From Rheinheimera sp. (lineage in GTDB: Bacteria; Pseudomonadota; Gammaproteobacteria; Enterobacterales; Alteromonadaceae), in contig NZ_JAUYGV010000007.1 of assembly GCF_030690345.1 (NCBI RefSeq), positions 620,001 through 684,000 of the forward strand: a stretch of 64,000 nt of DNA, in the 5' to 3' direction. A program made the translations under genes and the position numbers. Under the pieces are notes generated by a model. It did not search any database, had not been told where the DNA came from, and saw nothing but the letters and a program-made list of their open reading frames with translations. Below, piece by piece: positions 1 to 64,000 of the stretch (its first letter is position 1; each line of letters begins with the position of its first letter).

Positions 1-583
1 GTATCAACTGTGATTGACTGCCGTTGCTGAAAACTTGCGTGGTAAACTCGCCGGCCTTTTGCATTTGTTCACGTTTTCGCTTCAATGTGTTGAGCAAGCG
101 AGGAGGGCGTAGAGCCCAATATTGCTGTATGTCTGTAATATTATTGTGATACCAATTGACAGAGTGTTGATAACGGTGGCCGGTAAAACCTATCTGCTTA
201 AAAGCGTTAAGCCAATCAGTTGCTTGCTGCTCGTAAATTGGTGATATGTTGATGCTGTCATAACCTTTAAGCAGTTCAACTGTATTATCGCAAAGTTCAT
301 CTGCGCCAATGGTTTCAGATAATTCACTGTTGACCAAGCCATAAACAGGCGAATAATAGTTACTCATACTTAGTAAACTGCGGATCTGAAAAGCTTTCTG
401 ATTATCTGTTGGGCTCAATAAAGGAAGTACTTTGGCCTTAGGCTGCTGTGTCAATGGCAACCAAATGACGGAACTGTCGGTTACGATATGTTGCTCAAAA
501 TGTTCAAACCACTGCTGCCGGGTAAAAAATGGTGTGGTGTCTTGAATATCAGATGCTTGCGGTTGTTCAGTTTGCATTTCCAT
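1..583 (-). CDS. FemAB/GNAT-like acyltransferase, C-terminus cut by window edge
   Basis: An open frame read leftward from an ATG at 583 runs off the window start with no stop, so about 194 N-terminal residues are visible. The start lies directly after the TAG stop of the neighbouring gene, so the two are probably translationally coupled. The visible part has no signal peptide. A stretch around residues 155-180 (YWALRPPRLLNTLKRKREQM) resembles the 'W..RP..L...LKRK' signature that opens the GNAT core in BioF2-like acetyltransferases (Acetyltransf_6), and the next gene has a matching stretch. By family, such proteins transfer acyl or aminoacyl groups, here plausibly onto a surface polysaccharide; the substrate cannot be read. 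A second ATG two codons downstream is an alternative start. Being incomplete, the assignment rests on the N-terminal half and the neighbours. Confidence 0.7.
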   Translation of the reverse strand, partial: MEMQTEQPQASDIQDTTPFFTRQQWFEHFEQHIVTDSSVIWLPLTQQPKAKVLPLLSPTDNQKAFQIRSLLSMSNYYSPVYGLVNSELSETIGADELCDNTVELLKGYDSINISPIYEQQATDWLNAFKQIGFTGHRYQHSVNWYHNNITDIQQYWALRPPRLLNTLKRKREQMQKAGEFTTQVFSNGSQSQLI

Positions 584-1636
584 CTAGTCAACGCTCACTT
601 CAGTCTGTTTTCTTTTCATGCGCATTTTCGTGTGTGACAAAAATGACAGCGCTATACCAGGTAAATTTGCGGAGTAGATGCTGGTATTAAACATTGGCCG
701 CTGCTCAGTGGCCCACTCTATTTGTTCGGCAGATGCGTTGGTGTAGAAATCAATTGTGCTGATATCAGTGCGTTCAAATCCCCACCGGATCAGCTCTTTC
801 AGTAGTAAGCGGCCAACCGCATATCTTTTGTATGCTTCATCAAAGGAGGTCTTTAATGCGATTAGAAGACCGTTGTGAAAGCAGCAAAGTCGTGATGCGA
901 TAAGCTGTTCACCAATATACATTTCAATAACCAAAGCTGATTGTTGCTGAGCTTGAAGCGTAAGAAACTGGCGGTAGAATTGCCCCTGGTAATTGCTCGG
1001 ATGTAACGCTGTTCCCTGTTTACCCTTCCAGCCTTTTGATTCCAGCATGCCATAGCGGTCAACCGCATTTTGTACATCCTGTACTGACGTCAGGTGTGAA
1101 AAGCGAACTGCGCCTTGTTCTTCCTCAAAGCGATTTTGGTAGCGTTTCACATTTGCTTTAAGCTTTTTCGGTCGCTCACTCCAGTACTGCCCGAAGTCTG
1201 AAGTCACGTCTATTCTGATATTTGTTGCTTTGGCGGTAAGGTCTTTCCTGGACTGAAGCGCAATAATATTCTGATGTTCAGCAGGATCCAAACTGATAAA
1301 GTCTATGCGATAACAAAGGCCAGGCAATAATTTGAACAATTGTTGAAGTGATAATTGACAGTCGGGTGCGATGACAAGTAATGCCAGTGTAGCTTGGCTG
1401 GGTTTAAATATTTGCCATATACCAGTTTGACTCTTTTCCAGCAGTAGCATGGCTGAACTGCGGTGACCATCTTTTGCAACAGCGACAAATAAGTTTGGTT
1501 TAACGTACTGACACAATAAAGAAATAAAACTGCTGCTGAGCAATGGATTACCGTTATGCCATTGCTCATTTATGTAATCCCAATCAAACCAGAGGTTTGC
1601 GGGATAATCAGCTTGTGAAAAAACCTGCCACTGCAT
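584..1636 (-). CDS. FemAB/BioF2-like GNAT acyltransferase
   Basis: A 350-residue protein. The core contains the BioF2-like acetyltransferase signatures YWSERPKKLKANVKRYQNRF (about residues 149-168), ESKGWKGKQGTAL, and a C-terminal LKTSFDEAYKRYAVGRLL block typical of the second half of the FemAB/GNAT fold. By family it should transfer an acyl group from a thioester or aminoacyl donor, and in this locus a sugar amine or hydroxyl of the exopolysaccharide is the likely acceptor (inference). I chose the ATG at 1636 because its N-terminus (MQWQVFSQ) resembles relatives and it lies just after the deacetylase stop. An upstream in-frame ATG at 1657 overlaps the previous gene by 17 bases, and neither start has a convincing ribosome site. 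Its stop abuts the start of another protein of the same type, so this is one of three FemAB-like genes in the locus. Confidence 0.75.
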   Translation of the reverse strand: MQWQVFSQADYPANLWFDWDYINEQWHNGNPLLSSSFISLLCQYVKPNLFVAVAKDGHRSSAMLLLEKSQTGIWQIFKPSQATLALLVIAPDCQLSLQQLFKLLPGLCYRIDFISLDPAEHQNIIALQSRKDLTAKATNIRIDVTSDFGQYWSERPKKLKANVKRYQNRFEEEQGAVRFSHLTSVQDVQNAVDRYGMLESKGWKGKQGTALHPSNYQGQFYRQFLTLQAQQQSALVIEMYIGEQLIASRLCCFHNGLLIALKTSFDEAYKRYAVGRLLLKELIRWGFERTDISTIDFYTNASAEQIEWATEQRPMFNTSIYSANLPGIALSFLSHTKMRMKRKQTEVSVD

Positions 1637-1640
1637 CAAA

Positions 1641-2576
1641 TTAAAACCCGCTGGCATTTTTAATTAGCCGTAAATGAAAATGACCGGCAGTTTTGTCCCA
1701 AGGGGTAAAACGCTTTAGCTGATAACGCGATGTATCTGCAGTTGATATACCCCAATCGGTGGTTACCGCGCTGACAAAGCCGTTACTTTCCACCAACTTC
1801 ACCGTTATATCGTCAAAGTCGGTGTTTTTTGCACCGTTGGGGTAGGCAAAGTGCTGCACGGGGCTGCCCAGCCAGCTTTCCAGTTGTTGTTTTGATTGGT
1901 TGATTTCCTGCCGCTGCTGCTGTTCCGGTATTACTTTTAAAATAGGATGATTAACGGTATGGGCACCAATAGTCACGCCGCAATCTGCCAACTGCTTAAT
2001 TTGCGCCGGCGACATCATTAATGCAGCTTGCTCGTCTGCATTATTTTGCCGGTAAAACTGGTCAATTTTATCCAGCCGTTGCGCTAACGGCAGATATTTC
2101 AGCTGTTTCAACCATTGCTGCGCTTTGTTGCGTCTGTCCTGCCAATCGCCCAGTTGCACCTGCTCATCGTCCAGCTGCAATTGTTGCCGGCTTTGCGCAG
2201 CAAATAAATGAATTAACCGGTCATTCCACATATTGCGGCCGGTGCTAAAAGCCGTGGCAATGTACACCGTGGCCGGGATGGCATATTTAGCCAATATCGG
2301 CTGCGCGACAGTAAGATTATTCAGATAGCCATCATCAAAGGTTACGCAAACCGCATTGGGCGGCAGGGTATTATGCTTAAGGTGATGCAACGCCTGATCC
2401 AGCGACAACGGCGTAAAGTACTGTTGTAGCAGGCGCATTTGCCAGTCGAACATCTGCGCCGTTGGTTCAGTCGGCCGCATAGGGTCAAATTCGCTTAGCA
2501 CCTGATGGTAAATCAGTATACTCAGCTTGCCACGGCTTGTGAGTTGCCCGGCTAATTGCAGCATTTTATGCAACAT
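1641..2576 (-). CDS. Polysaccharide deacetylase (NodB-type)
   Basis: A 311-residue protein of the NodB/CE4 family, metal-dependent enzymes that remove N- or O-acetyl groups from polysaccharides. Visible family motifs are TFDDG (about residues 79-83, motif 1 with the catalytic and metal aspartates) and HTVNH (about 206-210, the metal-binding HxxxH motif). There is no signal peptide or membrane segment, so a cytoplasmic or periplasm-facing role cannot be told. I chose ATG 2576 over the upstream GTG 2582 because GAGAG lies five bases before it. The start overlaps the end of the asparagine-synthase-like gene, giving tight coupling. It differs from the XrtA-type deacetylase at 22133-22987, so the locus has two deacetylases of distinct subtypes that may act on different sugars or at different stages. 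Confidence 0.85.
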   Translation of the reverse strand: MLHKMLQLAGQLTSRGKLSILIYHQVLSEFDPMRPTEPTAQMFDWQMRLLQQYFTPLSLDQALHHLKHNTLPPNAVCVTFDDGYLNNLTVAQPILAKYAIPATVYIATAFSTGRNMWNDRLIHLFAAQSRQQLQLDDEQVQLGDWQDRRNKAQQWLKQLKYLPLAQRLDKIDQFYRQNNADEQAALMMSPAQIKQLADCGVTIGAHTVNHPILKVIPEQQQRQEINQSKQQLESWLGSPVQHFAYPNGAKNTDFDDITVKLVESNGFVSAVTTDWGISTADTSRYQLKRFTPWDKTAGHFHLRLIKNASGF

Positions 2577-4356
2577 AAGCACTCTCGTGTTGCTGTAGCC
2601 ATAACTCTATCACCACGATAATCCACACCAGTTCGCCGTAGTAGCCGGAATGACCACTTTGAAAGGTTGCAATAACCAGTTCGATGAAATCGGTTTGTAA
2701 AACTTGCCGTTGCTTAAATTGCTGTAATGCCTGCAGCGCAATCTGTTGCAGTTCGGTGTTTCTTTTCATCCAAACACCAAACGGCAGGCCAAAGCCATGC
2801 TTAGTTTTATTTAAGGTGCCATCGGGTAAAAAGCCACGGAAGCTGTTTTTATAAAAGCTGCGCAATGTGCCGCCAGCCAGTTTAAGTTCGGTAGGTACGG
2901 TGCAACTAAAGTCGACAACCTCTTTTTCAAACAACGGGTAGCGTACCTCTACACCGGCTTTTTTACACATGCCAGATACTTTAACCAAGTCATTGTCGCA
3001 AAGCGTGAATTTCCAGTCGAGATACATCATTTTATCTACCAGATAGTCAGATTTGCATTGCAGGAAACGCTGCTGTTGCTGCTGTAATGGTAGTTCGGGG
3101 TTAATGCCGGCATAAAACGCTGTGGTGAACATGTCACTACCGTTGAACCGGTTAAGAAAGTTATAGCTCTCCAGGCGGTCGGGCATTGGCATCTTGGCCT
3201 GGTTGATATAGCTGTGGGCTTTTTTCAGTAGCGGCAGCTTTGCTGCCAGCGGGTTGTAAAAGCTTATATCCAGCAATTTTTGCAAGGCATCGGGTAACTG
3301 ATGATAGCGCTCAAACACTAACTGTTTAACATAGCGCTCGTTACCGGCAAATATTTCATCGCCGCCGTCGCCTGCCAGCATCACCTTGATACCATCTTGT
3401 GCAGCGACTTTGGCACAAATATAGGCTGCCATAGCGGAGGAGTTACCAAAGGGTTCGGTAAAACTTGCTGCGACCGAAGAAAAGTTCTCTGCAATATCTG
3501 CAGGTTGTAAATAGTGCACTTTATGTTCGGTGTTAAAATGCCGCGCTGTCAGCAGTGCATATTCGGTTTCGTCATAACCCTGCGCATCAAAACCGATGGA
3601 GTAGGTTTTGGCTTCTGTACTGTGCCTGGCCAACATTCCGGCTACGGTTGAACTATCAAGACCTCCACTTAAAAAAGCCGCGCAATTAGTGCTGATATTG
3701 CGCCGTACTGCAGTTGATATCACTTCACGACAGCGTTGCTGTAATTGTGCTTCAGTGTCGTTAGCTTGCGTAAAGTCGGGCTGGTAGTAGTTTTCAATAC
3801 GGCCATTACCCGGTTGGCTCAAATCAGCGCAGCTGCCCGGAGGCATTTTCAGTACCTCAGCGTATAGCGACAGGGGAGATGGAATGCAGTGAAAATACAT
3901 ATAGTTATATATGGCTTGTGGGCTGATGCTAAGCGCGGCATCTTGCTGACGAATAAGCTGCACATCGTCGCTGATATAGCAGCTTTGGCTGTTATGTTGT
4001 TTGATATAGCAGGGCACAGAGCCAACATGATCGTTCACTACCTGCACGGTGCCTTGTTTTTTGTCGAAAATAACCAGCAGAAAAAAGCCGGCTATAGCAT
4101 TAAAAAATGCAGCCGGTGTTTGCCGGTATTGCGTTAAAAACCACACTGCGCCGTTTTGCTGCAGCTTGTCCTGAAAATAATCTTGCTGATAGGGCCGCAA
4201 ACGGCCAAGCAGTGCAATAACAGCATTGTCATCCTCTGCCAGATGCCATGTGCTGTCACTGAGCAGTGTTACCTTACGGTTGGCGGTTTCAAGTGTAACT
4301 GCAGCACTTGCCTGTGCTGAATCGCTTTGAGCTGCAACAGTTATTTTCCAGGTCAT
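2566..4356 (-). CDS. Asparagine-synthase-like protein lacking the glutaminase cysteine
   Basis: A 596-residue protein with the two-domain layout of class B asparagine synthetases. The C-terminal ATP-pyrophosphatase domain is intact, with SGGLDSS at residues 230-236 and the DGGDEIF block further on. The N-terminal domain starts MTWKITV, without the Cys2 that acts as nucleophile in the glutaminase half, although the fold seems retained (NAIAGFFLLVIFDKK, VNDHVGSVPCYI). The protein should therefore activate a carboxylate with ATP but not release ammonia from glutamine itself. It could use free ammonia or another amine, as beta-lactam-synthetase-like members do. Contrast the homologue at 15344-17254, which keeps Cys2. 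It sits between a glycosyltransferase and a deacetylase with short gaps or overlap, so amidation or ligation on a sugar acid of the exopolysaccharide is a reasonable but unproven role. Confidence 0.8.
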   Translation of the reverse strand: MTWKITVAAQSDSAQASAAVTLETANRKVTLLSDSTWHLAEDDNAVIALLGRLRPYQQDYFQDKLQQNGAVWFLTQYRQTPAAFFNAIAGFFLLVIFDKKQGTVQVVNDHVGSVPCYIKQHNSQSCYISDDVQLIRQQDAALSISPQAIYNYMYFHCIPSPLSLYAEVLKMPPGSCADLSQPGNGRIENYYQPDFTQANDTEAQLQQRCREVISTAVRRNISTNCAAFLSGGLDSSTVAGMLARHSTEAKTYSIGFDAQGYDETEYALLTARHFNTEHKVHYLQPADIAENFSSVAASFTEPFGNSSAMAAYICAKVAAQDGIKVMLAGDGGDEIFAGNERYVKQLVFERYHQLPDALQKLLDISFYNPLAAKLPLLKKAHSYINQAKMPMPDRLESYNFLNRFNGSDMFTTAFYAGINPELPLQQQQQRFLQCKSDYLVDKMMYLDWKFTLCDNDLVKVSGMCKKAGVEVRYPLFEKEVVDFSCTVPTELKLAGGTLRSFYKNSFRGFLPDGTLNKTKHGFGLPFGVWMKRNTELQQIALQALQQFKQRQVLQTDFIELVIATFQSGHSGYYGELVWIIVVIELWLQQHESAYVA

Positions 4357-4377
4357 TTACTCATCCGTCCGTGTTTA

Positions 4378-5619
4378 TCAGCTTAAATTTTGCGTCAATT
4401 TTAATAACTGCTCTGCCTGATAATCGCGGGAAAATCGGGCAATTTCCTCATCTGCTAAATAGCGGTAACTACTACTTTGCAGATTGCTGATGAGTTTAAT
4501 TAAAGCGCTCACTATGGCATCGGCATCATTCATCGGCGCCAATTCTGCAACACCGCTTTGCTTGATCAGTGCAGCGGTATCGCCGGCCGCATCTGTCAGG
4601 GCCAGCACAGGTTTGCGGGCGCGGATATATTCATAAGCTTTTGCCGGCGTTTGGTAATTGCAATTGTCTGCCTGCATTAACAACAGCGCATCGGCGCTTA
4701 ACATTTCCTCCAGCGCTTCAACATAATTCAGTGGCGGTGCCAGCTGCACTATATCGCTGATCTGCAGTTGCTCCAGCATAGGCTGGTACAATGCGTCATG
4801 ACCGCTGCTGCGCAAAATAACCTTTAGTTGGCCGGCACATTCCGGTTGTTGCTGTTTTAACTGCTGTAATGCAGCAAAAAAGGCAGACGGATCACGCTCG
4901 TAGGGGTAAATGGTGCCGCTGTGCAACAAGGTAAATTGCGTGGTAGCGGCTTTATCCGGTTGTGGTTTAACCAGGTTAAATAAGGTTTCATCAAAGCCAT
5001 TGGGCAGTACCTGCCATACGCTGTCGTCTACCTGCGGATACCGTGCCTGATACAGTGCTTTGGCGCCCGGGCTGGTAAAAATAATATGCTTGCAGTGTTG
5101 TACGGCTTTTCGTTCAATCCAGCCGAAAACACGCCTTAGGCGCGGCGTAGACGGGTAGTCCTCCTGCAACATAGGGTCGCGAAAATCGGCAATCCAGGCA
5201 ACGCCGGTTAGTTTGTGTAATAAGTAGCCGATAATGTGTGCCGAAGCTATAGGGTAAGTGCTGATAATAATGTCGGCTTTATGGCGGCGAATATGGCGCC
5301 AGCCACGCCACACTGCGCCGAAAATCCAGCTTTGCCAACGGTCAGGCAAGGCCATTGCACTTAAATAGCGACCGCGCACTGAGAAATGCCTGGCAGTGTC
5401 GCGTGCATAGGCCCGTAGCACTGTAATATTGTCCGGAATAAGCTTGTGGTTGTCGTGGCTTAATGCGGCGTACGCCGGATAGGTTGCTGTAAGCACCGTC
5501 ACATCCTGGCCGTGGCTGGCTAAGTAACGGCAAAAGCTTAATGTGCGGTGCACACCGCTGCTTACCTGAATGGGTGGAAAGTGATAAGCGATATAGAGAA
5601 TTTTTTGTTTCACAAACAT
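4378..5619 (-). CDS. Glycosyltransferase, GT4-like
   Basis: A 413-residue GT-B fold glycosyltransferase. The N-terminus ILYIAYHFPPIQVSSGVHRT is the typical GT4 opening with the donor/acceptor glycine loop. The C-terminal half has a nucleotide-sugar region (LLHSGTIYPYERDPSAFF) and the PAKAYEYIRARKPVLAL segment, matching the conserved 'K..EY...KPV' block. It is the first gene of the second, leftmost stretch of the exopolysaccharide operon. It starts at ATG 5619 beside a 161-base divergent gap shared with the TPR gene, so it probably has its own promoter. The sugar transferred cannot be predicted. Confidence 0.85.
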   Translation of the reverse strand: MFVKQKILYIAYHFPPIQVSSGVHRTLSFCRYLASHGQDVTVLTATYPAYAALSHDNHKLIPDNITVLRAYARDTARHFSVRGRYLSAMALPDRWQSWIFGAVWRGWRHIRRHKADIIISTYPIASAHIIGYLLHKLTGVAWIADFRDPMLQEDYPSTPRLRRVFGWIERKAVQHCKHIIFTSPGAKALYQARYPQVDDSVWQVLPNGFDETLFNLVKPQPDKAATTQFTLLHSGTIYPYERDPSAFFAALQQLKQQQPECAGQLKVILRSSGHDALYQPMLEQLQISDIVQLAPPLNYVEALEEMLSADALLLMQADNCNYQTPAKAYEYIRARKPVLALTDAAGDTAALIKQSGVAELAPMNDADAIVSALIKLISNLQSSSYRYLADEEIARFSRDYQAEQLLKLTQNLS

Positions 5620-5780
5620 TCCGTGTTTGTAGCTTTGTTAATGGTACATTTAAACGTGTTATGCACTGAAGTGCAATATCTCGATCAGATTGCTGCGGCG
5701 AAACGCAGATTAAAGCACTGGACGTAGCCGTTTATCGCGGACTACACTAACGCAGTGTTTTAGTAAAGCAAGGAGTGCTT
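5620..5780. promoter_or_regulatory. Divergent intergenic region with inverted repeat
   Basis: This 161-base gap separates a leftward glycosyltransferase from a rightward TPR gene, so it must hold promoters for both. It contains the inverted repeat TGCACTGAAGTGCA at 5662-5675 (five-base arms around TGAA), a possible operator or small hairpin. I saw no convincing sigma-70 pair and no -24/-12 sigma-54 element. The strongest site is the ribosome-binding AAGGAG at 5770-5775 for the TPR gene. Confidence 0.4.
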
Positions 5781-6425
5781 ATGAAATCAGTGTATTTGGG
5801 AGTTTTAGCCGCAGTACTGTTGTTGTCCTTGCCGGTCCAAGCCCAGCGTAATAATACCACCTGTGGTATTGCGCAGGGGCAGCCGCTGAGTAATGCTTAT
5901 GGCCCCTGGGACTTCACCAATCCCGGGCACAGCAGAAGACTACCTATCGTTATAAATGCTCACTTTACCGGTAAGGTGGAACAACTGATAGGGGGGGAAA
6001 ACGGAACTTTGCTGGGTGACATTGATTACACCTTAAGAGCTATTCCAAATTATCACCGTGCGCTGAATGCCATCGGCAAATATTACCGTCTGAACCCTCC
6101 AACTGCCGAAAGTGGTGTGCCGTATTACTCTGCTGATTGCTATTTTAAGCGGGCTATTTATTTTCAGCCGGCGGATATCGTGTCGCGCATGCTGTATGGC
6201 ATGCACCTGCATTTGTCAGGCAAACTTCAAGAAGCAGAGAAAGTCTATTTAACCGCTGTTGCCATGAGCAGCAATTATGCTGAGCTGCATTACAATCTGG
6301 GTTTGTTATACGTGGATATGAAAAACCTGGAAAAAGCCGCAGAGCATGCAAAAATTGCTTATGGCTTACAGTACCCGTTAAAAGGTCTGGAAAACAAAAT
6401 AGTTAAAGCCGGTGGCAAACTATAA
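5781..6425 (+). CDS. Exported TPR-containing protein
   Basis: A 214-residue protein with a signal peptide (hydrophobic core LGVLAAVLLLSLP, likely cut after AQA). A conserved-looking region follows (TCGIAQGQPLSNAYGPWDFT, then DYTLRAIPNYHRALNAI), and two or more TPR-like helices close the protein (residues about 130-200: ADIVSRMLYGMHLHLSGKLQ, AELHYNLGLLYVDMKNLEKA). I recall similar proteins near polysaccharide loci of marine gammaproteobacteria, often under misleading names, but know of no function. The start is ATG 5781, placed five bases after AAGGAG; an in-frame GTG six bases earlier overlaps that site and is unlikely. It is transcribed against the whole surrounding operon and ends two bases before the stop of the opposing glycosyltransferase. 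A periplasmic scaffold for assembly or export is only a guess. Confidence 0.75.
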   Translation: MKSVYLGVLAAVLLLSLPVQAQRNNTTCGIAQGQPLSNAYGPWDFTNPGHSRRLPIVINAHFTGKVEQLIGGENGTLLGDIDYTLRAIPNYHRALNAIGKYYRLNPPTAESGVPYYSADCYFKRAIYFQPADIVSRMLYGMHLHLSGKLQEAEKVYLTAVAMSSNYAELHYNLGLLYVDMKNLEKAAEHAKIAYGLQYPLKGLENKIVKAGGKL

Positions 6426-6427
6426 TT

Positions 6428-7549
6428 TTACGTAAGACCTGGCGTATTGAGGATCTGCATAACACGTATATCCCAGGTGTTTTGCCGCGCTACAGCCTGA
6501 CGGGCAGCTACCTGCGCAGGCTCCGGTAAAGCACTGAGCTGTTGCTTAATTGCGCTTTGCCATTCATCAACACTGTTGGCCAATGTTAATACTGATGAAA
6601 ATGGGATTACCGCATCTAACGGTGCGCTAATCACCGGCTTACCTACAGCAAGATACTCATGCAACTTCAGTGGATAACCTGATATCGCCCAAGTGCTGCT
6701 GTCTGCTTTATAAATCATAATGTTAATATCAGCGTGTTGCATATAGGCGGCTATCGCGTTTACCGGTTTTGCGCCGGCAAAGTGCACGTTGTGCAGTGCC
6801 GACAGTGCCGACACAGTAGCGCTGCTATCCAGTTTGCCAATGCCACCAATTAAAACAAAATGCACAGTTTCCAGCCGTTTTGCCAGGGTAAGCAATAGCT
6901 CCAGGTCAACTTTTCGGTTTATCGAGCCGGTGTAAGCAACACGTGGATGCGGAATGGCATTTAAGTCATCGGGTACTGCCTGAGGGCGGGAGAACAGCTC
7001 GTAGTCAACGCCGTTGGGCAGAAAGACAATGTCTTGCCTGCCGGACAAGGTAGCCAGCCGCTGTTGGATCAGCGTAGAGGAGGCAAAAACCACATCGGCT
7101 TTGCTAAGCAGCGCCAGTTCTTTCTCTGCCAGCAGGGAGTAATCACCTTGCTTTGAGAAATCATCGTAGGCGTGATAAACCAGCTTTTGGTGGCCAATAT
7201 CGCTGATATAGTCAGCATATTCCGGGTGAAACAGATACAGGCAGGTGTTTTGCGCCGTGCTGTCGGCTGCAATGGCTCGGGCAAACTGCTTGCGTACCGC
7301 CTTGTCAATTAACGGCACTTTAGGCAGGCGCAGCATCAGCTTTGATGGACGGAACACCGTAACATTGTCGGCATAAGTGCGCTGCGAAAACAGTGGCGCT
7401 TGCTCAAAGGCATTGCTGTTACGCTGCCAGAAATACAACGGACCTGTCGAGTACGTTACCCGGTGGGTTAAACCTATGCGGCTGAACAATTGTTGCCGGT
7501 TCATCCAGGGGCCATGCCAGTGGTTAGGGGCTAAAACGATAAAGTGCAT
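6428..7549 (-). CDS. Glycosyltransferase, GT4-like
   Basis: A 373-residue GT-B glycosyltransferase. It begins HFIVLAPNHWHGPWMNRQQL and has the acceptor-domain to donor-domain transition at IPHPRVAYTGSINRKVDLEL, followed by the typical FVLIGGIG strand and PLKLHEYLAVGKPVISAP, the E-x7-E-like nucleotide-sugar block with EYLAVGKPV. It follows the next upstream gene by two bases (TAACCATG), so it belongs to the same transcript. It is the last gene before the opposing TPR gene, with which it converges at a two-base gap; no terminator fits there. Which sugar it adds is unknown. Confidence 0.85.
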   Translation of the reverse strand: MHFIVLAPNHWHGPWMNRQQLFSRIGLTHRVTYSTGPLYFWQRNSNAFEQAPLFSQRTYADNVTVFRPSKLMLRLPKVPLIDKAVRKQFARAIAADSTAQNTCLYLFHPEYADYISDIGHQKLVYHAYDDFSKQGDYSLLAEKELALLSKADVVFASSTLIQQRLATLSGRQDIVFLPNGVDYELFSRPQAVPDDLNAIPHPRVAYTGSINRKVDLELLLTLAKRLETVHFVLIGGIGKLDSSATVSALSALHNVHFAGAKPVNAIAAYMQHADINIMIYKADSSTWAISGYPLKLHEYLAVGKPVISAPLDAVIPFSSVLTLANSVDEWQSAIKQQLSALPEPAQVAARQAVARQNTWDIRVMQILNTPGLT

Positions 7550-7551
7550 GG

Positions 7552-8808
7552 TTAGCCGCGCCTCAAGGCTGATTTCAGGCTTTGCATCAGCCGGTACAAC
7601 ACCGGGCTTTGCTCCTCAAAATTATCCATCCAGCGTTGCCGTGAGGATTTAGCGTGGCGTTGAAACAAGGTTGCATCATATTTTCTTGCCTGTTGCTCTG
7701 CAGCACTGACAGAAGCAGCCGATTGTAGCGTGATCTGTGTAAGTAATTGCGCCAGTCCGGCGCTGTTGTGCTGCCAGTTAAAGTGTTTTTCAGCGTATTG
7801 TCGCGCTTGCATGGCGTATTGAGACATGTTGCCGGCATTATCAACATAGCTTTGCATGGCCGCTGCCAGTGCCGCTATGTTGACTTCACACTGTGGCCAG
7901 TAGTAGCCGTCCCAGCGTGCCCAGAGCTTATCTATTGCTACGGTGCGCCCGTTTATATCGGCAGCAACAAACTCGTTCATCGGGCCATAGTCCGGCACGA
8001 TAACCGGCAACCCGGCTGAAGCGGCTTCAAGGATAGTCAGACCAATACCATCCAGCCTTGACGGGTAGACATACACATCGCCCTTATCGTACAAACCGGG
8101 GGCCGCTACGGTACCTTCGTGAATAAACAGCTGTTGTTTGGCCACCAGGTTATCAATGTTGTCGCTGAGCTGCGGAAAGACCGTTTTAAGTGGCACCTGA
8201 CTATGTAAGTAAAGCTTTGCCTCACCGGTTAACAGCGAAAAGGCTTGCAGCAGCAAGTCGGTACCCTTGCGAAAAGGGCTCATACCGGCGGAGTGAAAAA
8301 ACGTGACACCGCTGCGGTGCGACGCAGTTTGCGGTTTGGGTAGATAAAGCGATGTATCTGTACCCCAGGGAATAAATAAACACTGCGGATGCCAGGCAAA
8401 TACACTGCGGTGCTTTTGCGTATTGCAAATTAAAAAGTCATACAACGCAAACATATCAACAGTTTGCTCAGTGTAGTAATCGATGTAGGCGCCGGTTTTG
8501 ATTTTCAGCTCACGGCATAACATGACCGGTGCCCAGATTTTTTGTTCGTTAAAAATAACCAGCTCAATGTTGTTGCTGATTAACCAACGTTGAAAATCTT
8601 CCGGGTTAATGTCAGTAAAGGCAAAGGTAGCGGGTTTTTTTGCCCAGGTTACGTAGTCCAGATCCCAATTGGGATCGCCAATAGCAAACTTCTCCCCGCC
8701 GCGGGCATAAATAAAAACATCATGCTCGCTTGCCAGCACATCCCGAAATTGTCTGGACACGTAGGCGGCGCCGCGTTCGAACCAGGTGGTTACAATGCCA
8801 ATGTTCAT
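7552..8808 (-). CDS. Glycosyltransferase, GT4-like
   Basis: A 418-residue glycosyltransferase of GT-B fold. I start it at ATG 8808, which gives the classic N-terminus MNIGIVTTWFERGAAYVSRQ and has AGG nine bases upstream; the longest frame adds 11 residues that overlap the previous gene. The C-terminal domain carries FFHSAGMSPFRKGTDLLLQA and DVYVYPSRLDGIGLTILEAA, the latter matching the conserved 'PS..EG.G...LEA' nucleotide-sugar site. The C-terminal tail (about the last 40 residues) is basic and helical. Sixteen bases separate it from the pyruvyl transferase gene, within the same operon. Confidence 0.85.
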   Translation of the reverse strand: MNIGIVTTWFERGAAYVSRQFRDVLASEHDVFIYARGGEKFAIGDPNWDLDYVTWAKKPATFAFTDINPEDFQRWLISNNIELVIFNEQKIWAPVMLCRELKIKTGAYIDYYTEQTVDMFALYDFLICNTQKHRSVFAWHPQCLFIPWGTDTSLYLPKPQTASHRSGVTFFHSAGMSPFRKGTDLLLQAFSLLTGEAKLYLHSQVPLKTVFPQLSDNIDNLVAKQQLFIHEGTVAAPGLYDKGDVYVYPSRLDGIGLTILEAASAGLPVIVPDYGPMNEFVAADINGRTVAIDKLWARWDGYYWPQCEVNIAALAAAMQSYVDNAGNMSQYAMQARQYAEKHFNWQHNSAGLAQLLTQITLQSAASVSAAEQQARKYDATLFQRHAKSSRQRWMDNFEEQSPVLYRLMQSLKSALRRG

Positions 8809-8824
8809 TGGTATCAGCCTTAAA

Positions 8825-10093
8825 TTACCAGTTAAATCCAAGTTTTCGTCTGATCCATGCTTTTAGCGAGCCCGGTAGCAGCTTATTAAATGCCGGAGCT
8901 ACTGCCACAGCAGCGCGTCTCGTAGCAGGAGCAAGCACTAAGCTGTTGTACCAATATGCTGTCAACGCAACTTTTTTGAAGGCAGAGAACGAGGTTTTGC
9001 CTGCAAAGCTGTGGCTTAGTGCGTCGTTAAAACAACCGGCATTATTCGCGATGGCCTGTTGCAGCAATTTGTGATCTTTTGCTGGTGGCGGATGTTGCAG
9101 CAGATGCAAAATGTCTTCTGCTGATGCTGACAGCGGCAGTACATTTTGCTCACATCCTACACTGGCTAATACACTGCTTAGTTTAGGATCGTAAGACAAC
9201 GCAACACAGGGTACAGCGGCCAGTATTGCCAGCAGATTAGCATGTAAACGCATAGAAATAAGGCCGTGCAAAGAGGCAATAGTGTCCAGCGTTGCGGTAG
9301 TATTTTGCTCACCGGATAGCTGGATATTGTCGCCGAACCGTTGTTTAAGGGCGTGATACAGCGCGATGTCGCTTTTTTCATACGGCATAAAAAGTACAGC
9401 ATACTGATTGTCAATTAACTGCTCTGTCAGCCGTAACAGGGTTGATTGCTCAAGGCCAGGCCAATGGCGGTAACACAGACCAATAATTTTTTGCTCTGCC
9501 TTTTCTGCCAAATGTTGCCCTTGTAAGAAAATACTGTCGTAACCCTGTTTTACCGTGTTGGGCTTTGGCACCAGGTGTTGCTGTATATATTTAACGGAGT
9601 AGCTGTCACGGCAATAGATAACGTCATTGGCCTGTAAGAAAAGGTTACTCAGTTTTACACCTTGCGTAGATTTTATCGGCCCGGCACCGACACCAAACGA
9701 CATTACCGGTTTATTCATTACTTTGGCGATAGAGGCAATAAAAGCACAGTGCTGTATCAGTCGGGTGCTGTGCGCATCCTGCAGTAAGCCACCACCAACA
9801 AATACCACACTATCCGCCCGGCGAATCGCGCTGATGAGGTTTGACAGGCCTTTAACGTTAAGAGGCTGCCCGGGGTAATAAGCTTCGACGTAATTATAGT
9901 TGTCGCCGATATAGGTTTTGCTGAGTGCCGGTTGGCCTGAGGCGATGGTAATGTGGTTGCTGTACTTTTGGCTGATATGTGCTGCAACAGCAGAGGTAAG
10001 AATTTCATCACCGACATTAATACCACCGACATACCCGGCCAACAAAAAGTGCTTAGACGCGTACTCTGTAGCGTCGCTTTGTTGTTTAATCAT
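8825..10093 (-). CDS. Polysaccharide pyruvyl transferase family protein (CsaB/WcaK-like)
   Basis: A 422-residue protein of the PS_pyruv_trans family, which moves pyruvate from phosphoenolpyruvate onto sugars as a ketal. Diagnostic features are the N-terminal LLAGYVGGINVGDEIL (family 'G..N.GDE'), VVFVGGGLLQDAHSTRLIQH ('GGGLLQD'), MSFGVGAGPI, and C-terminal GLISMRLHANLLAILAAVP with the family's R-x-H. The chosen start is ATG 10093, sharing ATGA with the stop of the flippase gene upstream; the longest frame would add 23 residues inside that gene. The exopolysaccharide therefore probably carries acidic pyruvyl groups, which is an inference from the family. Confidence 0.88.
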   Translation of the reverse strand: MIKQQSDATEYASKHFLLAGYVGGINVGDEILTSAVAAHISQKYSNHITIASGQPALSKTYIGDNYNYVEAYYPGQPLNVKGLSNLISAIRRADSVVFVGGGLLQDAHSTRLIQHCAFIASIAKVMNKPVMSFGVGAGPIKSTQGVKLSNLFLQANDVIYCRDSYSVKYIQQHLVPKPNTVKQGYDSIFLQGQHLAEKAEQKIIGLCYRHWPGLEQSTLLRLTEQLIDNQYAVLFMPYEKSDIALYHALKQRFGDNIQLSGEQNTTATLDTIASLHGLISMRLHANLLAILAAVPCVALSYDPKLSSVLASVGCEQNVLPLSASAEDILHLLQHPPPAKDHKLLQQAIANNAGCFNDALSHSFAGKTSFSAFKKVALTAYWYNSLVLAPATRRAAVAVAPAFNKLLPGSLKAWIRRKLGFNW

Positions 10094-11595
10094 CCCTGAG
10101 AATCCTTTTTCGAACGGCGGGCCATCAATTTGGCCCGTAAAGTGCGAAGCTGTTGCAGCCAAAATTCATTTTTCGTGATGTAACCTAAGTATATTGCAGC
10201 AATTGCGAAATAACAGAATGCGCCTGTGGCAACTTTAGCAAGCAACAGCACCGCGACGGAGTGAACCTGTTGCTTGTCTAAAACATAGCCCAGCAGTTTA
10301 ATTGCCAGCGTCATTAATACTGCGGCAGATATCGGAAAAGCAAACAGCATCAGTGCCTGGCGCAGGGTGAATTTCAGCATCAGGCTGCAGGTCCAGAAAC
10401 TAAGCGGCAAGGTGACTAAGGACACCGCCAGCACGGTGACCGCAGCGCCAAGTGCTCCATAGTGTGATACCGAGTACAAAAGCAGTGGCACAATTACAAT
10501 TAAACGGGACAGAGAAATATAGGTGCTGATATGGGGCTTACCTAAAGCCACAAAGACGTTGCCCATATTTTGTACGGCACAGCGGCTTAAACCATAGAAC
10601 GATAAGATGGATACCATCGGCACTATGTTAAGCCATTTATCACCTAAAAAAAGCGCTACCGCCTCGTGCGCCACGGCGTAAAAGCCAAAACAGATAGGCG
10701 CGGCAAAAAACAACACTACACCGGTGATTTTCAGAAACATGTCTCTTAAGGCATTTATATCTGATTTGACCAATGAATATCCGGGAAATATCGCGCGGCT
10801 AAGCGGAAAGACCAGCTCTGTGGTTGGCAAATTAGATATTTCGTAACTTACACTGTAATAACCCAGCTCAGTAGTATTTGTTCTGTTGCCGATAATCAGA
10901 TCTGTTACTTTATGGTTAAGGAAAATCAGTAAGTTATTAAGCAGCAGCCATTTGGAGAAGCGAAATAATTCCGCTGCCTGGTTTAAGCCGAAGGTGGGGC
11001 GGTAGGGGTGCATAACATAGCTTAACAGTACCCGCGCAATGGCATTACTGAACATGCCGATCACAAGCGCCCAGTAGTTTTGCCAGTAAAACGCCGCAGC
11101 GATGGTGATGGTAAATGACACTAATTTGGTAATAACTTCCAGATTAAACTCTTTTTTCAGATCCAGGTTTTTGCGATATAGCACAAAGCCGATATTTTCT
11201 GCGCTTTTGATCAGCGGAATAAAGGCAACAACCTGCACCACCAGGGTTAAACGGGGGTCGTTAAAAAAAGCGCTGATCCAGGGACTGGCGAAAAATAATA
11301 GTATGGCGAGCAACAAACCTGACAATAGCTTGCATGTCCAGGCGCTGTTCAGGGTGTCATCAGTAACATTATCCTTTTGGATAATGTTGATATCAAAACT
11401 GAAGCTGGTGAATATTTCAAAAAATGCCACCATCGCCATACATGCGGCCATAATGCCGAAATCGGCCGGAAACAGCAGACGGGCAAGAATAATAGTACTG
11501 ATAAACCCAAGGCCTTTAATGCTAAGCCGGGTTAACACAGACCAGGCCGCGCCTATGGCAATCTTTTTACCCAGACCGCGGTTAGCATTACTCAA
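10090..11595 (-). CDS. Wzx-type polysaccharide flippase
   Basis: A 501-residue integral membrane protein of the polysaccharide-export MOP/Wzx family (WzxC-like). It opens with GLGKKIAIGAAWSVLTRLSI and the FISTIILARLLFPADFGIMA signature that marks these lipid-linked oligosaccharide flippases, and shows roughly a dozen or more hydrophobic segments. It should turn undecaprenyl-linked repeat units across the inner membrane. The start is a TTG at 11595: GGAG stands six bases before it and no in-frame ATG occurs until about residue 49. TTGA is shared with the TGA of the ligase gene upstream, and its own stop shares ATGA with the pyruvyl transferase gene, a clear sign of translational coupling. Confidence 0.9.
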   Translation of the reverse strand: MSNANRGLGKKIAIGAAWSVLTRLSIKGLGFISTIILARLLFPADFGIMAACMAMVAFFEIFTSFSFDINIIQKDNVTDDTLNSAWTCKLLSGLLLAILLFFASPWISAFFNDPRLTLVVQVVAFIPLIKSAENIGFVLYRKNLDLKKEFNLEVITKLVSFTITIAAAFYWQNYWALVIGMFSNAIARVLLSYVMHPYRPTFGLNQAAELFRFSKWLLLNNLLIFLNHKVTDLIIGNRTNTTELGYYSVSYEISNLPTTELVFPLSRAIFPGYSLVKSDINALRDMFLKITGVVLFFAAPICFGFYAVAHEAVALFLGDKWLNIVPMVSILSFYGLSRCAVQNMGNVFVALGKPHISTYISLSRLIVIVPLLLYSVSHYGALGAAVTVLAVSLVTLPLSFWTCSLMLKFTLRQALMLFAFPISAAVLMTLAIKLLGYVLDKQQVHSVAVLLLAKVATGAFCYFAIAAIYLGYITKNEFWLQQLRTLRAKLMARRSKKDSQG

Positions 11596-12902
11596 GCCTG
11601 ACTCCGCATTTTAGTAACACCTGTCGCGGGCCGCAGCACCTGCATAGCAACAACCATAGCCAGCACGGCATACAGCAAATCAAAATAGGCTAAGCTAACG
11701 TTGGCGCCGGTAATACCGTAGCCAATAATGGATAAATTCAGCGCACTGCTCAAGTGGTACATCCACTGGTGGTCTTCACTGTGTCTACAAAGCTTATTGG
11801 TGCGGATATTACTGAAATAAGTGCTGCCCAGCATAGCGAGAAAAATAAACAGCCCGATAAAGCCATGGTCACCCAGTACCTGAAAATAGATATTATGTGC
11901 CGCTTTGGGCCGTAAATCTGCCGGGATAGCTGGCGTTTGTATCGGGCCAAAATCGGCGGTATAAGGTGCATAGCTGTTCCAGACAATCGGATTGGTAACC
12001 GCACGAAAACCGCCGCCGGAAACAGGGTGATCCAGCGCTATCATGGTAGAGATTTTCCACGCCCACAACCGGCCGATAAAAGAGCCATCTTCGGTTGCTG
12101 CAGTGGCTACAGTGGTTTGCCGCTCGCGCCAGTCTTCCGGTGCTTTTTGATACAATACAGGCACAAGCAGAAGTGCGACCAAAGCCAGTGGTATTTTATA
12201 CTTAGAGCGCCACCAGAAAGCTACACCCAAAATAGCCAGGCCAATAAAGCCACCGCGCGAATAAGTGCCTATTACAGCAACAACATTCAATACGGCAAGC
12301 CCTAACAGGCCTAAACGGATTAACTTATGCTTAGAGGTAAAATACAAATAAGCTATCAGTGGCAGCGACATATTAATTGCTACAGCAAAATCGTTGCGGT
12401 CTTGAATAACACCGGCACGGCCGACAACTTCATGGCCGCCACCGGAGAGTAAAAATTTTAGCCCTTCCATACCAGCATAGGATGAAACGGATAAAACGAT
12501 ACACCAGACAAAGATATCTAACTGGTAGCGTTTTTTAAGCAGCAGTATGGCAAAGAAAAACAACATGACAACTTTAATAAAGTCAATGAAGTAACCCCAT
12601 ATTTTGGCGCTATCGTAGGTGATGTGAGTCAGTGACGACAAAAATGTCCAGAAACAAAACAGCAACACCAGCCAGCCAATCTTACTCAGATGGACCGACT
12701 TATTTTTTTCGGCCACGATATACGCAATAAGGGTGATCAATACAATGCTCAGGTTTAACCGTAAATGAGTTGAAAAGCCAAAAGCCCATAAGGTGGGAGC
12801 GGTCAGCGCTATCCATATCCAGGCGCAGACACCGATAAAAGGGCGCTTAAAGGTGAAATAAACGACGATAAAAAAGAAAGCAACCAGTAGTAAATCGCGC
12901 AT
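11592..12902 (-). CDS. O-antigen-ligase/polymerase-type protein, XrtA-associated
   Basis: A 436-residue membrane protein. It starts MRDLLLVAFFFIVVYFTFKR, close to the family I know as 'putative O-glycosylation ligase, exosortase A system-associated' (TIGR03097-like). Multiple membrane segments surround a large periplasmic loop. The loop and its border contain TYSRGGFIGL (residues 213-222) and AAHNIYFQVLGDHGFIGL with His336, the conserved histidine block of Wzy_C/WaaL proteins. By family it either polymerises repeat units or ligates a glycan to an acceptor. It starts two bases after the stop of the small 12905-12985 gene and overlaps the flippase gene. Confidence 0.87.
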   Translation of the reverse strand: MRDLLLVAFFFIVVYFTFKRPFIGVCAWIWIALTAPTLWAFGFSTHLRLNLSIVLITLIAYIVAEKNKSVHLSKIGWLVLLFCFWTFLSSLTHITYDSAKIWGYFIDFIKVVMLFFFAILLLKKRYQLDIFVWCIVLSVSSYAGMEGLKFLLSGGGHEVVGRAGVIQDRNDFAVAINMSLPLIAYLYFTSKHKLIRLGLLGLAVLNVVAVIGTYSRGGFIGLAILGVAFWWRSKYKIPLALVALLLVPVLYQKAPEDWRERQTTVATAATEDGSFIGRLWAWKISTMIALDHPVSGGGFRAVTNPIVWNSYAPYTADFGPIQTPAIPADLRPKAAHNIYFQVLGDHGFIGLFIFLAMLGSTYFSNIRTNKLCRHSEDHQWMYHLSSALNLSIIGYGITGANVSLAYFDLLYAVLAMVVAMQVLRPATGVTKMRSQA

Positions 12903-12904
12903 TA

Positions 12905-12985
12905 TTATTCTTCCTGCTTAGTTGCCCAGTAAAACAGGGCAACTAAGGCGCTAATATCAAACAACAAATATAAACTATCTAACAT
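12905..12985 (-). CDS. 26-residue hydrophobic peptide gene inside the XrtA operon
   Basis: A short frame read leftward from ATG 12985 to TAA 12905. The peptide starts MLDSLYLLFDISALVALF and ends YWATKQEE: a single hydrophobic stretch of about 17 residues with acidic residue D10 inside, then a charged polar tail, consistent with a one-pass membrane peptide. GGGAG lies six bases before the ATG, one of the best ribosome sites in the locus. It overlaps the end of the glycosyltransferase gene by 11 bases and stops two bases before the ATG of the ligase gene. Without it there would be an unusual 72-base gap in an operon otherwise packed to within 20 or so bases. I do not recognise a family; a small subunit of the ligase or flippase is a guess. 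It is too short for ordinary gene callers. Confidence 0.65.
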   Translation of the reverse strand: MLDSLYLLFDISALVALFYWATKQEE

Positions 12986-14171
12986 GCTGCTCTCCCTGTG
13001 CTGCAGCAGAGTTACCACGTTGCTGTAGTACTTTATCAAATGTTTGTTTTAACAGAATTATCGATTGATCCCAACTGAGTGTGCGGGCATAGGCGCTGAC
13101 ATCTTCGCGTGCCGGCATATTCTGCTTTAGCGTCAACAAGGCATTGAGCAGGGCGTCAACAGAGAAGTCTTTACTGACGATGCCGGCGTGCGGGTGGGCT
13201 ATAACTTCCGGTGTGCCACCTGCAGGGGTAGTTACTACCGGACAGCCGCACGCCATGGCTTCAAGCAAAACATTAGCCCAGCCTTCGCGGCTTGAAGCCA
13301 GTACCAGGCAATCAGCAGCGTTATAATGTTCGCGCAATTTGTGTTGTGGCTGGGGTGCAATAAACCTTACCCGCTCACTAATACCCAGCCTGGCAACACG
13401 TCGTTGCAATGCGGCTTTTTCCTCGCCATCACCAATAATAGTCAAGGTAACATCGTTTAATTGCGCCACTATGTCGATAATTTTGTGCTGGCCTTTTAAC
13501 TGCACCAACCGGCCGACACTAAGCAGTGCATAACCGCTGTAGCCCAGCTCCTGGCGCAGGGTGTCGCGTTTGTCCTGCGGATAAAACAGCTCAAGATCAA
13601 CGCCGTTGCGAATGGCGATATTGTGTGTCAATGCCGGTTGCAGCCGCTGCATGCGGTTGACCAGATCCTGACAAACGCCAATGGCGGCATCCACTTTAGC
13701 CAGGGTACGTTTGATCTGCCAGCGTGGCACGCTGTATTCAGGTAACAGGTGAATATCGCTGCCTCTGGCGGTTGCCACCAGCGGCAGCTTAAACTTTCCG
13801 GCCAGCCATTGTGCGGCGACGGCATCGGGGTAGATGTAGTGTGCGTCAATCAGATCAAAGCGCTCGCCCTGAGCTAACAGACGGGTTAGCTGCTGTTTCA
13901 GACAATAGTACAGAGTGTAAGGGTTAACATACATGCCCAGCCCCGGCACTGCCAGATAGCTTGGGTGCAACACGCGGATACCGTGTCTGATTTGAGCTTC
14001 TGTATCAGCTGTAGTTTTTGTCGTCAGATACCGCCTTGGGCAGGGCGCAATAACGGTGATTTGCAACTGCGGATAGGCTTGTTTTAACTTGCGCATACGG
14101 GTTTCAACAAAAATACCGTGTTGCGGTTGCTGCGCGTTGGGATACAAGGTGCTGATAGTCAGTATGTTCAT
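12975..14171 (-). CDS. Glycosyltransferase, GT4 family
   Basis: A 398-residue GT4 glycosyltransferase. The chosen ATG 14171 gives the typical start MNILTISTLYPNAQQPQHGI; the longest frame begins six residues earlier inside the previous gene, and neither start has a strong ribosome site. The C-terminal domain shows LLSVGRLVQLKGQHKIID, the ADCLVLASSREGWANVLLEA block with the E-x7-E motif, and AMACGCPVVTTPAGGTPEVI. This arrangement matches the WcaL/'teichuronic-acid GT TuaC-like' group, a loose similarity only. Two bases separate it from the preceding gene, and the small 12905-12985 gene starts inside its 3' end. Confidence 0.9.
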   Translation of the reverse strand: MNILTISTLYPNAQQPQHGIFVETRMRKLKQAYPQLQITVIAPCPRRYLTTKTTADTEAQIRHGIRVLHPSYLAVPGLGMYVNPYTLYYCLKQQLTRLLAQGERFDLIDAHYIYPDAVAAQWLAGKFKLPLVATARGSDIHLLPEYSVPRWQIKRTLAKVDAAIGVCQDLVNRMQRLQPALTHNIAIRNGVDLELFYPQDKRDTLRQELGYSGYALLSVGRLVQLKGQHKIIDIVAQLNDVTLTIIGDGEEKAALQRRVARLGISERVRFIAPQPQHKLREHYNAADCLVLASSREGWANVLLEAMACGCPVVTTPAGGTPEVIAHPHAGIVSKDFSVDALLNALLTLKQNMPAREDVSAYARTLSWDQSIILLKQTFDKVLQQRGNSAAAQGEQHVR

Positions 14172-14173
14172 GG

Positions 14174-15340
14174 TCAATTTGGCCGGCATTGCTCAAACTG
14201 TTGCACAATACGCCATGCGTTGTGGTCCCAGGTGAGTTGCTGCTGCGCAATACTGAGTTTGGCGTTGGCGCCCAATTGCGCAATCAGCGCCGGTTGTTCG
14301 CACAGCTCGTTTAAACATTGGGTAAAGCTTTGTGGCTGCGCCATATCGAACAATAGCGCATTCTGCCGGTGTTGCAGTAACTCGCGGATGTTGGCGCTGT
14401 CCGGTGCGATAATTGCCTTTGCCATATACATGTATTCGAGCATCTTAAGGGGCGAGGCGTAAGGCACTACATCGGGCTGCAGTGCGATATGCATCGGCGC
14501 CAGCCAATCGGGCATATCGTTGCGGCTCACCAGACCACTGACAAAAATCTGCTCACTGATATTCAGCTCTGCTGCCTGCTGTTTTAACGCGGCAATGGCA
14601 GGGCCGTCACCAATGATAAGGAAAAATAACGCCGGATTTTGCAGTTTGGCCATTAGCGTCAGCACCCGATCCAGCCCATGCCACTCGCGGCAAAAACCAA
14701 CAAAACCGATGACTATTTTACCCTGAAGCGGCGGTAATTCTGCCGGAGTAACCTGAGGGCGGGAAAATACCGTTTCGTTAATACCATTTGGTATTACCGT
14801 AATTGCGGTTTCGTTAACGCCGGCCCGGCGCAGATAATCTGCCAGCACATTGGTGACGGGGAAGCAGCGGTGGGCATTTTTCCAGCAATAGTGCTGCGAC
14901 CAGCGCGCCAATCTGTCCAGCGCAATACCATGGTACTTTTTCCGCTCTTCGTATATCGGCGCGTTAACTTCAAGCAGCAGTGGTAGCTTGCAACATTTGC
15001 CGGCCCAGACTCCCGCCGGTAAAAACAGGTTAAAGCGCTCGTAGATAAAATCAGGTTTGTATTTATAAACAGCCGACACTAATTTGATAAAGGCAATAAC
15101 TGCGTACAGCAGTTCCAACACTTCGTACAAATGCTGCGGCAGACGTTGTTTCAGCCAGGCTACGATACCGCCTGAGCTGCCAAACTCACTTTGCTCTGTC
15201 AGTTTTGGTGCGACGATAAATACCTGGTGGCCGGCTTTACGCAGGGAATTAATGATCTCTTCAACATGCACATATTGGCCGTCTTTTGACGCAATACGGT
15301 GATGGTACAAAATTCTGTACTGTTTATTAACGGCGTCCAT
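14174..15340 (-). CDS. Glycosyltransferase, GT4 family
   Basis: A 388-residue GT-B glycosyltransferase. Its N-terminal acceptor domain contains RILYHHRIASKDGQYVHVEE (glycine-containing loop) and PDFIYERFNLFLPAG. The donor domain contains VIGFVGFCREWHGLDRVL, LFFLIIGDGPAIAALKQQA and PLKMLEYMYMAKAIIAPDSA with the conserved glutamate of the nucleotide-sugar site. It begins three bases after the stop of the amidotransferase gene and ends two bases before the next ATG, fully inside the XrtA operon. The LPLLLEVNAPIYEER segment is characteristic of glycosyltransferases often seen next to XrtA amidotransferases, but the sugar is not known. Confidence 0.88.
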   Translation of the reverse strand: MDAVNKQYRILYHHRIASKDGQYVHVEEIINSLRKAGHQVFIVAPKLTEQSEFGSSGGIVAWLKQRLPQHLYEVLELLYAVIAFIKLVSAVYKYKPDFIYERFNLFLPAGVWAGKCCKLPLLLEVNAPIYEERKKYHGIALDRLARWSQHYCWKNAHRCFPVTNVLADYLRRAGVNETAITVIPNGINETVFSRPQVTPAELPPLQGKIVIGFVGFCREWHGLDRVLTLMAKLQNPALFFLIIGDGPAIAALKQQAAELNISEQIFVSGLVSRNDMPDWLAPMHIALQPDVVPYASPLKMLEYMYMAKAIIAPDSANIRELLQHRQNALLFDMAQPQSFTQCLNELCEQPALIAQLGANAKLSIAQQQLTWDHNAWRIVQQFEQCRPN

Positions 15341-15343
15341 GGC

Positions 15344-17254
15344 TTATCCCGGTATAGTTGACTGGCATTCTTTTTCTAAAAATGCGGCAAACATTAATAA
15401 GGTCCACAGTGCAGTGCTGTTATCTTTCATGCCACTTTGGTGTTCAGTCAGTAGTTTTCTCAGTTCAAACTCGTTAAAAAAGCCGCTGCCCAGCATCAGG
15501 TCTGAGGTCAGCTTTTCCTGCAGTCGTTGCCGCAGCGGACCACGAAACCATTCGGCCAATGGCACGGCAAAGCCCATTTTTTGCCGGTACAGTACATCCT
15601 GCGGCAGATGCGGCTCGAGCGCTTTTTTCAGGCCATATTTGCCGGTGCCGCGGTGCAGATTAGCCTCAGACTCTGCAGTAAAGGCCCACTCAACAAACTT
15701 GTGGTCTAAAAACGGTACCCGTACTTCCAGTGAATGCGCCATGGATGCGCGATCTACCTTAGTTAAAATATCGCCCACCAGGTAGGTTTTCATATCGAGG
15801 TATTGGGCTATTTTCAGTGGATCAAGATGCGCGACTTTGGCGCCGTGCCGCCGGAATACCGCTATGGAGTTATAGCCATTTAAACGTTGTTTGAATTCTG
15901 CCGAAAACAGTTTTTCACGCTGATCGTCGCGCAAGATGGCGATAGAATTGTGATAACCGGCAACGGTATCCAACGCCAATGACTGAAACGTGGTTTTTGC
16001 CCGCAGAAATTTAGGTGCCCAGTCCAGCTTCGGGTAGCACTTGCCAAGCAGGCCAAACAGCGGCTTTCTGAGCGCCAATGGCAACCAATTGCGTAAACGC
16101 TGTTCGTGCATATGCAGTTTGTAACGGCGGTAGCCGGCAAACAGCTCGTCGGCGCCGTCGCCGCTAAGTGCTACGGTAACATTACGCCGCGCCATTTCAC
16201 ATACACGGTAGGTTGGAATAGCTGAGCTGTCAGCATAGGGCTCGTCGTACAAGTCGGCCAGTTTATCCAGCAAGTCAAAATCGTGCTCACTGACAATACT
16301 TTCATGATGCGCGGTGTGATAACGGGCGGCGACCTGACGGGCAAATTCGGTTTCATTGTATTTCGGGTTATCAAAGCCGATTGAACAGGTATTGACGGGA
16401 TCGCTTTGCAGGCCGGCCATCATCGCCACCACAGCGCTGGAGTCGACACCACCGGATAAAAATGCCCCCAGCGGCACCTCTGCCACCAGGCGGATTTTTA
16501 CTGCTTCGCGTAACCGGCCAATCAGCTCCTGTTGCAGAGCATCGCTGCTCAGATCTTTTGCCCATTGTGTCGGTACATCCCAGTATTGCAGTGGCTGTGG
16601 CAAGTTATTCTCGCCATGGCGCAGTAATAAGGTATGGCCGGGTGATAACTTAAAGCTATTTTGGTAAATGGTGTAGGGTTCAGGTACGTAGCCAAAGGTA
16701 AAGTAATCTTCTACTGTGCTGTCGCGCAGGGCACGGTCAAACAAAGGATGGTTGCGCAGTACCTTAAGTTCTGAGCCAAATATAAACTCGCCATTGGGTA
16801 ACAGCGAATAAAACATCGGCTTAATACCAAGCCGGTCGCGTGCCAGAAACAGGCATTGCTGTGCCTGGTCCCAGATAGCAAAAGCAAACATACCGCGCAA
16901 ATGCCGGACGCAGTCGGTTCCCCATTCCAGCCAGGCATTGAGAATGGTTTCTGTATCGCCATGGCTATTAAACTGATGGCCCAGGGCGCTGAGTTCGGTG
17001 CGTAGTTCGGCGAAGTTATAAATTTCGCCGTTAAATACGATACAGGCCTGCTTATTGGCACTTTGCATAGGTTGCGGGCTGCCGGCGATATCGATAATAG
17101 ATAAACGGCGGTGCGCTAAGCCGATACCAGGTTGATAAAAATAGTCGCCGGCGTCCGGGCCACGATGCCACTGGCTGTCGTTCATCCGTGATAGGATGCT
17201 GTGCTCAGGCGTTGCCTGATGGGTTAACTGATAAATTCCGGCAATACCGCACAT
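15344..17254 (-). CDS. XrtA-associated amidotransferase, asparagine synthase family
   Basis: A 636-residue class B asparagine-synthetase-type enzyme. It starts MCGIAGIY, so the glutaminase nucleophile Cys2 is present, followed by the WHRGPDAGDY and HRRLSIIDI blocks of the N-terminal domain. The synthetase half has FLSGGVDSSAVVAMM (PP-loop), SGDGADELFAGYRRY and SMAHSLEVRVPFLDHKFVEW. Length and position match the family described as 'exosortase A system-associated amidotransferase' (TIGR03108-like). By family it would use glutamine nitrogen to amidate a carboxylate, possibly a uronic acid in the polysaccharide. It lies between the stp2 glycosyltransferase (two-base gap) and another glycosyltransferase (three-base gap). 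It is the glutamine-using counterpart of the Cys-less protein at 2566-4356. Confidence 0.9.
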   Translation of the reverse strand: MCGIAGIYQLTHQATPEHSILSRMNDSQWHRGPDAGDYFYQPGIGLAHRRLSIIDIAGSPQPMQSANKQACIVFNGEIYNFAELRTELSALGHQFNSHGDTETILNAWLEWGTDCVRHLRGMFAFAIWDQAQQCLFLARDRLGIKPMFYSLLPNGEFIFGSELKVLRNHPLFDRALRDSTVEDYFTFGYVPEPYTIYQNSFKLSPGHTLLLRHGENNLPQPLQYWDVPTQWAKDLSSDALQQELIGRLREAVKIRLVAEVPLGAFLSGGVDSSAVVAMMAGLQSDPVNTCSIGFDNPKYNETEFARQVAARYHTAHHESIVSEHDFDLLDKLADLYDEPYADSSAIPTYRVCEMARRNVTVALSGDGADELFAGYRRYKLHMHEQRLRNWLPLALRKPLFGLLGKCYPKLDWAPKFLRAKTTFQSLALDTVAGYHNSIAILRDDQREKLFSAEFKQRLNGYNSIAVFRRHGAKVAHLDPLKIAQYLDMKTYLVGDILTKVDRASMAHSLEVRVPFLDHKFVEWAFTAESEANLHRGTGKYGLKKALEPHLPQDVLYRQKMGFAVPLAEWFRGPLRQRLQEKLTSDLMLGSGFFNEFELRKLLTEHQSGMKDNSTALWTLLMFAAFLEKECQSTIPG

Positions 17255-17256
17255 GG

Positions 17257-18414
17257 TTAAGTCTGCTTCCTTGTCATTTCGTATAACGTCCTGTATCGCT
17301 GTACCATCGTAGCGATACTAAAGTGCTGCTGGCAATGCTTTTTTACTAACAGACCGTCGGCTTCGCGTGCTGGTGGCGACTGAATATATCGTAGCAGCGC
17401 TGAGGCTAATGCCTGAACATCAGCAGAGGGTACCAGGTTTGTGCTGTGTAACTCCTGCGGCAGTAACTCCGGATTGCCGCCTACAGCAGTAGCGATAACA
17501 GGAGTGCCGCTGGCCATCGCTTCAAGTATGGTATTGGATATGCCCTCGGCTAAAGAGGGCAGTACAAACACATCCAGCCGTTGCATCAGTTGCGCGATGT
17601 CCGCCCGATTACCGGCAAAGATAATCCCGGCGCTGAGCTGATGCTGTTCTGTCAGCTGTTGCAGTTCCTGCCGGCAAGGGCCATCGCCAATCAGTAGCAG
17701 TTTGCAGCCTTGTTTCAGTTGTGGCTGTTGCCGGCACAATAAGGCAAAAGCATTAATCAGCAACGCCTGATTTTTCACTTTAGCCAGCCGGCCCACAGTG
17801 CCGATTAACAGTGGCGGGTTGTTAGCTGCAATAGCAAAAGTGCTGAGATCTGCCGGCTGTGCCAGGCTGAATTTATCAATATCCACGCCATTGCAAATGC
17901 GCCGGATTTTATCGTCTGCCAGATGAATATGTTGTTTAAGATAATGCTCTGATTCGGCAGATAAGCAAATGTACTGATGCACAAACACTTTGAGCAGACG
18001 GCGCAGCAGGCGGTACTTTTTGTTGCTGCCGCCAACGTCATAACTGTCCCAGCCATGTTCGCCGTGCAGACGCAGCGGCACCTTGCGCCACCAGCCTACA
18101 GCTTGCAACTCCAGCGTGGCAAGATTGCGGCTGTGTAATACATCGGGTTGTAATTGCTTTAGTAAGCGGTTCAGTTTGCCCGGCAATGACCAGTCATGGC
18201 CTTCACGTTTTTCCAGGTTATAAAGACAAACATTGTTACTTTGAATGCGTTTAACAAACTCAGTATCAAAACCGGTTAATGTCACTATGCTGTGGCGGAA
18301 TTTGTCTGGCGGCAGCTGATTAATCAAATTAACCAGACCATTTTCCAGCCCGCCGGTGGCAAAGTGCCATACCAAATGCGTGATATGGATCGGTTCTGCA
18401 GCTTGCTCAGTCAT
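17257..18414 (-). CDS. Glycosyltransferase of XrtA locus (stp2 type)
   Basis: A 385-residue GT4 glycosyltransferase. I start it at ATG 18414, giving MTEQAAEPIHITHLVWHFAT, where HITHLVWHFATGGLENGLVN is the typical opening of the family I know as 'sugar transferase, PEP-CTERM/EpsH1 system associated' (TIGR03088-like). The longest frame would add 30 residues inside the exosortase gene. The donor domain shows LIGTVGRLAKVKNQALLI, LLLIGDGPCRQELQQL and VFVLPSLAEGISNTILEAMA with E-x7-E. The start overlaps the exosortase stop by eight bases. Confidence 0.88.
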   Translation of the reverse strand: MTEQAAEPIHITHLVWHFATGGLENGLVNLINQLPPDKFRHSIVTLTGFDTEFVKRIQSNNVCLYNLEKREGHDWSLPGKLNRLLKQLQPDVLHSRNLATLELQAVGWWRKVPLRLHGEHGWDSYDVGGSNKKYRLLRRLLKVFVHQYICLSAESEHYLKQHIHLADDKIRRICNGVDIDKFSLAQPADLSTFAIAANNPPLLIGTVGRLAKVKNQALLINAFALLCRQQPQLKQGCKLLLIGDGPCRQELQQLTEQHQLSAGIIFAGNRADIAQLMQRLDVFVLPSLAEGISNTILEAMASGTPVIATAVGGNPELLPQELHSTNLVPSADVQALASALLRYIQSPPAREADGLLVKKHCQQHFSIATMVQRYRTLYEMTRKQT

Positions 18415-19876
18415 AATCAGCGCCGGTAACAGCAACTGTTGGTAGGGCAGCCGTCTGTTGTAGTGTCTGAGCAGCACGGCGCAGTAGCTGCACTTCGCCT
18501 TCATCTGCTTTGCCGGCTACTGAAACTGCATAGACAGCCGCAACAGAGCTGTCATCAGTAAGAAAAGCTAAAGCCTGATGAAGTTTAGCTTGCGGACTGC
18601 TGATTACGCTGTGTTGCCCGATCTGATACCAGTACAACAGGCTCCTGTAGCTACCGTCGCGTGCCTTTAATTGCAAAATAACAGTATTGTCCCGTGCGAC
18701 TCTGTCTTGCACTTGCCAGCGCTTTGGGTCAAACAAAGCATTTTGCCAACTGATTAATTCACCGACATGCTGCTTGTTTGCATAAAACGCAACAAAATAG
18801 CTGATTCCGGCATTATCAGTGCCTTTTCCCAGCGCCTGGCTGTGTGGAAAGCTGATTCCCCAATCTGCTATAGCGTTGGTGTTTGTGGCGAAAGGCAGGG
18901 AGACTGATACAGCGCTGTCTGGTGTGGTTTGGGCATGCAGTGACAGAGTAAAGCTAAGCGTAGCTGCCAGGGTGAATAAAGAGCAGATCACAACACTGCT
19001 TTGCAGTTGCGGTGTTGCATTACTGCTATTGCTGCGGCTCAGTGCTACCTCTTGGTCGGCAAAGCGGCCACCAAGCCAAAAGCCCGCCAGCAATACAGCA
19101 CCGAAAAACAGCCAGCCGTAAAGATAATGATCGGCACCAAAGCCGAAGCGCATATTCGACACTTCTCCGATATACACCAGCATAAATGCCCTGACACCAT
19201 TAGCCAGTACAGAGATTAATGCCATAAAAACTACAAAACTGACGTGTTTCCATATGCGATTAAAAGTGAGGTAACTAAACAACACTGATATAGCAATGGA
19301 TGCAATTAAAAAACGCAAACCAGAGCAGGCTTCGGCCACTTCAAATAGCCCGGCCGGCGTCGCCAGATATAAGCCTTCGCGATATACCGGTATATTCACC
19401 CAGTGCAGCATCATTACGGTCAGATCCGCGGTGATATCTTGCAGAAGCGGTGATAGTTCTTCGCCAAACGGGACGAGAAAAATCAGATAACCTATAGCAA
19501 ATACATAACGGCGTGCAACGCGGCTACCCAACACCAGCCACAACAGCATCTGCAGTGTTACCACAGCAGCCAGATGCATCAGTAGCGCGATGTCGGCGGC
19601 AAAACCTAACAACCAGACAAATTGAGTTGTGATTAAGATTAATAATGGCAGCCAGGCGACGGGGACGGCACTGCTGTTAGTGTTAACGCTGGTTTTTGCA
19701 CGATAAAAAAAGTACAAACTGATAGGCAGGATCAGATAGCAATGATTATAGGTTGCTGATGAACGCCAGACCCGTTCCATGTCCAGCCATGCATCAGCGT
19801 ACAGCAAGATATAGCAAATTAACGCCAATAGCAGAAGCAGTAATCTGATTGGCAAAGCATTGACCATTGGTATCAC
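18407..19876 (-). CDS. xrtA: Exosortase A fused to an EpsI domain (XrtA)
   Basis: A 489-residue membrane protein. Residues about 1-280 form an exosortase with several membrane segments and the catalytic set Cys184 (in EACSGLRF), Arg229 (in ANGVRAF) and His250 (in DHYLYGWLFF). Residues about 290-475 form an EpsI/DUF3485 domain (ISYFVAFYANKQHVGELISW, SLLYWYQIG) beginning after a further membrane helix, so the exosortase and EpsI are one polypeptide. By family, exosortases cleave PEP-CTERM tails at the inner membrane and probably transfer the protein to a surface anchor. The start is GTG 19876, with GGAG seven bases upstream and GTGA shared with the previous gene; an ATG nine bases later is an alternative. 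No PEP-CTERM substrate was found in this window. Confidence 0.93.
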   Translation of the reverse strand: MIPMVNALPIRLLLLLLALICYILLYADAWLDMERVWRSSATYNHCYLILPISLYFFYRAKTSVNTNSSAVPVAWLPLLILITTQFVWLLGFAADIALLMHLAAVVTLQMLLWLVLGSRVARRYVFAIGYLIFLVPFGEELSPLLQDITADLTVMMLHWVNIPVYREGLYLATPAGLFEVAEACSGLRFLIASIAISVLFSYLTFNRIWKHVSFVVFMALISVLANGVRAFMLVYIGEVSNMRFGFGADHYLYGWLFFGAVLLAGFWLGGRFADQEVALSRSNSSNATPQLQSSVVICSLFTLAATLSFTLSLHAQTTPDSAVSVSLPFATNTNAIADWGISFPHSQALGKGTDNAGISYFVAFYANKQHVGELISWQNALFDPKRWQVQDRVARDNTVILQLKARDGSYRSLLYWYQIGQHSVISSPQAKLHQALAFLTDDSSVAAVYAVSVAGKADEGEVQLLRRAAQTLQQTAALPTVAVTGADYD

Positions 19877-21093
19877 AGCGGATCTCCGGCTATAACATGG
19901 CGCAGCGGCGCCAGAGTTTGCTGCCAGGTAAAGTGCTGTATTATCCAGTGCCGATTTTGCGCTGTGGCCTGCGCTGCGCCCAAAGTCTGCAAACAGGCTT
20001 GACTAAAGGCTTCAACACCATCGGCAATCAGGGCTCCCTGGCCATGCGGGGCATTAATTCCCTCCATTGCCATAGAGGTACACACCACGGTTTTATCCAT
20101 TGCCATGGCTTCGAGCACTTTATTCTGAATACCTCTGGCGATAAGCATCGGTGCCACTGCAAAACGGGCGCCACTAATATAAGGACGCACATCCTGTACG
20201 CGTCCGGTAACAATAACGCCGGGTTGTTGTGCTAAGGCTTTCACATCCTGGCCCGGATTGCCGCCGACAATCAAAAAGTGCAAATCCGGATGCTGCTGTT
20301 TTAATCTTGGCCAAACATGTTGACAGAACCAGCAAACTGCATCGACGTTGGCCCAATAGTCCATGGCACCGGTAAAGACAATGTAGTGCGGCGGCAGCGG
20401 TTTTTCCGCCGATGCCGGCGGCACTTCAGGTGAAAAGTATTCGGTATCAACCCCGTTTAGCACGCTGTATACCCGGCTATGTTGCTGCAGTGGCAGCAAT
20501 GAGCGAAAAGCTTTGGCTTCGTCGTCTGAGACGAACAAACTGCTGTTAAAGTGCTGACATATTTGCATTTCGTATTGTTGCAGTAAGCGTGCTTCCCGCT
20601 GATAAAACCAGCGTTTAATGCCGCCGGACTTTTCTGCATATTGTCGCCATTTATCTGAGTCGATATCGACAAAGTCAATCACTCTGCGTAGTGACTGATA
20701 CTGTTCGTGGTCAACGTACTGCGCCATGGATGACGAGTAAACCAGTACATGATTAATGTCATGTTGCAGCATTTGCTTGTTTACCCAACCGGCCATGGCA
20801 GGGTTAAAGTAGTAGGGCAAGGTGATGGCTGAGTTTGACAAAAATCCGCTTAGACCACGCAGTTTTGCCTGCCATTTAATCAGGTCAATGCAGCATACAC
20901 TGGCACACCATTGCAGTAGTTTATCGCGATACTGCTTGTCGTAAGGGTCATCAATAAAACAGCCAAGGTGAATAGCATAATGTTCACTTAGCGCTTTCAT
21001 CAGATTAAAAGAGCGGATTTTGTCGCCTTTATTCGGTGGATAAGGAATGCGGTGTACCAACATCAGCAGTGCCGGCTTTTTCGGTGAATTCAT
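19873..21093 (-). CDS. Glycosyltransferase of XrtA locus (stp1 type)
   Basis: A 406-residue GT-B glycosyltransferase. The N-terminus LLMLVHRIPYPPNKGDKIRS is the hallmark of the family described as 'sugar transferase, PEP-CTERM/EpsH1 system associated' (TIGR03087-like), which lies next to exosortase A genes. The donor half has IVFTGAMDYWANVDAVCWFC, LHFLIVGGNPGQDVKAL and MLIARGIQNKVLEAMAMDKT, the last replacing the usual E-x7-E block. ATG 21093 shares ATGA with the FemAB stop and its own stop shares GTGA with the exosortase start, so translation of three genes is coupled. Confidence 0.9.
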   Translation of the reverse strand: MNSPKKPALLMLVHRIPYPPNKGDKIRSFNLMKALSEHYAIHLGCFIDDPYDKQYRDKLLQWCASVCCIDLIKWQAKLRGLSGFLSNSAITLPYYFNPAMAGWVNKQMLQHDINHVLVYSSSMAQYVDHEQYQSLRRVIDFVDIDSDKWRQYAEKSGGIKRWFYQREARLLQQYEMQICQHFNSSLFVSDDEAKAFRSLLPLQQHSRVYSVLNGVDTEYFSPEVPPASAEKPLPPHYIVFTGAMDYWANVDAVCWFCQHVWPRLKQQHPDLHFLIVGGNPGQDVKALAQQPGVIVTGRVQDVRPYISGARFAVAPMLIARGIQNKVLEAMAMDKTVVCTSMAMEGINAPHGQGALIADGVEAFSQACLQTLGAAQATAQNRHWIIQHFTWQQTLAPLRHVIAGDPL

Positions 21094-22118
21094 CCCAAAT
21101 ACCTCGATAACTTAGGCCCCAGCCATTGGCTGGCTGCCAATGGCAGGCGCTGCCAAAGCTTAATAAACAGCTGATATTTAGGGTTGTTTGGACTGACATC
21201 AGGCAAAACATTGGCTTTCACCAGATGATACTGATAGGGCAACTCTACCGGTGTCATACCCCAATGCCGCTTATAATGATAAGCACCGGAGTCAAGTTTG
21301 CTTCTGCCAAAGTCGTATGAGCTGCAATTTTTGTTAATGCGGGCATGGCACATCAGCTGATAATACATGTAGTCATTACTTTTTAATGACTTGGCATCAA
21401 AGGTGCCACCGCCGTAGTAAGGCAACACTTCATTTTTAAAGTAGAAGCTTAATACTGATGAAACGGCCTTTTGTTGCTGCCTTACCGTGAGTATTTCTGT
21501 GTGCTCAGGAAACACCTGGCTGATTTTGCGGAAAAACGCTTTGCTGAACACCGGGGTGCCCAGGTTTCTGACACTTTCGGAATAGGTTTGGTAAAAATCG
21601 TCAGTATTGCTGTCCAAAGTAAAATTTAACGGCTCATTCAAAGCCTGACGCACAACGGCACGTTGTTTCTTTTTAATATTGGCCAGTATTTGCTCCGGCG
21701 TCTCGGCCAATGAGCTGGCAAAATATGCATGTTGGCTGCGGGTGGTAAAACTATTTTGCTGTGCAGTTTTATAGCGTAGTTCTAAATGGTGCACATTGAG
21801 TGATGTTGCCAGCTCAACGGCAGCCTGCTCTAAAAAGCGTTTTACCGCCGGCGAGCCCAAAGCGCCGCCATAGACACAAAATGGTGTAGACACCAGCGCA
21901 TCACCGAACAATAAGCTTTTTACTCTGGCCAATGGCAATACGCCGACTATGTTGTTTTGTTCGGTCGCATAAAGGTAGTAACAGCGATGGCCGGTGTCGG
22001 CAATAACTTGCTGCCAACCGGATAAATGAAAAAAAGTGGCTTCTTCGCAGGAGTTGACAAAGTTGTCCCATGCCACCGCTTGCTCGTCCATGAGCGACAA
22101 TGTATTCAATTGATACAT
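21090..22118 (-). CDS. XrtA-associated FemAB-like protein
   Basis: A 342-residue FemAB/BioF2-like protein. The opening MYQLNTLSLMDEQAVAWDNF, then FFHLSGWQQVIADTGHRCYY and VGVLPLARVKSLLFGDALVS, match the family I know as 'FemAB-related protein, PEP-CTERM system-associated' (TIGR03019-like). A GNAT-type C-terminal half follows (YYGGGTFDAKSLKSNDYMYY, YDFGRSKLDSGAYHYKRHWG). By family it transfers an aminoacyl or acyl group; the substrate in XrtA loci is not established. I chose ATG 22118 with AAAGGG upstream; the longest frame would add 19 residues that overlap the deacetylase. The gene starts 14 bases after the deacetylase stop. Confidence 0.88.
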   Translation of the reverse strand: MYQLNTLSLMDEQAVAWDNFVNSCEEATFFHLSGWQQVIADTGHRCYYLYATEQNNIVGVLPLARVKSLLFGDALVSTPFCVYGGALGSPAVKRFLEQAAVELATSLNVHHLELRYKTAQQNSFTTRSQHAYFASSLAETPEQILANIKKKQRAVVRQALNEPLNFTLDSNTDDFYQTYSESVRNLGTPVFSKAFFRKISQVFPEHTEILTVRQQQKAVSSVLSFYFKNEVLPYYGGGTFDAKSLKSNDYMYYQLMCHARINKNCSSYDFGRSKLDSGAYHYKRHWGMTPVELPYQYHLVKANVLPDVSPNNPKYQLFIKLWQRLPLAASQWLGPKLSRYLG

Positions 22119-22132
22119 CAGTTTCCCTTTAA

Positions 22133-22987
22133 TTAAACAAAATACGGCTGGTAAACTTCTCTTACAGTGCGCCACTGATAATCCTGCAGCAGCAATTCCA
22201 GCTTAGCACTCATCCGGTGCAGGTTGGTGTAATGACGCAAGCGTGATTTTAACGGGGCGCTGCTAAACCTGGGCTGTTGCGGGTCAATTTCCCACGGATG
22301 AAAGTAAAACATATAGGGCGCAGCGCTTTGCTTTAAATAACTGTCTATACCCTTCTTACTTAACCAATACGGCATCAGGCGAAAGTAGCCTCCACCGGCC
22401 ACCGGCCATTGTTTACCCACTTTATTCAATACCGGCATCGGGCATTCCCATATACCCTCAGGCCTCTTGTAAGGTTGTTGCGGCCAATCGGGGGTGCCGT
22501 ATAAATCGTGCACTACAGGGTAGGTACTGGAGCTGTACAAATAACCTGCTGCGGCCAGTGTATCAAAGGCCCACTCATTGCTTTTACCAATTGAAAAGCT
22601 GGGCGCTCTGTAGCCGGTTATCGCAGTGCCGGTAATATCTTCCAGCAGCGCTTTAGCGCGGCGCACATCAATAGCGAACTCTGTAGCAGATTGCACCGAG
22701 GCTTTGGCATGGTTATAGCCGTGGCTGGCTACTTCATGGCCGCCGGCATGTATTTTCCTGACCAGTTGCGGATAACGTTCGGCAACCCAACCCAAAATAA
22801 AAAAGGTGGCTTTAGCCTGGTGACGATCAAATTGTTCAAGCAACATTTCGGTATTACGTTCTACCCGTTGCGGCAATGTAGCCCAGCTGTCAGAAGAGAC
22901 TGTGCTGTCAAATGCCGCCACATGAAAATAATCTTCTACGTCGACTGTCAGGGCGTTACTTCTTACTACGGGTAACGGCATCTGCAT
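22133..22987 (-). CDS. XrtA-associated polysaccharide deacetylase
   Basis: A 284-residue polysaccharide deacetylase with a C-terminal DUF3473-like region, matching the family 'polysaccharide deacetylase, PEP-CTERM locus' (TIGR03006-like). Motifs are TVDVEDYFHV (residues about 14-23, the metal-binding aspartates), EVASHGYNH (motif 2 HxxxH type) and the downstream TGYRAPSFSIG. The C-terminal YMFYFHPWEIDP supplies the late conserved histidine. By family it deacetylates an N-acetyl sugar; no export signal is seen. ATG 22987 overlaps the stop of the priming transferase by one base (TAATG) with AAGGG five bases upstream. Confidence 0.92.
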   Translation of the reverse strand: MQMPLPVVRSNALTVDVEDYFHVAAFDSTVSSDSWATLPQRVERNTEMLLEQFDRHQAKATFFILGWVAERYPQLVRKIHAGGHEVASHGYNHAKASVQSATEFAIDVRRAKALLEDITGTAITGYRAPSFSIGKSNEWAFDTLAAAGYLYSSSTYPVVHDLYGTPDWPQQPYKRPEGIWECPMPVLNKVGKQWPVAGGGYFRLMPYWLSKKGIDSYLKQSAAPYMFYFHPWEIDPQQPRFSSAPLKSRLRHYTNLHRMSAKLELLLQDYQWRTVREVYQPYFV

Positions 22988-24396
22988 TAACGCCCTTTAC
23001 CAAACAGCACTATTTCAACGGTCCTGATCAGGATCATCAAATCGAGGAACAAGCTGCGGTGCTTAATGTAATACAGGTCAAACTTCAGTTTTTCCTGTGC
23101 ATCCTCAGCCGTTGAGCCATAAGGGTATTTAAGCTGGGCCCAACCGGTTAAACCGGGTTTAACATTGTGCCTTTGGTTGTAGTAGGGAATATCCTTCACC
23201 AACTGATGGACAAACTCCGGACGTTCCGGCCGCGGGCCGACAAAACCCATTTCACCGGCTAATACGTTCATCAATTGCGGTAATTCATCAATGCGGTACT
23301 TCCGGATAATACGGCCAACCCTGGTGACCCTGTCATCATTGGTTGTTGCCCAGCGCGCGCCGTTTTTTTCAGCATCGTGGCGCATGCTACGAAATTTAAG
23401 AATATAAAACGGCTTGCCATCAAAGCCAACGCGTAATTGCCGGTAAAATATTGGTGCGCCGGTACTGCGACCATCTTCCAGATAGATTAGCAACGCGGTG
23501 ATCAGCATAATAGGCCAGGTTACTGCTAACATCAGGACGGCGAGGATCAGGTTGAGCTTATAATCGAGATTAGTTTTAAAGCGTTGGTTCAAATCCAGAC
23601 CATTAGCATAGATAACCCAACTGGGGTAAATCAGGTTTACTGCAATTTGCCCGGTTTCCCGCTCAATAAAGTCAAGTATTTCAATGACATCGATGCCACG
23701 GGTTTTACACTTAAATAAATGCTCGACCGGCAGCATATTGCGGCGTTCATCACAAGCAATCACTAACTGATCAATATTGTTTTCAGACACGAATTGAAAC
23801 AGATCATTCTGGTAGTCGAAGCGGGTAAGGCGATGCTCAGGAATGCCGGCATTTTTGTCGCCTTCAATTGGGGTGAAACCAAAAATTTCGAAATTACGCT
23901 TATCTACATTGCGGCGCATACGGCGTTCGATAATAGAGGCGCGCTCACCGGCACCTAAAATTAAAATCCGTCGTCTGCTGATACGGGTAATGTCGTGGTA
24001 GTGAAACAGCGCTCTGAAACAAGACAGAAATAAAGCCGCCAATCCGGACGCTATAGCCAGGTAGACAGTGCCGATGTGTAAAAAAGAGAACAGCTGAAAC
24101 ACGATAAATTCGAGTAAAATAGCGTTAAAAGTTAAGGTAATAACAACACGTTTAATAATACCTTTTTGGCCTTCGCGTAGCTTTTGATCATACAGGCCAA
24201 CCGAAAGGGCGCACAACATCACAGACGCTGCGAATATTAGTGCATTGATTAAACGGTGATCGAGGGAAATTGGGGAGGCATAAAAACTGTAGATATAACT
24301 GGCGAGCATACTGGAGAGTGCCAACAGCACCAATTCCCCCAGAAGAAACAGCTTATCTGCAATCGTATTTCTTCCATAACGACTTGCTATACTCAT
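22987..24396 (-). CDS. Priming undecaprenyl-phosphate sugar transferase, XrtA-associated
   Basis: A 469-residue polyprenyl glycosylphosphotransferase. The N-terminal half has about four membrane segments and a nucleotide-binding-like CoA_binding_3 stretch (ILILGAGERASIIERRMRRN). The C-terminal catalytic domain is typical of WcaJ/WbaP enzymes: FYRQLRVGFDGKPFYILKFR, RKYRIDELPQLMNVLAGEM and FVGPRPERPEFV, followed by NVKPGLTGWAQLKYPYGST. It should place the first sugar phosphate on undecaprenyl phosphate. The 'EpsB_2/TIGR03013-like' family lies in XrtA loci. I start at ATG 24396 because AAGGA stands seven bases before it; the ATG at 24414 has no good site. It is the first gene of the leftward operon. 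Confidence 0.92.
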   Translation of the reverse strand: MSIASRYGRNTIADKLFLLGELVLLALSSMLASYIYSFYASPISLDHRLINALIFAASVMLCALSVGLYDQKLREGQKGIIKRVVITLTFNAILLEFIVFQLFSFLHIGTVYLAIASGLAALFLSCFRALFHYHDITRISRRRILILGAGERASIIERRMRRNVDKRNFEIFGFTPIEGDKNAGIPEHRLTRFDYQNDLFQFVSENNIDQLVIACDERRNMLPVEHLFKCKTRGIDVIEILDFIERETGQIAVNLIYPSWVIYANGLDLNQRFKTNLDYKLNLILAVLMLAVTWPIMLITALLIYLEDGRSTGAPIFYRQLRVGFDGKPFYILKFRSMRHDAEKNGARWATTNDDRVTRVGRIIRKYRIDELPQLMNVLAGEMGFVGPRPERPEFVHQLVKDIPYYNQRHNVKPGLTGWAQLKYPYGSTAEDAQEKLKFDLYYIKHRSLFLDLMILIRTVEIVLFGKGR

Positions 24397-24582
24397 AACG
24401 ACATCCTTGTGCATCCATTGCGTTTAGGCTGTTGCAGACCTGTGTTGCATATCCATCTGCAAAATTTAGCTCAGTAATTATACTATTTCTACGGCAAAAC
24501 AGAAATTATATTTTCTTTTTTTGCAGCACAAGCGTAAATTTTTAAGTTATATTGTCAGGGCATCAGTAAAAGGACCAGTACT
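24397..24582. promoter_or_regulatory. Divergent promoter region of the XrtA locus
   Basis: This AT-rich gap separates the leftward operon from the rightward export set and should carry promoters for both. For the leftward operon a perfect -10 hexamer TATAAT is seen on the minus strand at 24477-24482, but the -35 region at a 16-17 base distance is weak. For the rightward genes a TTGCAG (24521-24526) and TTATAT (24547-24552) are present with a spacer near 20 bases, too long to be convincing. No GG-N10-GC sigma-54 element, which the PrsK/PrsR-type regulators of some XrtA systems use, was found. Confidence 0.45.
24477..24482 (-). promoter_or_regulatory. -10 hexamer candidate for leftward exopolysaccharide operon
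   Basis: A perfect TATAAT on the minus strand, about 80 bases before the start of the priming transferase gene. The upstream sequence at a 16-17 base spacer (TTTCTG/TTCTGT) matches the -35 consensus poorly, so activation or an alternative factor may be needed. Confidence 0.35.
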
Positions 24583-25215
24583 ATGATGGCGTCATCTGCG
24601 AAAGGATATTGCGGTTTAGCATTGATTTTAAGTCTGTTTTTATCAGCTTGTTCAGTTAATCCGTTACCGCGGGCAACTGTGCAAAACTCCCTCACTACTT
24701 CAGTAGATAATTACCAGTACCTGATAGGTCCGGGTGATTCTGTTTCTATTTTCGTTTGGCGTAACCCCGAATTATCAGGTGCCTTCCTTGTCAGACCGGA
24801 CGGGAAAATCTCGACGTCACTGGTTGAGGATGTCCCTGTCAGTGGCAAAACGCCAACCCAGTTAGCCAGAGATATGGAAGCTATACTGAGTAAGTATATC
24901 CGTGATCCTGTGGTGACGGTTTCCATGACTGGTTTTGTTGGCCCTTATAGCGAGCAGGTCCGGGTGATAGGCGCGGCTGCTAATCCGCGGGCAATCAGTT
25001 ATCGCGAATATATGACGTTGTTGGATTTGATGATTGCTGTCGGCGGTTTAACCGAATTTGCCGATGGTAACGGCGCTAAATTGGTCAGGGTAAAGGATGG
25101 TGAGCAGCAGACATTTGATCTGCAGCTGGATAATCTCATCCGTGAAGGTGAGATCGGTGCCAATGTTGATATATTGCCCGGTGATATCATCATAATACCG
25201 GAAGCATGGTTTTAA
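24583..25215 (+). CDS. Polysaccharide export outer-membrane lipoprotein, XrtA-associated (Wza-like)
   Basis: A 210-residue lipoprotein. The signal ends in the lipobox LSAC (LFLSACSVN), with Cys near residue 23. It then has a Poly_export domain (YLIGPGDSVSIFVWRNPELS, VRPDGKISTSLVEDVPVSGK) and a SLBB-like region (VRVIGAAANPRAISYREYMT, LPGDIIIIPEAWF). Length and motifs fit 'polysaccharide export protein, PEP-CTERM system' (TIGR03027-like). By family it forms the outer-membrane outlet for the polymer. AAAGGA lies eight bases before the ATG. It opens the rightward export cluster; the next start is 38 bases downstream. Confidence 0.93.
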   Translation: MMASSAKGYCGLALILSLFLSACSVNPLPRATVQNSLTTSVDNYQYLIGPGDSVSIFVWRNPELSGAFLVRPDGKISTSLVEDVPVSGKTPTQLARDMEAILSKYIRDPVVTVSMTGFVGPYSEQVRVIGAAANPRAISYREYMTLLDLMIAVGGLTEFADGNGAKLVRVKDGEQQTFDLQLDNLIREGEIGANVDILPGDIIIIPEAWF

Positions 25216-25253
25216 GCAGCAAGGGTTAGCTGCGTAGGTTCAGGGAGTGATAC

Positions 25254-26849
25254 ATGAGAGAGTTACAACAGGCAATTGAGCAGGTTTACACCTATGTCCA
25301 GGGCGTATGGATACGCCGGCGCTATGTGGTGATTACCGCTTGGTTAATTTGTCCGGCTGGTTGGTTCTATGTCTATAATATGCCGCCGACCTTTGAGGCA
25401 AACGCCAAACTATACGTTGAAACCAGTACTGTACTGCAGCCTTTATTGCAGGGGCTGGCGTTGCGTACCAACAGCGATGATGAAATAAAGCTGATGGCCA
25501 GAACTTTGCTAAGCAGGCCTAATTTGGAAAAAATTGCCCGCGCAACAGACCTTGATATTGTGGCAAAAGATGACAAAGCTTTTGAGGCGTTGATCGACGG
25601 CTTACAAAAGCAGATCCAGATATCGGCATCCGGGCGCGAAAATATCTACGTCATATCATATAGCAATCCGCAACCTCAAATGGCGTTAAAAGTGGTGCAG
25701 GAAACGCTGAATAATTTTGTTGAAGGCCAACTTGGCTCCAGTCGCGCTGATTCGCAAACGGCAGAACGTTTTCTCAACAATCAGATTACCGATTACGAAC
25801 GGCGCTTAATGGAAGCCGAAATTCGTTTATCTGACTTTAAAAAACAGCGTATGAATATGTTGCCCGGCAATCAAAGCGATTACTACAGCCAAATAAGCAA
25901 TGAAAAGAGTCGGTTGGAAGAGGCCAGATTAGCGTTGCGTGAACTGGAAACCAGATTAAGCTCGGCAAAAAGTCAATTGGCAGGCGAGGAACCAGTGTTT
26001 GGTGTAATGCCTTTTGCCGGCAGTACCAACAGACCTGCGACTGAGTTTGACGAACGGATTAAGAGTCTGCAGTCGCAACTGGACGGTTTATTGATCCGCT
26101 ACACTGAATTTCATCCGGATGTGCTGGAAACAAAACGCTTGCTGGCGCAACTTGAAACACAGCGCGATGAAGAATTGGAGGCTTTTGCGCAAATTTCATC
26201 GGAGAACCCGGCACAGAACGTTAATCTGAATCAGAACGCTGTATATCAGGAATTACGCATCAGTGTCTCCAGATTGGAGACTGAGGTGGCGTCAATCAAA
26301 GTGCGGGTCAAGGCCTATGAAAATAACGTGGCGGAACTTGAAAGTAAACTTAATTTGATTCCTGAAATAGAAGCCGAATTTACCGGGTTAAATCGAGATT
26401 ACGATATTACCAAATCAAAATATGAGGCTTTATTGTCACGCCGTGAATCGGCTGAGTTATCCCGCAGAGCTGACGCGTCTGAGCAGGATGTGCAGTTTAA
26501 TATCATAGAGCCGCCAAGGGTGCCTTTGACACCGTCTGGCCCAAATCGGGGCCTATTTTATACCTTAGTGTTGTTTGTTGGTGTGGGAGCCGGTGTCTGT
26601 TTAGCATTTTTACGCAGTCTGATATCACCGGTGCTGACGCGTGCATCGCAGTTAAAAAGCATCACAGATTTTCCGGTATTCGGTGTGGTATCACATACTG
26701 ACAAATATGCGATCTTGAAGCAGGTTAGAATGCACTTTGTTTATTTTGCCATGCTCAGTGGTGGTTTACTGCTCTGTTATATCGCGTTATTAAGTAATGA
26801 AGTGTTGTTTGGTCGTTCCGCTGAATTGTTATTGAGGGTTATCCGGTGA
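25254..26849 (+). CDS. XrtA-associated chain-length determinant (Wzz-like)
   Basis: A 531-residue polysaccharide co-polymerase. There is one membrane segment near residues 24-45 (VVITAWLICPAGWFYVYNMP) and a second near 440-460 (LFYTLVLFVGVGAGVCLAFL), with a third close to the C-terminus. Between them lies a long periplasmic coiled-coil region rich in E, L, Q and R (about residues 175-400). Length and order match 'polysaccharide chain length determinant, PEP-CTERM locus' (TIGR03007-like). By family it controls polymer length and joins the kinase in the inner-membrane complex. The start ATG follows GGGAG at six bases. Its stop overlaps the GTG start of the kinase gene (GTGA). Confidence 0.92.
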   Translation: MRELQQAIEQVYTYVQGVWIRRRYVVITAWLICPAGWFYVYNMPPTFEANAKLYVETSTVLQPLLQGLALRTNSDDEIKLMARTLLSRPNLEKIARATDLDIVAKDDKAFEALIDGLQKQIQISASGRENIYVISYSNPQPQMALKVVQETLNNFVEGQLGSSRADSQTAERFLNNQITDYERRLMEAEIRLSDFKKQRMNMLPGNQSDYYSQISNEKSRLEEARLALRELETRLSSAKSQLAGEEPVFGVMPFAGSTNRPATEFDERIKSLQSQLDGLLIRYTEFHPDVLETKRLLAQLETQRDEELEAFAQISSENPAQNVNLNQNAVYQELRISVSRLETEVASIKVRVKAYENNVAELESKLNLIPEIEAEFTGLNRDYDITKSKYEALLSRRESAELSRRADASEQDVQFNIIEPPRVPLTPSGPNRGLFYTLVLFVGVGAGVCLAFLRSLISPVLTRASQLKSITDFPVFGVVSHTDKYAILKQVRMHFVYFAMLSGGLLLCYIALLSNEVLFGRSAELLLRVIR

Positions 26850-27742
26850 GTATTATTGAAAAAGCCATCAGCAAACAGGTGCAGCAGTCTGATCCCAAAC
26901 CATTAAGCACTATTGAACGCACCCAGGCTGCTATTGAGTCCGGAAATGAGCCTGCTGCCGGGCCCGTTGTCACTGCTGTAGCGTCTGATACAGCTGAATT
27001 CTCAGATCATAAAGCCTTTATTGAGTTGAATTTACCTGAGTTGGAAAAGAAGAATTTTGTATCCTTGTCCAGTGAGCGCCGTCTGATTAATGAAGAGTAT
27101 CGGGTGATAAAACGCAAACTGATTAACAACGCTTTTGGTGCACTTAGCGGCACGTTAAAGCATTCGAATCTTATTCTGGTTACCAGCTCCAGACCAGGTG
27201 AAGGTAAAACCTTTTCGGCTATTAACCTGGCATTGAGCATCGCTCTGGAACAGGATAAAACAGTATTGCTGGTAGACAGTGATGTATTGCGGCCAAGCGT
27301 ATCGAAAAGTCTGAACATAAAATACGATATTGGCTTAACGGACTATCTGTTATCAGATGAGATTAAGGTGTCTGATATTATGCTTAGTACTAATGTTGAG
27401 CGGTTAAAGATCATTACCGCAGGCCGGCCACATCACTTGTCAACAGAGCTACTGGCCAGTGAGCGTATGCTGATGTTGGCTAATGAATTTGCCTCGCGTT
27501 ACCATGACCGTATCGTTATTTTTGACGCGCCGCCGTTGCTTGGAGTTAATGAAACTTCCGTAATGGCGTCGATGTGTGGCCAGGCTGTGGTGGTATTAGA
27601 AGAAAACCGCACTAAAATAGCTGAGATTGAGCAGGCTGTAGCACTGTTACCAAAAGATATCGCCACCGGTTTTCTGATTAACAAAGCACACCGTAACCAG
27701 GGTAAAGGTTATGGCTATGGTTATTACTATGGTGCCGGCTAG
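26846..27742 (+). CDS. XrtA-associated tyrosine autokinase (BY-kinase)
   Basis: A 298-residue cytoplasmic BY-kinase. It has Walker A SSRPGEGKT (residues 114-122), Walker A' LLVDSD (141-146) and a Walker B-like RIVIFDAPPLL near residue 221-231. The C-terminus is a glycine-tyrosine tail (GKGYGYGYYYGAG), the expected site of autophosphorylation and similar in type to the tyrosine clusters of Wzc/CpsD. Family: 'exopolysaccharide/PEP-CTERM locus tyrosine autokinase' (TIGR03018-like). It starts at GTG 26846, with GAGG seven bases upstream and GTGA shared with the Wzz-like gene. The membrane activator is therefore the separate upstream protein. The DNA of its tyrosine tail overlaps the start of the next gene in another frame. 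Confidence 0.92.
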   Translation: MSIIEKAISKQVQQSDPKPLSTIERTQAAIESGNEPAAGPVVTAVASDTAEFSDHKAFIELNLPELEKKNFVSLSSERRLINEEYRVIKRKLINNAFGALSGTLKHSNLILVTSSRPGEGKTFSAINLALSIALEQDKTVLLVDSDVLRPSVSKSLNIKYDIGLTDYLLSDEIKVSDIMLSTNVERLKIITAGRPHHLSTELLASERMLMLANEFASRYHDRIVIFDAPPLLGVNETSVMASMCGQAVVVLEENRTKIAEIEQAVALLPKDIATGFLINKAHRNQGKGYGYGYYYGAG

Positions 27743-29357
27743 CGTGCTGAAGCTGAGTATTGTCAGTCGGAAGGTAGTTGCAGGAATAATTGCTGTGCCG
27801 TTTATTACTGTGTCTGCCATTGCGGCAGAAGTGAAGATAAGCCCGGAGTTAGAACTGGGTTCCTATGCTTTTTGGTTACGGGATGATCAACAGTCAGCCG
27901 GTTTGGATAAAGGTCTGGCCGCTCTCGTCTCCCCGTCGTTAACCGTTAATGCGACAGGTAGTAACTTGTCTTCGGCACTTTATCTGCAGAATGAGTCGAT
28001 CTGGTACAAAGATGCACAGCGCTCGCACAAAAGTTTGGCGGAATACAGTTGGCGTAATCTGGCTACGGCTTATGACAAGCGCGTAAGTTTTGGCGTCAGT
28101 GCCAACAGTAGTCAGCGGGTGCGTAATTCGCAAAACGGTGTGTTTTCCGATATTATTACAGGTCAAGAAAATCTATCTAAAACAGAAAGTTATACCGCCG
28201 ATCTTGGTTTTAAAACGCTGAGCACTGCAGATGTAAGGGCACAACTGGCGCTATCTTACCGGGTACTGCGCTCTGAAGCGCCTGAGCTTGATGACGGTGA
28301 AGCCAGTTTTAATAATGATGCATATACAGCAACTCTGGGTTTAGGTAGTGCTACGCGGCAATCTACGCTGTTTTGGCAGGCTAATGGTAATTACAGTAAA
28401 ACAGCACGTGATGCCAGAGGTGACTTTGTCAGCAAAAGTGCCAGTGGCAGTGCCGGCGTCCCTGTAGCACCGGGGTTGTCATTAGTGGGTAGGGGCAGTT
28501 ACGAGTACAATGACAACACCAGCAGTTTTAATAATGAATTTCGTTCTTACGGTGTAGGGCTGGAGTATCAGTTTGGCAGAGCATCACGAATTAATGTAAC
28601 GCAAAATCGCTACACCAGCGGTAACAATGACTCTACCCAGGCAGATACCAGTGGCAATTATATTGGTACGGAGATTTTTCTTGCCCCCAGCCGGCGTACT
28701 ACCTTGTCTTACAATCTGGACCGGCGGTATTTCGGCCGGACGGCAAATTTGCAGGCAAGCTATAATTTACGGTATTTGTCTTTCAGGCTAACGGCAAGCG
28801 ATTCTGTACAGACTTTGTCGTCATTGGACGAAGTGTTTGAAGACTTGGGCATTTTTGTCTGTCCTGATGGCGCTGCACAGATTAACGAGTGTTTCAGGCC
28901 GCCGACAAATAACTATGAGTTGGGCACCGGCGAGTCTTTTCGCCAGTTGTTTGATGTTGAATTTGAAATTAGTGAGGAGATTATTCAGCGGCGTTCTGCA
29001 GCGATGACCGTGGGCTACAGTAAAAACCGCCTTGCTTTAAGTGTACAAGCCAGTAAGAGCGAAGATGACTATGTTGAGTCTGCAAGGTTTAATGAGCGTA
29101 GTACCTTCTCAATGCAAGCGTCGTGGCAGCTTTCACAACACTCCGGGCTATTACTGAATGCCAGGCACTATGAAATTGACTACGGTTCAGAGCAACGCAG
29201 AGACGCTAATATTTCGGTCGAGTTGGGGGTTAATCATAAGCTCAATACCAATGCGGGTATTAGCGCCAGTGTGCGACGGCTCGTACGCAATTCGACGCTG
29301 GATAGCTTTGATATTGAAGAAAATCGTATTTGGTTAACCTATAACCATAAGTTCTGA
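27711..29357 (+). CDS. XrtA-associated outer-membrane beta-barrel protein
   Basis: A 548-residue exported protein. A signal peptide (VVAGIIAVPFITVSAIAAEV, cut likely after IAA) is followed by alternating aromatic and polar strands, and the protein ends in NRIWLTYNHKF with a C-terminal Phe, as expected of an outer-membrane barrel. Family: 'TIGR03016-like, PEP-CTERM system-associated outer membrane protein'. It may serve as a porin-like conduit for the polysaccharide. The start is uncertain: ATGs at 27711, 27717 and 27729 and a GTG at 27744 are all in frame. The first has AGGG upstream and would overlap the kinase gene by 32 bases, in the DNA of its Gly-Tyr tail. Confidence 0.85.
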   Translation: MAMVITMVPASVLKLSIVSRKVVAGIIAVPFITVSAIAAEVKISPELELGSYAFWLRDDQQSAGLDKGLAALVSPSLTVNATGSNLSSALYLQNESIWYKDAQRSHKSLAEYSWRNLATAYDKRVSFGVSANSSQRVRNSQNGVFSDIITGQENLSKTESYTADLGFKTLSTADVRAQLALSYRVLRSEAPELDDGEASFNNDAYTATLGLGSATRQSTLFWQANGNYSKTARDARGDFVSKSASGSAGVPVAPGLSLVGRGSYEYNDNTSSFNNEFRSYGVGLEYQFGRASRINVTQNRYTSGNNDSTQADTSGNYIGTEIFLAPSRRTTLSYNLDRRYFGRTANLQASYNLRYLSFRLTASDSVQTLSSLDEVFEDLGIFVCPDGAAQINECFRPPTNNYELGTGESFRQLFDVEFEISEEIIQRRSAAMTVGYSKNRLALSVQASKSEDDYVESARFNERSTFSMQASWQLSQHSGLLLNARHYEIDYGSEQRRDANISVELGVNHKLNTNAGISASVRRLVRNSTLDSFDIEENRIWLTYNHKF

Positions 29358-29378
29358 GCCTGATATGCCAGACTCAGC

Positions 29379-30380
29379 TTAACTGTCTTTCTCATCCCTG
29401 CTGCTAAGTAAGTGCTGTTGTCTTTTCAGCAGGGCATCCAGCTCTTTTGCCATTTTTATTTTCTGCTCCAGCTCGCTGTCCAACATCACAGACAGCTCCT
29501 TACGTGCATCTTGAGATGTCAGTGCAGATACTGAGCTTGTGGCCGAATGGGCTGTTGCTGGCGCCTGGTTGGCTATTTCTTGTGATATCTCTTCAAGTAC
29601 GGTGCTAACGTGGTCAACGTTGATTGCTGCGCATTCTTCCAGATAGCCAAACAACAGGATGCGGTCCATCACGGTGTTGATTTTGCGCGGAATACCCCGG
29701 CTGTGCTGCTGGATAAGTTCATAACAGCCGTTTTGCAATAGCTGCAGATCACCGCCGGCTTGCTGCAGGCGATATTGAATATAGGCTTTGGTATCTTCCA
29801 ACTGGAACGCTGACAAATTAGATGAAGCAATAATACGCTGCCGGAACTGTTCCATATCCGGTGCCTGTACTATGGCATTGAGCTCGTTTTGACCGAGTAA
29901 AAAGCTCTGCAGCAGTGGTTTGCCATTTAGCTGAAAGTTAGACAGCATGCGCAGCTCCTCGATTGATGCCAGAGGCAGGTTTTGCGCTTCATCGACCAGC
30001 AACAGTGCTCTGCGGTGCTGTGCGTGCAGCCGTTTCAGATAACTGTATATGGCGTCGAGGTAGCTGGCTTTGCTGTGGTCCGTGACAACCAGATTAAAGC
30101 AGGAAGCAATCATTCTGATCAGGTCATCCGGCTCCAGTTTGGAGGTGACGATCTGTTTAGCAATAATTTCATCCTGGTTCAGCTGGCTCAACAGTTGATT
30201 GGCGATAGTAGTTTTACCGGTACCGACATCACCGGTGATAACAATAAAACCTTCGCCCTGGGATAAACCATACTGCAGGTAGGCGAGGGCGCGTTTATGT
30301 AACTTACTGGCATAAAACCAATTATGGTTAGGTGTAAGCTGAAAAGGTCGTTCCCTGAACCCGTAGTACTTCTCGTACAT
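29379..30380 (-). CDS. XrtA-associated ATPase (ExeA/AAA type)
   Basis: A 333-residue AAA-type ATPase. It begins MYEKYYGFRERPFQLTPNHN, has Walker A GDVGTGKTT (residues 50-58) and Walker B LLLVDEAQN (about 125-133), and ends in a coiled-coil-prone charged tail. The opening and length match 'XrtA/PEP-CTERM system-associated ATPase' (TIGR03015-like), a member of the ExeA/GspA group that by analogy helps assemble secretion or export machinery. It lies opposite the export cluster: its stop is 21 bases from the barrel-gene stop, and its ATG 30380 has AAGGA nine bases upstream. It therefore needs a promoter in the 30381-30642 gap. Confidence 0.9.
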   Translation of the reverse strand: MYEKYYGFRERPFQLTPNHNWFYASKLHKRALAYLQYGLSQGEGFIVITGDVGTGKTTIANQLLSQLNQDEIIAKQIVTSKLEPDDLIRMIASCFNLVVTDHSKASYLDAIYSYLKRLHAQHRRALLLVDEAQNLPLASIEELRMLSNFQLNGKPLLQSFLLGQNELNAIVQAPDMEQFRQRIIASSNLSAFQLEDTKAYIQYRLQQAGGDLQLLQNGCYELIQQHSRGIPRKINTVMDRILLFGYLEECAAINVDHVSTVLEEISQEIANQAPATAHSATSSVSALTSQDARKELSVMLDSELEQKIKMAKELDALLKRQQHLLSSRDEKDS

Positions 30381-30642
30381 AATATCTCATCCTTTTGTTA
30401 TAACAGCCAGACACATTTTTAACAGTGCGGTTGCTGCTAGTTTATACAAAAATAACGCAGAACACGATGTTCCGTTGCCAAGCAAAAATTTGTTTTTTAA
30501 TTTTGCCAAAGTGTGATGTTCACAGTAATGCCCTTTGGGGTGCTAAGCTGTTATATAACCAGCCTTTTTCTCTGCTTTTTGCTGATAAATTCAGCATGAC
30601 GCCTAAAAAATGGCCGAACAAATAAACTGACAGAAAAAACTG
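30381..30642. other. Gap before the tRNA cluster, no gene seen
   Basis: About 260 bases with no convincing coding frame; the frames present lack ribosome sites and similarity to anything I know. It must hold the promoter of the leftward XrtA ATPase gene, but I saw no clear hexamer pair. Confidence 0.4.
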
Positions 30643-30671
30643 TTGACACATTTTCGGTGGCACCCTAGAAT
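30643..30671 (+). promoter_or_regulatory. Sigma-70 promoter of the tRNA cluster with GC-rich discriminator
   Basis: A perfect -35 TTGACA (30643-30648) and a TAGAAT -10 (30666-30671) are separated by the ideal 17 bases. A GC-rich stretch GCGCCCC follows at once (30672-30678), as in stringently controlled stable-RNA promoters. Transcription would start about 40 bases before tRNA-Ala. Confidence 0.9.
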
Positions 30672-30720
30672 GCGCCCCGTGTTCAGCGCTAACGCAAGTT
30701 GGCAAAAAACATAAAAGTGT

Positions 30721-30796
<76 letters not shown>

Positions 30797-30810
30797 AGAT
30801 TTTTTAGTGC

Positions 30811-30886
30811 GTCCCCTTCGTCTAGAGGCCTAGGACACCGCCCTTTCACGGCGGTAACAGGGGTTCGAATCCCCTAGGGGACGCCA
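30811..30886 (+). tRNA. tRNA-Glu (anticodon TTC), copy 1
   Basis: A 76-base cloverleaf with encoded CCA. GTCCCCT pairs with AGGGGAC, and the anticodon stem CCGCC/GGCGG encloses CTTTCAC, so the anticodon is TTC. The T-arm is CAGGGG/CCCCTA type. It differs from copy 2 by one base in the D-arm region (CCTAGG against CCCAGG). Confidence 0.96.
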
Positions 30887-30916
30887 CTTCATCATTCATG
30901 CTGCAACTGTTACTGT

Positions 30917-30992
30917 GTCCCCTTCGTCTAGAGGCCCAGGACACCGCCCTTTCACGGCGGTAACAGGGGTTCGAATCCCCTAGGGGACGCCA
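30917..30992 (+). tRNA. tRNA-Glu (anticodon TTC), copy 2
   Basis: A 76-base cloverleaf, the same as copy 1 except for one base, with encoded CCA and anticodon TTC. It lies 30 bases after copy 1 and is the last of the cluster. No clear U-rich terminator follows in the 62 bases before tesA. Confidence 0.96.
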
Positions 30993-31054
30993 CTTCGCTT
31001 CACAGTCTTTATTTCACTACACACTTGCTAACAAACTCATCCTTGAGTCTTTAG

Positions 31055-31645
31055 CTATTCTGTTTCAAACTCCGCCAGCAATTTACCAACAAACTCGCTA
31101 ATTAGCGGCTGCGCTTTACTGTTCGGATGTATGCCATCCTGTAACATCAGCTCGCTGTTAACCGCAATGTCATCCATAAAAAATGGCCATAGGGTTATTT
31201 GGTGTGTTTCTGCCAGTTGCGGATAAATATTGCTGAATTGTTGGCCATAACGTGGTCCATAGTTTGGCGGAATGCGTATTTGCATCAGTACGGGTACAGC
31301 ATTATTCTGTTTTACTAACGTAATGATTTCGCTCAGGTTGGTTTGAACTGATTTAACGGTAAAGCCCCTTAAGCCATCATTGCCACCCAGTTCGATCAAC
31401 ACGGCATCCGGCTTGTGTTGACGCAGTAATTCCGGTAGCCTGGCTAAACCACCGGCAGTGGTTTCACCGCTGATGCTGGCGTTGATAAGTTGCCATTGTT
31501 GCTGTTGTTGTTGCAATAAATGCGGCCAGCCCTGATGTTGCTGCATACCATAAGCAGCACTTAAGCTGTCGCCGAGAATAAGTAGTTTTTGCGCAGCGGC
31601 GGCCTGACTGAACAATCCAATTAACAGAAGTAAGATAATACGCAT
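31055..31645 (-). CDS. tesA: Acyl-CoA thioesterase I / lysophospholipase L1
   Basis: A 196-residue SGNH hydrolase with signal peptide (LLLLIGLFSQAAAA), expected in the periplasm. The four SGNH blocks are visible: GDSLS with the nucleophile Ser near residue 27, the block I Gly, GGNDG (about 87-91) and DGIHPN with the catalytic Asp/His. By family it hydrolyses long-chain acyl-CoA and lysophospholipids. It is divergent from ybbA, and the two ATGs share bases (CATG at 31643-31646). The same tesA / ybbA-ybbP arrangement occurs in E. coli. Confidence 0.93.
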   Translation of the reverse strand: MRIILLLLIGLFSQAAAAQKLLILGDSLSAAYGMQQHQGWPHLLQQQQQQWQLINASISGETTAGGLARLPELLRQHKPDAVLIELGGNDGLRGFTVKSVQTNLSEIITLVKQNNAVPVLMQIRIPPNYGPRYGQQFSNIYPQLAETHQITLWPFFMDDIAVNSELMLQDGIHPNSKAQPLISEFVGKLLAEFETE

Positions 31646-32354
31646 GATTAAAGCACCTGAAGTTCATATAAAAGCGACTAAGCTGGCTAAGAGTGTCAAA
31701 GTCACTGATGGTTCCTTAACTATCCTGCATGATATCAGTTTGACGATCAATCGTGGCGAGTCGGTTGCAATAGTCGGTGCGTCCGGCTCGGGTAAATCTA
31801 CATTACTTAGTTTATTGGCAGGGCTCGATACGCCGACGGCCGGCGAAGTGTATCTGGCAGGACAGGCCTTGCATGATTTATCTGAAGATCAGCGTGCGGC
31901 GATAAGAGCCAAAGATGTTGGCTTTGTATTTCAGTCGTTTTTACTGCTGCCAGGGTTAACCGCATTGGAAAACGTGACGCTGCCGGCAGAGTTAGCAGCA
32001 GATAAGCAAGCGAAGCAGCGTGGCCTGGCGTTGCTGCAGCAGGTTGGCCTGGCTGAGCGGTCAGACTTTTTCCCGGCCCAGTTATCCGGTGGCGAGCAGC
32101 AACGGGTAGCCATTGCCAGGGCCTTTATTACCAGCCCGGCGGTGTTATTTGCTGATGAGCCGTCCGCTAATTTGGATGCTGTTACCGGGCAAAAAATTGA
32201 AGATTTGCTGTTTAAGTTGAACAGCGAGCAGGGCACCACACTTATTTTGGTTACCCATAACACCGAGTTGGCTGCGCGCTGTCAGCGCCAGTTACGGATG
32301 CAGGCCGGACGTTTTGTTTACGACGATGTAAAGGATATCGCTGATGTGGGCTAG
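31644..32354 (+). CDS. ybbA: ABC transporter ATP-binding protein YbbA
   Basis: A 236-residue ABC ATPase of the LolD/MacB-like group. It has Walker A GASGSGKST, Q-loop FQSFLLLPG, signature QLSGGEQQRVAIARA and Walker B VLFADEPSANLDAVT. It is paired with the FtsX-type permease downstream, whose ATG overlaps its stop by 11 bases. The start ATG 31644 overlaps the tesA start on the other strand and has no strong ribosome site; no other in-frame ATG lies near. By analogy the YbbAP pair acts on hydrophobic molecules or lipids at the inner membrane, but the substrate is not known. Confidence 0.92.
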   Translation: MIKAPEVHIKATKLAKSVKVTDGSLTILHDISLTINRGESVAIVGASGSGKSTLLSLLAGLDTPTAGEVYLAGQALHDLSEDQRAAIRAKDVGFVFQSFLLLPGLTALENVTLPAELAADKQAKQRGLALLQQVGLAERSDFFPAQLSGGEQQRVAIARAFITSPAVLFADEPSANLDAVTGQKIEDLLFKLNSEQGTTLILVTHNTELAARCQRQLRMQAGRFVYDDVKDIADVG

Positions 32355-34827
32355 TATTGCATGGCGTTTATTTTGGCGTGAGCTAAGCCGTGGTGAACTC
32401 TGGGTTATCGCTTTTGCGTTATTTCTGGCAGTTGGCTCTGTTGTCAGTTTAAGTGGCATTACTGAAGGCGTAAAAAGTGCATTGATGCAGCGTAGTGCCC
32501 AGTTTAACGCGGCAGATAAAGTACTGCGCTCCAGTCAGCCGTTTGACCCGGCAGTGCTTGAACTTGCGCAGCAAAATGGTCTGAGCACGGCACAGCAAAT
32601 GCAGTTTGACTCTATGCTGTTTGCCGGGGATGCAATGCAACTGGCAACGATTAAAGCGGTCAGCGACAGTTATCCGCTGCGTGGCAATCTTGAGTTAAAA
32701 CGCTCAGCCGACCTTGTTTCAGGTGAGGATACACAATTACAGCAAGGCCAGCTGTATTTCGAGGCCAGGTTATTCGATTTGCTCAATGTTGCCCCGGGCG
32801 ATACTGTTGAGCTTGGCGTCGCCCGTTTTACCGTAGCGGGGGTGATTGTCAAAGAACCGGATGCGCCGTTAAGTGTGTTCGGTGGTGCGCCAAGGGTAAT
32901 CATGCATTTGGCTGATGTGGCCGCCACGCAAATTGTACAGCCGGGCAGCCGTATTGGTTACCGGTATTTATTTGCCGGCGATACGGCGGCTCTGCAGGCG
33001 TTTGAACAACAAATGACACCAAAGCTTACGGTGCATCAGCGCTGGCAGGATATGGACAGAGAATCGGCTATCGGTGGCGCTTTAGAGCGTGCTGAGCGCT
33101 TCTTGTTGTTAGCCGGGCTGCTTGGCATAGTGCTGGCCGCTTGCGCCGCCGCAGTAGCAGCCGGACGCTATAGCCAGCGTCATACTCAGGCAGTGGCAAT
33201 TATCAAGGCGCTGGGCGCCACCAGGGCGCAAATCCGCTTGATTTACGGCAGTCATTTATTGCTGGTGGTGCTGTTTAGCTTACTCTGTGGTGCGCTCGCC
33301 GGCCAGTTAGCCATTCAGGCGGTGCAGTGGGGCATTGGTTTTTATTTCGCCGACTACCGGGCGGATTTCAGTTGGCGGCCGTTATGGCTTGGCAGTTTAA
33401 CCTGCCTGGTCTGCGCCTTATTGTTTGCAGCCCGCCCCATGTGGCGGCTGGCAAATACTGCGGCCATTGATGTACTGAAGCAACCGGCAGTTAATCTGCC
33501 GCTGGATAAATTGCAATTGTTATCCGGCAGCGTGGCTATTTGGGGCCTGATGTGGTTATTTAGCGGTGAGCTGATACTCAGTATCGGTCTGTTTTTACTC
33601 TGTGCCGCTTTTGCCGGCATATTGTTAGCCGGTGCAGCTTTACTGGTGCGTTTTGCCAAACCGGTGGCGGCCGGGCAAAGCAGTGCCAGACGCCTTGCGC
33701 TGGCGAATTTACGCCGCCGGCTTTGGGCCAATAGTTTTCAGTTAATTACCTTCAGTTTGGCGATTTTCCTTGCGTTGTTGCTGTATTTTTTACGCGCCGA
33801 GTTAATTGGCCAGTGGCAGCGGCAAATCCCGCTGGGATCGCCCAACCAGTTTCTGGTAAATATCACAGAGCAACAGCGCAGTGTGCTGCAATCCTTTGCC
33901 GCTGATAATAATCTGCAGTTAGGCCAATATTATCCTGTGGTACGGGGCCGGCTTACATCCATCAATGATGAGCAACTGCTGCAGGAAGCGACAAAAGAAG
34001 ATCGCACAGAACAGCGTGTTGGCGTCGGCCGCGAGCTTAACTTAACCTGGTTGTCAGAATTACCGGCAAATAATCAGGTGACGGCAGGCGACTGGCTTAA
34101 TACCGACGCTGCACAGGTATCGGTGGAAGCCGAAATTGCACAGCGGCTGGATGTAAGCTTAGGTGATACTCTGACATTTTCTATCGGCGGCCAACAGCTC
34201 AGTGCTACTGTCAGCAGTATCCGCAAAGTAGACTGGAACAGCTTACAACCTAATTTTTATATGATTTTAAGCCCCGACTTACTGGCAGAATTTCCGGCGA
34301 CTTATATTACGGCGTTCTACCTGGCACCGGAACGCAACTTGTTGCTGAACCAGCTGGCACGGCTGATGCCAACAGTAAGCGTAATAAGCGTGGATAATAT
34401 AATTAATCAGGTGAATGACATTATTGCTCAGGTAACGGTGGCACTGAGTTTTATTTTGCTGATTATTTGCCTGGCTGCCGGTTTAGTATTGGTTGCTCAG
34501 GTGCAGGCAACGTTGGAGCAACGTGAGCAGGAGCTGGCAATATTACGCACTCTGGGGGCGCAGTATCCGTTTTTGCGCAATGCCTTGCTGCTGGAGTTTA
34601 CGCTGTTGGGGGCGATGGCCGGGCTGTTTGCCACTATTCTGGCGGAAGCAATGCTACTGATCGTGCAGCAGCGGGTATTTGAGTTACCGTTTCAACTGCA
34701 TTACAACTTGTGGTGGATGGGGCCTGTTATGGGCATGCTGTTGGTTACCGGCTTAGGTTGGTGGCAATTGCGCCGCTTACTACAAATCCCCGGGGCACAG
34801 CTGATGCGTAAAGTGCTGCAAGGCTAA
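32344..34827 (+). CDS. ybbP: ABC transporter permease YbbP (FtsX-type)
   Basis: An 827-residue permease. It has one N-terminal membrane helix, a large periplasmic domain and two FtsX domains each with about three to four helices (near residues 255-370 and 680-825), plus central helices. The FtsX core signature is visible: VAIIKALGATRAQIRLIY in the first and LAILRTLGAQYPFLRNALLL in the second. The length is close to E. coli YbbP, a type of permease thought to work on lipids or exported lipophilic compounds. It overlaps ybbA by 11 bases, and its stop TAA overlaps the opposing yfcH stop by four bases. Confidence 0.92.
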   Translation: MWASIAWRLFWRELSRGELWVIAFALFLAVGSVVSLSGITEGVKSALMQRSAQFNAADKVLRSSQPFDPAVLELAQQNGLSTAQQMQFDSMLFAGDAMQLATIKAVSDSYPLRGNLELKRSADLVSGEDTQLQQGQLYFEARLFDLLNVAPGDTVELGVARFTVAGVIVKEPDAPLSVFGGAPRVIMHLADVAATQIVQPGSRIGYRYLFAGDTAALQAFEQQMTPKLTVHQRWQDMDRESAIGGALERAERFLLLAGLLGIVLAACAAAVAAGRYSQRHTQAVAIIKALGATRAQIRLIYGSHLLLVVLFSLLCGALAGQLAIQAVQWGIGFYFADYRADFSWRPLWLGSLTCLVCALLFAARPMWRLANTAAIDVLKQPAVNLPLDKLQLLSGSVAIWGLMWLFSGELILSIGLFLLCAAFAGILLAGAALLVRFAKPVAAGQSSARRLALANLRRRLWANSFQLITFSLAIFLALLLYFLRAELIGQWQRQIPLGSPNQFLVNITEQQRSVLQSFAADNNLQLGQYYPVVRGRLTSINDEQLLQEATKEDRTEQRVGVGRELNLTWLSELPANNQVTAGDWLNTDAAQVSVEAEIAQRLDVSLGDTLTFSIGGQQLSATVSSIRKVDWNSLQPNFYMILSPDLLAEFPATYITAFYLAPERNLLLNQLARLMPTVSVISVDNIINQVNDIIAQVTVALSFILLIICLAAGLVLVAQVQATLEQREQELAILRTLGAQYPFLRNALLLEFTLLGAMAGLFATILAEAMLLIVQQRVFELPFQLHYNLWWMGPVMGMLLVTGLGWWQLRRLLQIPGAQLMRKVLQG

Positions 34828-35720
34828 GTTGCCTGCAGCGCTTCCAGTGCCGGTTGCAGAGTGTTGAATTGAAATTCAAAACCGGCTTTGAGTAAATTAG
34901 TCGGAATGACGCGTTGGCCGGTTAACAGTAAATCGGCCATTTCACCAAACAATAACCGTAATACAAAGGCCGGCATGGGTAGCAATGCCGGACGGCGCAG
35001 CACCGCAGCCAGGGTTTGGCTGAATTCGGCATTAGTGACAGGTTGTGGCGCGGTAGCGTTAAAGGCGCCGTTTAAGGTGGGATGCTGCAGCAAAAAATCA
35101 ATCAGCCGCAGCATGTCATTAATATGGACCCACGACATAAACTGCTCACCTGTGCCTATTCTTCCGCCCAATCCGGCTTTAAACGGCGGCAGCATTTTTT
35201 GCAAAGCACCGCCATTATTGGCCAGCACTATGCCGGTGCGCAGCACACAAACCCGGGTAGCCGGGCTACTTGCGGCTAAGGCTAACTCTTCCCAGCGCTG
35301 ACACAACTGCTGCGAAAATTCGGCGTGAAAGTGATTGAAGTCTTCACTGATCAGCTGGCTCTGCTGCCGGCCGTAAATGCCGATGGCAGAACCGCTCAGC
35401 AGCACCTTGGGCGGTGTTTGTGCTGCCTTTATCGCGTTTACCAGCTGCTCGGTAATGTCCCAACGGCTATGACACAGGTGCAGCTTCTGTGCTTCAGACC
35501 AACGTTTACCGACTATCGGTTCGCCGGCCAGATTAACCACTGCATCAACGGTATTAAAATCTACGTCAGACAGCGCAGTAACCGCTTGTACGCGCTCAGA
35601 AAATAGTGCTTTTACTTTAGCAGCAGAGCGGGACAGTACGATAAGCTCATGGCTATTATGCCATTGGTTTACCAACGCTGAGCCAATCAGACCGGTACCA
35701 CCGGTCAGTAAAATCTTCAT
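34824..35720 (-). CDS. yfcH: TIGR01777-family NAD-dependent epimerase YfcH
   Basis: A 298-residue short-chain-dehydrogenase-type epimerase. It begins KILLTGGTGLIGSALV with the Rossmann glycine motif GGTGLIG, has a LAGEPIVGKRW block, and the family's FNATAP(Q)PVTN near residue 230. Similar proteins are widespread and of unknown substrate. It lies next to folX, as yfcH does in E. coli. Its stop overlaps the ybbP stop by four bases. Confidence 0.92.
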   Translation of the reverse strand: MKILLTGGTGLIGSALVNQWHNSHELIVLSRSAAKVKALFSERVQAVTALSDVDFNTVDAVVNLAGEPIVGKRWSEAQKLHLCHSRWDITEQLVNAIKAAQTPPKVLLSGSAIGIYGRQQSQLISEDFNHFHAEFSQQLCQRWEELALAASSPATRVCVLRTGIVLANNGGALQKMLPPFKAGLGGRIGTGEQFMSWVHINDMLRLIDFLLQHPTLNGAFNATAPQPVTNAEFSQTLAAVLRRPALLPMPAFVLRLLFGEMADLLLTGQRVIPTNLLKAGFEFQFNTLQPALEALQAT

Positions 35721-35775
35721 AGTGATTTACCCGTATCTAAACAGCTGCAATACACACCAGCGCTAAGTATAGAGC

Positions 35776-36141
35776 TTATTTGTTTATCGACAGTGTCATG
35801 GACACCGAATCGGCAAAACGTAAAGCGTGTGGCTTATCAATCTCTACTTCAGCGTAGCGCACCGATGGGTGCTCTGAGGCGATGGCCAGCACGTCTGAAG
35901 TCATTTTTTCCAATAACGAGAAGCGTTGGTGTTCAACCAGGGCAATAATCTTCTTGGTGATGGTTCGGTAGTTCAGCGCATTGTCCATATTGTCGCTGTT
36001 AGCTGCATCTGTGGCACTGTAATGAATGATGGCGTTAATAATCACGTCTTGTTTGTTGTTAATTTCATCGTCTTTAATGCCGATAAAAGTGCGTAAGCGC
36101 AGATTCTTAATTTTAATTACCGCAGGGTTTTTCAGTTCCAT
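35776..36141 (-). CDS. folX: Dihydroneopterin triphosphate 2'-epimerase
   Basis: A 121-residue protein very close to E. coli FolX ([74 protein letters not shown]). It epimerises dihydroneopterin triphosphate to the monapterin form, leading to tetrahydromonapterin, the cofactor of phenylalanine hydroxylase in some bacteria. I start it at ATG 36141, with GCGGA nine bases upstream; the ATG at 36150 sits immediately after GGA and is unlikely. It precedes yfcH by 55 bases, the E. coli order. Confidence 0.95.
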
Positions 36142-36208
36142 TAATAGCATTCCGCAAAAAGTTATGACAAAAGAGTTGTTACTACGCGAGTGAAGAGCGG
36201 GGCGATCA

Positions 36209-36231
36209 GTCGCAGCAGCTTGGGCTGCGAC
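36209..36231 (-). other. Stem-loop downstream of the histidine kinase gene
   Basis: Perfect eight-base arms GTCGCAGC (36209-36216) and GCTGCGAC (36224-36231) enclose a seven-base loop directly after the kinase stop. No U run follows in the leftward direction, so it is not a clean intrinsic terminator. Confidence 0.45.
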
Positions 36232-36238
36232 ACTGAGG

Positions 36239-37549
36239 TTATTGAAACAGCAGGCTAAAACGTGCTCCGCCTAATTCACTGTCATCCAGTTTAAGCTGTC
36301 CGGAATAAGATTGCACCAATTCAGCCACTATCGCTAAACCCACGCCATGGCCTTCATGGTAAGTATCGAGGCGGGCACCGCGTTCAAACAGTTTTATGCG
36401 TTTGTCGGCTGGCACGCCCGGGCCATCATCTTCGATGCACAAGGTAAGCTGATTTTGCTGTGTGATGGTAACTTTGACGTTGTGGCGGCAGGCTTTACAA
36501 GCGTTATCCAGCAGGTTGCCGAGAATTTCCATTAAGTCGGTTTCATCGCCACGGAATACGCAGGTTTCAGCGCACTCTACACTGATAGCAACATTTTTAT
36601 CACGATAGATTTTGCTCAGTGCAGATACCAGCTTATCAAGTAATGGCTTGATATTAATTTGCTTTTTCCAAACATCCTGGCCTGAGCTGGCTGCCCGTTT
36701 CAGCTGATGTTCAATCATAGAGGTAATGCGATCTAACTGCTCTTTCAACTCCGGCTGTTGGCTTAATGCCGAGGTTTGCAATACCGCCACCGGGGTCTTT
36801 AGCGCATGGGCCAAATCACTTAAATGGTGTCGATAACGCTGCTTTTGCCGGTTCTGGTTGGCCAGTAGCAGGTTCAGGTCTTCCTTGATAATCGACAACT
36901 CAGCCGGATAGCGACCGTTAAGCTGCTCCTGACTGCCATTTTCTACGCGACGGATCTCATGGTCGAGTTTGGACAGCGGTTTGGTAGTCCAATAATATGC
37001 CAGTAACATTAACAACAGCAGCATCAGACCAATGCCGATAAACCATTGGATCAGCGTAGCGCGAAAGGCTAATTGCGGTGCCTGTAATCGCTCGTCTGTT
37101 TGCACGACATGCACAGTGAGCGGCCGGGTGTAGTCTTCTGCATCAAACAGCAGGGCAATCGACAACACCCAAAATTGTCCGCCGGGCTGATTTACCATGC
37201 GAAACAAATGTTCACCTTGCGGTAAGGCCGTTAGCGGTGGCGTGAATTGCTGATTAAGTGAGGAATCTGATTGCCACACCAAATCCTGCTCATGGGTAAT
37301 ATAGGCACTGAGGCCGGAGTCCGGCCGGTAGAAGTCAGGAGCGAGGGCGTTGTTCAGTAACTCCACTTTATCTACCGAGACATTTAACTCAGACAAAATG
37401 GCGTACATATGTACTTCCAGCTTCTGCTCTGTATTCGTCAGAAGTTGGGTATAGAAAGCTCTGTCGATAGCAACAAAAGAGCTGGGCAGTAACAGTAGCA
37501 GCAGAAAAACACTGATCAACAACTGCCTCAGCTTCAGAGATAGCGCCAT
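36239..37549 (-). CDS. Sensor histidine kinase (PhoQ/QseC-like)
   Basis: A 436-residue sensor kinase. There are membrane helices at about residues 8-28 and 167-187, with a periplasmic sensor of about 135 residues between. A HAMP-like linker follows, then the HisKA box [11 protein letters not shown] with His248, the N-box [14 protein letters not shown] and the G-box EDDGPGVP with GHGVGLAIV. Its ATG lies one base after the stop of the response regulator. Together with the regulator it resembles PhoPQ-type pairs, but the periplasmic domain does not tell the signal. The PepSY protein encoded first in the operon is a plausible accessory sensor or inhibitor. Confidence 0.9.
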
Positions 37550-37550
37550 A

Positions 37551-38228
37551 TCAGGCCACTGACAACGTAAAGCGGTAGCCTCTGCCTCTTAGCGTTTCAA
37601 TCGGCTTGGTTTCGCCGTCCGGGTCCAGCTTTTTGCGCAAGCGCAGTACAAAAACTTCGATCACATTACTGTCTAAATCGAAATCCTGGTCATAGATGTG
37701 CTCGGTCAGCTCAGTTTTAGAGATGACTTTATTAGGGTTCAACATAAAGTACTCCAGCACTTTATATTCATATGCCGTTAAATTGATCTCTGTTTCGCCC
37801 AACCAAACCTGCTGTGTGCGGCTGTTAAGTGCAATCGGCCCGGCAGATAGGGTGGGTTCTGGTTGGCCGGCTGCACGGCGGATCAGTGCATTACATCGGG
37901 CCAGTAATTCTTCGGTGTGGAAGGGTTTGGTCAGGTAATCATCGGCACCGGCGTCCAGACCTTCTACTTTGTCCTGCCAACTGCCACGGGCGGTCAACAC
38001 TATAATCGGGGTTTTTAAGGCTTTTTGTCTGGCGTTGCGAATTAACGTTAAGCCATCCATTTTAGGTAAGCCAATATCGATAATCGCTAAATCGTAGGGA
38101 TACTCAGACAGCTTAAACCAGCCGTCATCACCATCAACGGCGACATCGACACTGAAATTCTGCTGCTGTAATTGTTCTTTAATCTGCTGCGCTAATAAGC
38201 TTTCATCTTCAACAACAAGTAAACGCAT
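37551..38228 (-). CDS. OmpR-family response regulator (PhoP-like)
   Basis: A 225-residue regulator with an N-terminal receiver domain: acidic ED pocket at residues 7-8, phospho-acceptor Asp51 in IDIGLPKMDG, Lys101 in TKPF. The C-terminal OmpR/PhoB winged helix runs LTAYEYKVLEYFMLNPNKVI to VFVLRLRKKLDPDGETKPIE to RGRGYRF. By family it binds promoter DNA as a dimer after phosphorylation. Its ATG overlaps the PepSY stop (TAATG), and the kinase ATG follows its own stop by one base. Confidence 0.93.
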   Translation of the reverse strand: MRLLVVEDESLLAQQIKEQLQQQNFSVDVAVDGDDGWFKLSEYPYDLAIIDIGLPKMDGLTLIRNARQKALKTPIIVLTARGSWQDKVEGLDAGADDYLTKPFHTEELLARCNALIRRAAGQPEPTLSAGPIALNSRTQQVWLGETEINLTAYEYKVLEYFMLNPNKVISKTELTEHIYDQDFDLDSNVIEVFVLRLRKKLDPDGETKPIETLRGRGYRFTLSVA

Positions 38229-38485
38229 TAATTTCCATCCCTTTGCACGCGGCCTGACTGGCCATCAACTAACACTGTAACTACGCGGCCATCTGCCTGC
38301 AGCACTCTGATGCGATAACGCTGTTGTTCGTTTTGTACTTTAACAATCTTGCCCGGATAACGCTGTTGCGCCAAAGCGGCCGCTTGTTCTCTGCTGATCT
38401 GTGGTTTGTCGCTGATGACTTTCGCATCTGATAACACACTGAACAGGAGTGCTGTTGTTAACAGTAGTACCCTTGTGCCTGGCAT
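38228..38485 (-). CDS. Small exported PepSY-domain protein
   Basis: An 85-residue protein. A signal peptide (VLLLTTALLFSVLSDA) is followed by one PepSY domain of about 60 residues (QISREQAAALAQQRYPGKIV, RYRIRVLQADGRVVTVLVD, SGRVQRDG). I start it at ATG 38485, five bases after GGAGA; the ATG at 38497 has no site. PepSY domains are thought to inhibit or shape proteases or sensors in the periplasm. Its place ahead of a response regulator and kinase suggests a part in the same signal pathway. Confidence 0.88.
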   Translation of the reverse strand: MPGTRVLLLTTALLFSVLSDAKVISDKPQISREQAAALAQQRYPGKIVKVQNEQQRYRIRVLQADGRVVTVLVDGQSGRVQRDGN

Positions 38486-38497
38486 TGTTCTCTCCAT

Positions 38498-38841
38498 ATG
38501 ATATCAGCGGTACTTTACCGAACTATTAATTCGGCAGCAATCGTCTGTAATAACACTTTTCAAACTAACGTCAGTGTTGAACCTGAGTTACGGCTTTTAT
38601 TTACGCTTAAAGGGTAGTGCGCTCAGACTTAATTAACGCTGAATAGCAAACAATAAAGATAAATAAAAAGTTAATTTAAATTTGCATATGTAAATATATT
38701 GGCTAATTTAAATGAGTTGGCGCAAAAACTCTCCGATACTGATTGTGTGGCTTGCTATTTGGTGCAGCGCCAACCCGATACAGTCAGGCAGTAGTCAAGG
38801 CAGTAATCAGGGAACGAGGGCGATATTTTAAGGACGATAAA
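38498..38841. other. AT-rich intergenic region between PepSY operon and comEA-like gene
   Basis: A 344-base gap flanked by divergent genes. It includes CCGAA-N7-TTCGG near 38518-38534 and a strongly AT-rich block around 38640-38715. A pair of inverted arms, GTTGGCGC at 38716-38723 and GCGCCAAC at 38767-38774, is separated by 43 bases and could form a stem upstream of the comEA-like start. I see no certain promoter hexamers and no coding frame that I trust here. Confidence 0.4.
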
Positions 38842-39153
38842 ATGAAAAAAATATGTTTTGCACTGGGTATGACCGCACTGACATTAACCGCAAACCAATG
38901 TTTAGCCGATACTAAGCCGGCAATGGAAATCAGCAAAACTGCTGCTGCCAGCAGCATGCAAAAAGTGCCGTTGAATACTGCTACCTTGGAGCAATTAGAT
39001 GCTATCCCGGGCTTGGGTGAAAAAAAGGCTCAGGCGGTACTGGACTATATTGCTGAGCATGGTCCTATTAAAGACCAGACACAGCTAACTCAGGTGAAAG
39101 GCATTGGTGAGAAGCTGGCGGCTAAAATCAGCCCTTATTTAAGTTTTAACTAA
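38842..39153 (+). CDS. Exported ComEA-like helix-hairpin-helix protein
   Basis: A 103-residue protein. A signal peptide (ICFALGMTALTLTANQCLA) is followed by a tandem helix-hairpin-helix region: VPLNTATLEQLDAIPGLGEK and TQVKGIGEKLAAKISPY. The double GxG hairpins are the DNA-binding unit of ComEA-like competence proteins, and small single-domain members of this type are common in gammaproteobacteria. By family it would bind double-stranded DNA in the periplasm. The start is ATG 38842, seven bases after AAGGA; the longest frame begins 33 codons earlier in noncoding sequence. Confidence 0.9.
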   Translation: MKKICFALGMTALTLTANQCLADTKPAMEISKTAAASSMQKVPLNTATLEQLDAIPGLGEKKAQAVLDYIAEHGPIKDQTQLTQVKGIGEKLAAKISPYLSFN

Positions 39154-39195
39154 GCGCCAATAACCTTTGAATCAAATTACCTTTTAGCACAGTAC

Positions 39196-39223
39196 AGCCC
39201 CGGGATTAATCTCCCAGGGCTTT
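39196..39223 (+). terminator. Probable terminator of the comEA-like gene
   Basis: A hairpin with ten-base arms and one mismatch (39196-39205 and 39212-39221, core AGCCC/GGGCT and GGGA/TCCC), followed by TTCATTT. It overlaps the last codons of the convergent EAL-HDOD gene. Confidence 0.5.
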
Positions 39224-40426
39224 CATTTGCTCATTGGCCCACTGCACCGCGGTATGGTATGCATCCGGTACTTTATCGGCTGGTAGTGTTAAACTATTTA
39301 TTGCCTGGCTGGCTTCCTGCCACTGTGCTGTTTCATAAAACTGGATCAACGTAATGTAATCTGCCAGCACCCCTTGCTTTTCTACCAGGGCTTCTTTTAT
39401 TTCTTTTGCCAGCGGTAACTTGTCCATCACTACATCGATAGGTTCATCTAAAATGGCATCCATCAAAGACATTAAACCGGTAAGGAACGCTTTGGCAGTA
39501 TCTATCTTGCCATGTAATCCGGCAATGCCTTCAGCAAAGCGGGCGCGGGTCATTGACATACGCATCAATTCGGCTGGTTTATCACTGCTGATCTGGGCAG
39601 TAAATAACAACGATAGAAAGCGCTTTAGTTCACTTTGCCCCAGTACCACCAAGGCTTGCTTAATGGTTTCAATTTCTGCGCGACGTTTAAACACGGTGGA
39701 GTTACTGTAACGCAACAACTTATAGGACAAGTGCACGTCGCGCTCAAACACTTTGGTAATTTTTGCCAGGTCCATATCAGCTTTGGACGTTTCGTACAGT
39801 AACTCAGCCAGGGTCATTTGTGCCGGAGACAGTGACTTGCTTTGCATCATCTCAGGCTTGGAAAAAAAATAGCCCTGAAAATAGCTGAAGCCCATATCCA
39901 TGGCGGTTTGAAACTCTTCGTTGGTCTCGACCTTCTCGGCCAGCAATTTAATGTGCCCGAAAGGCGCCACAGCGGCTTTTATCTCGTTGATAGTGTCGAT
40001 AGAGGTAGAGCGGAAATCAACTTTGATAATATCAATAAAGGGATAAAAATGGCGCCATACCGGTTGGTGAATATAGTCATCCAGCGCGAGGGTATAGCCT
40101 TGTTCTTTCAAATGTTGGCATTCGGCCAGCAGGCGCTTGCCCGGCTGCACCGTTTCTAAAATCTCTATCACCACTTGTTCTTTCGGCAACATGCCGGGAT
40201 ATTTTTTCAACAAGGTGTCGAGCGTAAAGTTAATAAAGCCCGGCTTATCACCAAGAAAATCATCCAGGCCAAAATTGAACTGGCTACCTTCTATCATGCG
40301 CGAGGTAGCTTCATCACCGTCTATTTCCGGAAATGCGTTTTGCAAGCCATCACGAAACAGTAACTCATAAGCATAAAGCTGTTTGTTGCGGTCAAGTATC
40401 GGTTGGCGGGCGGCATAAAAATACAT
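39206..40426 (-). CDS. EAL-HDOD signalling protein (YuxH-like)
   Basis: A 406-residue protein with an N-terminal EAL-like region (residues about 3-215) and a C-terminal HDOD domain (about 220-390). The EAL signature is replaced by YELLFRDG (E21), with later blocks EILETV and ALDDYIHQP reduced against active phosphodiesterases. Family members of this YuxH type are often thought catalytically inactive and to act as c-di-GMP-binding or protein-binding regulators. The HDOD region is visible as LSYKLLRYSNSTVFKRRAEI and IKQALVVLGQSELKRFLSLL. I start at ATG 40426 over the GTG at 40450; GGA precedes the ATG by ten bases. Confidence 0.88.
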   Translation of the reverse strand: MYFYAARQPILDRNKQLYAYELLFRDGLQNAFPEIDGDEATSRMIEGSQFNFGLDDFLGDKPGFINFTLDTLLKKYPGMLPKEQVVIEILETVQPGKRLLAECQHLKEQGYTLALDDYIHQPVWRHFYPFIDIIKVDFRSTSIDTINEIKAAVAPFGHIKLLAEKVETNEEFQTAMDMGFSYFQGYFFSKPEMMQSKSLSPAQMTLAELLYETSKADMDLAKITKVFERDVHLSYKLLRYSNSTVFKRRAEIETIKQALVVLGQSELKRFLSLLFTAQISSDKPAELMRMSMTRARFAEGIAGLHGKIDTAKAFLTGLMSLMDAILDEPIDVVMDKLPLAKEIKEALVEKQGVLADYITLIQFYETAQWQEASQAINSLTLPADKVPDAYHTAVQWANEQMKALGD

Positions 40427-40477
40427 AGATGTTCTATCCAAAATGAACACTGAAACACTAATTTAGCAAAGAAGCTG

Positions 40478-40510
40478 ATACAGGGGGTACAAGTTTTTTC
40501 ACCCCTGTAT
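40478..40510 (-). other. Stem-loop between putP and the EAL-HDOD gene
   Basis: Perfect nine-base arms ATACAGGGG (40478-40486) and CCCCTGTAT (40502-40510) flank a 15-base loop downstream of putP. No U run follows on the putP-transcribed strand, so it may stop or stabilise the transcript but is not a textbook terminator. Confidence 0.45.
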
Positions 40511-40534
40511 TTCTTTGCGCCGGCCCGGCCGGAA

Positions 40535-42046
40535 CTACGCTTGTTTTAACTTGTGCAACATTTGACTAAACATCTGTTGTACTTCATTTGACGGTGCGCG
40601 TCCCAATTTGCTAACCAACACTATCGCAACAGTGCTGACGATAACTCCGGGTACTATTGCATAAACTACACTGTTTAACGTAGCATCATTTTCCAGCAAA
40701 GGTGCGTAAATCCAGAATAATACTGTAATGGCACCCGATACTATGCCGCTTAGTGCGCCGGCAAAGGTCATATTTCGCCAGTACAGGCTCAACACTACCA
40801 GTGGACCAAAAGCTGCACCAAAACCGGCCCAGGCATTACTCACCTGTTTCAGAATAGAGCTGTCTCTGTCATACGCCAGTACGATAGCGACTAATGCCAC
40901 TAACAGCACAGATAAACGGCCGATTAACACCAGCTCACCCTGGCTGGCATCACGTTTAACAAAGATTTTATAGAAATCCTCGGTCAATGAACTTGATGTC
41001 ACCAGCAACTGCGAAGAGATGGTACTCATAATAGCGGCCAAAATTGCGGCTAACAAAAATCCGGAGATCAGCGGATGGAATAAAAATTGCGAAAACACGA
41101 TGAAAATTGTTTCCGGGTCGCTCAGCGTCATTTTAGTGTTGGCGACATAAGCTACGCCAACCAGACCGGTGGTAACGGCACCTACCAGGGTAATAAACAT
41201 CCAGCTGATGCCAATGCGGCGTGCGGCTTTTATGTCGCGTATGCTACGGATTGCCATAAAGCGTACAATAATATGCGGCTGACCAAAATAGCCAAAGCCC
41301 CAGGACAACAATGAAATAATGCCTAATACCGACAGCGCTGCACCGGTCTCTGCATCTACAAAGGGATTGAGCAGCGCCGGGTCAATACTGTTTACCTGGG
41401 TTACAACGGCACTCAAACCTCCCAGATGGTCCAGTGCCACCACCGGCACCAGAACCAGCGATACAAACATAATGCAGCCCTGGACAAAGTCGGTAATGCT
41501 AACGGCAAGAAAGCCGCCAAACATGGTATAAGCCACCACCACGCCGGCGGTAACATACAGCCCCAGCTCGTAGCTAAGGCCAAAAGAGCTTTCAAACAGC
41601 TTACCGCCGCCGACGACGCCGGACGAGGTATACAGCGTAAAGAAAATAACAATAACCAGCGACGAAATCACACGTAATACACGGGTTTTATCGGCAAAGC
41701 GGTTTTCAAAGTAATCCGGGATGGTAATAGAATCGTTGGCAACTTCGGTATATATCCTTAGCCTTGGCGCGACGATAATGTAATTGAAAAAAGCGCCGAT
41801 TAATAAGCCGACAGCCATCCAGCCACTGCTGATGCCGTTTAAATACATGGCACCCGGAACACCCATTAACATCCAGCCACTCATATCTGAAGCCCCGGCG
41901 GACAAGGCGGTTACGCCCGGGCCCAGTTTACGGCCACCGAGCATATAGCCGGAGACGTCACTGGTAGAGGTTCGGTAACCGTAAAGCCCGATACCGAGCA
42001 TGACAATAAAGTAGATCGCAAGTGAAATAATCGTGCCTGTTTCCAA
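40535..42046 (-). CDS. putP: Sodium/proline symporter PutP
   Basis: A 503-residue sodium:solute symporter (SSS family), close in length to E. coli PutP. It has about 13 membrane segments and the family blocks MLGGRKLGPGVTALSAGASD, SDMSGWMLMGVPGAMYLNGI and SWGFGYFGQPHIIVRFMAI. It should import proline with sodium. The start is TTG 42046 because AAGGAG lies eight bases upstream and the resulting length matches the family; the longest frame adds 27 non-homologous residues. No putA gene lies within the window. Stem-loops lie both before and after the gene. Confidence 0.93.
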   Translation of the reverse strand: METGTIISLAIYFIVMLGIGLYGYRTSTSDVSGYMLGGRKLGPGVTALSAGASDMSGWMLMGVPGAMYLNGISSGWMAVGLLIGAFFNYIIVAPRLRIYTEVANDSITIPDYFENRFADKTRVLRVISSLVIVIFFTLYTSSGVVGGGKLFESSFGLSYELGLYVTAGVVVAYTMFGGFLAVSITDFVQGCIMFVSLVLVPVVALDHLGGLSAVVTQVNSIDPALLNPFVDAETGAALSVLGIISLLSWGFGYFGQPHIIVRFMAIRSIRDIKAARRIGISWMFITLVGAVTTGLVGVAYVANTKMTLSDPETIFIVFSQFLFHPLISGFLLAAILAAIMSTISSQLLVTSSSLTEDFYKIFVKRDASQGELVLIGRLSVLLVALVAIVLAYDRDSSILKQVSNAWAGFGAAFGPLVVLSLYWRNMTFAGALSGIVSGAITVLFWIYAPLLENDATLNSVVYAIVPGVIVSTVAIVLVSKLGRAPSNEVQQMFSQMLHKLKQA

Positions 42047-42198
42047 AACAGTTTCTCCTTGTATAAGCAGCCGGGCTTTGCTTAAGCGCACCCTAAGCAA
42101 AAACCGGTATAAAAAAATACCCGACACAGGTCAGGTAGAAAAATATCAGAGTCATGCTAACAAGTTGCGCGGGTGGTTACCAGCGCTTAACGCCGGGT

Positions 42199-42236
42199 TT
42201 GCGCCGGCACCAGCCCAATAGCGGTTGCCGGCGCAA
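42199..42236 (-). other. Strong stem-loop between batD and putP
   Basis: Perfect 11-base arms TTGCGCCGGCA (42199-42209) and TGCCGGCGCAA (42226-42236) with a 16-base loop, in the gap after batD and before putP. No U tract follows on either strand. It may mark the end of the bat transcript or protect its 3' end. Confidence 0.5.
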
Positions 42237-42262
42237 CAATACAGTCGTCAAAGCAAGGTTGC

Positions 42263-43918
42263 TTAAGTAGGGTAGAGTGGTGACAAATCAGCTGCCCGGT
42301 TGCTGCCACCGCCGGCCGGTGGGCGTTGCAACCATTTTTGCCAAAAGTCGGCGCCTTGCCAGCTGACATCGGCGTTGGCGTACAGCGCCGCGTTGAGTTG
42401 CTCCAGCTCAGGTTGCAGGCCGGCAAAGCCGGGTAAGGCGGCAAGTTCAGTTAATGAACTGCAGCGTTGGTCCAACTGCTGGTGGGCAAAGCGCAGCAGT
42501 TCAGCCTTTGCCTGTGCCGCATCGTTGCGCTGACAAGCCTGTTTTAACTGCGTGCTGTTAAACTTTACCCTGCTGCTTGTGGCTACGGCCTGCTGTGGTG
42601 CAGGGCGGCGCTGCCATAGCCAATACGCACTTAACAGCGTAGCCAGCCATAATGCCAGCAATAGGCTGCTGATATGGTTCCAGCGCCAGGCATCATTCTT
42701 TACCGGCGTGGGTGTAACCGCGGCATCAGCATCAGGCCGCGGTATCGTTGTAGTGCTATTAACCGGCGCGTCTGCAATTGCTTCCACCGTTAGCGTGCGC
42801 TCTGGTAATGTGGCCCATGCCAGTTGCCCGGTTTGGCTGTTCCACCAGGGTAGTTTCACTTCCGGCAACACCAGTTCACCACCTTTATTGGCGATAACGG
42901 CAGTGGTAAAAATTTTCTGCGCCACCAGCCTGCCGTTACGCTCAGCGCTTTTGGCCTGTGGTTGTTCCTGATACAACCGCAAGCCGTCCGGAAATGCCTG
43001 TACCAGCTCCGGCAATTGATTTTCTGCTACGTCCACCGCCGACAGTGTTATGGTGCGCGTAACGGGTTCACCTTGCTTTAAGCTGGTAATGTCCGGGCTC
43101 CATTCTTCATTCAGTGTCACAAGGCCGGCTACCAGCCAGCTGCCGGGGAAACTATCCGGTACGGCGCGTACTTCAATATCAATTGGTTCTGCCTGCTGTA
43201 CCACGGTTTTGGTGCGGGCAAAATAGTTGTAGCGCGCGTTATCGCGGTCAATCATCTCACCGCTGAAGGTAGGTGGCGCTATGGTAAAGTTGCCACTGCG
43301 CTGCGGCGTAATGGCATAGCGTCGTGTAATGGTGCGATAGCGGATGCCATTAACTAATTCAGTACCTTCGCTATCCTGACCAACCTGCTGAATACCGGCA
43401 CCTTCCAGCTGTGGCTCTGATAACGAGCCGCGCTGTAAGTCGCCGTCAAAATAAATGGTAACCTGATAATAGCTTAGCTGCTGCACATACAGTTGTTGCT
43501 GGTCGATGCTGGCTTGTAAAAACAGCTCGCGGTTTTTGCCGGCGGTGTTGCTTTGCACCGCATCCAGTACCTGTAACTGAATCGGCTTGGTGCTGAGCCC
43601 CTGCAGTGTAAATGCCGGAATAGTGAAGTCGCCGCTGCGTTTTGGCAGCAAGACCACTTTCCAAATCGTGCTTTGGCTGGCTTCGCCATTGATAATACGC
43701 GTGCTTTGGCTAACAGAAGGCACCATTACGGTAAAGTCCTGCTCCAGCACACGAAAGTTAATGGCATCGGCGGCCGCTCTGGCATCGGCTTGTAACTCCA
43801 GCGTGATCGACTCGCCGCGCAGCGCCGGATTTTTGTCAACACTGGCTGTTAATTGCGTTAGCGCCTGCAGCGGTAAACACAGCAGCAATGTGGCAAGCAG
43901 CAGAATACGGGTTACCAT
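42263..43918 (-). CDS. batD: BatD-like protein (oxygen tolerance family)
   Basis: A 551-residue protein with signal peptide (ILLLATLLLCLPLQA) and BatD domains. The N-terminal half is made of beta-rich repeats (TQLTASVDKNPALRGESITL, RRYAITPQRSGNFTIAPPTF, LRLYQEQPQAKSAERN). One membrane segment lies near residues 410-430 (ISSLLLALWLATLLSAYWLW), followed by a cytoplasmic tail. It is the last gene of the moxR-bat operon, overlapping the batB/C gene by seven bases. Bat proteins are linked to aerotolerance and envelope stress in Bacteroides and spirochaetes, but the molecular role here is unknown. Confidence 0.9.
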   Translation of the reverse strand: MVTRILLLATLLLCLPLQALTQLTASVDKNPALRGESITLELQADARAAADAINFRVLEQDFTVMVPSVSQSTRIINGEASQSTIWKVVLLPKRSGDFTIPAFTLQGLSTKPIQLQVLDAVQSNTAGKNRELFLQASIDQQQLYVQQLSYYQVTIYFDGDLQRGSLSEPQLEGAGIQQVGQDSEGTELVNGIRYRTITRRYAITPQRSGNFTIAPPTFSGEMIDRDNARYNYFARTKTVVQQAEPIDIEVRAVPDSFPGSWLVAGLVTLNEEWSPDITSLKQGEPVTRTITLSAVDVAENQLPELVQAFPDGLRLYQEQPQAKSAERNGRLVAQKIFTTAVIANKGGELVLPEVKLPWWNSQTGQLAWATLPERTLTVEAIADAPVNSTTTIPRPDADAAVTPTPVKNDAWRWNHISSLLLALWLATLLSAYWLWQRRPAPQQAVATSSRVKFNSTQLKQACQRNDAAQAKAELLRFAHQQLDQRCSSLTELAALPGFAGLQPELEQLNAALYANADVSWQGADFWQKWLQRPPAGGGSNRAADLSPLYPT

Positions 43919-45711
43919 TGTTGCTCAGCTCCCTTGGGTAAACGTTGTTGTTGGCGTTTTAAATACTCGAGATACATTTTATTGCGCAGTAATAAGGCCG
44001 GATCATCCTGCACTTTACGCAGCAAATTATCCAGTTGTTGCTGCTCTTCGGCCGTGGCATTGGGCCAGGCTTCTTTGATGGCTTGCAATTGTTGCTCTTC
44101 AGTCGCGCCGTCTTGCTGCTCAGTCTCTGTCACCGGTTGTGGTGCTTGCTGCTCAGGCTCTGTTGGCTCAGCTTGTTGCTCAGCGGTTTGCTGTTGTTGC
44201 GCTTCGCTTTGGCTTTCACTGTCGCTTTGCGCTTCACTGTCACCCGACTCGTCACTTTGCGACTCACTATCCGAATTCTGCTGTTGCTGCTGATCCTGGT
44301 TATTTTTCTGCTGGCTGTTTTGTTGCTGTTGTTGTTCCTGCTGTTGCAGCAATTGCTGCATCAGGCCGGCATTTTGTTGGGCGGCACTGAAGTCTTTATC
44401 GTGTTGCAGTGCTTGCTGATAAGCATCTAACGCCTCGTCATAGCGCTGTTGTTGCGCCAGGGCATTGCCCAGGTTATGCAAGGCATCGGCGGTTGGGTTC
44501 TGCTCTGCCGCCTGGCGAAAGGCTTGTTCGGCAGCGCCATAGTCGCCGCTGCGATATGCCGCATTGCCTTGCCACAGCGGGTCGGTAAATTTTTGTTGTG
44601 CCGCGCTGTAGTCGCCGGCGGCATAATCTTGCTTCGCCTGTTGTTGTTTGGTTTGCCACAGGTCGCGCCATTCAACGGCATCGGCATAAGAGGGCAGCAG
44701 CAATAATGCCCCGATACTGAGCAAACTACTGTATTTACGCTGCAACAGCAGCAGCGGCAGTAACAACCATACCAGATAAACGGCATTATCCTGCCACTGA
44801 TCGCCCTGAATTTGCTTTGATTGATCGGCTTGTTGCAATGCTGACAATGCCGGCAAGTTGGCAATATCGGCCAGTACAGCGCCGCTGATGCCGGCTTTAT
44901 GGTAGATGCCACCGCCCCTGGTTAGCTCCGCCAGTTGCTGATGCGGTACCTTGGGGATCACTACGGCGCCTTGCGCATTCTTTAGCAGTTCACCGCTTTC
45001 CAGCTTTATCGGCGCGCCCTCGTCGCTGCCAAATCCCACGATAGACAAGCGGTGCGGCCAGTTATTCAGCACATCCCGGATCTGGCGGTAGCTGTTGCGA
45101 TCAAAACCGTCGGTAAACACTACCACGTCGCCTTGCGGATACCCGGCCTGGCGCAGCAGTTTGTCGGCTTGTTGCAAAGCTGAGGCTAAGTCTGAGCCTT
45201 GGGCCGGCATTATTTCCGGCTTTAAATCGGGGATCAGCAAGCGAATATTATTATGATCCGGCGTAAGCGGCGATATGACAAAAGCATCACCGGCAAAGCT
45301 TAGTAGCGCCAGTTCGCCTTCTTTTAATTGTTCAGTAAAATCCAGTGCGGCAAAGCGCAGCTGGGTCAGCCGGTCCGGGGCCATATCCGTTGCCCGCATT
45401 GACAGCGACATATCCACTACCAGTACGGTGGCTTTTTTCAGGGCAAAAGCCGGTTGCGGTAATTTTTGCCAGCTGGGGCCGGCCAGTGCCAGCGCAGTGA
45501 GCAACCAGCACAGCAGCAACAACGGTAACGCAAAGGGTTGTTTTTTCAGTAGCACATGCCCGCCCAGCAAAACGCCTTGCAGGTGCGGGGCAATAAGGTT
45601 ATGCCAGGGGCTGTGTTCGCGGCGGTAGTAATACAGCAGCACACTGAATATCAGCACCGGCACTAACGCCAGTAACCATAGCGGTCGTAAAAAATGAAAA
45701 TCAGCCAGCAT
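43912..45711 (-). CDS. BatB-BatC fusion: VWA plus TPR protein with glutamine-rich tail
   Basis: A 599-residue membrane protein. Two N-terminal helices are followed by a VWA domain (about residues 94-280) with an intact metal site: D100-x-S102-x-S104 in VVDMSLSM. After a membrane segment near 305-345 come three or so TPR-like repeats (about 370-440: AYRSGDYGAAEQAFRQAAEQ, ALHNLGNALAQQQRYDEALD). The following stretch (about 450-545) is strongly biased to Q, E, S, D and looks disordered. In many bacteria BatB and BatC are separate; here they are one protein. It overlaps batA by 11 and batD by 7 bases. Confidence 0.9.
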   Translation of the reverse strand: MLADFHFLRPLWLLALVPVLIFSVLLYYYRREHSPWHNLIAPHLQGVLLGGHVLLKKQPFALPLLLLCWLLTALALAGPSWQKLPQPAFALKKATVLVVDMSLSMRATDMAPDRLTQLRFAALDFTEQLKEGELALLSFAGDAFVISPLTPDHNNIRLLIPDLKPEIMPAQGSDLASALQQADKLLRQAGYPQGDVVVFTDGFDRNSYRQIRDVLNNWPHRLSIVGFGSDEGAPIKLESGELLKNAQGAVVIPKVPHQQLAELTRGGGIYHKAGISGAVLADIANLPALSALQQADQSKQIQGDQWQDNAVYLVWLLLPLLLLQRKYSSLLSIGALLLLPSYADAVEWRDLWQTKQQQAKQDYAAGDYSAAQQKFTDPLWQGNAAYRSGDYGAAEQAFRQAAEQNPTADALHNLGNALAQQQRYDEALDAYQQALQHDKDFSAAQQNAGLMQQLLQQQEQQQQQNSQQKNNQDQQQQQNSDSESQSDESGDSEAQSDSESQSEAQQQQTAEQQAEPTEPEQQAPQPVTETEQQDGATEEQQLQAIKEAWPNATAEEQQQLDNLLRKVQDDPALLLRNKMYLEYLKRQQQRLPKGAEQQW

Positions 45712-46693
45712 GTTTCACCACTTCGCGCCAATGCACCTTGTGTGCAGCCAGAATAAATGACAGCAGCAACGCCAGCGCCAGCGGCCAGTGCAGTAAGCTG
45801 CGCTGCGGCCGGTAGGTCAGGCTGTCACGCTCTATGGGTTCAAGTTGATCAATTAACTGATAAATCTGCTCTAACTCAGCCAAATTCCGGGCCCGGAAAT
45901 AGCGGCCACCGGTATATTCAGCTAACTGTGTCAGCAAGCCTTCGTCCAGGTCTTGCGACGGGTTAACCGTGCGCCGGCCCAATATGCTTTGTTGGATCAT
46001 TTGCTCGGCACCCACACCTACGGTATGAATTTTCACCCCGGCGGCTTTGGCCAGTTGCAGCGCTTCCAGTGGTTGAATATTGCCGGCGGTGTTAGCACCG
46101 TCACTGAGTAAAATCAGCACTTTATTTGAACTCTCATAGGTGTTGAGTCGCTTTACCGCCAAACCGATGGCTTCGCCGATGGCCGTGCGGGTGCCGACTA
46201 AACGCAGCACGCTGTCATCGAGCATCTTCTGTACGGTTATTAAGTCAAAGGTTAACGGTGTTTGCTGATACGCCGCATCGGCAAATAAAATCAGCCCGAT
46301 ACGGTCGCCCTGGCGGCGCTTAATAAAGTCGCTTATTACCAGCTTTACCGCATCCAGCCGGTTCATGCTCTGGTTTTGATACTGCATATCGGCAATCTCC
46401 ATTGAACCGGATAAATCCAGCGCCAACATCAGATCGCGGCCTTGCTGCGGCATAGTTACCGGCTCACCCATCCAGCGCGGTTGGGTGGCGGCGATCACCA
46501 GCAGCAGCCAGATCAGCATAGCCAGCGCAGAGTGCAGGCTAAACCAGCTTCGTTGTGTTTGTTGCTCAGATGAGGCCAGTTTGGCCAGCGCCGGCAAGGT
46601 AAGGCTTGCATCTGATGCTGCTTGTCGTTTCAGCCGCAGTAATAAGGGGGCCAGTGCCAGTACTGCCAGCCAGGGGTAGCCAAAATCAAGCAT
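45701..46693 (-). CDS. batA: BatA-like VWA protein
   Basis: A 330-residue protein with two N-terminal membrane segments, a VWA domain with MIDAS D93-x-S95-x-S97 (in ALDLSGSM) and one C-terminal membrane segment. The Asp of a later loop (LLSDGANTAGN) completes the metal site. I start it at ATG 46693, with GGAGG six bases upstream; the longest frame would add 37 residues inside the DUF4381 gene. The chosen start still overlaps the DUF4381 stop by eight bases, in the manner of the whole operon. VWA domains bind partner proteins through a divalent metal; the partner is likely within the operon. Confidence 0.92.
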   Translation of the reverse strand: MLDFGYPWLAVLALAPLLLRLKRQAASDASLTLPALAKLASSEQQTQRSWFSLHSALAMLIWLLLVIAATQPRWMGEPVTMPQQGRDLMLALDLSGSMEIADMQYQNQSMNRLDAVKLVISDFIKRRQGDRIGLILFADAAYQQTPLTFDLITVQKMLDDSVLRLVGTRTAIGEAIGLAVKRLNTYESSNKVLILLSDGANTAGNIQPLEALQLAKAAGVKIHTVGVGAEQMIQQSILGRRTVNPSQDLDEGLLTQLAEYTGGRYFRARNLAELEQIYQLIDQLEPIERDSLTYRPQRSLLHWPLALALLLSFILAAHKVHWREVVKHAG

Positions 46694-47165
46694 TGGCAGC
46701 CTCCGGGGTATCTGTTGGTATAGCGGCTTTGCCGCGGTATTGTGCCAGCCAGGCTTTGGCAAACTGGTATAGCAGCTCAGTGGCGTCGCTGTCATTATCG
46801 GCACGGTACAGCAGGCTGGTCAAATCCGGCAGCGGGGCGCTGTGCTGAGTGGCCAGCCAATGCTGCCATTGCTGCGTTGGCAGGCTAAGCGCCGGGTGGC
46901 CCGGTTGATAATGTTGCAGTACGCGTTTAATTAACTGATTAATTTGTACTGCGGCGCCGGGCCTGGCCCAAAGTTTATCCAGCATTTGCTGCGCCTGGCG
47001 TTTGGCGGCGAAATAACGCCGGCGTGAATACGCCCGCAGTAACAGATAAATTATCACAGCCAACAATAAGGCGGCCAACAACCACCACAAGGGCGCTAAG
47101 GCAAAACTCAGCTGTAAAGCCGGTTCACTGATGTCGGCCAGTTGCTCCAATGCTGTATCAGCCAT
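46686..47165 (-). CDS. DUF4381 protein
   Basis: A 159-residue protein with one membrane segment (LWWLLAALLLAVIIYLLLRA, near residues 26-45) followed by a helical cytoplasmic domain (residues about 50-150). DUF4381 genes are common between DUF58 and batA genes in gammaproteobacterial moxR operons. Its function is unknown. It overlaps the DUF58 stop by eight bases and the batA start by eight bases. Confidence 0.88.
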   Translation of the reverse strand: MADTALEQLADISEPALQLSFALAPLWWLLAALLLAVIIYLLLRAYSRRRYFAAKRQAQQMLDKLWARPGAAVQINQLIKRVLQHYQPGHPALSLPTQQWQHWLATQHSAPLPDLTSLLYRADNDSDATELLYQFAKAWLAQYRGKAAIPTDTPEAANA

Positions 47166-48117
47166 ACCACTTTCTCTCTAATTGGCTAAGTACCGGCTCG
47201 GCAGCGCTGACCGGTAGCCACTTGCAACCAAGCTGGTTGATATGTTGTTTTAATTGCTGTTGCCGGGTTTGCTGCTGCTGCGCGTAACGCTGCCGCAGGC
47301 TGCTGCTGCCAAGTTCAATATAACCGGTGTGTTGGCCATCACTGATGGCAGCCAGGCCGCTGCCGGATGCCGGCAACATTAAATCTAACGGATCTGTGAT
47401 CGGGCAACAGGTGACTTCATTGTGTTGGCGTATAGCGCGGATATGGCGCAGGCCATCATTAGTAAAGCCGGCGAAATCAGACAAAATATACACCAGACTG
47501 CCCGGCCGCACTAAACGGCGCAGTTGGCTCAGCGCTTCGTTCAAATTCAGGCCACGGTTAGCCGTTGTGGTGTGCTGCACCTCGGTCAGGGCATGAAAAT
47601 AGCGCAGTACACCGTGGCTGCGGCTTTGCGGTTTTAATTCAAAATGCTGTTGTTGGCTGAAGACCAGGCCCCCGAGTTTGTCACCGCGTTGTTTAACATG
47701 CCAGGCAATTAACGCGGCTAAATGCGCGGCCTGCACCGACTTAAACAGCAGGGCTGAACCAAACTGCATATTGCTGCCAAGGTCGGTAAGAATAAATACC
47801 GGCCGCTCTTTTTCTTCGCGAAACAGCTTGGTGTGGACCTTACCGGTGCGGGCGGTAACGCGCCAGTCGATGGTGCGCACGTCATCACCGCTTTGATAAT
47901 GCCGTACTTCGTCGAACTCCATGCCGCGACCTTTGCTTTTGGCCAGGTAAGTGCCGGCCAGCTTGCTCTGAATTGGCATCCGCGGGGTTAAATCCAGTAC
48001 CTTAGTGTAGCGCTGATACCACAGCAGCTCGGCAAGGCCCAGGGTAGTGCCGGTTGCGCCGCATTGTGTCAACCAGCCAGGCCCGAACCGCTCTTTCTCA
48101 GGTGACATAGCGTGCAT
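47158..48117 (-). CDS. DUF58 protein of the moxR-bat operon
   Basis: A 319-residue soluble protein of the DUF58 family with a VWA-like C-terminal half. Key blocks are SKGRGMEFDEVRHYQSGDDV and RTIDWRVTARTGKVHTKLFR, the core of DUF58, then PVFILTDLGSNMQFG with a degenerate metal site and GSLVYILSDFAGF. MoxR ATPases are commonly encoded next to DUF58 proteins, which are thought to act as their substrates or adaptors. The start is ATG 48117, after the moxR stop at a one-base gap; a second ATG nine bases on is an alternative. Confidence 0.9.
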   Translation of the reverse strand: MHAMSPEKERFGPGWLTQCGATGTTLGLAELLWYQRYTKVLDLTPRMPIQSKLAGTYLAKSKGRGMEFDEVRHYQSGDDVRTIDWRVTARTGKVHTKLFREEKERPVFILTDLGSNMQFGSALLFKSVQAAHLAALIAWHVKQRGDKLGGLVFSQQQHFELKPQSRSHGVLRYFHALTEVQHTTTANRGLNLNEALSQLRRLVRPGSLVYILSDFAGFTNDGLRHIRAIRQHNEVTCCPITDPLDLMLPASGSGLAAISDGQHTGYIELGSSSLRQRYAQQQQTRQQQLKQHINQLGCKWLPVSAAEPVLSQLERKWYG

Positions 48118-48118
48118 A

Positions 48119-49072
48119 TCAGGCAGAGGGAACCAGGCGCAAAATTTCGCTCAGCACATCATCGGTAGTTATACCTTCGGCTTCTGCTGCATAGGTCAAA
48201 ATTAAGCGATGGCGCAGCGCATTATGAAACACCGCCTGAATATCGTCCGGTGTAACAAAATCGCGACCGGCTAACCAGGCTTTGGCCCGTGCACAGCGTT
48301 CTACCGCAATAGTGGCGCGCGGGCTGGCACCGTAACCAATCCAACTGGCCAGTTTGGCGCTGTAAGCTTGGGCATTACGGGTGGCCATAATCAGTTGCAC
48401 TATATAGTGCTCAAGGCTGTCGGCCATATGCAGCTGCAAAATGGCTTTGCGGGCGGCAAAAATATCCGCCTGGCTAATCGGGGTTACCGCAGCCTGCGCC
48501 CCCGACAGTGCTTCACCACGGGTAAGCTGCAGTATCGCCAGTTCAGTGGCGGCATCCGGGTAGTCTACTTTTAAATGCAGTAAAAACCGATCCAACTGGG
48601 CTTCCGGCAGCGGGTAGGTGCCTTCCTGCTCTAGCGGGTTTTGCGTTGCCATCACCAGAAACAGTTCCGGCAGCGGGTAAGTGTTGCGCCCTACGGTCAC
48701 TTGCTTTTCTGCCATGGCTTCAAGCAGGGCAGACTGTACCTTGGCCGGGGCACGGTTAATTTCATCGGCCAGAATAATATGATGAAACAGCGGGCCGCTT
48801 TGAAATTCAAACTGGCCGGTTTCCGGCCGGTAAATGTCGGTACCGGTTAAATCGGCTGGTAGCAGATCCGGCGTAAATTGAATGCGGTGGAACCGGCCTT
48901 CAACGCCATGCGCTAACGCATTGACGGCACGGGTTTTGGCTAAACCCGGCGGGCCTTCGACCAATAAGTGGCCGTTTGCCAGTAATGCCAGTAATATACC
49001 TTCAGTAAGTTCGGATTGACCCAGTACCTGACTGTCGAGATAGGCTTTTAAGCCACTGAACGCGTTCACCAT
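48119..49072 (-). CDS. MoxR-type AAA+ ATPase
   Basis: A 317-residue AAA+ ATPase of the MoxR group. It has Walker A GPPGLAKT, Walker B IILADEINRAPAKVQSALLE, sensor 1 MATQNPLEQEGTYPLPEAQL with the MoxR arginine finger, and sensor 2 GASPRATIAVERCARA. It is the first gene of the operon. MoxR ATPases act as chaperones that mature the VWA proteins encoded with them. Its ATG has no clear ribosome site; a GTG follows immediately as the next codon. Confidence 0.93.
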   Translation of the reverse strand: MVNAFSGLKAYLDSQVLGQSELTEGILLALLANGHLLVEGPPGLAKTRAVNALAHGVEGRFHRIQFTPDLLPADLTGTDIYRPETGQFEFQSGPLFHHIILADEINRAPAKVQSALLEAMAEKQVTVGRNTYPLPELFLVMATQNPLEQEGTYPLPEAQLDRFLLHLKVDYPDAATELAILQLTRGEALSGAQAAVTPISQADIFAARKAILQLHMADSLEHYIVQLIMATRNAQAYSAKLASWIGYGASPRATIAVERCARAKAWLAGRDFVTPDDIQAVFHNALRHRLILTYAAEAEGITTDDVLSEILRLVPSA

Positions 49073-49122
49073 AATATTATCAGTCTTAATTAGTTGGATT
49101 TATTGGTTGTTTTATCGCCATA

Positions 49123-49138
49123 GACCGTAAAAACGGTC
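49123..49138. repeat. Inverted repeat upstream of moxR
   Basis: Perfect six-base arms GACCGT (49123-49128) and ACGGTC (49133-49138) with an AAAA spacer. It could be an operator or a small hairpin in the moxR 5' region; nothing else supports either. Confidence 0.45.
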
Positions 49139-49178
49139 CAGGCTAAGACGTTATAACCTATATAAGGTTCCGTTGGCA

Positions 49179-49196
49179 TTAAAACAAGTGTTTTAA
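49179..49196. promoter_or_regulatory. PsrA-like palindrome upstream of fadIJ
   Basis: A perfect 18-base palindrome (TTAAAACAAGTGTTTTAA) with eight-base arms and an AG centre. Spaced as AAAAC-N4-GTTTT it resembles the PsrA/FadP-type operators (AAAC-N4-GTTT) that control fad genes in some proteobacteria. It covers the weak -35 (TTTTAA, 49191-49196) of the likely fadI promoter, where a repressor would act. Confidence 0.5.
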
Positions 49197-49219
49197 TTTT
49201 CAGCGACTGTCGTTACAAT
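49191..49219 (+). promoter_or_regulatory. Candidate fadIJ promoter
   Basis: A -35-like TTTTAA (49191-49196) and -10 TACAAT (49214-49219) with a 17-base spacer. The -10 is a good match and the -35 a poor one. The start point would fall just before the FadR-type site at 49232. Confidence 0.4.
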
Positions 49220-49231
49220 CGGCCGTAATAA

Positions 49232-49248
49232 TACAGGTCTGACCTGTA
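49232..49248. promoter_or_regulatory. FadR-type operator upstream of fadIJ
   Basis: A 17-base near-perfect palindrome TACAGGTCTGACCTGTA. It fits the known gammaproteobacterial FadR pattern (about CTGGTC-N-GACC with outer arms). It lies 24 bases before fadI, just after the likely transcription start, the usual place for repression in the absence of long-chain acyl-CoA. Confidence 0.7.
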
Positions 49249-49271
49249 ATTTTGACAATAAGAGGAACACT

Positions 49272-50582
49272 ATGAGCTCGCCAATTAACCTAACCACCCG
49301 CCAGGGCGATCGTATCGCCATTGTCTCCGGCTTGCGCACGCCTTTTGCTAAACAAGCTACTGAATTTCATGGTGTATCGGCGCTGGATTTAGGCAAGCTG
49401 GTGGTAAACGAATTGCTGATCAGAAGCGAGCTGGACGCCAAACTGATTGAACAGTTGGTGTATGGCCAGGTAGTACAAATGCCGGAAGCGCCGAATATCG
49501 CCCGTGAAATCGTGCTGGGGACCGGTATGAATGTACGCACCGATGCCTACAGCGTTACCCGCGCTTGTGCCACCAGCTTTCAGTCGGTGGTCAGTGTGGC
49601 GGAGTCGATGATGGCCGGCATTGTGCAAATTGGTGTTGCCGGTGGTGCCGACTCCAGCTCAGTGTTGCCGATCGGTGTCAGCAAAAGGCTGGCCCGCGCT
49701 CTGGTCGATTTAAACAAGGCGCGCACTTTTGGCCAGAAGCTGGCTATTTTCCGCCGCTTAGGTTTAAAAGATTTACTGCCGGTACCACCGGCGGTGGCAG
49801 AGTACAGCACCGGGTTATCGATGGGCGATACCGCAGAGCAAATGGCGAAAACCCATGGCATCAGCCGTGCCGACCAGGACGCGCTGGCGCACCGCTCGCA
49901 CACCCTGGCAACACAGGCGTGGCAAAGCGGTGTAATGCAAAACGAAGTGATGACGGCTCATGTTGAGCCTTACTCGCGCTTTTTAGACATGGACAATAAT
50001 ATCCGCCAGGACTCTAAGTTAGAGTCTTATGCCAAATTAAAGCCGGTATTTGACCGCGTACATGGCAGTGTTACTGCCGCCAATGCCACGCCGCTCACCG
50101 ATGGCGCTTCAGCAGTATTAATGATGACAGAAAGCCGCGCTAAGGCGCTGGGGTATACGCCGCTGGGCTATATCCGCAGTTACGCTTTTGCCGCGATCGA
50201 TGTGTACGACGACATGTTAATGGGGCCATCTTACGCTACGCCGATTGCACTGGACCGTGCCGGCATGTCGTTAAACGACTTAACCCTGATTGAAATGCAC
50301 GAAGCCTTTGCGGCGCAAACGCTGGCCAACGTAAAAATGTTTGCCAGCAAAAAGTTTGCTGAAGAAAAGTTAGGCCGCAGCAGTGCTATCGGCGATATTG
50401 ATATGGCCAAATTCAACGTGCAGGGCGGTTCTTTAGCATACGGCCATCCGTTTGCTGCTACCGGCACACGCTTAATTGTACAAACATTGAATGAATTAAA
50501 ACGCCGCGGTGGCGGTATTGGCTTAACTACGGCCTGTGCGGCCGGTGGTTTGGGTGCGGCAATGATAGTGGAGACAGAATAA
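49272..50582 (+). CDS. fadI: 3-ketoacyl-CoA thiolase FadI
   Basis: A 436-residue thiolase. The catalytic Cys is in [13 protein letters not shown] (about residue 99), with late blocks [27 protein letters not shown] (active His) and [19 protein letters not shown] (second Cys). It cleaves 3-ketoacyl-CoA in beta-oxidation. It is the alpha/beta partner of fadJ downstream, whose ATG overlaps its stop by one base (TAATG). The ATG has AGAGGA about six bases upstream. Confidence 0.96.
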
Positions 50583-52711
50583 TGACCAGCAAAACCTTTA
50601 GTTTACAGGTACGTGACGACCAGGTTGGCGTGATCACTATGGATATCGCCGGCGAGTCGATGAACGTATTAAAAGCCGCTTTTGCTGATGAAATTGCCGC
50701 GCTGTTGCTGGAGATTAAAGCCAATACTGCGCTTAAGGGCCTGGTGTTTATCAGTGGCAAGCCGGATTCCTTTATCGCCGGGGCCGATATTTCTATGCTC
50801 GATGGCTGTAAAACCGCCGACGAAGCGACGGCTATCGGCCGGATGGGCCAACAAATGTTTGACCAACTGGAGCAACTGCCTATTCCTCTGGTGGCCGCTA
50901 TTCACGGCCCTTGCCTGGGTGGTGGTTTAGAGCTGGCGATGGCATGTCATGCCCGTGTTGCCAGTTCAGACAATAAAACCGTACTGGGCCTGCCGGAAGT
51001 GCAGCTGGGTTTACTGCCTGGCAGCGGCGGTACCCAGCGCTTACCGCGTTTGGTTGGCTTACAAAAAGCGTTAGACATGATCCTCACCGGTAAACAGCTG
51101 CGCGCAGCGCAGGCAAAAAAAGCCGGGTTGTTGGATGAAGTCGTACCCAACAGCATTTTGTTAGAGGCCGCAGTAAAGCGGGCGTTAAAAGGCAAGCCAC
51201 AGCGTGAGCAGCCAAAGTTAAACCTGGTGGGTACAGCTTTGGAGCGCACTGCAGTTGGCCGCAATGTACTGTTTAGCCAGGCGCGTAAGCAAACGCTGAA
51301 AAAAACGCACGGTAATTACCCTGCACCACTGAAGATTCTAGATGTGATTAAAACCGGTGTTGATGATGGTATCCGTGCCGGCCTTGAAGCCGAGGCCAAA
51401 GCCTTTGGTGAGCTGTGTATGACAAAAAAATCAGCTGCGCTGCGCAGTTTATTCTTTGCCACCACCCAGATGAAAAAAGAAAGCGGCGCCGGTGAAACCA
51501 AGCCAAACCGTGTGCGTAAAGCCGCGGTGCTGGGCGGTGGCCTGATGGGCGGCGGCATAGCCAATGTTACTGCCACTAAGGCCGGCATACCGGTACGGAT
51601 CAAAGATATTAATGCACAAGGTATCAGCAACGCGTTGAAATACAGCTATTCGCTGCTGGAGAAAAAGTTTAAGCGCCGCTTTATCAGTAAAGCAGAAATG
51701 CAAAAGCAGTTGTTGTTGATCACCGGCACTACAGACTACAGCGGTTTTCATGATGCCGATATCGTGGTGGAAGCGGTATTTGAAGATTTAGCCTTAAAGC
51801 AGCAAATGGTGGCAGATATTGAACAGCATTGCAGTGAGGCTACCGTGTTTGCCAGCAACACCAGCTCATTGCCGATAGGCCAAATTGCAGCTAAAGCCGC
51901 ACGGCCGCAAAATGTGATTGGCCTGCATTACTTTTCACCGGTGGATAAAATGCCGCTGGTTGAAGTCATAGCGCACGAGACCACATCGGCGCAAACTATC
52001 GCCACCACCGTCGCTTTTGCGCGGAAGCAGGGGAAAACACCGATAGTGGTAAAAGACGGTGCCGGTTTCTATGTTAACCGTATTCTGGCGCTGTATATGA
52101 ATGAAGCGGCCAACATTTTGCTGGAAGGTGAGCCGGTAGAGAAAATAGACAAGGCACTGGTGAAGTTTGGCTTCCCGGTTGGGCCCGTTACGCTGCTGGA
52201 TGAAGTGGGCATTGACGTTGGCGCTAAAATTTCGCCGGTTTTAGCCACAGAGTTGGGTGAGCGTTTTGTTGCTCCTGCTGCTTTTGACAAGCTGTTAGCT
52301 GATGGCCGCAAAGGCAAGAAGACAGAAAAAGGCTTCTATCGCTATGGCAAAAACGTGAAAAAAGGCCAAAAAGTGGTAGATGAAAGCGTCTACACCGTAC
52401 TGGGGGTAACACCGGCGCCACGGTTAAACCAGGACGAAATCAGCAGCCGCTGCATGGTACAAATGCTGAACGAAGCGGTGCGCTGTCTGGACGAGGGCAT
52501 TATTGCCTCGGCACGGGATGGTGATATCGGTGCCATTTTTGGTATTGGTTTCCCGCCGTTTCTCGGTGGCCCGTTCCGTTATATTGACCAGTTAGGTGCA
52601 GCGAACTTAGTGGCGCAGTTGCGTAACCTGCAAAGCCGCTTTGGCGAGCGCTTTGCACCGGCGACTTTGCTGGTCAGTATGGCAGAGCAACAACAAAAGT
52701 TTTATCCCTAG
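50582..52711 (+). CDS. fadJ: Fatty acid oxidation complex subunit FadJ
   Basis: A 709-residue bifunctional enzyme. Residues about 1-190 are an enoyl-CoA hydratase/isomerase domain ([50 protein letters not shown]). Residues about 310-705 are 3-hydroxyacyl-CoA dehydrogenase with the NAD motif [14 protein letters not shown] and [30 protein letters not shown]. With FadI it forms the beta-oxidation complex, here in one operon as in E. coli fadIJ. The end is followed by two hairpins, the second a good terminator. Confidence 0.96.
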
Positions 52712-52716
52712 CCAGT

Positions 52717-52741
52717 TTTTAACCCCGTTGCCGGGTTAAAA
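52717..52741 (+). terminator. Hairpin directly after fadJ
   Basis: Perfect nine-base arms TTTTAACCC (52717-52725) and GGGTTAAAA (52733-52741) with a seven-base loop, six bases after the fadJ stop. There is no following U tract, so it is the weaker of two hairpins here. Confidence 0.5.
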
Positions 52742-52773
52742 TTCAACTAACGGTTAACAGTAATCCTTGTCAC

Positions 52774-52803
52774 AGGCCGGTATAATTACCGGCCTTTGTT
52801 GTT
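52774..52803 (+). terminator. Probable intrinsic terminator after fadIJ
   Basis: Perfect nine-base arms AGGCCGGTA (52774-52782) and TACCGGCCT (52787-52795) with a TAAT loop, followed by TTGTTGTTATTT. It is the best terminator of the fadIJ transcript and lies before the small membrane-protein gene. Confidence 0.65.
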
Positions 52804-52820
52804 ATTTAAGGAGAGGTTCC

Positions 52821-53018
52821 GTGTTTGTGTTACCTGTAGTGTGGCTACTGACAGCCGCAGGTATTTATATCGCCGCGCTGCGTTGTGGCATGAAAGCGCT
52901 GAAATGGGCGCTGGCAGCGTTATTCACCGGCCCCTTACTGCTGCCGTTATTTAACAGCCACAAGCGTTTACTGCTAAGCCGGGTGCGTGGCCGTAATGCG
53001 GTATTATTCCGGCCCTGA
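52821..53018 (+). CDS. Small two-helix membrane protein
   Basis: A 65-residue protein not of a family I recognise. It has two hydrophobic segments (FVLPVVWLLTAAGIYIAAL and LKWALAALFTGPLLLPLF) and a very basic C-terminal tail (HKRLLLSRVRGRN), so the tail probably faces the cytoplasm. I start it at GTG 52821, where AAGGAG ends seven bases upstream; the longest frame begins with 18 residues that overlap the terminator hairpin. It lies alone between fadJ and hdfR. No function can be proposed. Confidence 0.65.
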   Translation: MFVLPVVWLLTAAGIYIAALRCGMKALKWALAALFTGPLLLPLFNSHKRLLLSRVRGRNAVLFRP

Positions 53019-53044
53019 TAGCTTAGTGCTGCTAATCGGTGCGC

Positions 53045-53905
53045 TTATTTAGCACTGCTGTGCAGCAAGCTGCGTAACTGCGTAACAATATCGCTGATCC
53101 GGTTGCGCTGCGCCGCCTTGGGCAAAGACACGGCAAACAGCTCACGTGTCATTATCGGTGCATCTTTAATTAAGCGTAAACTGTTATCGGCCAGCAAACT
53201 GCTTACCATGGTTTCGGGCAAGTAGGCAGAGCCACCGCTTTGCTGCATCAGTTCTAAAGCAATCCGGGCGCTGCCGGTGCGTAAATAGGGCGGGGCTAAT
53301 TCAGGAAAGCAGCGCGCATGTTGAATATCAAAAGCGGTACCCCAGTCAACCAGGATATATTGCCGGCGCATGGCTTCTGCGGCGCTGCTGTCGCTGAATG
53401 TGGTTACCGGTAACAGTTTTATATCACCCAGTTTATCAATTTGCATTTCATCTACTTTGGGTGCATCAAACAGAATAGCCAGGTCCAGATGCCGCTCCAG
53501 TACCTGACGGGCTATTTGATCTTTACCCATAGATTCTGCCCGCCATGATAAGCCCGGCAAGGCTTGTTGAATGTTGATAAAGCCCTGCAATAAAAACGCA
53601 TCCCATACGTTAGCTGTGGCAGCAACAGCCAATTGCACAGCTTGGTCGGCACTAACCGCAACATCTTGTTTGGCGCGTTGTAAGGCTGTTAGCATGGCCT
53701 CTGCATGCGGCAGCAGACGCTCTCCGGCCGCCGTCAGCTGAATATTATTACGATAACGGCTAAACAAGTTAACACCAAGTTGCTGCTCCAGCTGACGAAT
53801 ACGAAAGCTTACAGCGGACTGTGTCAGGTAGAGATTTTCGGCTGCTTTACCAAAATGCCTTGTACGCTGAACTTCTATAAAGGTTTTGAGCAGTTCGGTA
53901 TCCAA
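53045..53905 (-). CDS. hdfR: LysR-family regulator HdfR
   Basis: A 286-residue LysR-type regulator. The N-terminal DNA-binding domain MDTELLKTFIEVQRTRHFGK, AENLYLTQSAVSFRIRQLEQ is very close to E. coli HdfR, a repressor of the flhDC flagellar master operon in that species. It starts with TTG 53905, six bases after AAGGA, at the exact position of the E. coli protein start. It is divergent from maoP as in E. coli, across 129 bases. A TTTAT-N7-ATAAA inverted repeat at 53924-53940 is a fair LysR box for autoregulation. Confidence 0.9.
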   Translation of the reverse strand: MDTELLKTFIEVQRTRHFGKAAENLYLTQSAVSFRIRQLEQQLGVNLFSRYRNNIQLTAAGERLLPHAEAMLTALQRAKQDVAVSADQAVQLAVAATANVWDAFLLQGFINIQQALPGLSWRAESMGKDQIARQVLERHLDLAILFDAPKVDEMQIDKLGDIKLLPVTTFSDSSAAEAMRRQYILVDWGTAFDIQHARCFPELAPPYLRTGSARIALELMQQSGGSAYLPETMVSSLLADNSLRLIKDAPIMTRELFAVSLPKAAQRNRISDIVTQLRSLLHSSAK

Positions 53906-53923
53906 ATCGAATCCTTGAGTATA

Positions 53924-53940
53924 TTTATGGTGTCGATAAA
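53924..53940. promoter_or_regulatory. LysR-box candidate between hdfR and maoP
   Basis: Inverted repeat TTTAT-N7-ATAAA, which contains the T-N11-A pattern of LysR-type operators. It lies 19 bases before the hdfR start in the divergent region that in E. coli also carries the maoS site; I cannot tell whether a maoS-like site is here. Confidence 0.35.
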
Positions 53941-54034
53941 AAATATTTGTTTTACGACAGGAATTTTGTTAACCATACTCCGCACAGTTTAAACAGGCTG
54001 GCTTGATATTCAACGAGATTAGAGGAAAAAAGTG

Positions 54035-54382
54035 ATGCAGCAAAGTTTTGTCGCTATCCGTCGCTTTTTCGATGACCGTAATTTCCCTCGGGGATTTACG
54101 CGGTCCGGGCGCTTTACTCTGGCAGAAGGTAATATGCTGGAGAAACATGGGGTGGCAATGCAGGAACTGGAGCAGGGTAGTCGTGCCCCGGTGAATGATG
54201 AAGAAAAACGCTTTTTACTGGTGTGTAAAGGTGAAGAGCCTGCTACTACAGCCTATGAGAAAACCTGGCTGAAGTATAAACAACGGTTAGCTGAGAAACG
54301 TAAGTTTCATACGGTGTTTGGTAAAAAACGCATTGCCGATGGCAGTGACGATTTCTCTTACGTCGAAACCGATTCGGACTAA
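54035..54382 (+). CDS. maoP: Macrodomain Ori protein MaoP (YifE)
   Basis: A 115-residue protein closely resembling E. coli MaoP/YifE: FFDDRNFPRGFTRSGRFTLA, NMLEKHGVAMQELEQGSRAP, NDEEKRFLLVCKGE, KRKFHTVFGK. In E. coli MaoP acts with the maoS site to organise the Ori macrodomain. It is divergent from hdfR, as there. I chose ATG 54035, nine bases after AGAGG, with a GTG one codon earlier as alternative. A strong terminator follows directly. The neighbourhood differs from that of E. coli, where maoP lies near ilv genes and the origin. Confidence 0.92.
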   Translation: MQQSFVAIRRFFDDRNFPRGFTRSGRFTLAEGNMLEKHGVAMQELEQGSRAPVNDEEKRFLLVCKGEEPATTAYEKTWLKYKQRLAEKRKFHTVFGKKRIADGSDDFSYVETDSD

Positions 54383-54384
54383 CC

Positions 54385-54410
54385 AAAAGCCCCTGCACAG
54401 GGGCTTTTTT
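54385..54410 (+). terminator. Strong intrinsic terminator after maoP
   Basis: Perfect arms AAAAGCCCC (54385-54393) and GGGGCTTTT (54400-54408) with the T run continuing to 54410. It begins two bases after the maoP stop codon. Confidence 0.9.
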
Positions 54411-54439
54411 GTCGCTGGAGTTGGCTGTTTTTGCGTTGC

Positions 54440-56689
54440 TTACAGCATGGCGGGCACGGCAATCAGTTTAGTGCGCTGTTGTTTTTGCTGCAGTAAAAAC
54501 TGCTGGAATTGCACAGCTGACAACGGTTTGCTGTAGTAGTATCCCTGCATTACATCGCAGCGCAGCTTACGCAGCATATCCAGTTGCTCCGGTTGCTCAA
54601 CCCCTTCGGCTACCACATTCAGGCTTAAGTTGTGCGCAATAGTGACTATGGTATCCACCATATTACGGCCACGGGCGGTGTTCATATCATCAATAAAAGC
54701 TTTGTCGATTTTTAACGTGTTAAGCGGAAATTGCTTTAAATAGGCCAGCGACGAGTAGCCGGTGCCAAAGTCATCCATTGCCAGATGAATGCCGCGGGCG
54801 CGTAGTTTCTTCATCGTTTCAATCGCCAGGGTAGGGCACTGCATAACGGTGCCTTCGGTAATTTCCAACTCCAGATGGTAGGACGGCAATTCGGTTTGCT
54901 GTAAGGTGTCGTCTATCTGCTCACATAAAAACGGCAGGCTGAACTGGCGTGACGATAAGTTTACTGCCACCCGGCCCTGAAACAAACCCTGATCTATCCA
55001 CTGCTTCACATCAAGGCAGGCTTTACGCAGCACTACTTCACCTATCTCGATGATCTGGCCGGTTTCCTCTGCCACCGGAATAAAAATGGCCGGGCTTATC
55101 ACGCCGCCTTTTGGCGTAATAAAACGCACCAGCGCTTCCATCCCGACCAACTGGCCACTGACGATATCCATTTTCGGCTGATAGTACACGGCAAAATAAT
55201 CTTCTTTTAAGCCGTGGCGGATCAGGTTCTCTATTTGCAGCCGCTTTACCGCTTGCTTGTTCATCGAGTCATTAAAAAACAGGTAGCGGTTGGCGCCCTG
55301 GCTTTTGGCATGATACATCGCCGTGTCGGCATTACGCAGCAGTGCCTGCGGGTCGGCGCCGTCATCGGGAAACAACACTATGCCGATACTGCTGGTTATG
55401 GCCAGTTCATGCTGGTTGACCTGCATCGGCTGGTTGATCAGGCCTAACAATTCTTTGGCCAGTGAGGTGATAAAATGCAAATCGTTGGTTTGGTCCAGCA
55501 GCACGGCAAATTCATCGCCGCCCAGCCGATACAGCTTGTCGCGGTAGCGGCTGTAGCTGCTCAGGCGCTGTGATAACGCCAGCAGCAAACTGTCGCCCAG
55601 TTCATGGCCCAGCGAGTCGTTAATCTTCTTAAAGTTGTCTAAATCGAATACCAGCAGCGCATGCTCGGTTTGGCTCTGTACCAGCTTGGCCAATTGTTGC
55701 ATAAATACCGCGCGGTTTGGCAGCCCGGTCAGAGTGTCGCTGCTGGCCAGCCGGCTAAGCTCGGCCTCGCGCTGTTTACGTTCGGTAATGTCGGAGAGCA
55801 CGGCAACATATTGGCTAACGTTACCTTGCTCATCTTTAATCTGATCGAAGGTTAGCCCGGCTTGGTAAATCTCGCCATTGTGGCGTTGTTCGCGGATCTC
55901 GCCGCTCCAGTTGCCGTTCTGCTGCAGAGCCCGGCGAATCTCATGCATAAAAGCAAGCGGATACAGTGTCAGTTCAAAGCGTTGTTGCAACATTTGCTGC
56001 CGTTGTTTACCGGTTAGGCTGCTAAAGGCGGGGTTTACTTCAATAATGTTGAAGTCGGTGTCGCAAATTACTACCGCGTCGGAGATATTTTGTAAGCAGC
56101 GGGCAAACAGTTGCAGTTGTTCTTCAGTTTGCTTCAGTTGCTGAATGTTTTTTAACGTACCGGTCATCCGGCTTGGCTTACCGTTGGAGCCAAAGGCCAC
56201 GGCTTTGCCGCGATCGAGCACCCAGGTCCAATCGCTGTCGCTGGATTTTAAGCGATAAGTGGCTTCAAAGTGCGTGGTTTTGCCATCGAGGTGATCTTGC
56301 AATAACTGCGACACCCGGGCTAAGTCCTGTGGGTGCATCTGTTGTTTGTTCGGCGGAAAATCGGACGATTGCGGCACCGGCGCTAACGGCGTTTGCCATG
56401 AGCTGGAACGGTACAACTCGCCGCTGCTGATTTTCCAGTCCCACAGTTCGTCACCACTGCCCCACAGCGACAGGCGTAAACGCTCTTCGCTGTGTTCCAG
56501 CCGTAATTGGTAGCGGCGCATTTTTACAATGCTGACATGTGCCAGCATCAGGGCGGCAAATGAGCACAGCAGCACTGCGGTTAGCACATAAGGCTGCAGA
56601 CTGTTCCAACCGTTAGCGTAAAGGCTGAAAGGTAAAATACCCAAAAGTACAGCGCTGATTATTATTATTATTTTTTGTTTTAGTGTCAC
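54440..56689 (-). CDS. Membrane PAS-GGDEF-EAL cyclic-di-GMP protein
   Basis: A 749-residue protein with two membrane helices (about residues 7-24 and 34-53), two PAS domains (about 66-180 and 190-305), a GGDEF domain and an EAL domain. The GGDEF motif is intact at residues 390-394, and an inhibitory RxxD site (RYRD, 381-384) stands five residues before it. The EAL block reads MEALVR (517-522), with later conserved parts DDFGTGYSSLAYLK, so phosphodiesterase activity is likely too. It could make or break c-di-GMP according to PAS signals. The start is a GTG at 56689 with no clear ribosome site; the first residues are a run of isoleucines encoded by ATA/ATT repeats. Confidence 0.92.
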   Translation of the reverse strand: MTLKQKIIIIISAVLLGILPFSLYANGWNSLQPYVLTAVLLCSFAALMLAHVSIVKMRRYQLRLEHSEERLRLSLWGSGDELWDWKISSGELYRSSSWQTPLAPVPQSSDFPPNKQQMHPQDLARVSQLLQDHLDGKTTHFEATYRLKSSDSDWTWVLDRGKAVAFGSNGKPSRMTGTLKNIQQLKQTEEQLQLFARCLQNISDAVVICDTDFNIIEVNPAFSSLTGKQRQQMLQQRFELTLYPLAFMHEIRRALQQNGNWSGEIREQRHNGEIYQAGLTFDQIKDEQGNVSQYVAVLSDITERKQREAELSRLASSDTLTGLPNRAVFMQQLAKLVQSQTEHALLVFDLDNFKKINDSLGHELGDSLLLALSQRLSSYSRYRDKLYRLGGDEFAVLLDQTNDLHFITSLAKELLGLINQPMQVNQHELAITSSIGIVLFPDDGADPQALLRNADTAMYHAKSQGANRYLFFNDSMNKQAVKRLQIENLIRHGLKEDYFAVYYQPKMDIVSGQLVGMEALVRFITPKGGVISPAIFIPVAEETGQIIEIGEVVLRKACLDVKQWIDQGLFQGRVAVNLSSRQFSLPFLCEQIDDTLQQTELPSYHLELEITEGTVMQCPTLAIETMKKLRARGIHLAMDDFGTGYSSLAYLKQFPLNTLKIDKAFIDDMNTARGRNMVDTIVTIAHNLSLNVVAEGVEQPEQLDMLRKLRCDVMQGYYYSKPLSAVQFQQFLLQQKQQRTKLIAVPAML

Positions 56690-56723
56690 TTATAACAGCT
56701 ACTGAGCAATAAGAAGCATCACG

Positions 56724-59519
56724 TTATATAACTTTATCGGTACTGTCAAAAGCAATTTCGGTTTGTCGCAGCCGCTGCTTCAGGCTGGCGGCATCGCTGA
56801 ACTGCAGATGGCTGTGCTGCGGTTTACCGTCGGTGGCGAGAAAAATCGCATCATAGTGTGGCAGCAGCAGCTGTTGCAGGAAGGCAATAAAGTGCTGCAG
56901 GGTTAATTGGCGTAAGGCTTCGGCGATTTGCTCATTCAGGGCAAAGTTATAGTCTTGTTGGCCCAGCGCCAGCCAGTAGCGTTTAGCGCGGGCACCCAGG
57001 CTGGTATCACGCTCATGTAATTGCGCCAGTAAGCCTTGTTTAATGTCGGCAAACTCTGCCGCGGTTAAGTTTTCGGTGTCGGCGAGAAAACTGCGGAAAA
57101 ACATTACTGTAGCCTCATATAACTGCTCACAGCCGGCATTGGGTGACTGCACGTAAAACGCTATACCCGGCAGGGTATTAATCGGCACATAGCCGGTGCC
57201 AACCAGGTAGCCCAGCTGCTGCTCGGTACGCAGTTGGTGAAAATACTCGGGTGACAACACATGATTGGCTAACATAAACAGCGCCATGTCGTGCGGTGTC
57301 GCTTGCTGTGCCGGCAAATAAATAACCAGTGCATGGTCGCTGTGTTCCACATCCAGTTGCAGCCATACCGGGCCTTGTCCCTGCAGTTTAAATGCCGGGT
57401 TAGTCAGCTGCGGCCCGGTGCTGTGTAACTGTGTCTGCCAGTTCTGCAGCACTGTGGTCAGTTGCTCTGCATGCGCCGCCGACCAGTTACCCAGCAGCAG
57501 GCTTTCAATATGCACCTGTTGCAGTAAATTCTGATGAAACTGCATAAATTGCGCAAAGCTAAGTTGCTCCAGCGCATCGGCCAGTTGGTCAATTTCCGGA
57601 TTAAGCGGTTGCAACAGCGCAGATAGTTGGCTGAACAGCCGCGCGACCGGTTTGTTTTTACTGCTGTTACGCCAATGCCGGCTTAGCTGGCGCTTCAGCT
57701 CAGCAAAGCGCTGCTCACTAAACTGCTGCTGCAGCATCTGTTGCAATAGTTCCTGCAGCAATAACAGTTGGTTGGTTGCCAGGCCGCTGGTATGCACACT
57801 GATCCCCTGGCGTTGTACGTGCAGGTTATACATCAGGCCAATAGTGGTAGCGGCGTAAAACTGCTGATTAATATTGTCCTGAAATAACTCAACCCACAGC
57901 CTGGTGGCCGCCAGTTGCCGGCAATCACCGATACTGTGCGGCAGGCTCAGCTGGACAAAAATATGGCCTTTGGGGCTGGCAAAGTCGGTATCGGCTTTAT
58001 GCCAGACGCTTAAGCCGGCATCGTCATATACCCGGCGCGGAGCAGGCATATGCTCTGTGGCTGACAATAAACGAATATCGCCGTCCAGGTAGGGGTTAGG
58101 CTGTGGCAGGTAGATCTGCGGTAGTGGTGCGGTATCGTTCAGCTGCTGCAGTAACGCCGGTTGCAGCGGCGTTATACTGTACGGCGTATGATACCAGCGC
58201 GCTTCGCGGTCAGTTTTAACCTCGGGTGCTATCAGCATCAGGCGCATATTGTTACTGTCAAAATAGCTCAGTACTTGCTGATACAGGGCTTGTTGCGGCA
58301 GCTCCATCCGGTAATCGCCGAAAATCACATCCTGTATCGGGTAGTGCTGCATACTTACCGATAAATGGTTTGCCGTTTGCAGTGCCGTTGATGGCTCCTG
58401 ATACAAATAAGCCCAGTGTAATAACTTTTGCCGCTCGGCAAACAGGGTTTCAGGCAGCGGCTGGCTTTTTAACCCGGCCAGAGCGCCGAATAACGCCTGT
58501 AAAATCACATCGCGCTGCTGCAGGCCGCTGTCGGTTAATTCAAAGGCGATGGTAAAGTCTTTATAGTTGCTGCCATCTATGCCACCGCCGGCACTGAGCT
58601 GATTCACCAGGCCTTGTTGTTTCAGATAGCTGAGCAGCGAGCCCGGGCCTTCATCACCCAGCAGATGGGCAATAAAGCTGATCAGTTTATGCTTATACCA
58701 TTGCTGTATATCCGGCATGGCAAAACTCACCACCAACTTCTGCGTATGGCGGTGCGGTTGAATATTCAGTTGAATGGTCTGGTGTTCGGCTAAATACAAC
58801 GGCACGGTTAACGGCGTTTTGGCCGGCAAATGCGCCGGCAGGGCAGCAAAATGTTCAGATACCAGCTGCTGTTGCTCTGCCAGGCTTAACGACGACACCA
58901 GGGTCAGTGTCATGCGGCTGGCACTGTATTGCTGCGCAAAAAAATCTTGCAGCGCCTGCTGCAGGCTGCCATCGGCCGTGTCGGCCAGAGTGCTGAGGTT
59001 ACCGACCGAAAATTTGGCAAACGGGTGCGCCGGGTTAATGCTTTCTTTGTGTACCTGATAAATCCGCCGGCCGTCGTCTTTTAATTTCAGCGAAAATTCC
59101 GCTTCAATGGCATGGCGCTCTTTTTCGACGTAATCGCTGCTAAACAGCGGCCGGCTGAACATATCGGCAAACCGGGCCAGGGCTTCGGTAAAAAATGCGG
59201 TGTCGATGTCAAAGAAAAAGCTGCTGTGCTCAGTGCCGGTCCATGCATTGTGGCTGCCGCCATGGTGATTAATAAATTGCTGGTAGTCACCGGCTTGCGG
59301 GTAATTTTCTGAGCCCAAAAACAGCATATGTTCTAAAAAGTGGGCCAAACCTTCACGCGGCAGCGGATCATCAAAGTGTCCGACATTAACGGTCAGAGCC
59401 GCAGCACTTTTTTCACTGTCAGCCTGATGTACTAATAGCACTGCCAGCCCGTTCGCCAGGGTCAGATATTGATACTGTCGATGATCGTTAGGGCTTTGCA
59501 AAATTTGACTATTTTCCAA
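56724..59519 (-). CDS. M16 zinc metalloprotease (insulysin/pitrilysin-like)
   Basis: A 931-residue protein of the insulysin group. The inverted zinc motif HFLEH is at residues 60-64, and the third ligand Glu is near 141 (HAIEAEF). It has four M16 modules of about 230 residues each and no signal peptide, unlike E. coli pitrilysin, so a cytoplasmic location is expected. The start is TTG 59519, eight bases after AAGG. By family it degrades peptides up to about 70 residues, captured in a closed chamber. It is flanked by long gaps and likely transcribed alone. Confidence 0.9.
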   Translation of the reverse strand: MENSQILQSPNDHRQYQYLTLANGLAVLLVHQADSEKSAAALTVNVGHFDDPLPREGLAHFLEHMLFLGSENYPQAGDYQQFINHHGGSHNAWTGTEHSSFFFDIDTAFFTEALARFADMFSRPLFSSDYVEKERHAIEAEFSLKLKDDGRRIYQVHKESINPAHPFAKFSVGNLSTLADTADGSLQQALQDFFAQQYSASRMTLTLVSSLSLAEQQQLVSEHFAALPAHLPAKTPLTVPLYLAEHQTIQLNIQPHRHTQKLVVSFAMPDIQQWYKHKLISFIAHLLGDEGPGSLLSYLKQQGLVNQLSAGGGIDGSNYKDFTIAFELTDSGLQQRDVILQALFGALAGLKSQPLPETLFAERQKLLHWAYLYQEPSTALQTANHLSVSMQHYPIQDVIFGDYRMELPQQALYQQVLSYFDSNNMRLMLIAPEVKTDREARWYHTPYSITPLQPALLQQLNDTAPLPQIYLPQPNPYLDGDIRLLSATEHMPAPRRVYDDAGLSVWHKADTDFASPKGHIFVQLSLPHSIGDCRQLAATRLWVELFQDNINQQFYAATTIGLMYNLHVQRQGISVHTSGLATNQLLLLQELLQQMLQQQFSEQRFAELKRQLSRHWRNSSKNKPVARLFSQLSALLQPLNPEIDQLADALEQLSFAQFMQFHQNLLQQVHIESLLLGNWSAAHAEQLTTVLQNWQTQLHSTGPQLTNPAFKLQGQGPVWLQLDVEHSDHALVIYLPAQQATPHDMALFMLANHVLSPEYFHQLRTEQQLGYLVGTGYVPINTLPGIAFYVQSPNAGCEQLYEATVMFFRSFLADTENLTAAEFADIKQGLLAQLHERDTSLGARAKRYWLALGQQDYNFALNEQIAEALRQLTLQHFIAFLQQLLLPHYDAIFLATDGKPQHSHLQFSDAASLKQRLRQTEIAFDSTDKVI

Positions 59520-59724
59520 TCTGATTACCTTTTTTGGCTATGGTTAAGCGGGAAGACAACAGCAGTGTCATAGCGATAAGTAATAAACAGCTTATGTGTT
59601 ATGCGTTATTGGCAGTTACTCTTAGCGGCAACTTTCATTATCATAGCGCACAATTTTTACCCAGCGTAATGTTATCTGCCCACATCAGTTAACAGGGAAG
59701 CTTGAGCAGTATGGTGTCTATTAA
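59520..59724. other. Divergent gap between M16 protease and sixA
   Basis: About 205 bases holding the promoters of both genes. I saw no certain hexamers. A frame of 32 codons near 59592 has no ribosome site and was not called. A six-codon frame from ATG 59711 overlaps the sixA start but also lacks a site. Confidence 0.4.
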
Positions 59725-60213
59725 ATGGTAAATCTCGTTATCATGCGTCACGGTGAAGCGGAGCCGATGTCAGCCCGGGACAGTCAGCGTCAGCTTACCG
59801 CCAGAGGCCGGCATGAAGTAAACCAGATGGCGCTGTGGCTACAACAACATTATGCAGCCTTCGACCTGGTATGGGTAAGCCCCTATTTGCGTACCCGGCA
59901 AACGGCTGAGCTAATGTTAGCCAGGCAAGCGCCGTTTAGCCAGTTAGAGATTATATCTGAGCTGGTGCCGGACGGAGATGCCGCCTTATTTAAGTCTTAT
60001 TTTGATGCCCGCATCAGTGAAAAACCGGATGCCAGGGTGCTATTGGTCTCGCATATGCCATTGGTGAGTTTTTTGGTGGAAGCCTTCACTGTGCCTGGCC
60101 AGGCGCCGGTGTTCAGCACGGCACAGTTGGCGTGTATCGACTACCGGCCACAGCAGGGGGGCCGTTTGTTAGAGCGGTTATCACCGCAAGAGCTGGCGCT
60201 GCTGAGTTTTTAA
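59725..60213 (+). CDS. sixA: Phosphohistidine phosphatase SixA
   Basis: A 162-residue histidine phosphatase with the RHG motif at residues 8-10 (VIMRHGEAEPM) and the late catalytic His in LLVSHMPLV. In E. coli SixA removes phosphate from His in the ArcB HPt domain or in the PTS-Ntr system. It ends two bases before the opposing smrB stop. The ATG 59725 has no strong ribosome site. In E. coli sixA lies between fadJ and smrB; here hdfR, maoP, the GGDEF-EAL and M16 genes stand between fadJ and sixA. Confidence 0.92.
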   Translation: MVNLVIMRHGEAEPMSARDSQRQLTARGRHEVNQMALWLQQHYAAFDLVWVSPYLRTRQTAELMLARQAPFSQLEIISELVPDGDAALFKSYFDARISEKPDARVLLVSHMPLVSFLVEAFTVPGQAPVFSTAQLACIDYRPQQGGRLLERLSPQELALLSF

Positions 60214-60215
60214 CG

Positions 60216-60758
60216 TCAGCTGGCGGTTTTCAGCAATAATAATAAAGCGCCGTGCTTGCCCCAGCTTTTCGGCGCGGTATGAAACGCCCGTACATTCGGG
60301 TGCTGAATAAGCCAGTTAGGCACTTTTTTTGCCAAAATACCCAGGCCCTTACCATGTACCACACAAGCACAGTTGAATTGCTGTTTTTCGCAGTAGGCCA
60401 GTAAGCCGGCTAATTCAATTTTAGCCTGTTGGGTGGTCATGCCATGTAAGTCCAACACCACTGCCGGTTGCACTTCGCCGCGGCGTAAGCGCCCGGCCAA
60501 ATGCGGATCGTCACCGCTTTGTACCCAGCTCAGGCTGGTGCCTTGCGGCAGATAACCTTCGAATTCATCCGAGAACCAGAACAAATTTTCATCAAGCTGT
60601 TTGCTTGAGACGTCTGTACGTCTTTTTTTCTTGCGGGGGGGCGCAACTGGCGGTATCTTGTCCTGCGCAATAGGCCGTGCGCCCGTTATCGACTGGCGAA
60701 ACAGCTGGCTGTCTTCGGCACTGATGCCGGTTGATGCTACACTAACTTTCTTTTGCAT
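60216..60758 (-). CDS. smrB: Ribosome rescue factor SmrB
   Basis: A 180-residue Smr protein. The N-terminal region (about residues 1-80) is basic and flexible, and the C-terminal Smr domain has VVLDLHGMTTQQAKIEL (DxH), CVVHGKGLGILAKKVP (HGKG) and AFHTAPKSWGKHGALLLLL. In E. coli SmrB cleaves mRNA at collided ribosomes. It is divergent from prmB over 53 bases, exactly as in E. coli (yfcN-yfcB), and its stop faces that of sixA. Confidence 0.95.
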   Translation of the reverse strand: MQKKVSVASTGISAEDSQLFRQSITGARPIAQDKIPPVAPPRKKKRRTDVSSKQLDENLFWFSDEFEGYLPQGTSLSWVQSGDDPHLAGRLRRGEVQPAVVLDLHGMTTQQAKIELAGLLAYCEKQQFNCACVVHGKGLGILAKKVPNWLIQHPNVRAFHTAPKSWGKHGALLLLLKTAS

Positions 60759-60811
60759 GGCGCAAGTCTACTTAAACTGACCGGTTATTACAAAAAGAGC
60801 TTAAATCCATC

Positions 60812-61762
60812 ATGTCCGACACTGGCGAAAATCTGTTTACCTCTGAGCTGATCAGCGACGCCCTCGCTGAACTCTTTACTGTGCATGACTGGCTGCGTTT
60901 TGCCGTCAGCAAACTTAACCAGGCGCAGGTGTATCTTGGCCATGGCACTGATAACCCGTGGGATGAAGCGGCGGCGTTACTGTGCCATGTGCTGCATTTA
61001 CCACCGCTGAGTGATGAAAAGCTGTTTACTGTCAGGCTAACCGCTGCTGAGCGGCAGGATTTTATCAGCTTGTTGCAACAGCGTATTGAGCAGCGCCTGC
61101 CAGCGGCGTATTTAACGCATCAGGCCTATTTTGCCGGCCTGCCGTTTTATGTTGATGAGCGTGTGTTAGTGCCGCGCTCGCCCATTGCTGAGCTTATCGG
61201 CGCTAAATTTAGCCGTCAGCTGGGCGGCAAAACCCCGCAGCATATTCTGGATTTGTGCACCGGCTCGGGCTGTATTGCCATTGCCTGTGCTTATGCGTTT
61301 GATAACGCTGAAGTCGACGCCGTGGATATCAGTGAGGATGCCTTAGAAGTGGCGCAGCTGAACATTGAAAGCCATGGCCTGGAACACCGGGTGTTTCCGA
61401 TATTATCAGACGGCTACAGTGGCTTAGCCGGCGCGCAGTACGATTTAATTGTGACCAACCCGCCGTACGTTGATGCTGAAGATATGGCCGATTTACCGGA
61501 CGAATACCGCCACGAGCCCGAGCTGGGCTTAGCCTCCGGCGACGATGGCCTGGCACTGACGCGGCGTATTTTACGCGAAGCAGCAAGCCATTTAACCGAC
61601 GGTGGTGTGCTGGTATGTGAAGTAGGCAACAGCATGCTGCAATTGCAGCAGGATTTCCCCGACGTGGCGTTTGACTGGCTGGAATTTGAGCACGGCGGTT
61701 TGGGCGTTTTTGCCCTTGGTAAAGCCGAGCTTGAACGCTGCCAGCATTTATTTAAAGACTAA
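60812..61762 (+). CDS. prmB: Ribosomal protein L3 glutamine methyltransferase PrmB
   Basis: A 316-residue SAM-dependent methyltransferase of the HemK/PrmB family. It has the SAM motif [14 protein letters not shown] (residues 147-160), the catalytic NPPY (216-219) and the PrmB block [20 protein letters not shown]. It methylates a glutamine of ribosomal protein L3 in the GGQ-like context. It is followed by aroC with a gap of 18 bases and probably forms one operon with it. Confidence 0.95.
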
Positions 61763-61780
61763 TGGTATTAAGGAGTAGCT

Positions 61781-62884
61781 ATGGCCGGTAACAGCATAGG
61801 GCAATTGTTTAAAGTCACCACTTTTGGCGAAAGCCATGGCCCGGCCATTGGTGGTATTGTTGATGGTTGCCCGCCCGGCATGGCATTAACCGCTGACGAT
61901 TTACAGTTGGACTTAGACCGACGTAAACCCGGTACCTCGCGCTACACCACAGCGCGACGCGAAGAAGACGCGGTAAAAATTCTCTCCGGGGTGTTTGAAA
62001 ATACCACTACCGGTGCCAGCATAGGCTTGCTGATTGAAAACACCGATCAGCGCTCGCAGGACTACTCTGAGATTAAAGAGCAGTTTCGCCCGGGCCATGC
62101 CGATTACACCTACTGGCATAAATTCGGCATTCGCGATTACCGTGGCGGTGGCCGCTCGTCAGCGCGGGAAACTGCCGTGCGGGTAGCTGCCGGTGCCATT
62201 GCCAAAAAATACCTGTTTGAGCAATGCGGCATTGAAGTTCGCGGCTATTTAGCCCAGTTAGGCCCGGTAAAAGCTGAGCTGGTAAGCTGGGACGAAGTGC
62301 ATAACAACCCGTTTTTCTGCCCTGATCCATCCAAGCTTGAAGCACTGGATGAGTATATGCGCCAGCTGAAAAAAGACGGCGACTCTGTCGGTGCCCGGGT
62401 AAATGTGGTGGCAACCAATATGCCGGTAGGTTGGGGCGAGCCGGTGTTTGACCGGCTGGATGCCGATATTGCCCATGCCATGATGAGCATTAACGCGGTA
62501 AAAGCGGTAGAAATTGGTGATGGTTTTGCCGTGGTAGAGCAGCGTGGTTCAACCCACCGCGATGAATTAACGCCGCAGGGCTTTAGTGCTAACCATGCCG
62601 GTGGCACCCTGGGCGGTATTTCTTCCGGTCAGGATTTACTGGTCAGTATGGCACTTAAGCCCACCTCCAGTATCAGCATTCCGGGTAAAAGCATTAATAC
62701 CCGTGGTGAAGTAATAGATATTGTCACCAAAGGTCGGCACGACCCCTGTGTCGGCATTCGCGCTGTGCCGATTGCCGAAGCCATGCTGGCGATAGTGCTG
62801 ATGGACCATTATTTGCGCCACCGCGCGCAAAATATGCATGTGCAGGTAGCCACACCTGATATTGCCCGCAACAGCAGAGACTAA
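61781..62884 (+). CDS. aroC: Chorismate synthase
   Basis: A 367-residue chorismate synthase, full length. Family signatures are [53 protein letters not shown] and [19 protein letters not shown]. It uses reduced FMN to make chorismate from EPSP, the last step of the shikimate pathway. AAGGAG stands five bases before the ATG. The prmB-aroC pair matches E. coli. Confidence 0.97.
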
Positions 62885-62892
62885 CCCGCCGT

Positions 62893-64000
62893 ATGTTTAG
62901 TATGTCCGCCCGGCCAGCCTTAGTGCTGGCTTATTTTACTTACTTTGGTGTACTGGGCATCTTTGTGCCGTATTTCGGCCTGTTTCTCGATGGCCGCGGT
63001 TTAAACTCGGCCGATATCGGCTTGCTGCTGGCCATCGTTACCGCCAGCCGGATTGTCGGGCCGTCTGTATGGGCTTTAGTCGCAGAGCGTAGCGGTAAAC
63101 CGCTCACGGTAATGCGCGCCGGTGCGCTGCTGGCAGCCATCGGCTGGCTCAGCAGCTTTGCCGATCACGGCTTTTGGCCATTGCTGGCCGGTTTTGCCTT
63201 GTTCAGTTTTTTCTGGACCGCCATTTTGCCGCAGCTGGAAGTGGCCACCTTTGCCTTTGTAAATGACGATACCCGCGCCTACGGCCGTATCCGCACTGCC
63301 GGCAGTGTCGGTTATATTGTATTGGTGATGTTGGGCGGCTGGCTGTTTGAGCGTTATGGCAGCGAATTTTTGCCGTTATCAGCGTTGCTGTTTTTGTTGC
63401 TGCTGTTAGCCAGCTTATTTCTGTTACCCAAGGTAACGGTAAGCGCTGAATTGAGCAGTGCGACAGTGCCGTTTAGCAAATTGATAAAAAACAGCGTATT
63501 GCTGCGTTTTATGTTAGCGGCCTTATTGCTGCAAATGAGCTTTGCGCCTTTTTATGGCTTTTTTACCCTGTACAGCCGTGATCTGGGTTACAGCGGTACC
63601 CAAACCGGGCTGTTTATCGGTCTGGCAGTGGCGGCCGAAATTGTCGCCTTTTATTTTGCCGGCAGTTTAATGCGTAACCGCAGTTACCGCCTGCTGTTAA
63701 CAGTGTGCTACGGCTTAACGGTATTGCGCTGGTTTTTGCTGGCCGGCATGGCAGACAATGTCTGGTGGTTATGTTTCAGCATGTTGCTGCACGCCGGCAG
63801 CTTTGCCATTGCTCATAGCTGCGCCATGCAGTTTATTCAGCAGTTTTTCCCGAAAAAACTACGCAGCCGCGGCCAGGCCATGTACGCAGGGGTGATCTTT
63901 GGCGGTGGCGGGGCTATAGGCGCTTATTGTTCCGGCGTGTTATGGCAAAACGGCAACGGTGCGGTCTTAACTTTCAGTATTGCTGCTTTGCTGGCGCTGG
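62893..64000 (+). CDS. MFS transporter, HcaT/MFS_1-like, cut by window end
   Basis: An open frame from ATG 62893 to the window edge, giving about 369 residues with roughly ten hydrophobic segments. The N-terminus (YFTYFGVLGIFVPYFGLFLD) and the LLAIVTASRIVGPSVWALVA stretch with RSGKPLTVMR are typical of the MFS_1-like group that includes the phenylpropionate carrier HcaT. The substrate is unknown. The start lies nine bases after the aroC stop without a clear ribosome site; the ATG at 62902 is an alternative. The end of the protein is missing, probably by only 20-40 residues. Confidence 0.82.
   Translation, partial: MFSMSARPALVLAYFTYFGVLGIFVPYFGLFLDGRGLNSADIGLLLAIVTASRIVGPSVWALVAERSGKPLTVMRAGALLAAIGWLSSFADHGFWPLLAGFALFSFFWTAILPQLEVATFAFVNDDTRAYGRIRTAGSVGYIVLVMLGGWLFERYGSEFLPLSALLFLLLLLASLFLLPKVTVSAELSSATVPFSKLIKNSVLLRFMLAALLLQMSFAPFYGFFTLYSRDLGYSGTQTGLFIGLAVAAEIVAFYFAGSLMRNRSYRLLLTVCYGLTVLRWFLLAGMADNVWWLCFSMLLHAGSFAIAHSCAMQFIQQFFPKKLRSRGQAMYAGVIFGGGGAIGAYCSGVLWQNGNGAVLTFSIAALLAL

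Follow-up and report, generated by a model that had tools for sequence, protein, structure and literature searches.

Sequence comparison across genomes identifies the short open reading frame (ORF) at positions 12905-12985, on the minus strand of the window (the whole 64,000-nucleotide stretch of Rheinheimera sp. DNA analyzed here), as a real gene that usual annotation overlooks for its shortness. The same comparison shows that this ORF pairs with one of the two large groups of sampled TIGR03097 ligases. We propose, with a probability of about 0.62, that it encodes a 26-residue single-pass membrane protein that is inherited with one TIGR03097 clade, has its translation linked to that of the ligase, and would pack against the ligase as an extra helix that stabilizes or activates it.

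The ORF runs from an ATG to a TAA and encodes MLDSLYLLFDISALVALFYWATKQEE, a peptide with an acidic N-terminus (D3, S4), a single hydrophobic segment at about residues 5-19, and a C-terminal end that is aromatic, basic, and acidic (W20, K23, E25). The upstream glycosyltransferase gene (12975..14189, minus strand) ends at 12975 and overlaps the ORF by 11 bases; within the 3' end of this gene lies a Shine-Dalgarno-like GGGAG (12992..12996, minus strand), separated from the ATG of the ORF by the six bases AGCAGC. On the other side, a 2-base gap (12903-12904) precedes the ATG of the ligase gene at 12902, whose probable Shine-Dalgarno sequence AGGAAG (12910..12915, minus strand) is located inside codons Q24-E25-E26 of the small ORF. 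The gap between the glycosyltransferase and ligase genes is 72 bases. The first-pass annotation had described the GGGAG six bases before the ATG, the 11-base overlap, and the 2-base and 72-base gaps with exact coordinates, and translation of 12905-12985 also bears out its description of a peptide with one hydrophobic segment and a charged tail.

The surrounding cluster, on the minus strand of the window, comprises genes for XrtA, a FemAB-like protein, a deacetylase, stp1, stp2, an amidotransferase, a sugar transferase, and export proteins, each scoring over its cut-off. The locus is marked by exosortase A (XrtA), a 489-residue ORF at 18407..19876 (minus strand) with 303 bits for TIGR03109, over the cut-off. 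Its C-terminal EpsI-like part gives 31.8 bits for TIGR02914, below the cut-off of 42.8. In addition to the full-score amidotransferase at 15344-17254, the window holds a second amidotransferase-like gene at 2566-4356 (minus strand), with 231.5 bits for TIGR03108 (cut-off 816.9) and a match that covers residues 85-589 from profile position 116. The gene upstream of the small ORF encodes a GT4 glycosyltransferase whose best NCBIfam match is TuaC; as its score stays below the cut-off for each of the 25 families shown (of 35), it is not a formal "stp" protein, and calling it an stp-type glycosyltransferase, as had been done, is loose. Downstream, a MOP-type flippase gene (10090..11595, minus strand), whose start is read as a TTG, begins within the end of the ligase gene.

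To follow the ORF beyond the window, ligase upstream regions were gathered from the genus, family, order, and class of the window, together with 80 named records. All of the 20 same-genus or same-family loci, with ligases 52-91% identical, have a small ORF directly before the ligase, starting 83 bases before it in 19 of them and mostly reading MIDSLYLL, a hydrophobic stretch, and YLFYWADKQDKS. Distant forms are, for example, of the type MES-LWA-N/D-L-AVVYLCFWAIK-x-D followed by a charged tail of variable length (Thalassotalea L097, Colwellia L099, Vibrio L103, Undibacterium L105, Massilia L107, and more loosely Photobacterium L130), and the peptide of Methylomonas L115 begins with MIET. A profile built from 21 peptides of the same loci was run in six frames over 163 loci. 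It matched in 79 of the 80 named loci, a fraction that describes one ligase clade since the 18 ligases of the query alignment had been chosen for having the ORF (the 80 being the best of 547 relatives). These matches lie on the same strand as the TIGR03097 ligase and upstream of it, starting 80-146 bases before it (296 in Sedimenticola L119), and no second match per locus was found at E<0.5 in the six frames of the 163 loci. At the one locus of the 80 that was missed, L132, a comparable hydrophobic ORF stands in the expected place, as judged by eye. According to record titles and family names, the carriers belong to the Alteromonadaceae, Colwelliaceae, Chromatiaceae (Rheinheimera), Halieaceae, Vibrionaceae, Methylococcaceae, Sedimenticolaceae, and Oxalobacteraceae.

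The peptides of 88 loci are 26-49 residues long. Among 85 distinct peptides, in a table anchored at the N-terminus rather than freely aligned, D/E occupies position 3 in 84, S4 is found in 77, W20 in 67, K/R at position 23 in 68, and D/E at position 25 in 80; position 10, within the hydrophobic stretch, is polar or acidic in about 64%. With ligase starts extrapolated from tblastn, the stop of the ORF overlaps the ligase start in 61 of the 88 loci, and the distance from the end of the ORF to the ligase is 185 bases in L119 and 11-18 bases in L130, L131, and L133. The two are in frame and parted by the ORF's stop in 8 of the 88 loci, among which no natural peptide-ligase fusion was found.

The reading frame itself is open across the ORF span in all 88 homologous loci, against 7 and 6 of the 88 for the other two forward frames, and only this contrast between frames is informative because the loci were picked for having the ORF. 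A Shine-Dalgarno match of at least 4 bases precedes 72 of the 88 ORF starts, compared to 309 of 1777 ATGs internal to ligase genes. For 16 non-overlapping pairs drawn from 35 distinct short-form genes, with L121 left out and only pairs with 4 to 26 differing bases used, dN/dS is 0.064, with 154.6 synonymous changes per 239 sites and 90.4 replacement changes per 1009 sites. An earlier run that included L121 and wider pairs (36 genes, 18 pairs) gave 0.074. The pN/pS is 0.139, compared to a null of 0.78 +/- 0.10 when the same number of changes is placed at random, and none of 500 draws was as low. Since AGGAAG occupies the last codons, C-terminal conservation in the short form could stem partly from the ribosome site. 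Outside this Shine-Dalgarno stretch, codons 2-19 give a pN/pS of 0.158, again with no draw of 500 as low, and the K/R-x-D/E motif also occurs in the long forms, farther from the ligase start. By these comparisons, purifying selection acts on the small ORF at the protein level. The check proposed in the first pass, translation of the small frame in other loci with a measure of selection, thus returned a conserved peptide, and neither of the outcomes named there as refuting, a missing hydrophobic frame or random stops, was encountered among relatives that have the same type of ligase.

The less biased tests of what the ORF travels with are a genus table covering all 31 of its genomes and a class sample. 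All 16 genus genomes with a carrier-type ligase (55-100% identical to that of the window) have a strong peptide match (E 3e-11 or better) directly before the ligase, whereas none of the 8 with the other ligase type (33-34% identical) and none of the 7 lacking a TIGR03097 match over the cut-off has one. Of the 31 genomes, 27 have an XrtA score over the cut-off, namely 16/16 carriers, 8/8 with the other ligase type, and 3/7 without the ligase. The 11 of these 27 XrtA genomes that are devoid of the ORF all lack the carrier ligase type as well, so the ORF follows the type of ligase and not XrtA. In 43 carrier genomes picked from the 80 named loci, XrtA is over its cut-off in 42. The XrtA scores of the genus (G000-G030) fall into two bands of about 276-308 and 338-355 bits; the lower band is mostly found with a peptide-bearing ligase, and the carriers G017 and G004 have an upper-band XrtA. 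In the class sample, two of the 29 loci other than the window's own (L137 and L139) have the ORF and 27 do not, as judged by the profile. Among 398 genomes of the phylum, the peptide profile matched in 5, the best match of each being beside a ligase of the carrier type, a count that is too low for divergent forms because members in two genomes of this sample (G065, G205) were missed at the threshold used; L049 and L132 are further divergent members that the profile missed. Weak stray matches away from the ligase (E 2e-4 to 0.01) appeared in six same-genus genomes, all in frames of 99-130 residues, beside a strong match in the window's own genome, G030, and G013, and without one in G027, G022, and G016. 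The stray match of the own genome (L169 1498-1797) was set aside as the N-terminal anchor of a 99-residue ORF, an anchor that resembles the peptide, and the other five are taken to be alike.

A tree of the ligases gives the same picture. Of the loci up to L163, 143 rows remained once short ligases, identical ones, and the duplicates (L001, L137) had been removed. Carriers account for 90 rows (88 by profile; L132 and L049 by eye); together with two rows set apart as unclear (L029, L052), they form one side of a branch with an SH-aLRT support of 98 in a tree that was built by a quick method and gave long-branch warnings for L029, L049-L052, L119, L132, and L139, among others. Outside this branch, none of the 51 ligases has the ORF by profile. 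Being confined to one TIGR03097 ligase group, the peptide would not be a general XrtA subunit, and the 51 of 143 TIGR03097-type rows without it indicate that it is not needed for the basic chemistry of the ligase. The match of ORF and clade could reflect one old event followed by shared inheritance. Covariation between peptide and ligase is barely above that of 30 within-cluster shuffles, with a maximum of 0.41 vs 0.388-0.392 and a mean MI of 0.065 vs 0.060. The earlier proposal of a conserved small XrtA-ligase subunit missed for its length therefore stands in its central idea: a real, conserved, ligase-linked membrane peptide is borne out by the 79/80 loci, the 16/16 genomes, and the dN/dS, its scope narrows from XrtA loci at large to one ligase clade, and the role as a subunit is a probable one, to which we return below.

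In contrast to the ligase, the other neighbors change. The glycosyltransferase gene of the window is replaced by a different gene in several relatives, and among ten relatives in which the gene upstream of the ORF was tested against families, eight were assigned and two (L103, L132) had no family found. The assignments are a flippase in Photobacterium (L126, L130), an acyltransferase in Methylomonas (L115), an IS4 transposase in Sedimenticola (L119) and, with scores under the cut-offs, a CoA-ligase-like gene in Haliea (L058), a same-genus relative (L023), and Thalassotalea (L092) and an stp2-like glycosyltransferase in Aliivibrio (L124). The CoA-ligase-like genes (L058 2398-3918, L023 54-1415, L092 2465-3856) encode a PaaK-like AMP-dependent CoA ligase, which is unexpected in a polysaccharide locus. 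The ORF and ligase are parted from the preceding gene by 258 bases in L130 and 210 bases in L101, and may thus form their own unit there. Comparison therefore shows no constant pairing of the ORF to other neighbors or to XrtA as such. The coupling to the flippase gene suggested by the first-pass annotation has to be given up, as the identity and position of the flippase vary while the ORF stays by the ligase.

Three annotated RefSeq plasmids, all from Vibrio alfacsensis, carry the ORF, and in their gene tables, which are incomplete, no feature is listed between the consecutive locus tags at the ORF; a fourth plasmid with the ligase carries no annotation. In pVa1 of V. alfacsensis CAIM 1831 (L171 2001-3313), the ligase is annotated in two pieces with an intact small ORF upstream, which matches exactly the ORF of two strains whose ligase gene is in one piece. 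In a V. alfacsensis plasmid (L170 6001-13203), the ORF-ligase pair adjoins a tyrosine-type integrase and lies near prsR/prsK, and this position on a plasmid beside an integrase suggests that XrtA glycan modules may move.

The partner is a TIGR03097 putative O-glycosylation ligase (DUF5935 + Wzy_C) of 436 residues encoded at 11592..12902 (minus strand), with 374.5 bits for TIGR03097 (cut-off 188.1) and 72.4 bits for PF04932 (Wzy_C; cut-off 31.7). Its structure model has a pLDDT of 94.2 and a predicted WaaL fold; with Foldseek, WaaL (7tpg) is the sole solved match under E 0.001 (E 2e-5, TM 0.61), followed by weak matches to FtsW and RodA-PBP2 complexes (E ~0.01). R216, R261, R278, and H336 are invariant in 89 ligases and, by analogy, may have a catalytic role. 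Comparing 65 sequences of the peptide clade with 24 of the other group, we found 20 group-specific conserved positions, including R48, N50, E146, K149, D168, and K283, and an insert of about 15 residues (309-327) that is present in most peptide-clade ligases and nearly absent from the other group. From the order of the helices, the insert and most of the clade-specific residues would face the periplasmic, catalytic side, and they may mark a different substrate rather than a peptide contact. The enzyme of the window could act either as an O-glycosylation ligase or as the enzyme that polymerizes the XrtA exopolysaccharide. Its genome holds no other TIGR03097 match, while two further Wzy_C proteins are encoded 130-145 kb away. 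Of their genes, one (L176) overlaps its upstream gene by 8 bases; the other (L175) has an upstream gap of 86 bases with a terminator-like stretch and, judged by eye, no peptide-like ORF. Ahead of the L175 gene is a short Ala/Val-rich ORF that has a signal-like start and, toward its end, a long run of Gly.

Beyond the pairing of gene and ligase, which comparison establishes, we infer translation, topology, physical binding, and activation. The peptide would be translated just before the ligase, its translation being linked to that of the ligase. By the positive-inside rule, a K/R-rich end stays cytoplasmic, so the peptide is predicted to insert N-out/C-in, with the acidic N-terminus in the periplasm and the K/R-x-D/E end in the cytoplasm. 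A long-form peptide modeled alone forms one helix at residues 3-42 (pLDDT 82, pTM 0.41), a result of little weight. Such a free-standing helix would pack against the WaaL-fold ligase and could raise its activity or stability, on the model of RodA and the single transmembrane helix of PBP2.

Several other roles have to be weighed against that of a stable subunit. A peptide needed only for the folding or protection of the ligase during membrane insertion would fit a gene directly before the ligase, with the stop/start overlap in 61/88 loci, and a single hydrophobic segment with a charged end; we consider this unlikely, as the other-group ligases of the same family do without such a companion. 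Small single-helix proteins often tune enzymes, and the existence of ligases without the peptide would agree with a peptide that restrains the ligase or sets its output, like the small regulators of membrane pumps. A switch would, however, be expected to be expressed separately and not from right before the ligase, as in 16/16 genus genomes, which makes this role decidedly unlikely. It appears improbable that the peptide is a subunit of another protein of the XrtA locus (flippase, export protein, or exosortase) with an incidental adjacency to the ligase: XrtA does score over its cut-off in 42/43 carrier genomes tested and in 16/16 of the genus, but 11 of the 27 XrtA genomes of the genus are without the ORF, all of them also without the carrier ligase type, and other genes shift or change identity while the ORF stays by the ligase.

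Very improbable, in our estimate, is a leader or coupling ORF for which translation of the frame would matter for ligase expression and the peptide itself would not. The ligase Shine-Dalgarno sequence within the last codons of the short form and the common stop-start overlap (61/88) are what such an ORF would show, but selection acts at the protein level outside the Shine-Dalgarno stretch (codons 2-19), the same residues recur in long forms with the motif farther from the ligase, and the ORF ends 185 bases upstream in L119 and 11-18 in L130, L131, and L133. As for a chance ORF in an intergenic gap, a frame of merely 26 codons with no database family at cut-off could invite this reading, yet conservation across families, dN/dS, the open frame, and the ribosome site refute it, and its probability is as good as negligible.

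Should the peptide be a dedicated micro-subunit, work that expresses or reconstitutes the ligase from its annotated gene would leave out a partner, results from deletions or transposon insertions in the region would have to be interpreted anew, and the idea of a single-helix activator would extend from SEDS polymerases to the O-antigen-ligase branch. We rate as somewhat better than even the chance that an entire clade of WaaL/Wzy-fold glycan ligases or polymerases has its obligate subunit in this unnamed family of 26-49 residues; bacterial surface-glycan ligases could then consist of two subunits, a free single helix acting as that of PBP2 does for RodA. The family is easily found from its fixed place and its 26-49 codons, and annotation pipelines could therefore add it. 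When the same eight peptides were scanned against NCBIfam and Pfam, none scored over any cut-off. The match of the window peptide to CydS (PF22282) was rejected at 16.7 bits (E 0.0067, 15 residues matched, cut-off 25 bits). Nothing recognizable as a small XrtA-ligase partner was found among open-licence papers in PMC, and the TIGR03097 family names returned no paper in open-licence full texts.

Taken together, this overlooked gene is dedicated to a single clade of WaaL-fold XrtA ligases, and its product is most likely a subunit made of one helix: it has one hydrophobic segment, is shorter than about 50 residues, and is conserved beside one enzyme. Among the known systems that come close are the other-group TIGR03097 ligases, which belong to the same family and also occur with XrtA in the genus (8/8), but for which no small ORF was found; they are without the insert 309-327 (24 sequences), and in 15 of 20 loci (L002-L012, L032-L040) the gene before the ligase extends 8 bases past the ligase start. 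CydS and CydX are small single-helix subunits of a large membrane enzyme, an oxidase; the likeness is that of a small single helix by a big enzyme, and the difference is that the neighbor here is a ligase. For RodA, PMC10449877 reports only residual activity of RodA alone and significant stimulation by the transmembrane helix of PBP2, also when this helix alone is fused. The RodA-PBP2 complex (8tj3) shows a weak Foldseek likeness to the window ligase (E 0.01), and the parallel is a single helix that stimulates RodA (PMC10449877). The PBP2 helix is one part of a large enzyme that has a periplasmic domain, whereas the present peptide is a helix and a tail with no sequence relation shown. OST4 is described in PMC12673850 as a largely membrane-embedded miniprotein subunit of the eukaryotic oligosaccharyltransferase, a lipid-linked glycan transferase, TMEM258 and OST4 together spanning 37-79 residues; the enzyme is a different one, our peptides match no Pfam family at cut-off, and homology is not claimed. 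YohP of E. coli, as described in PMC7549839, has 27 residues and one helix, is mostly Nout-Cin, and is inserted via SRP and SecYEG or YidC. YohP-like proteins are tied there to stress responses, no link to a polysaccharide enzyme being found there, but resemble the proposed peptide in size, helix, and main topology.
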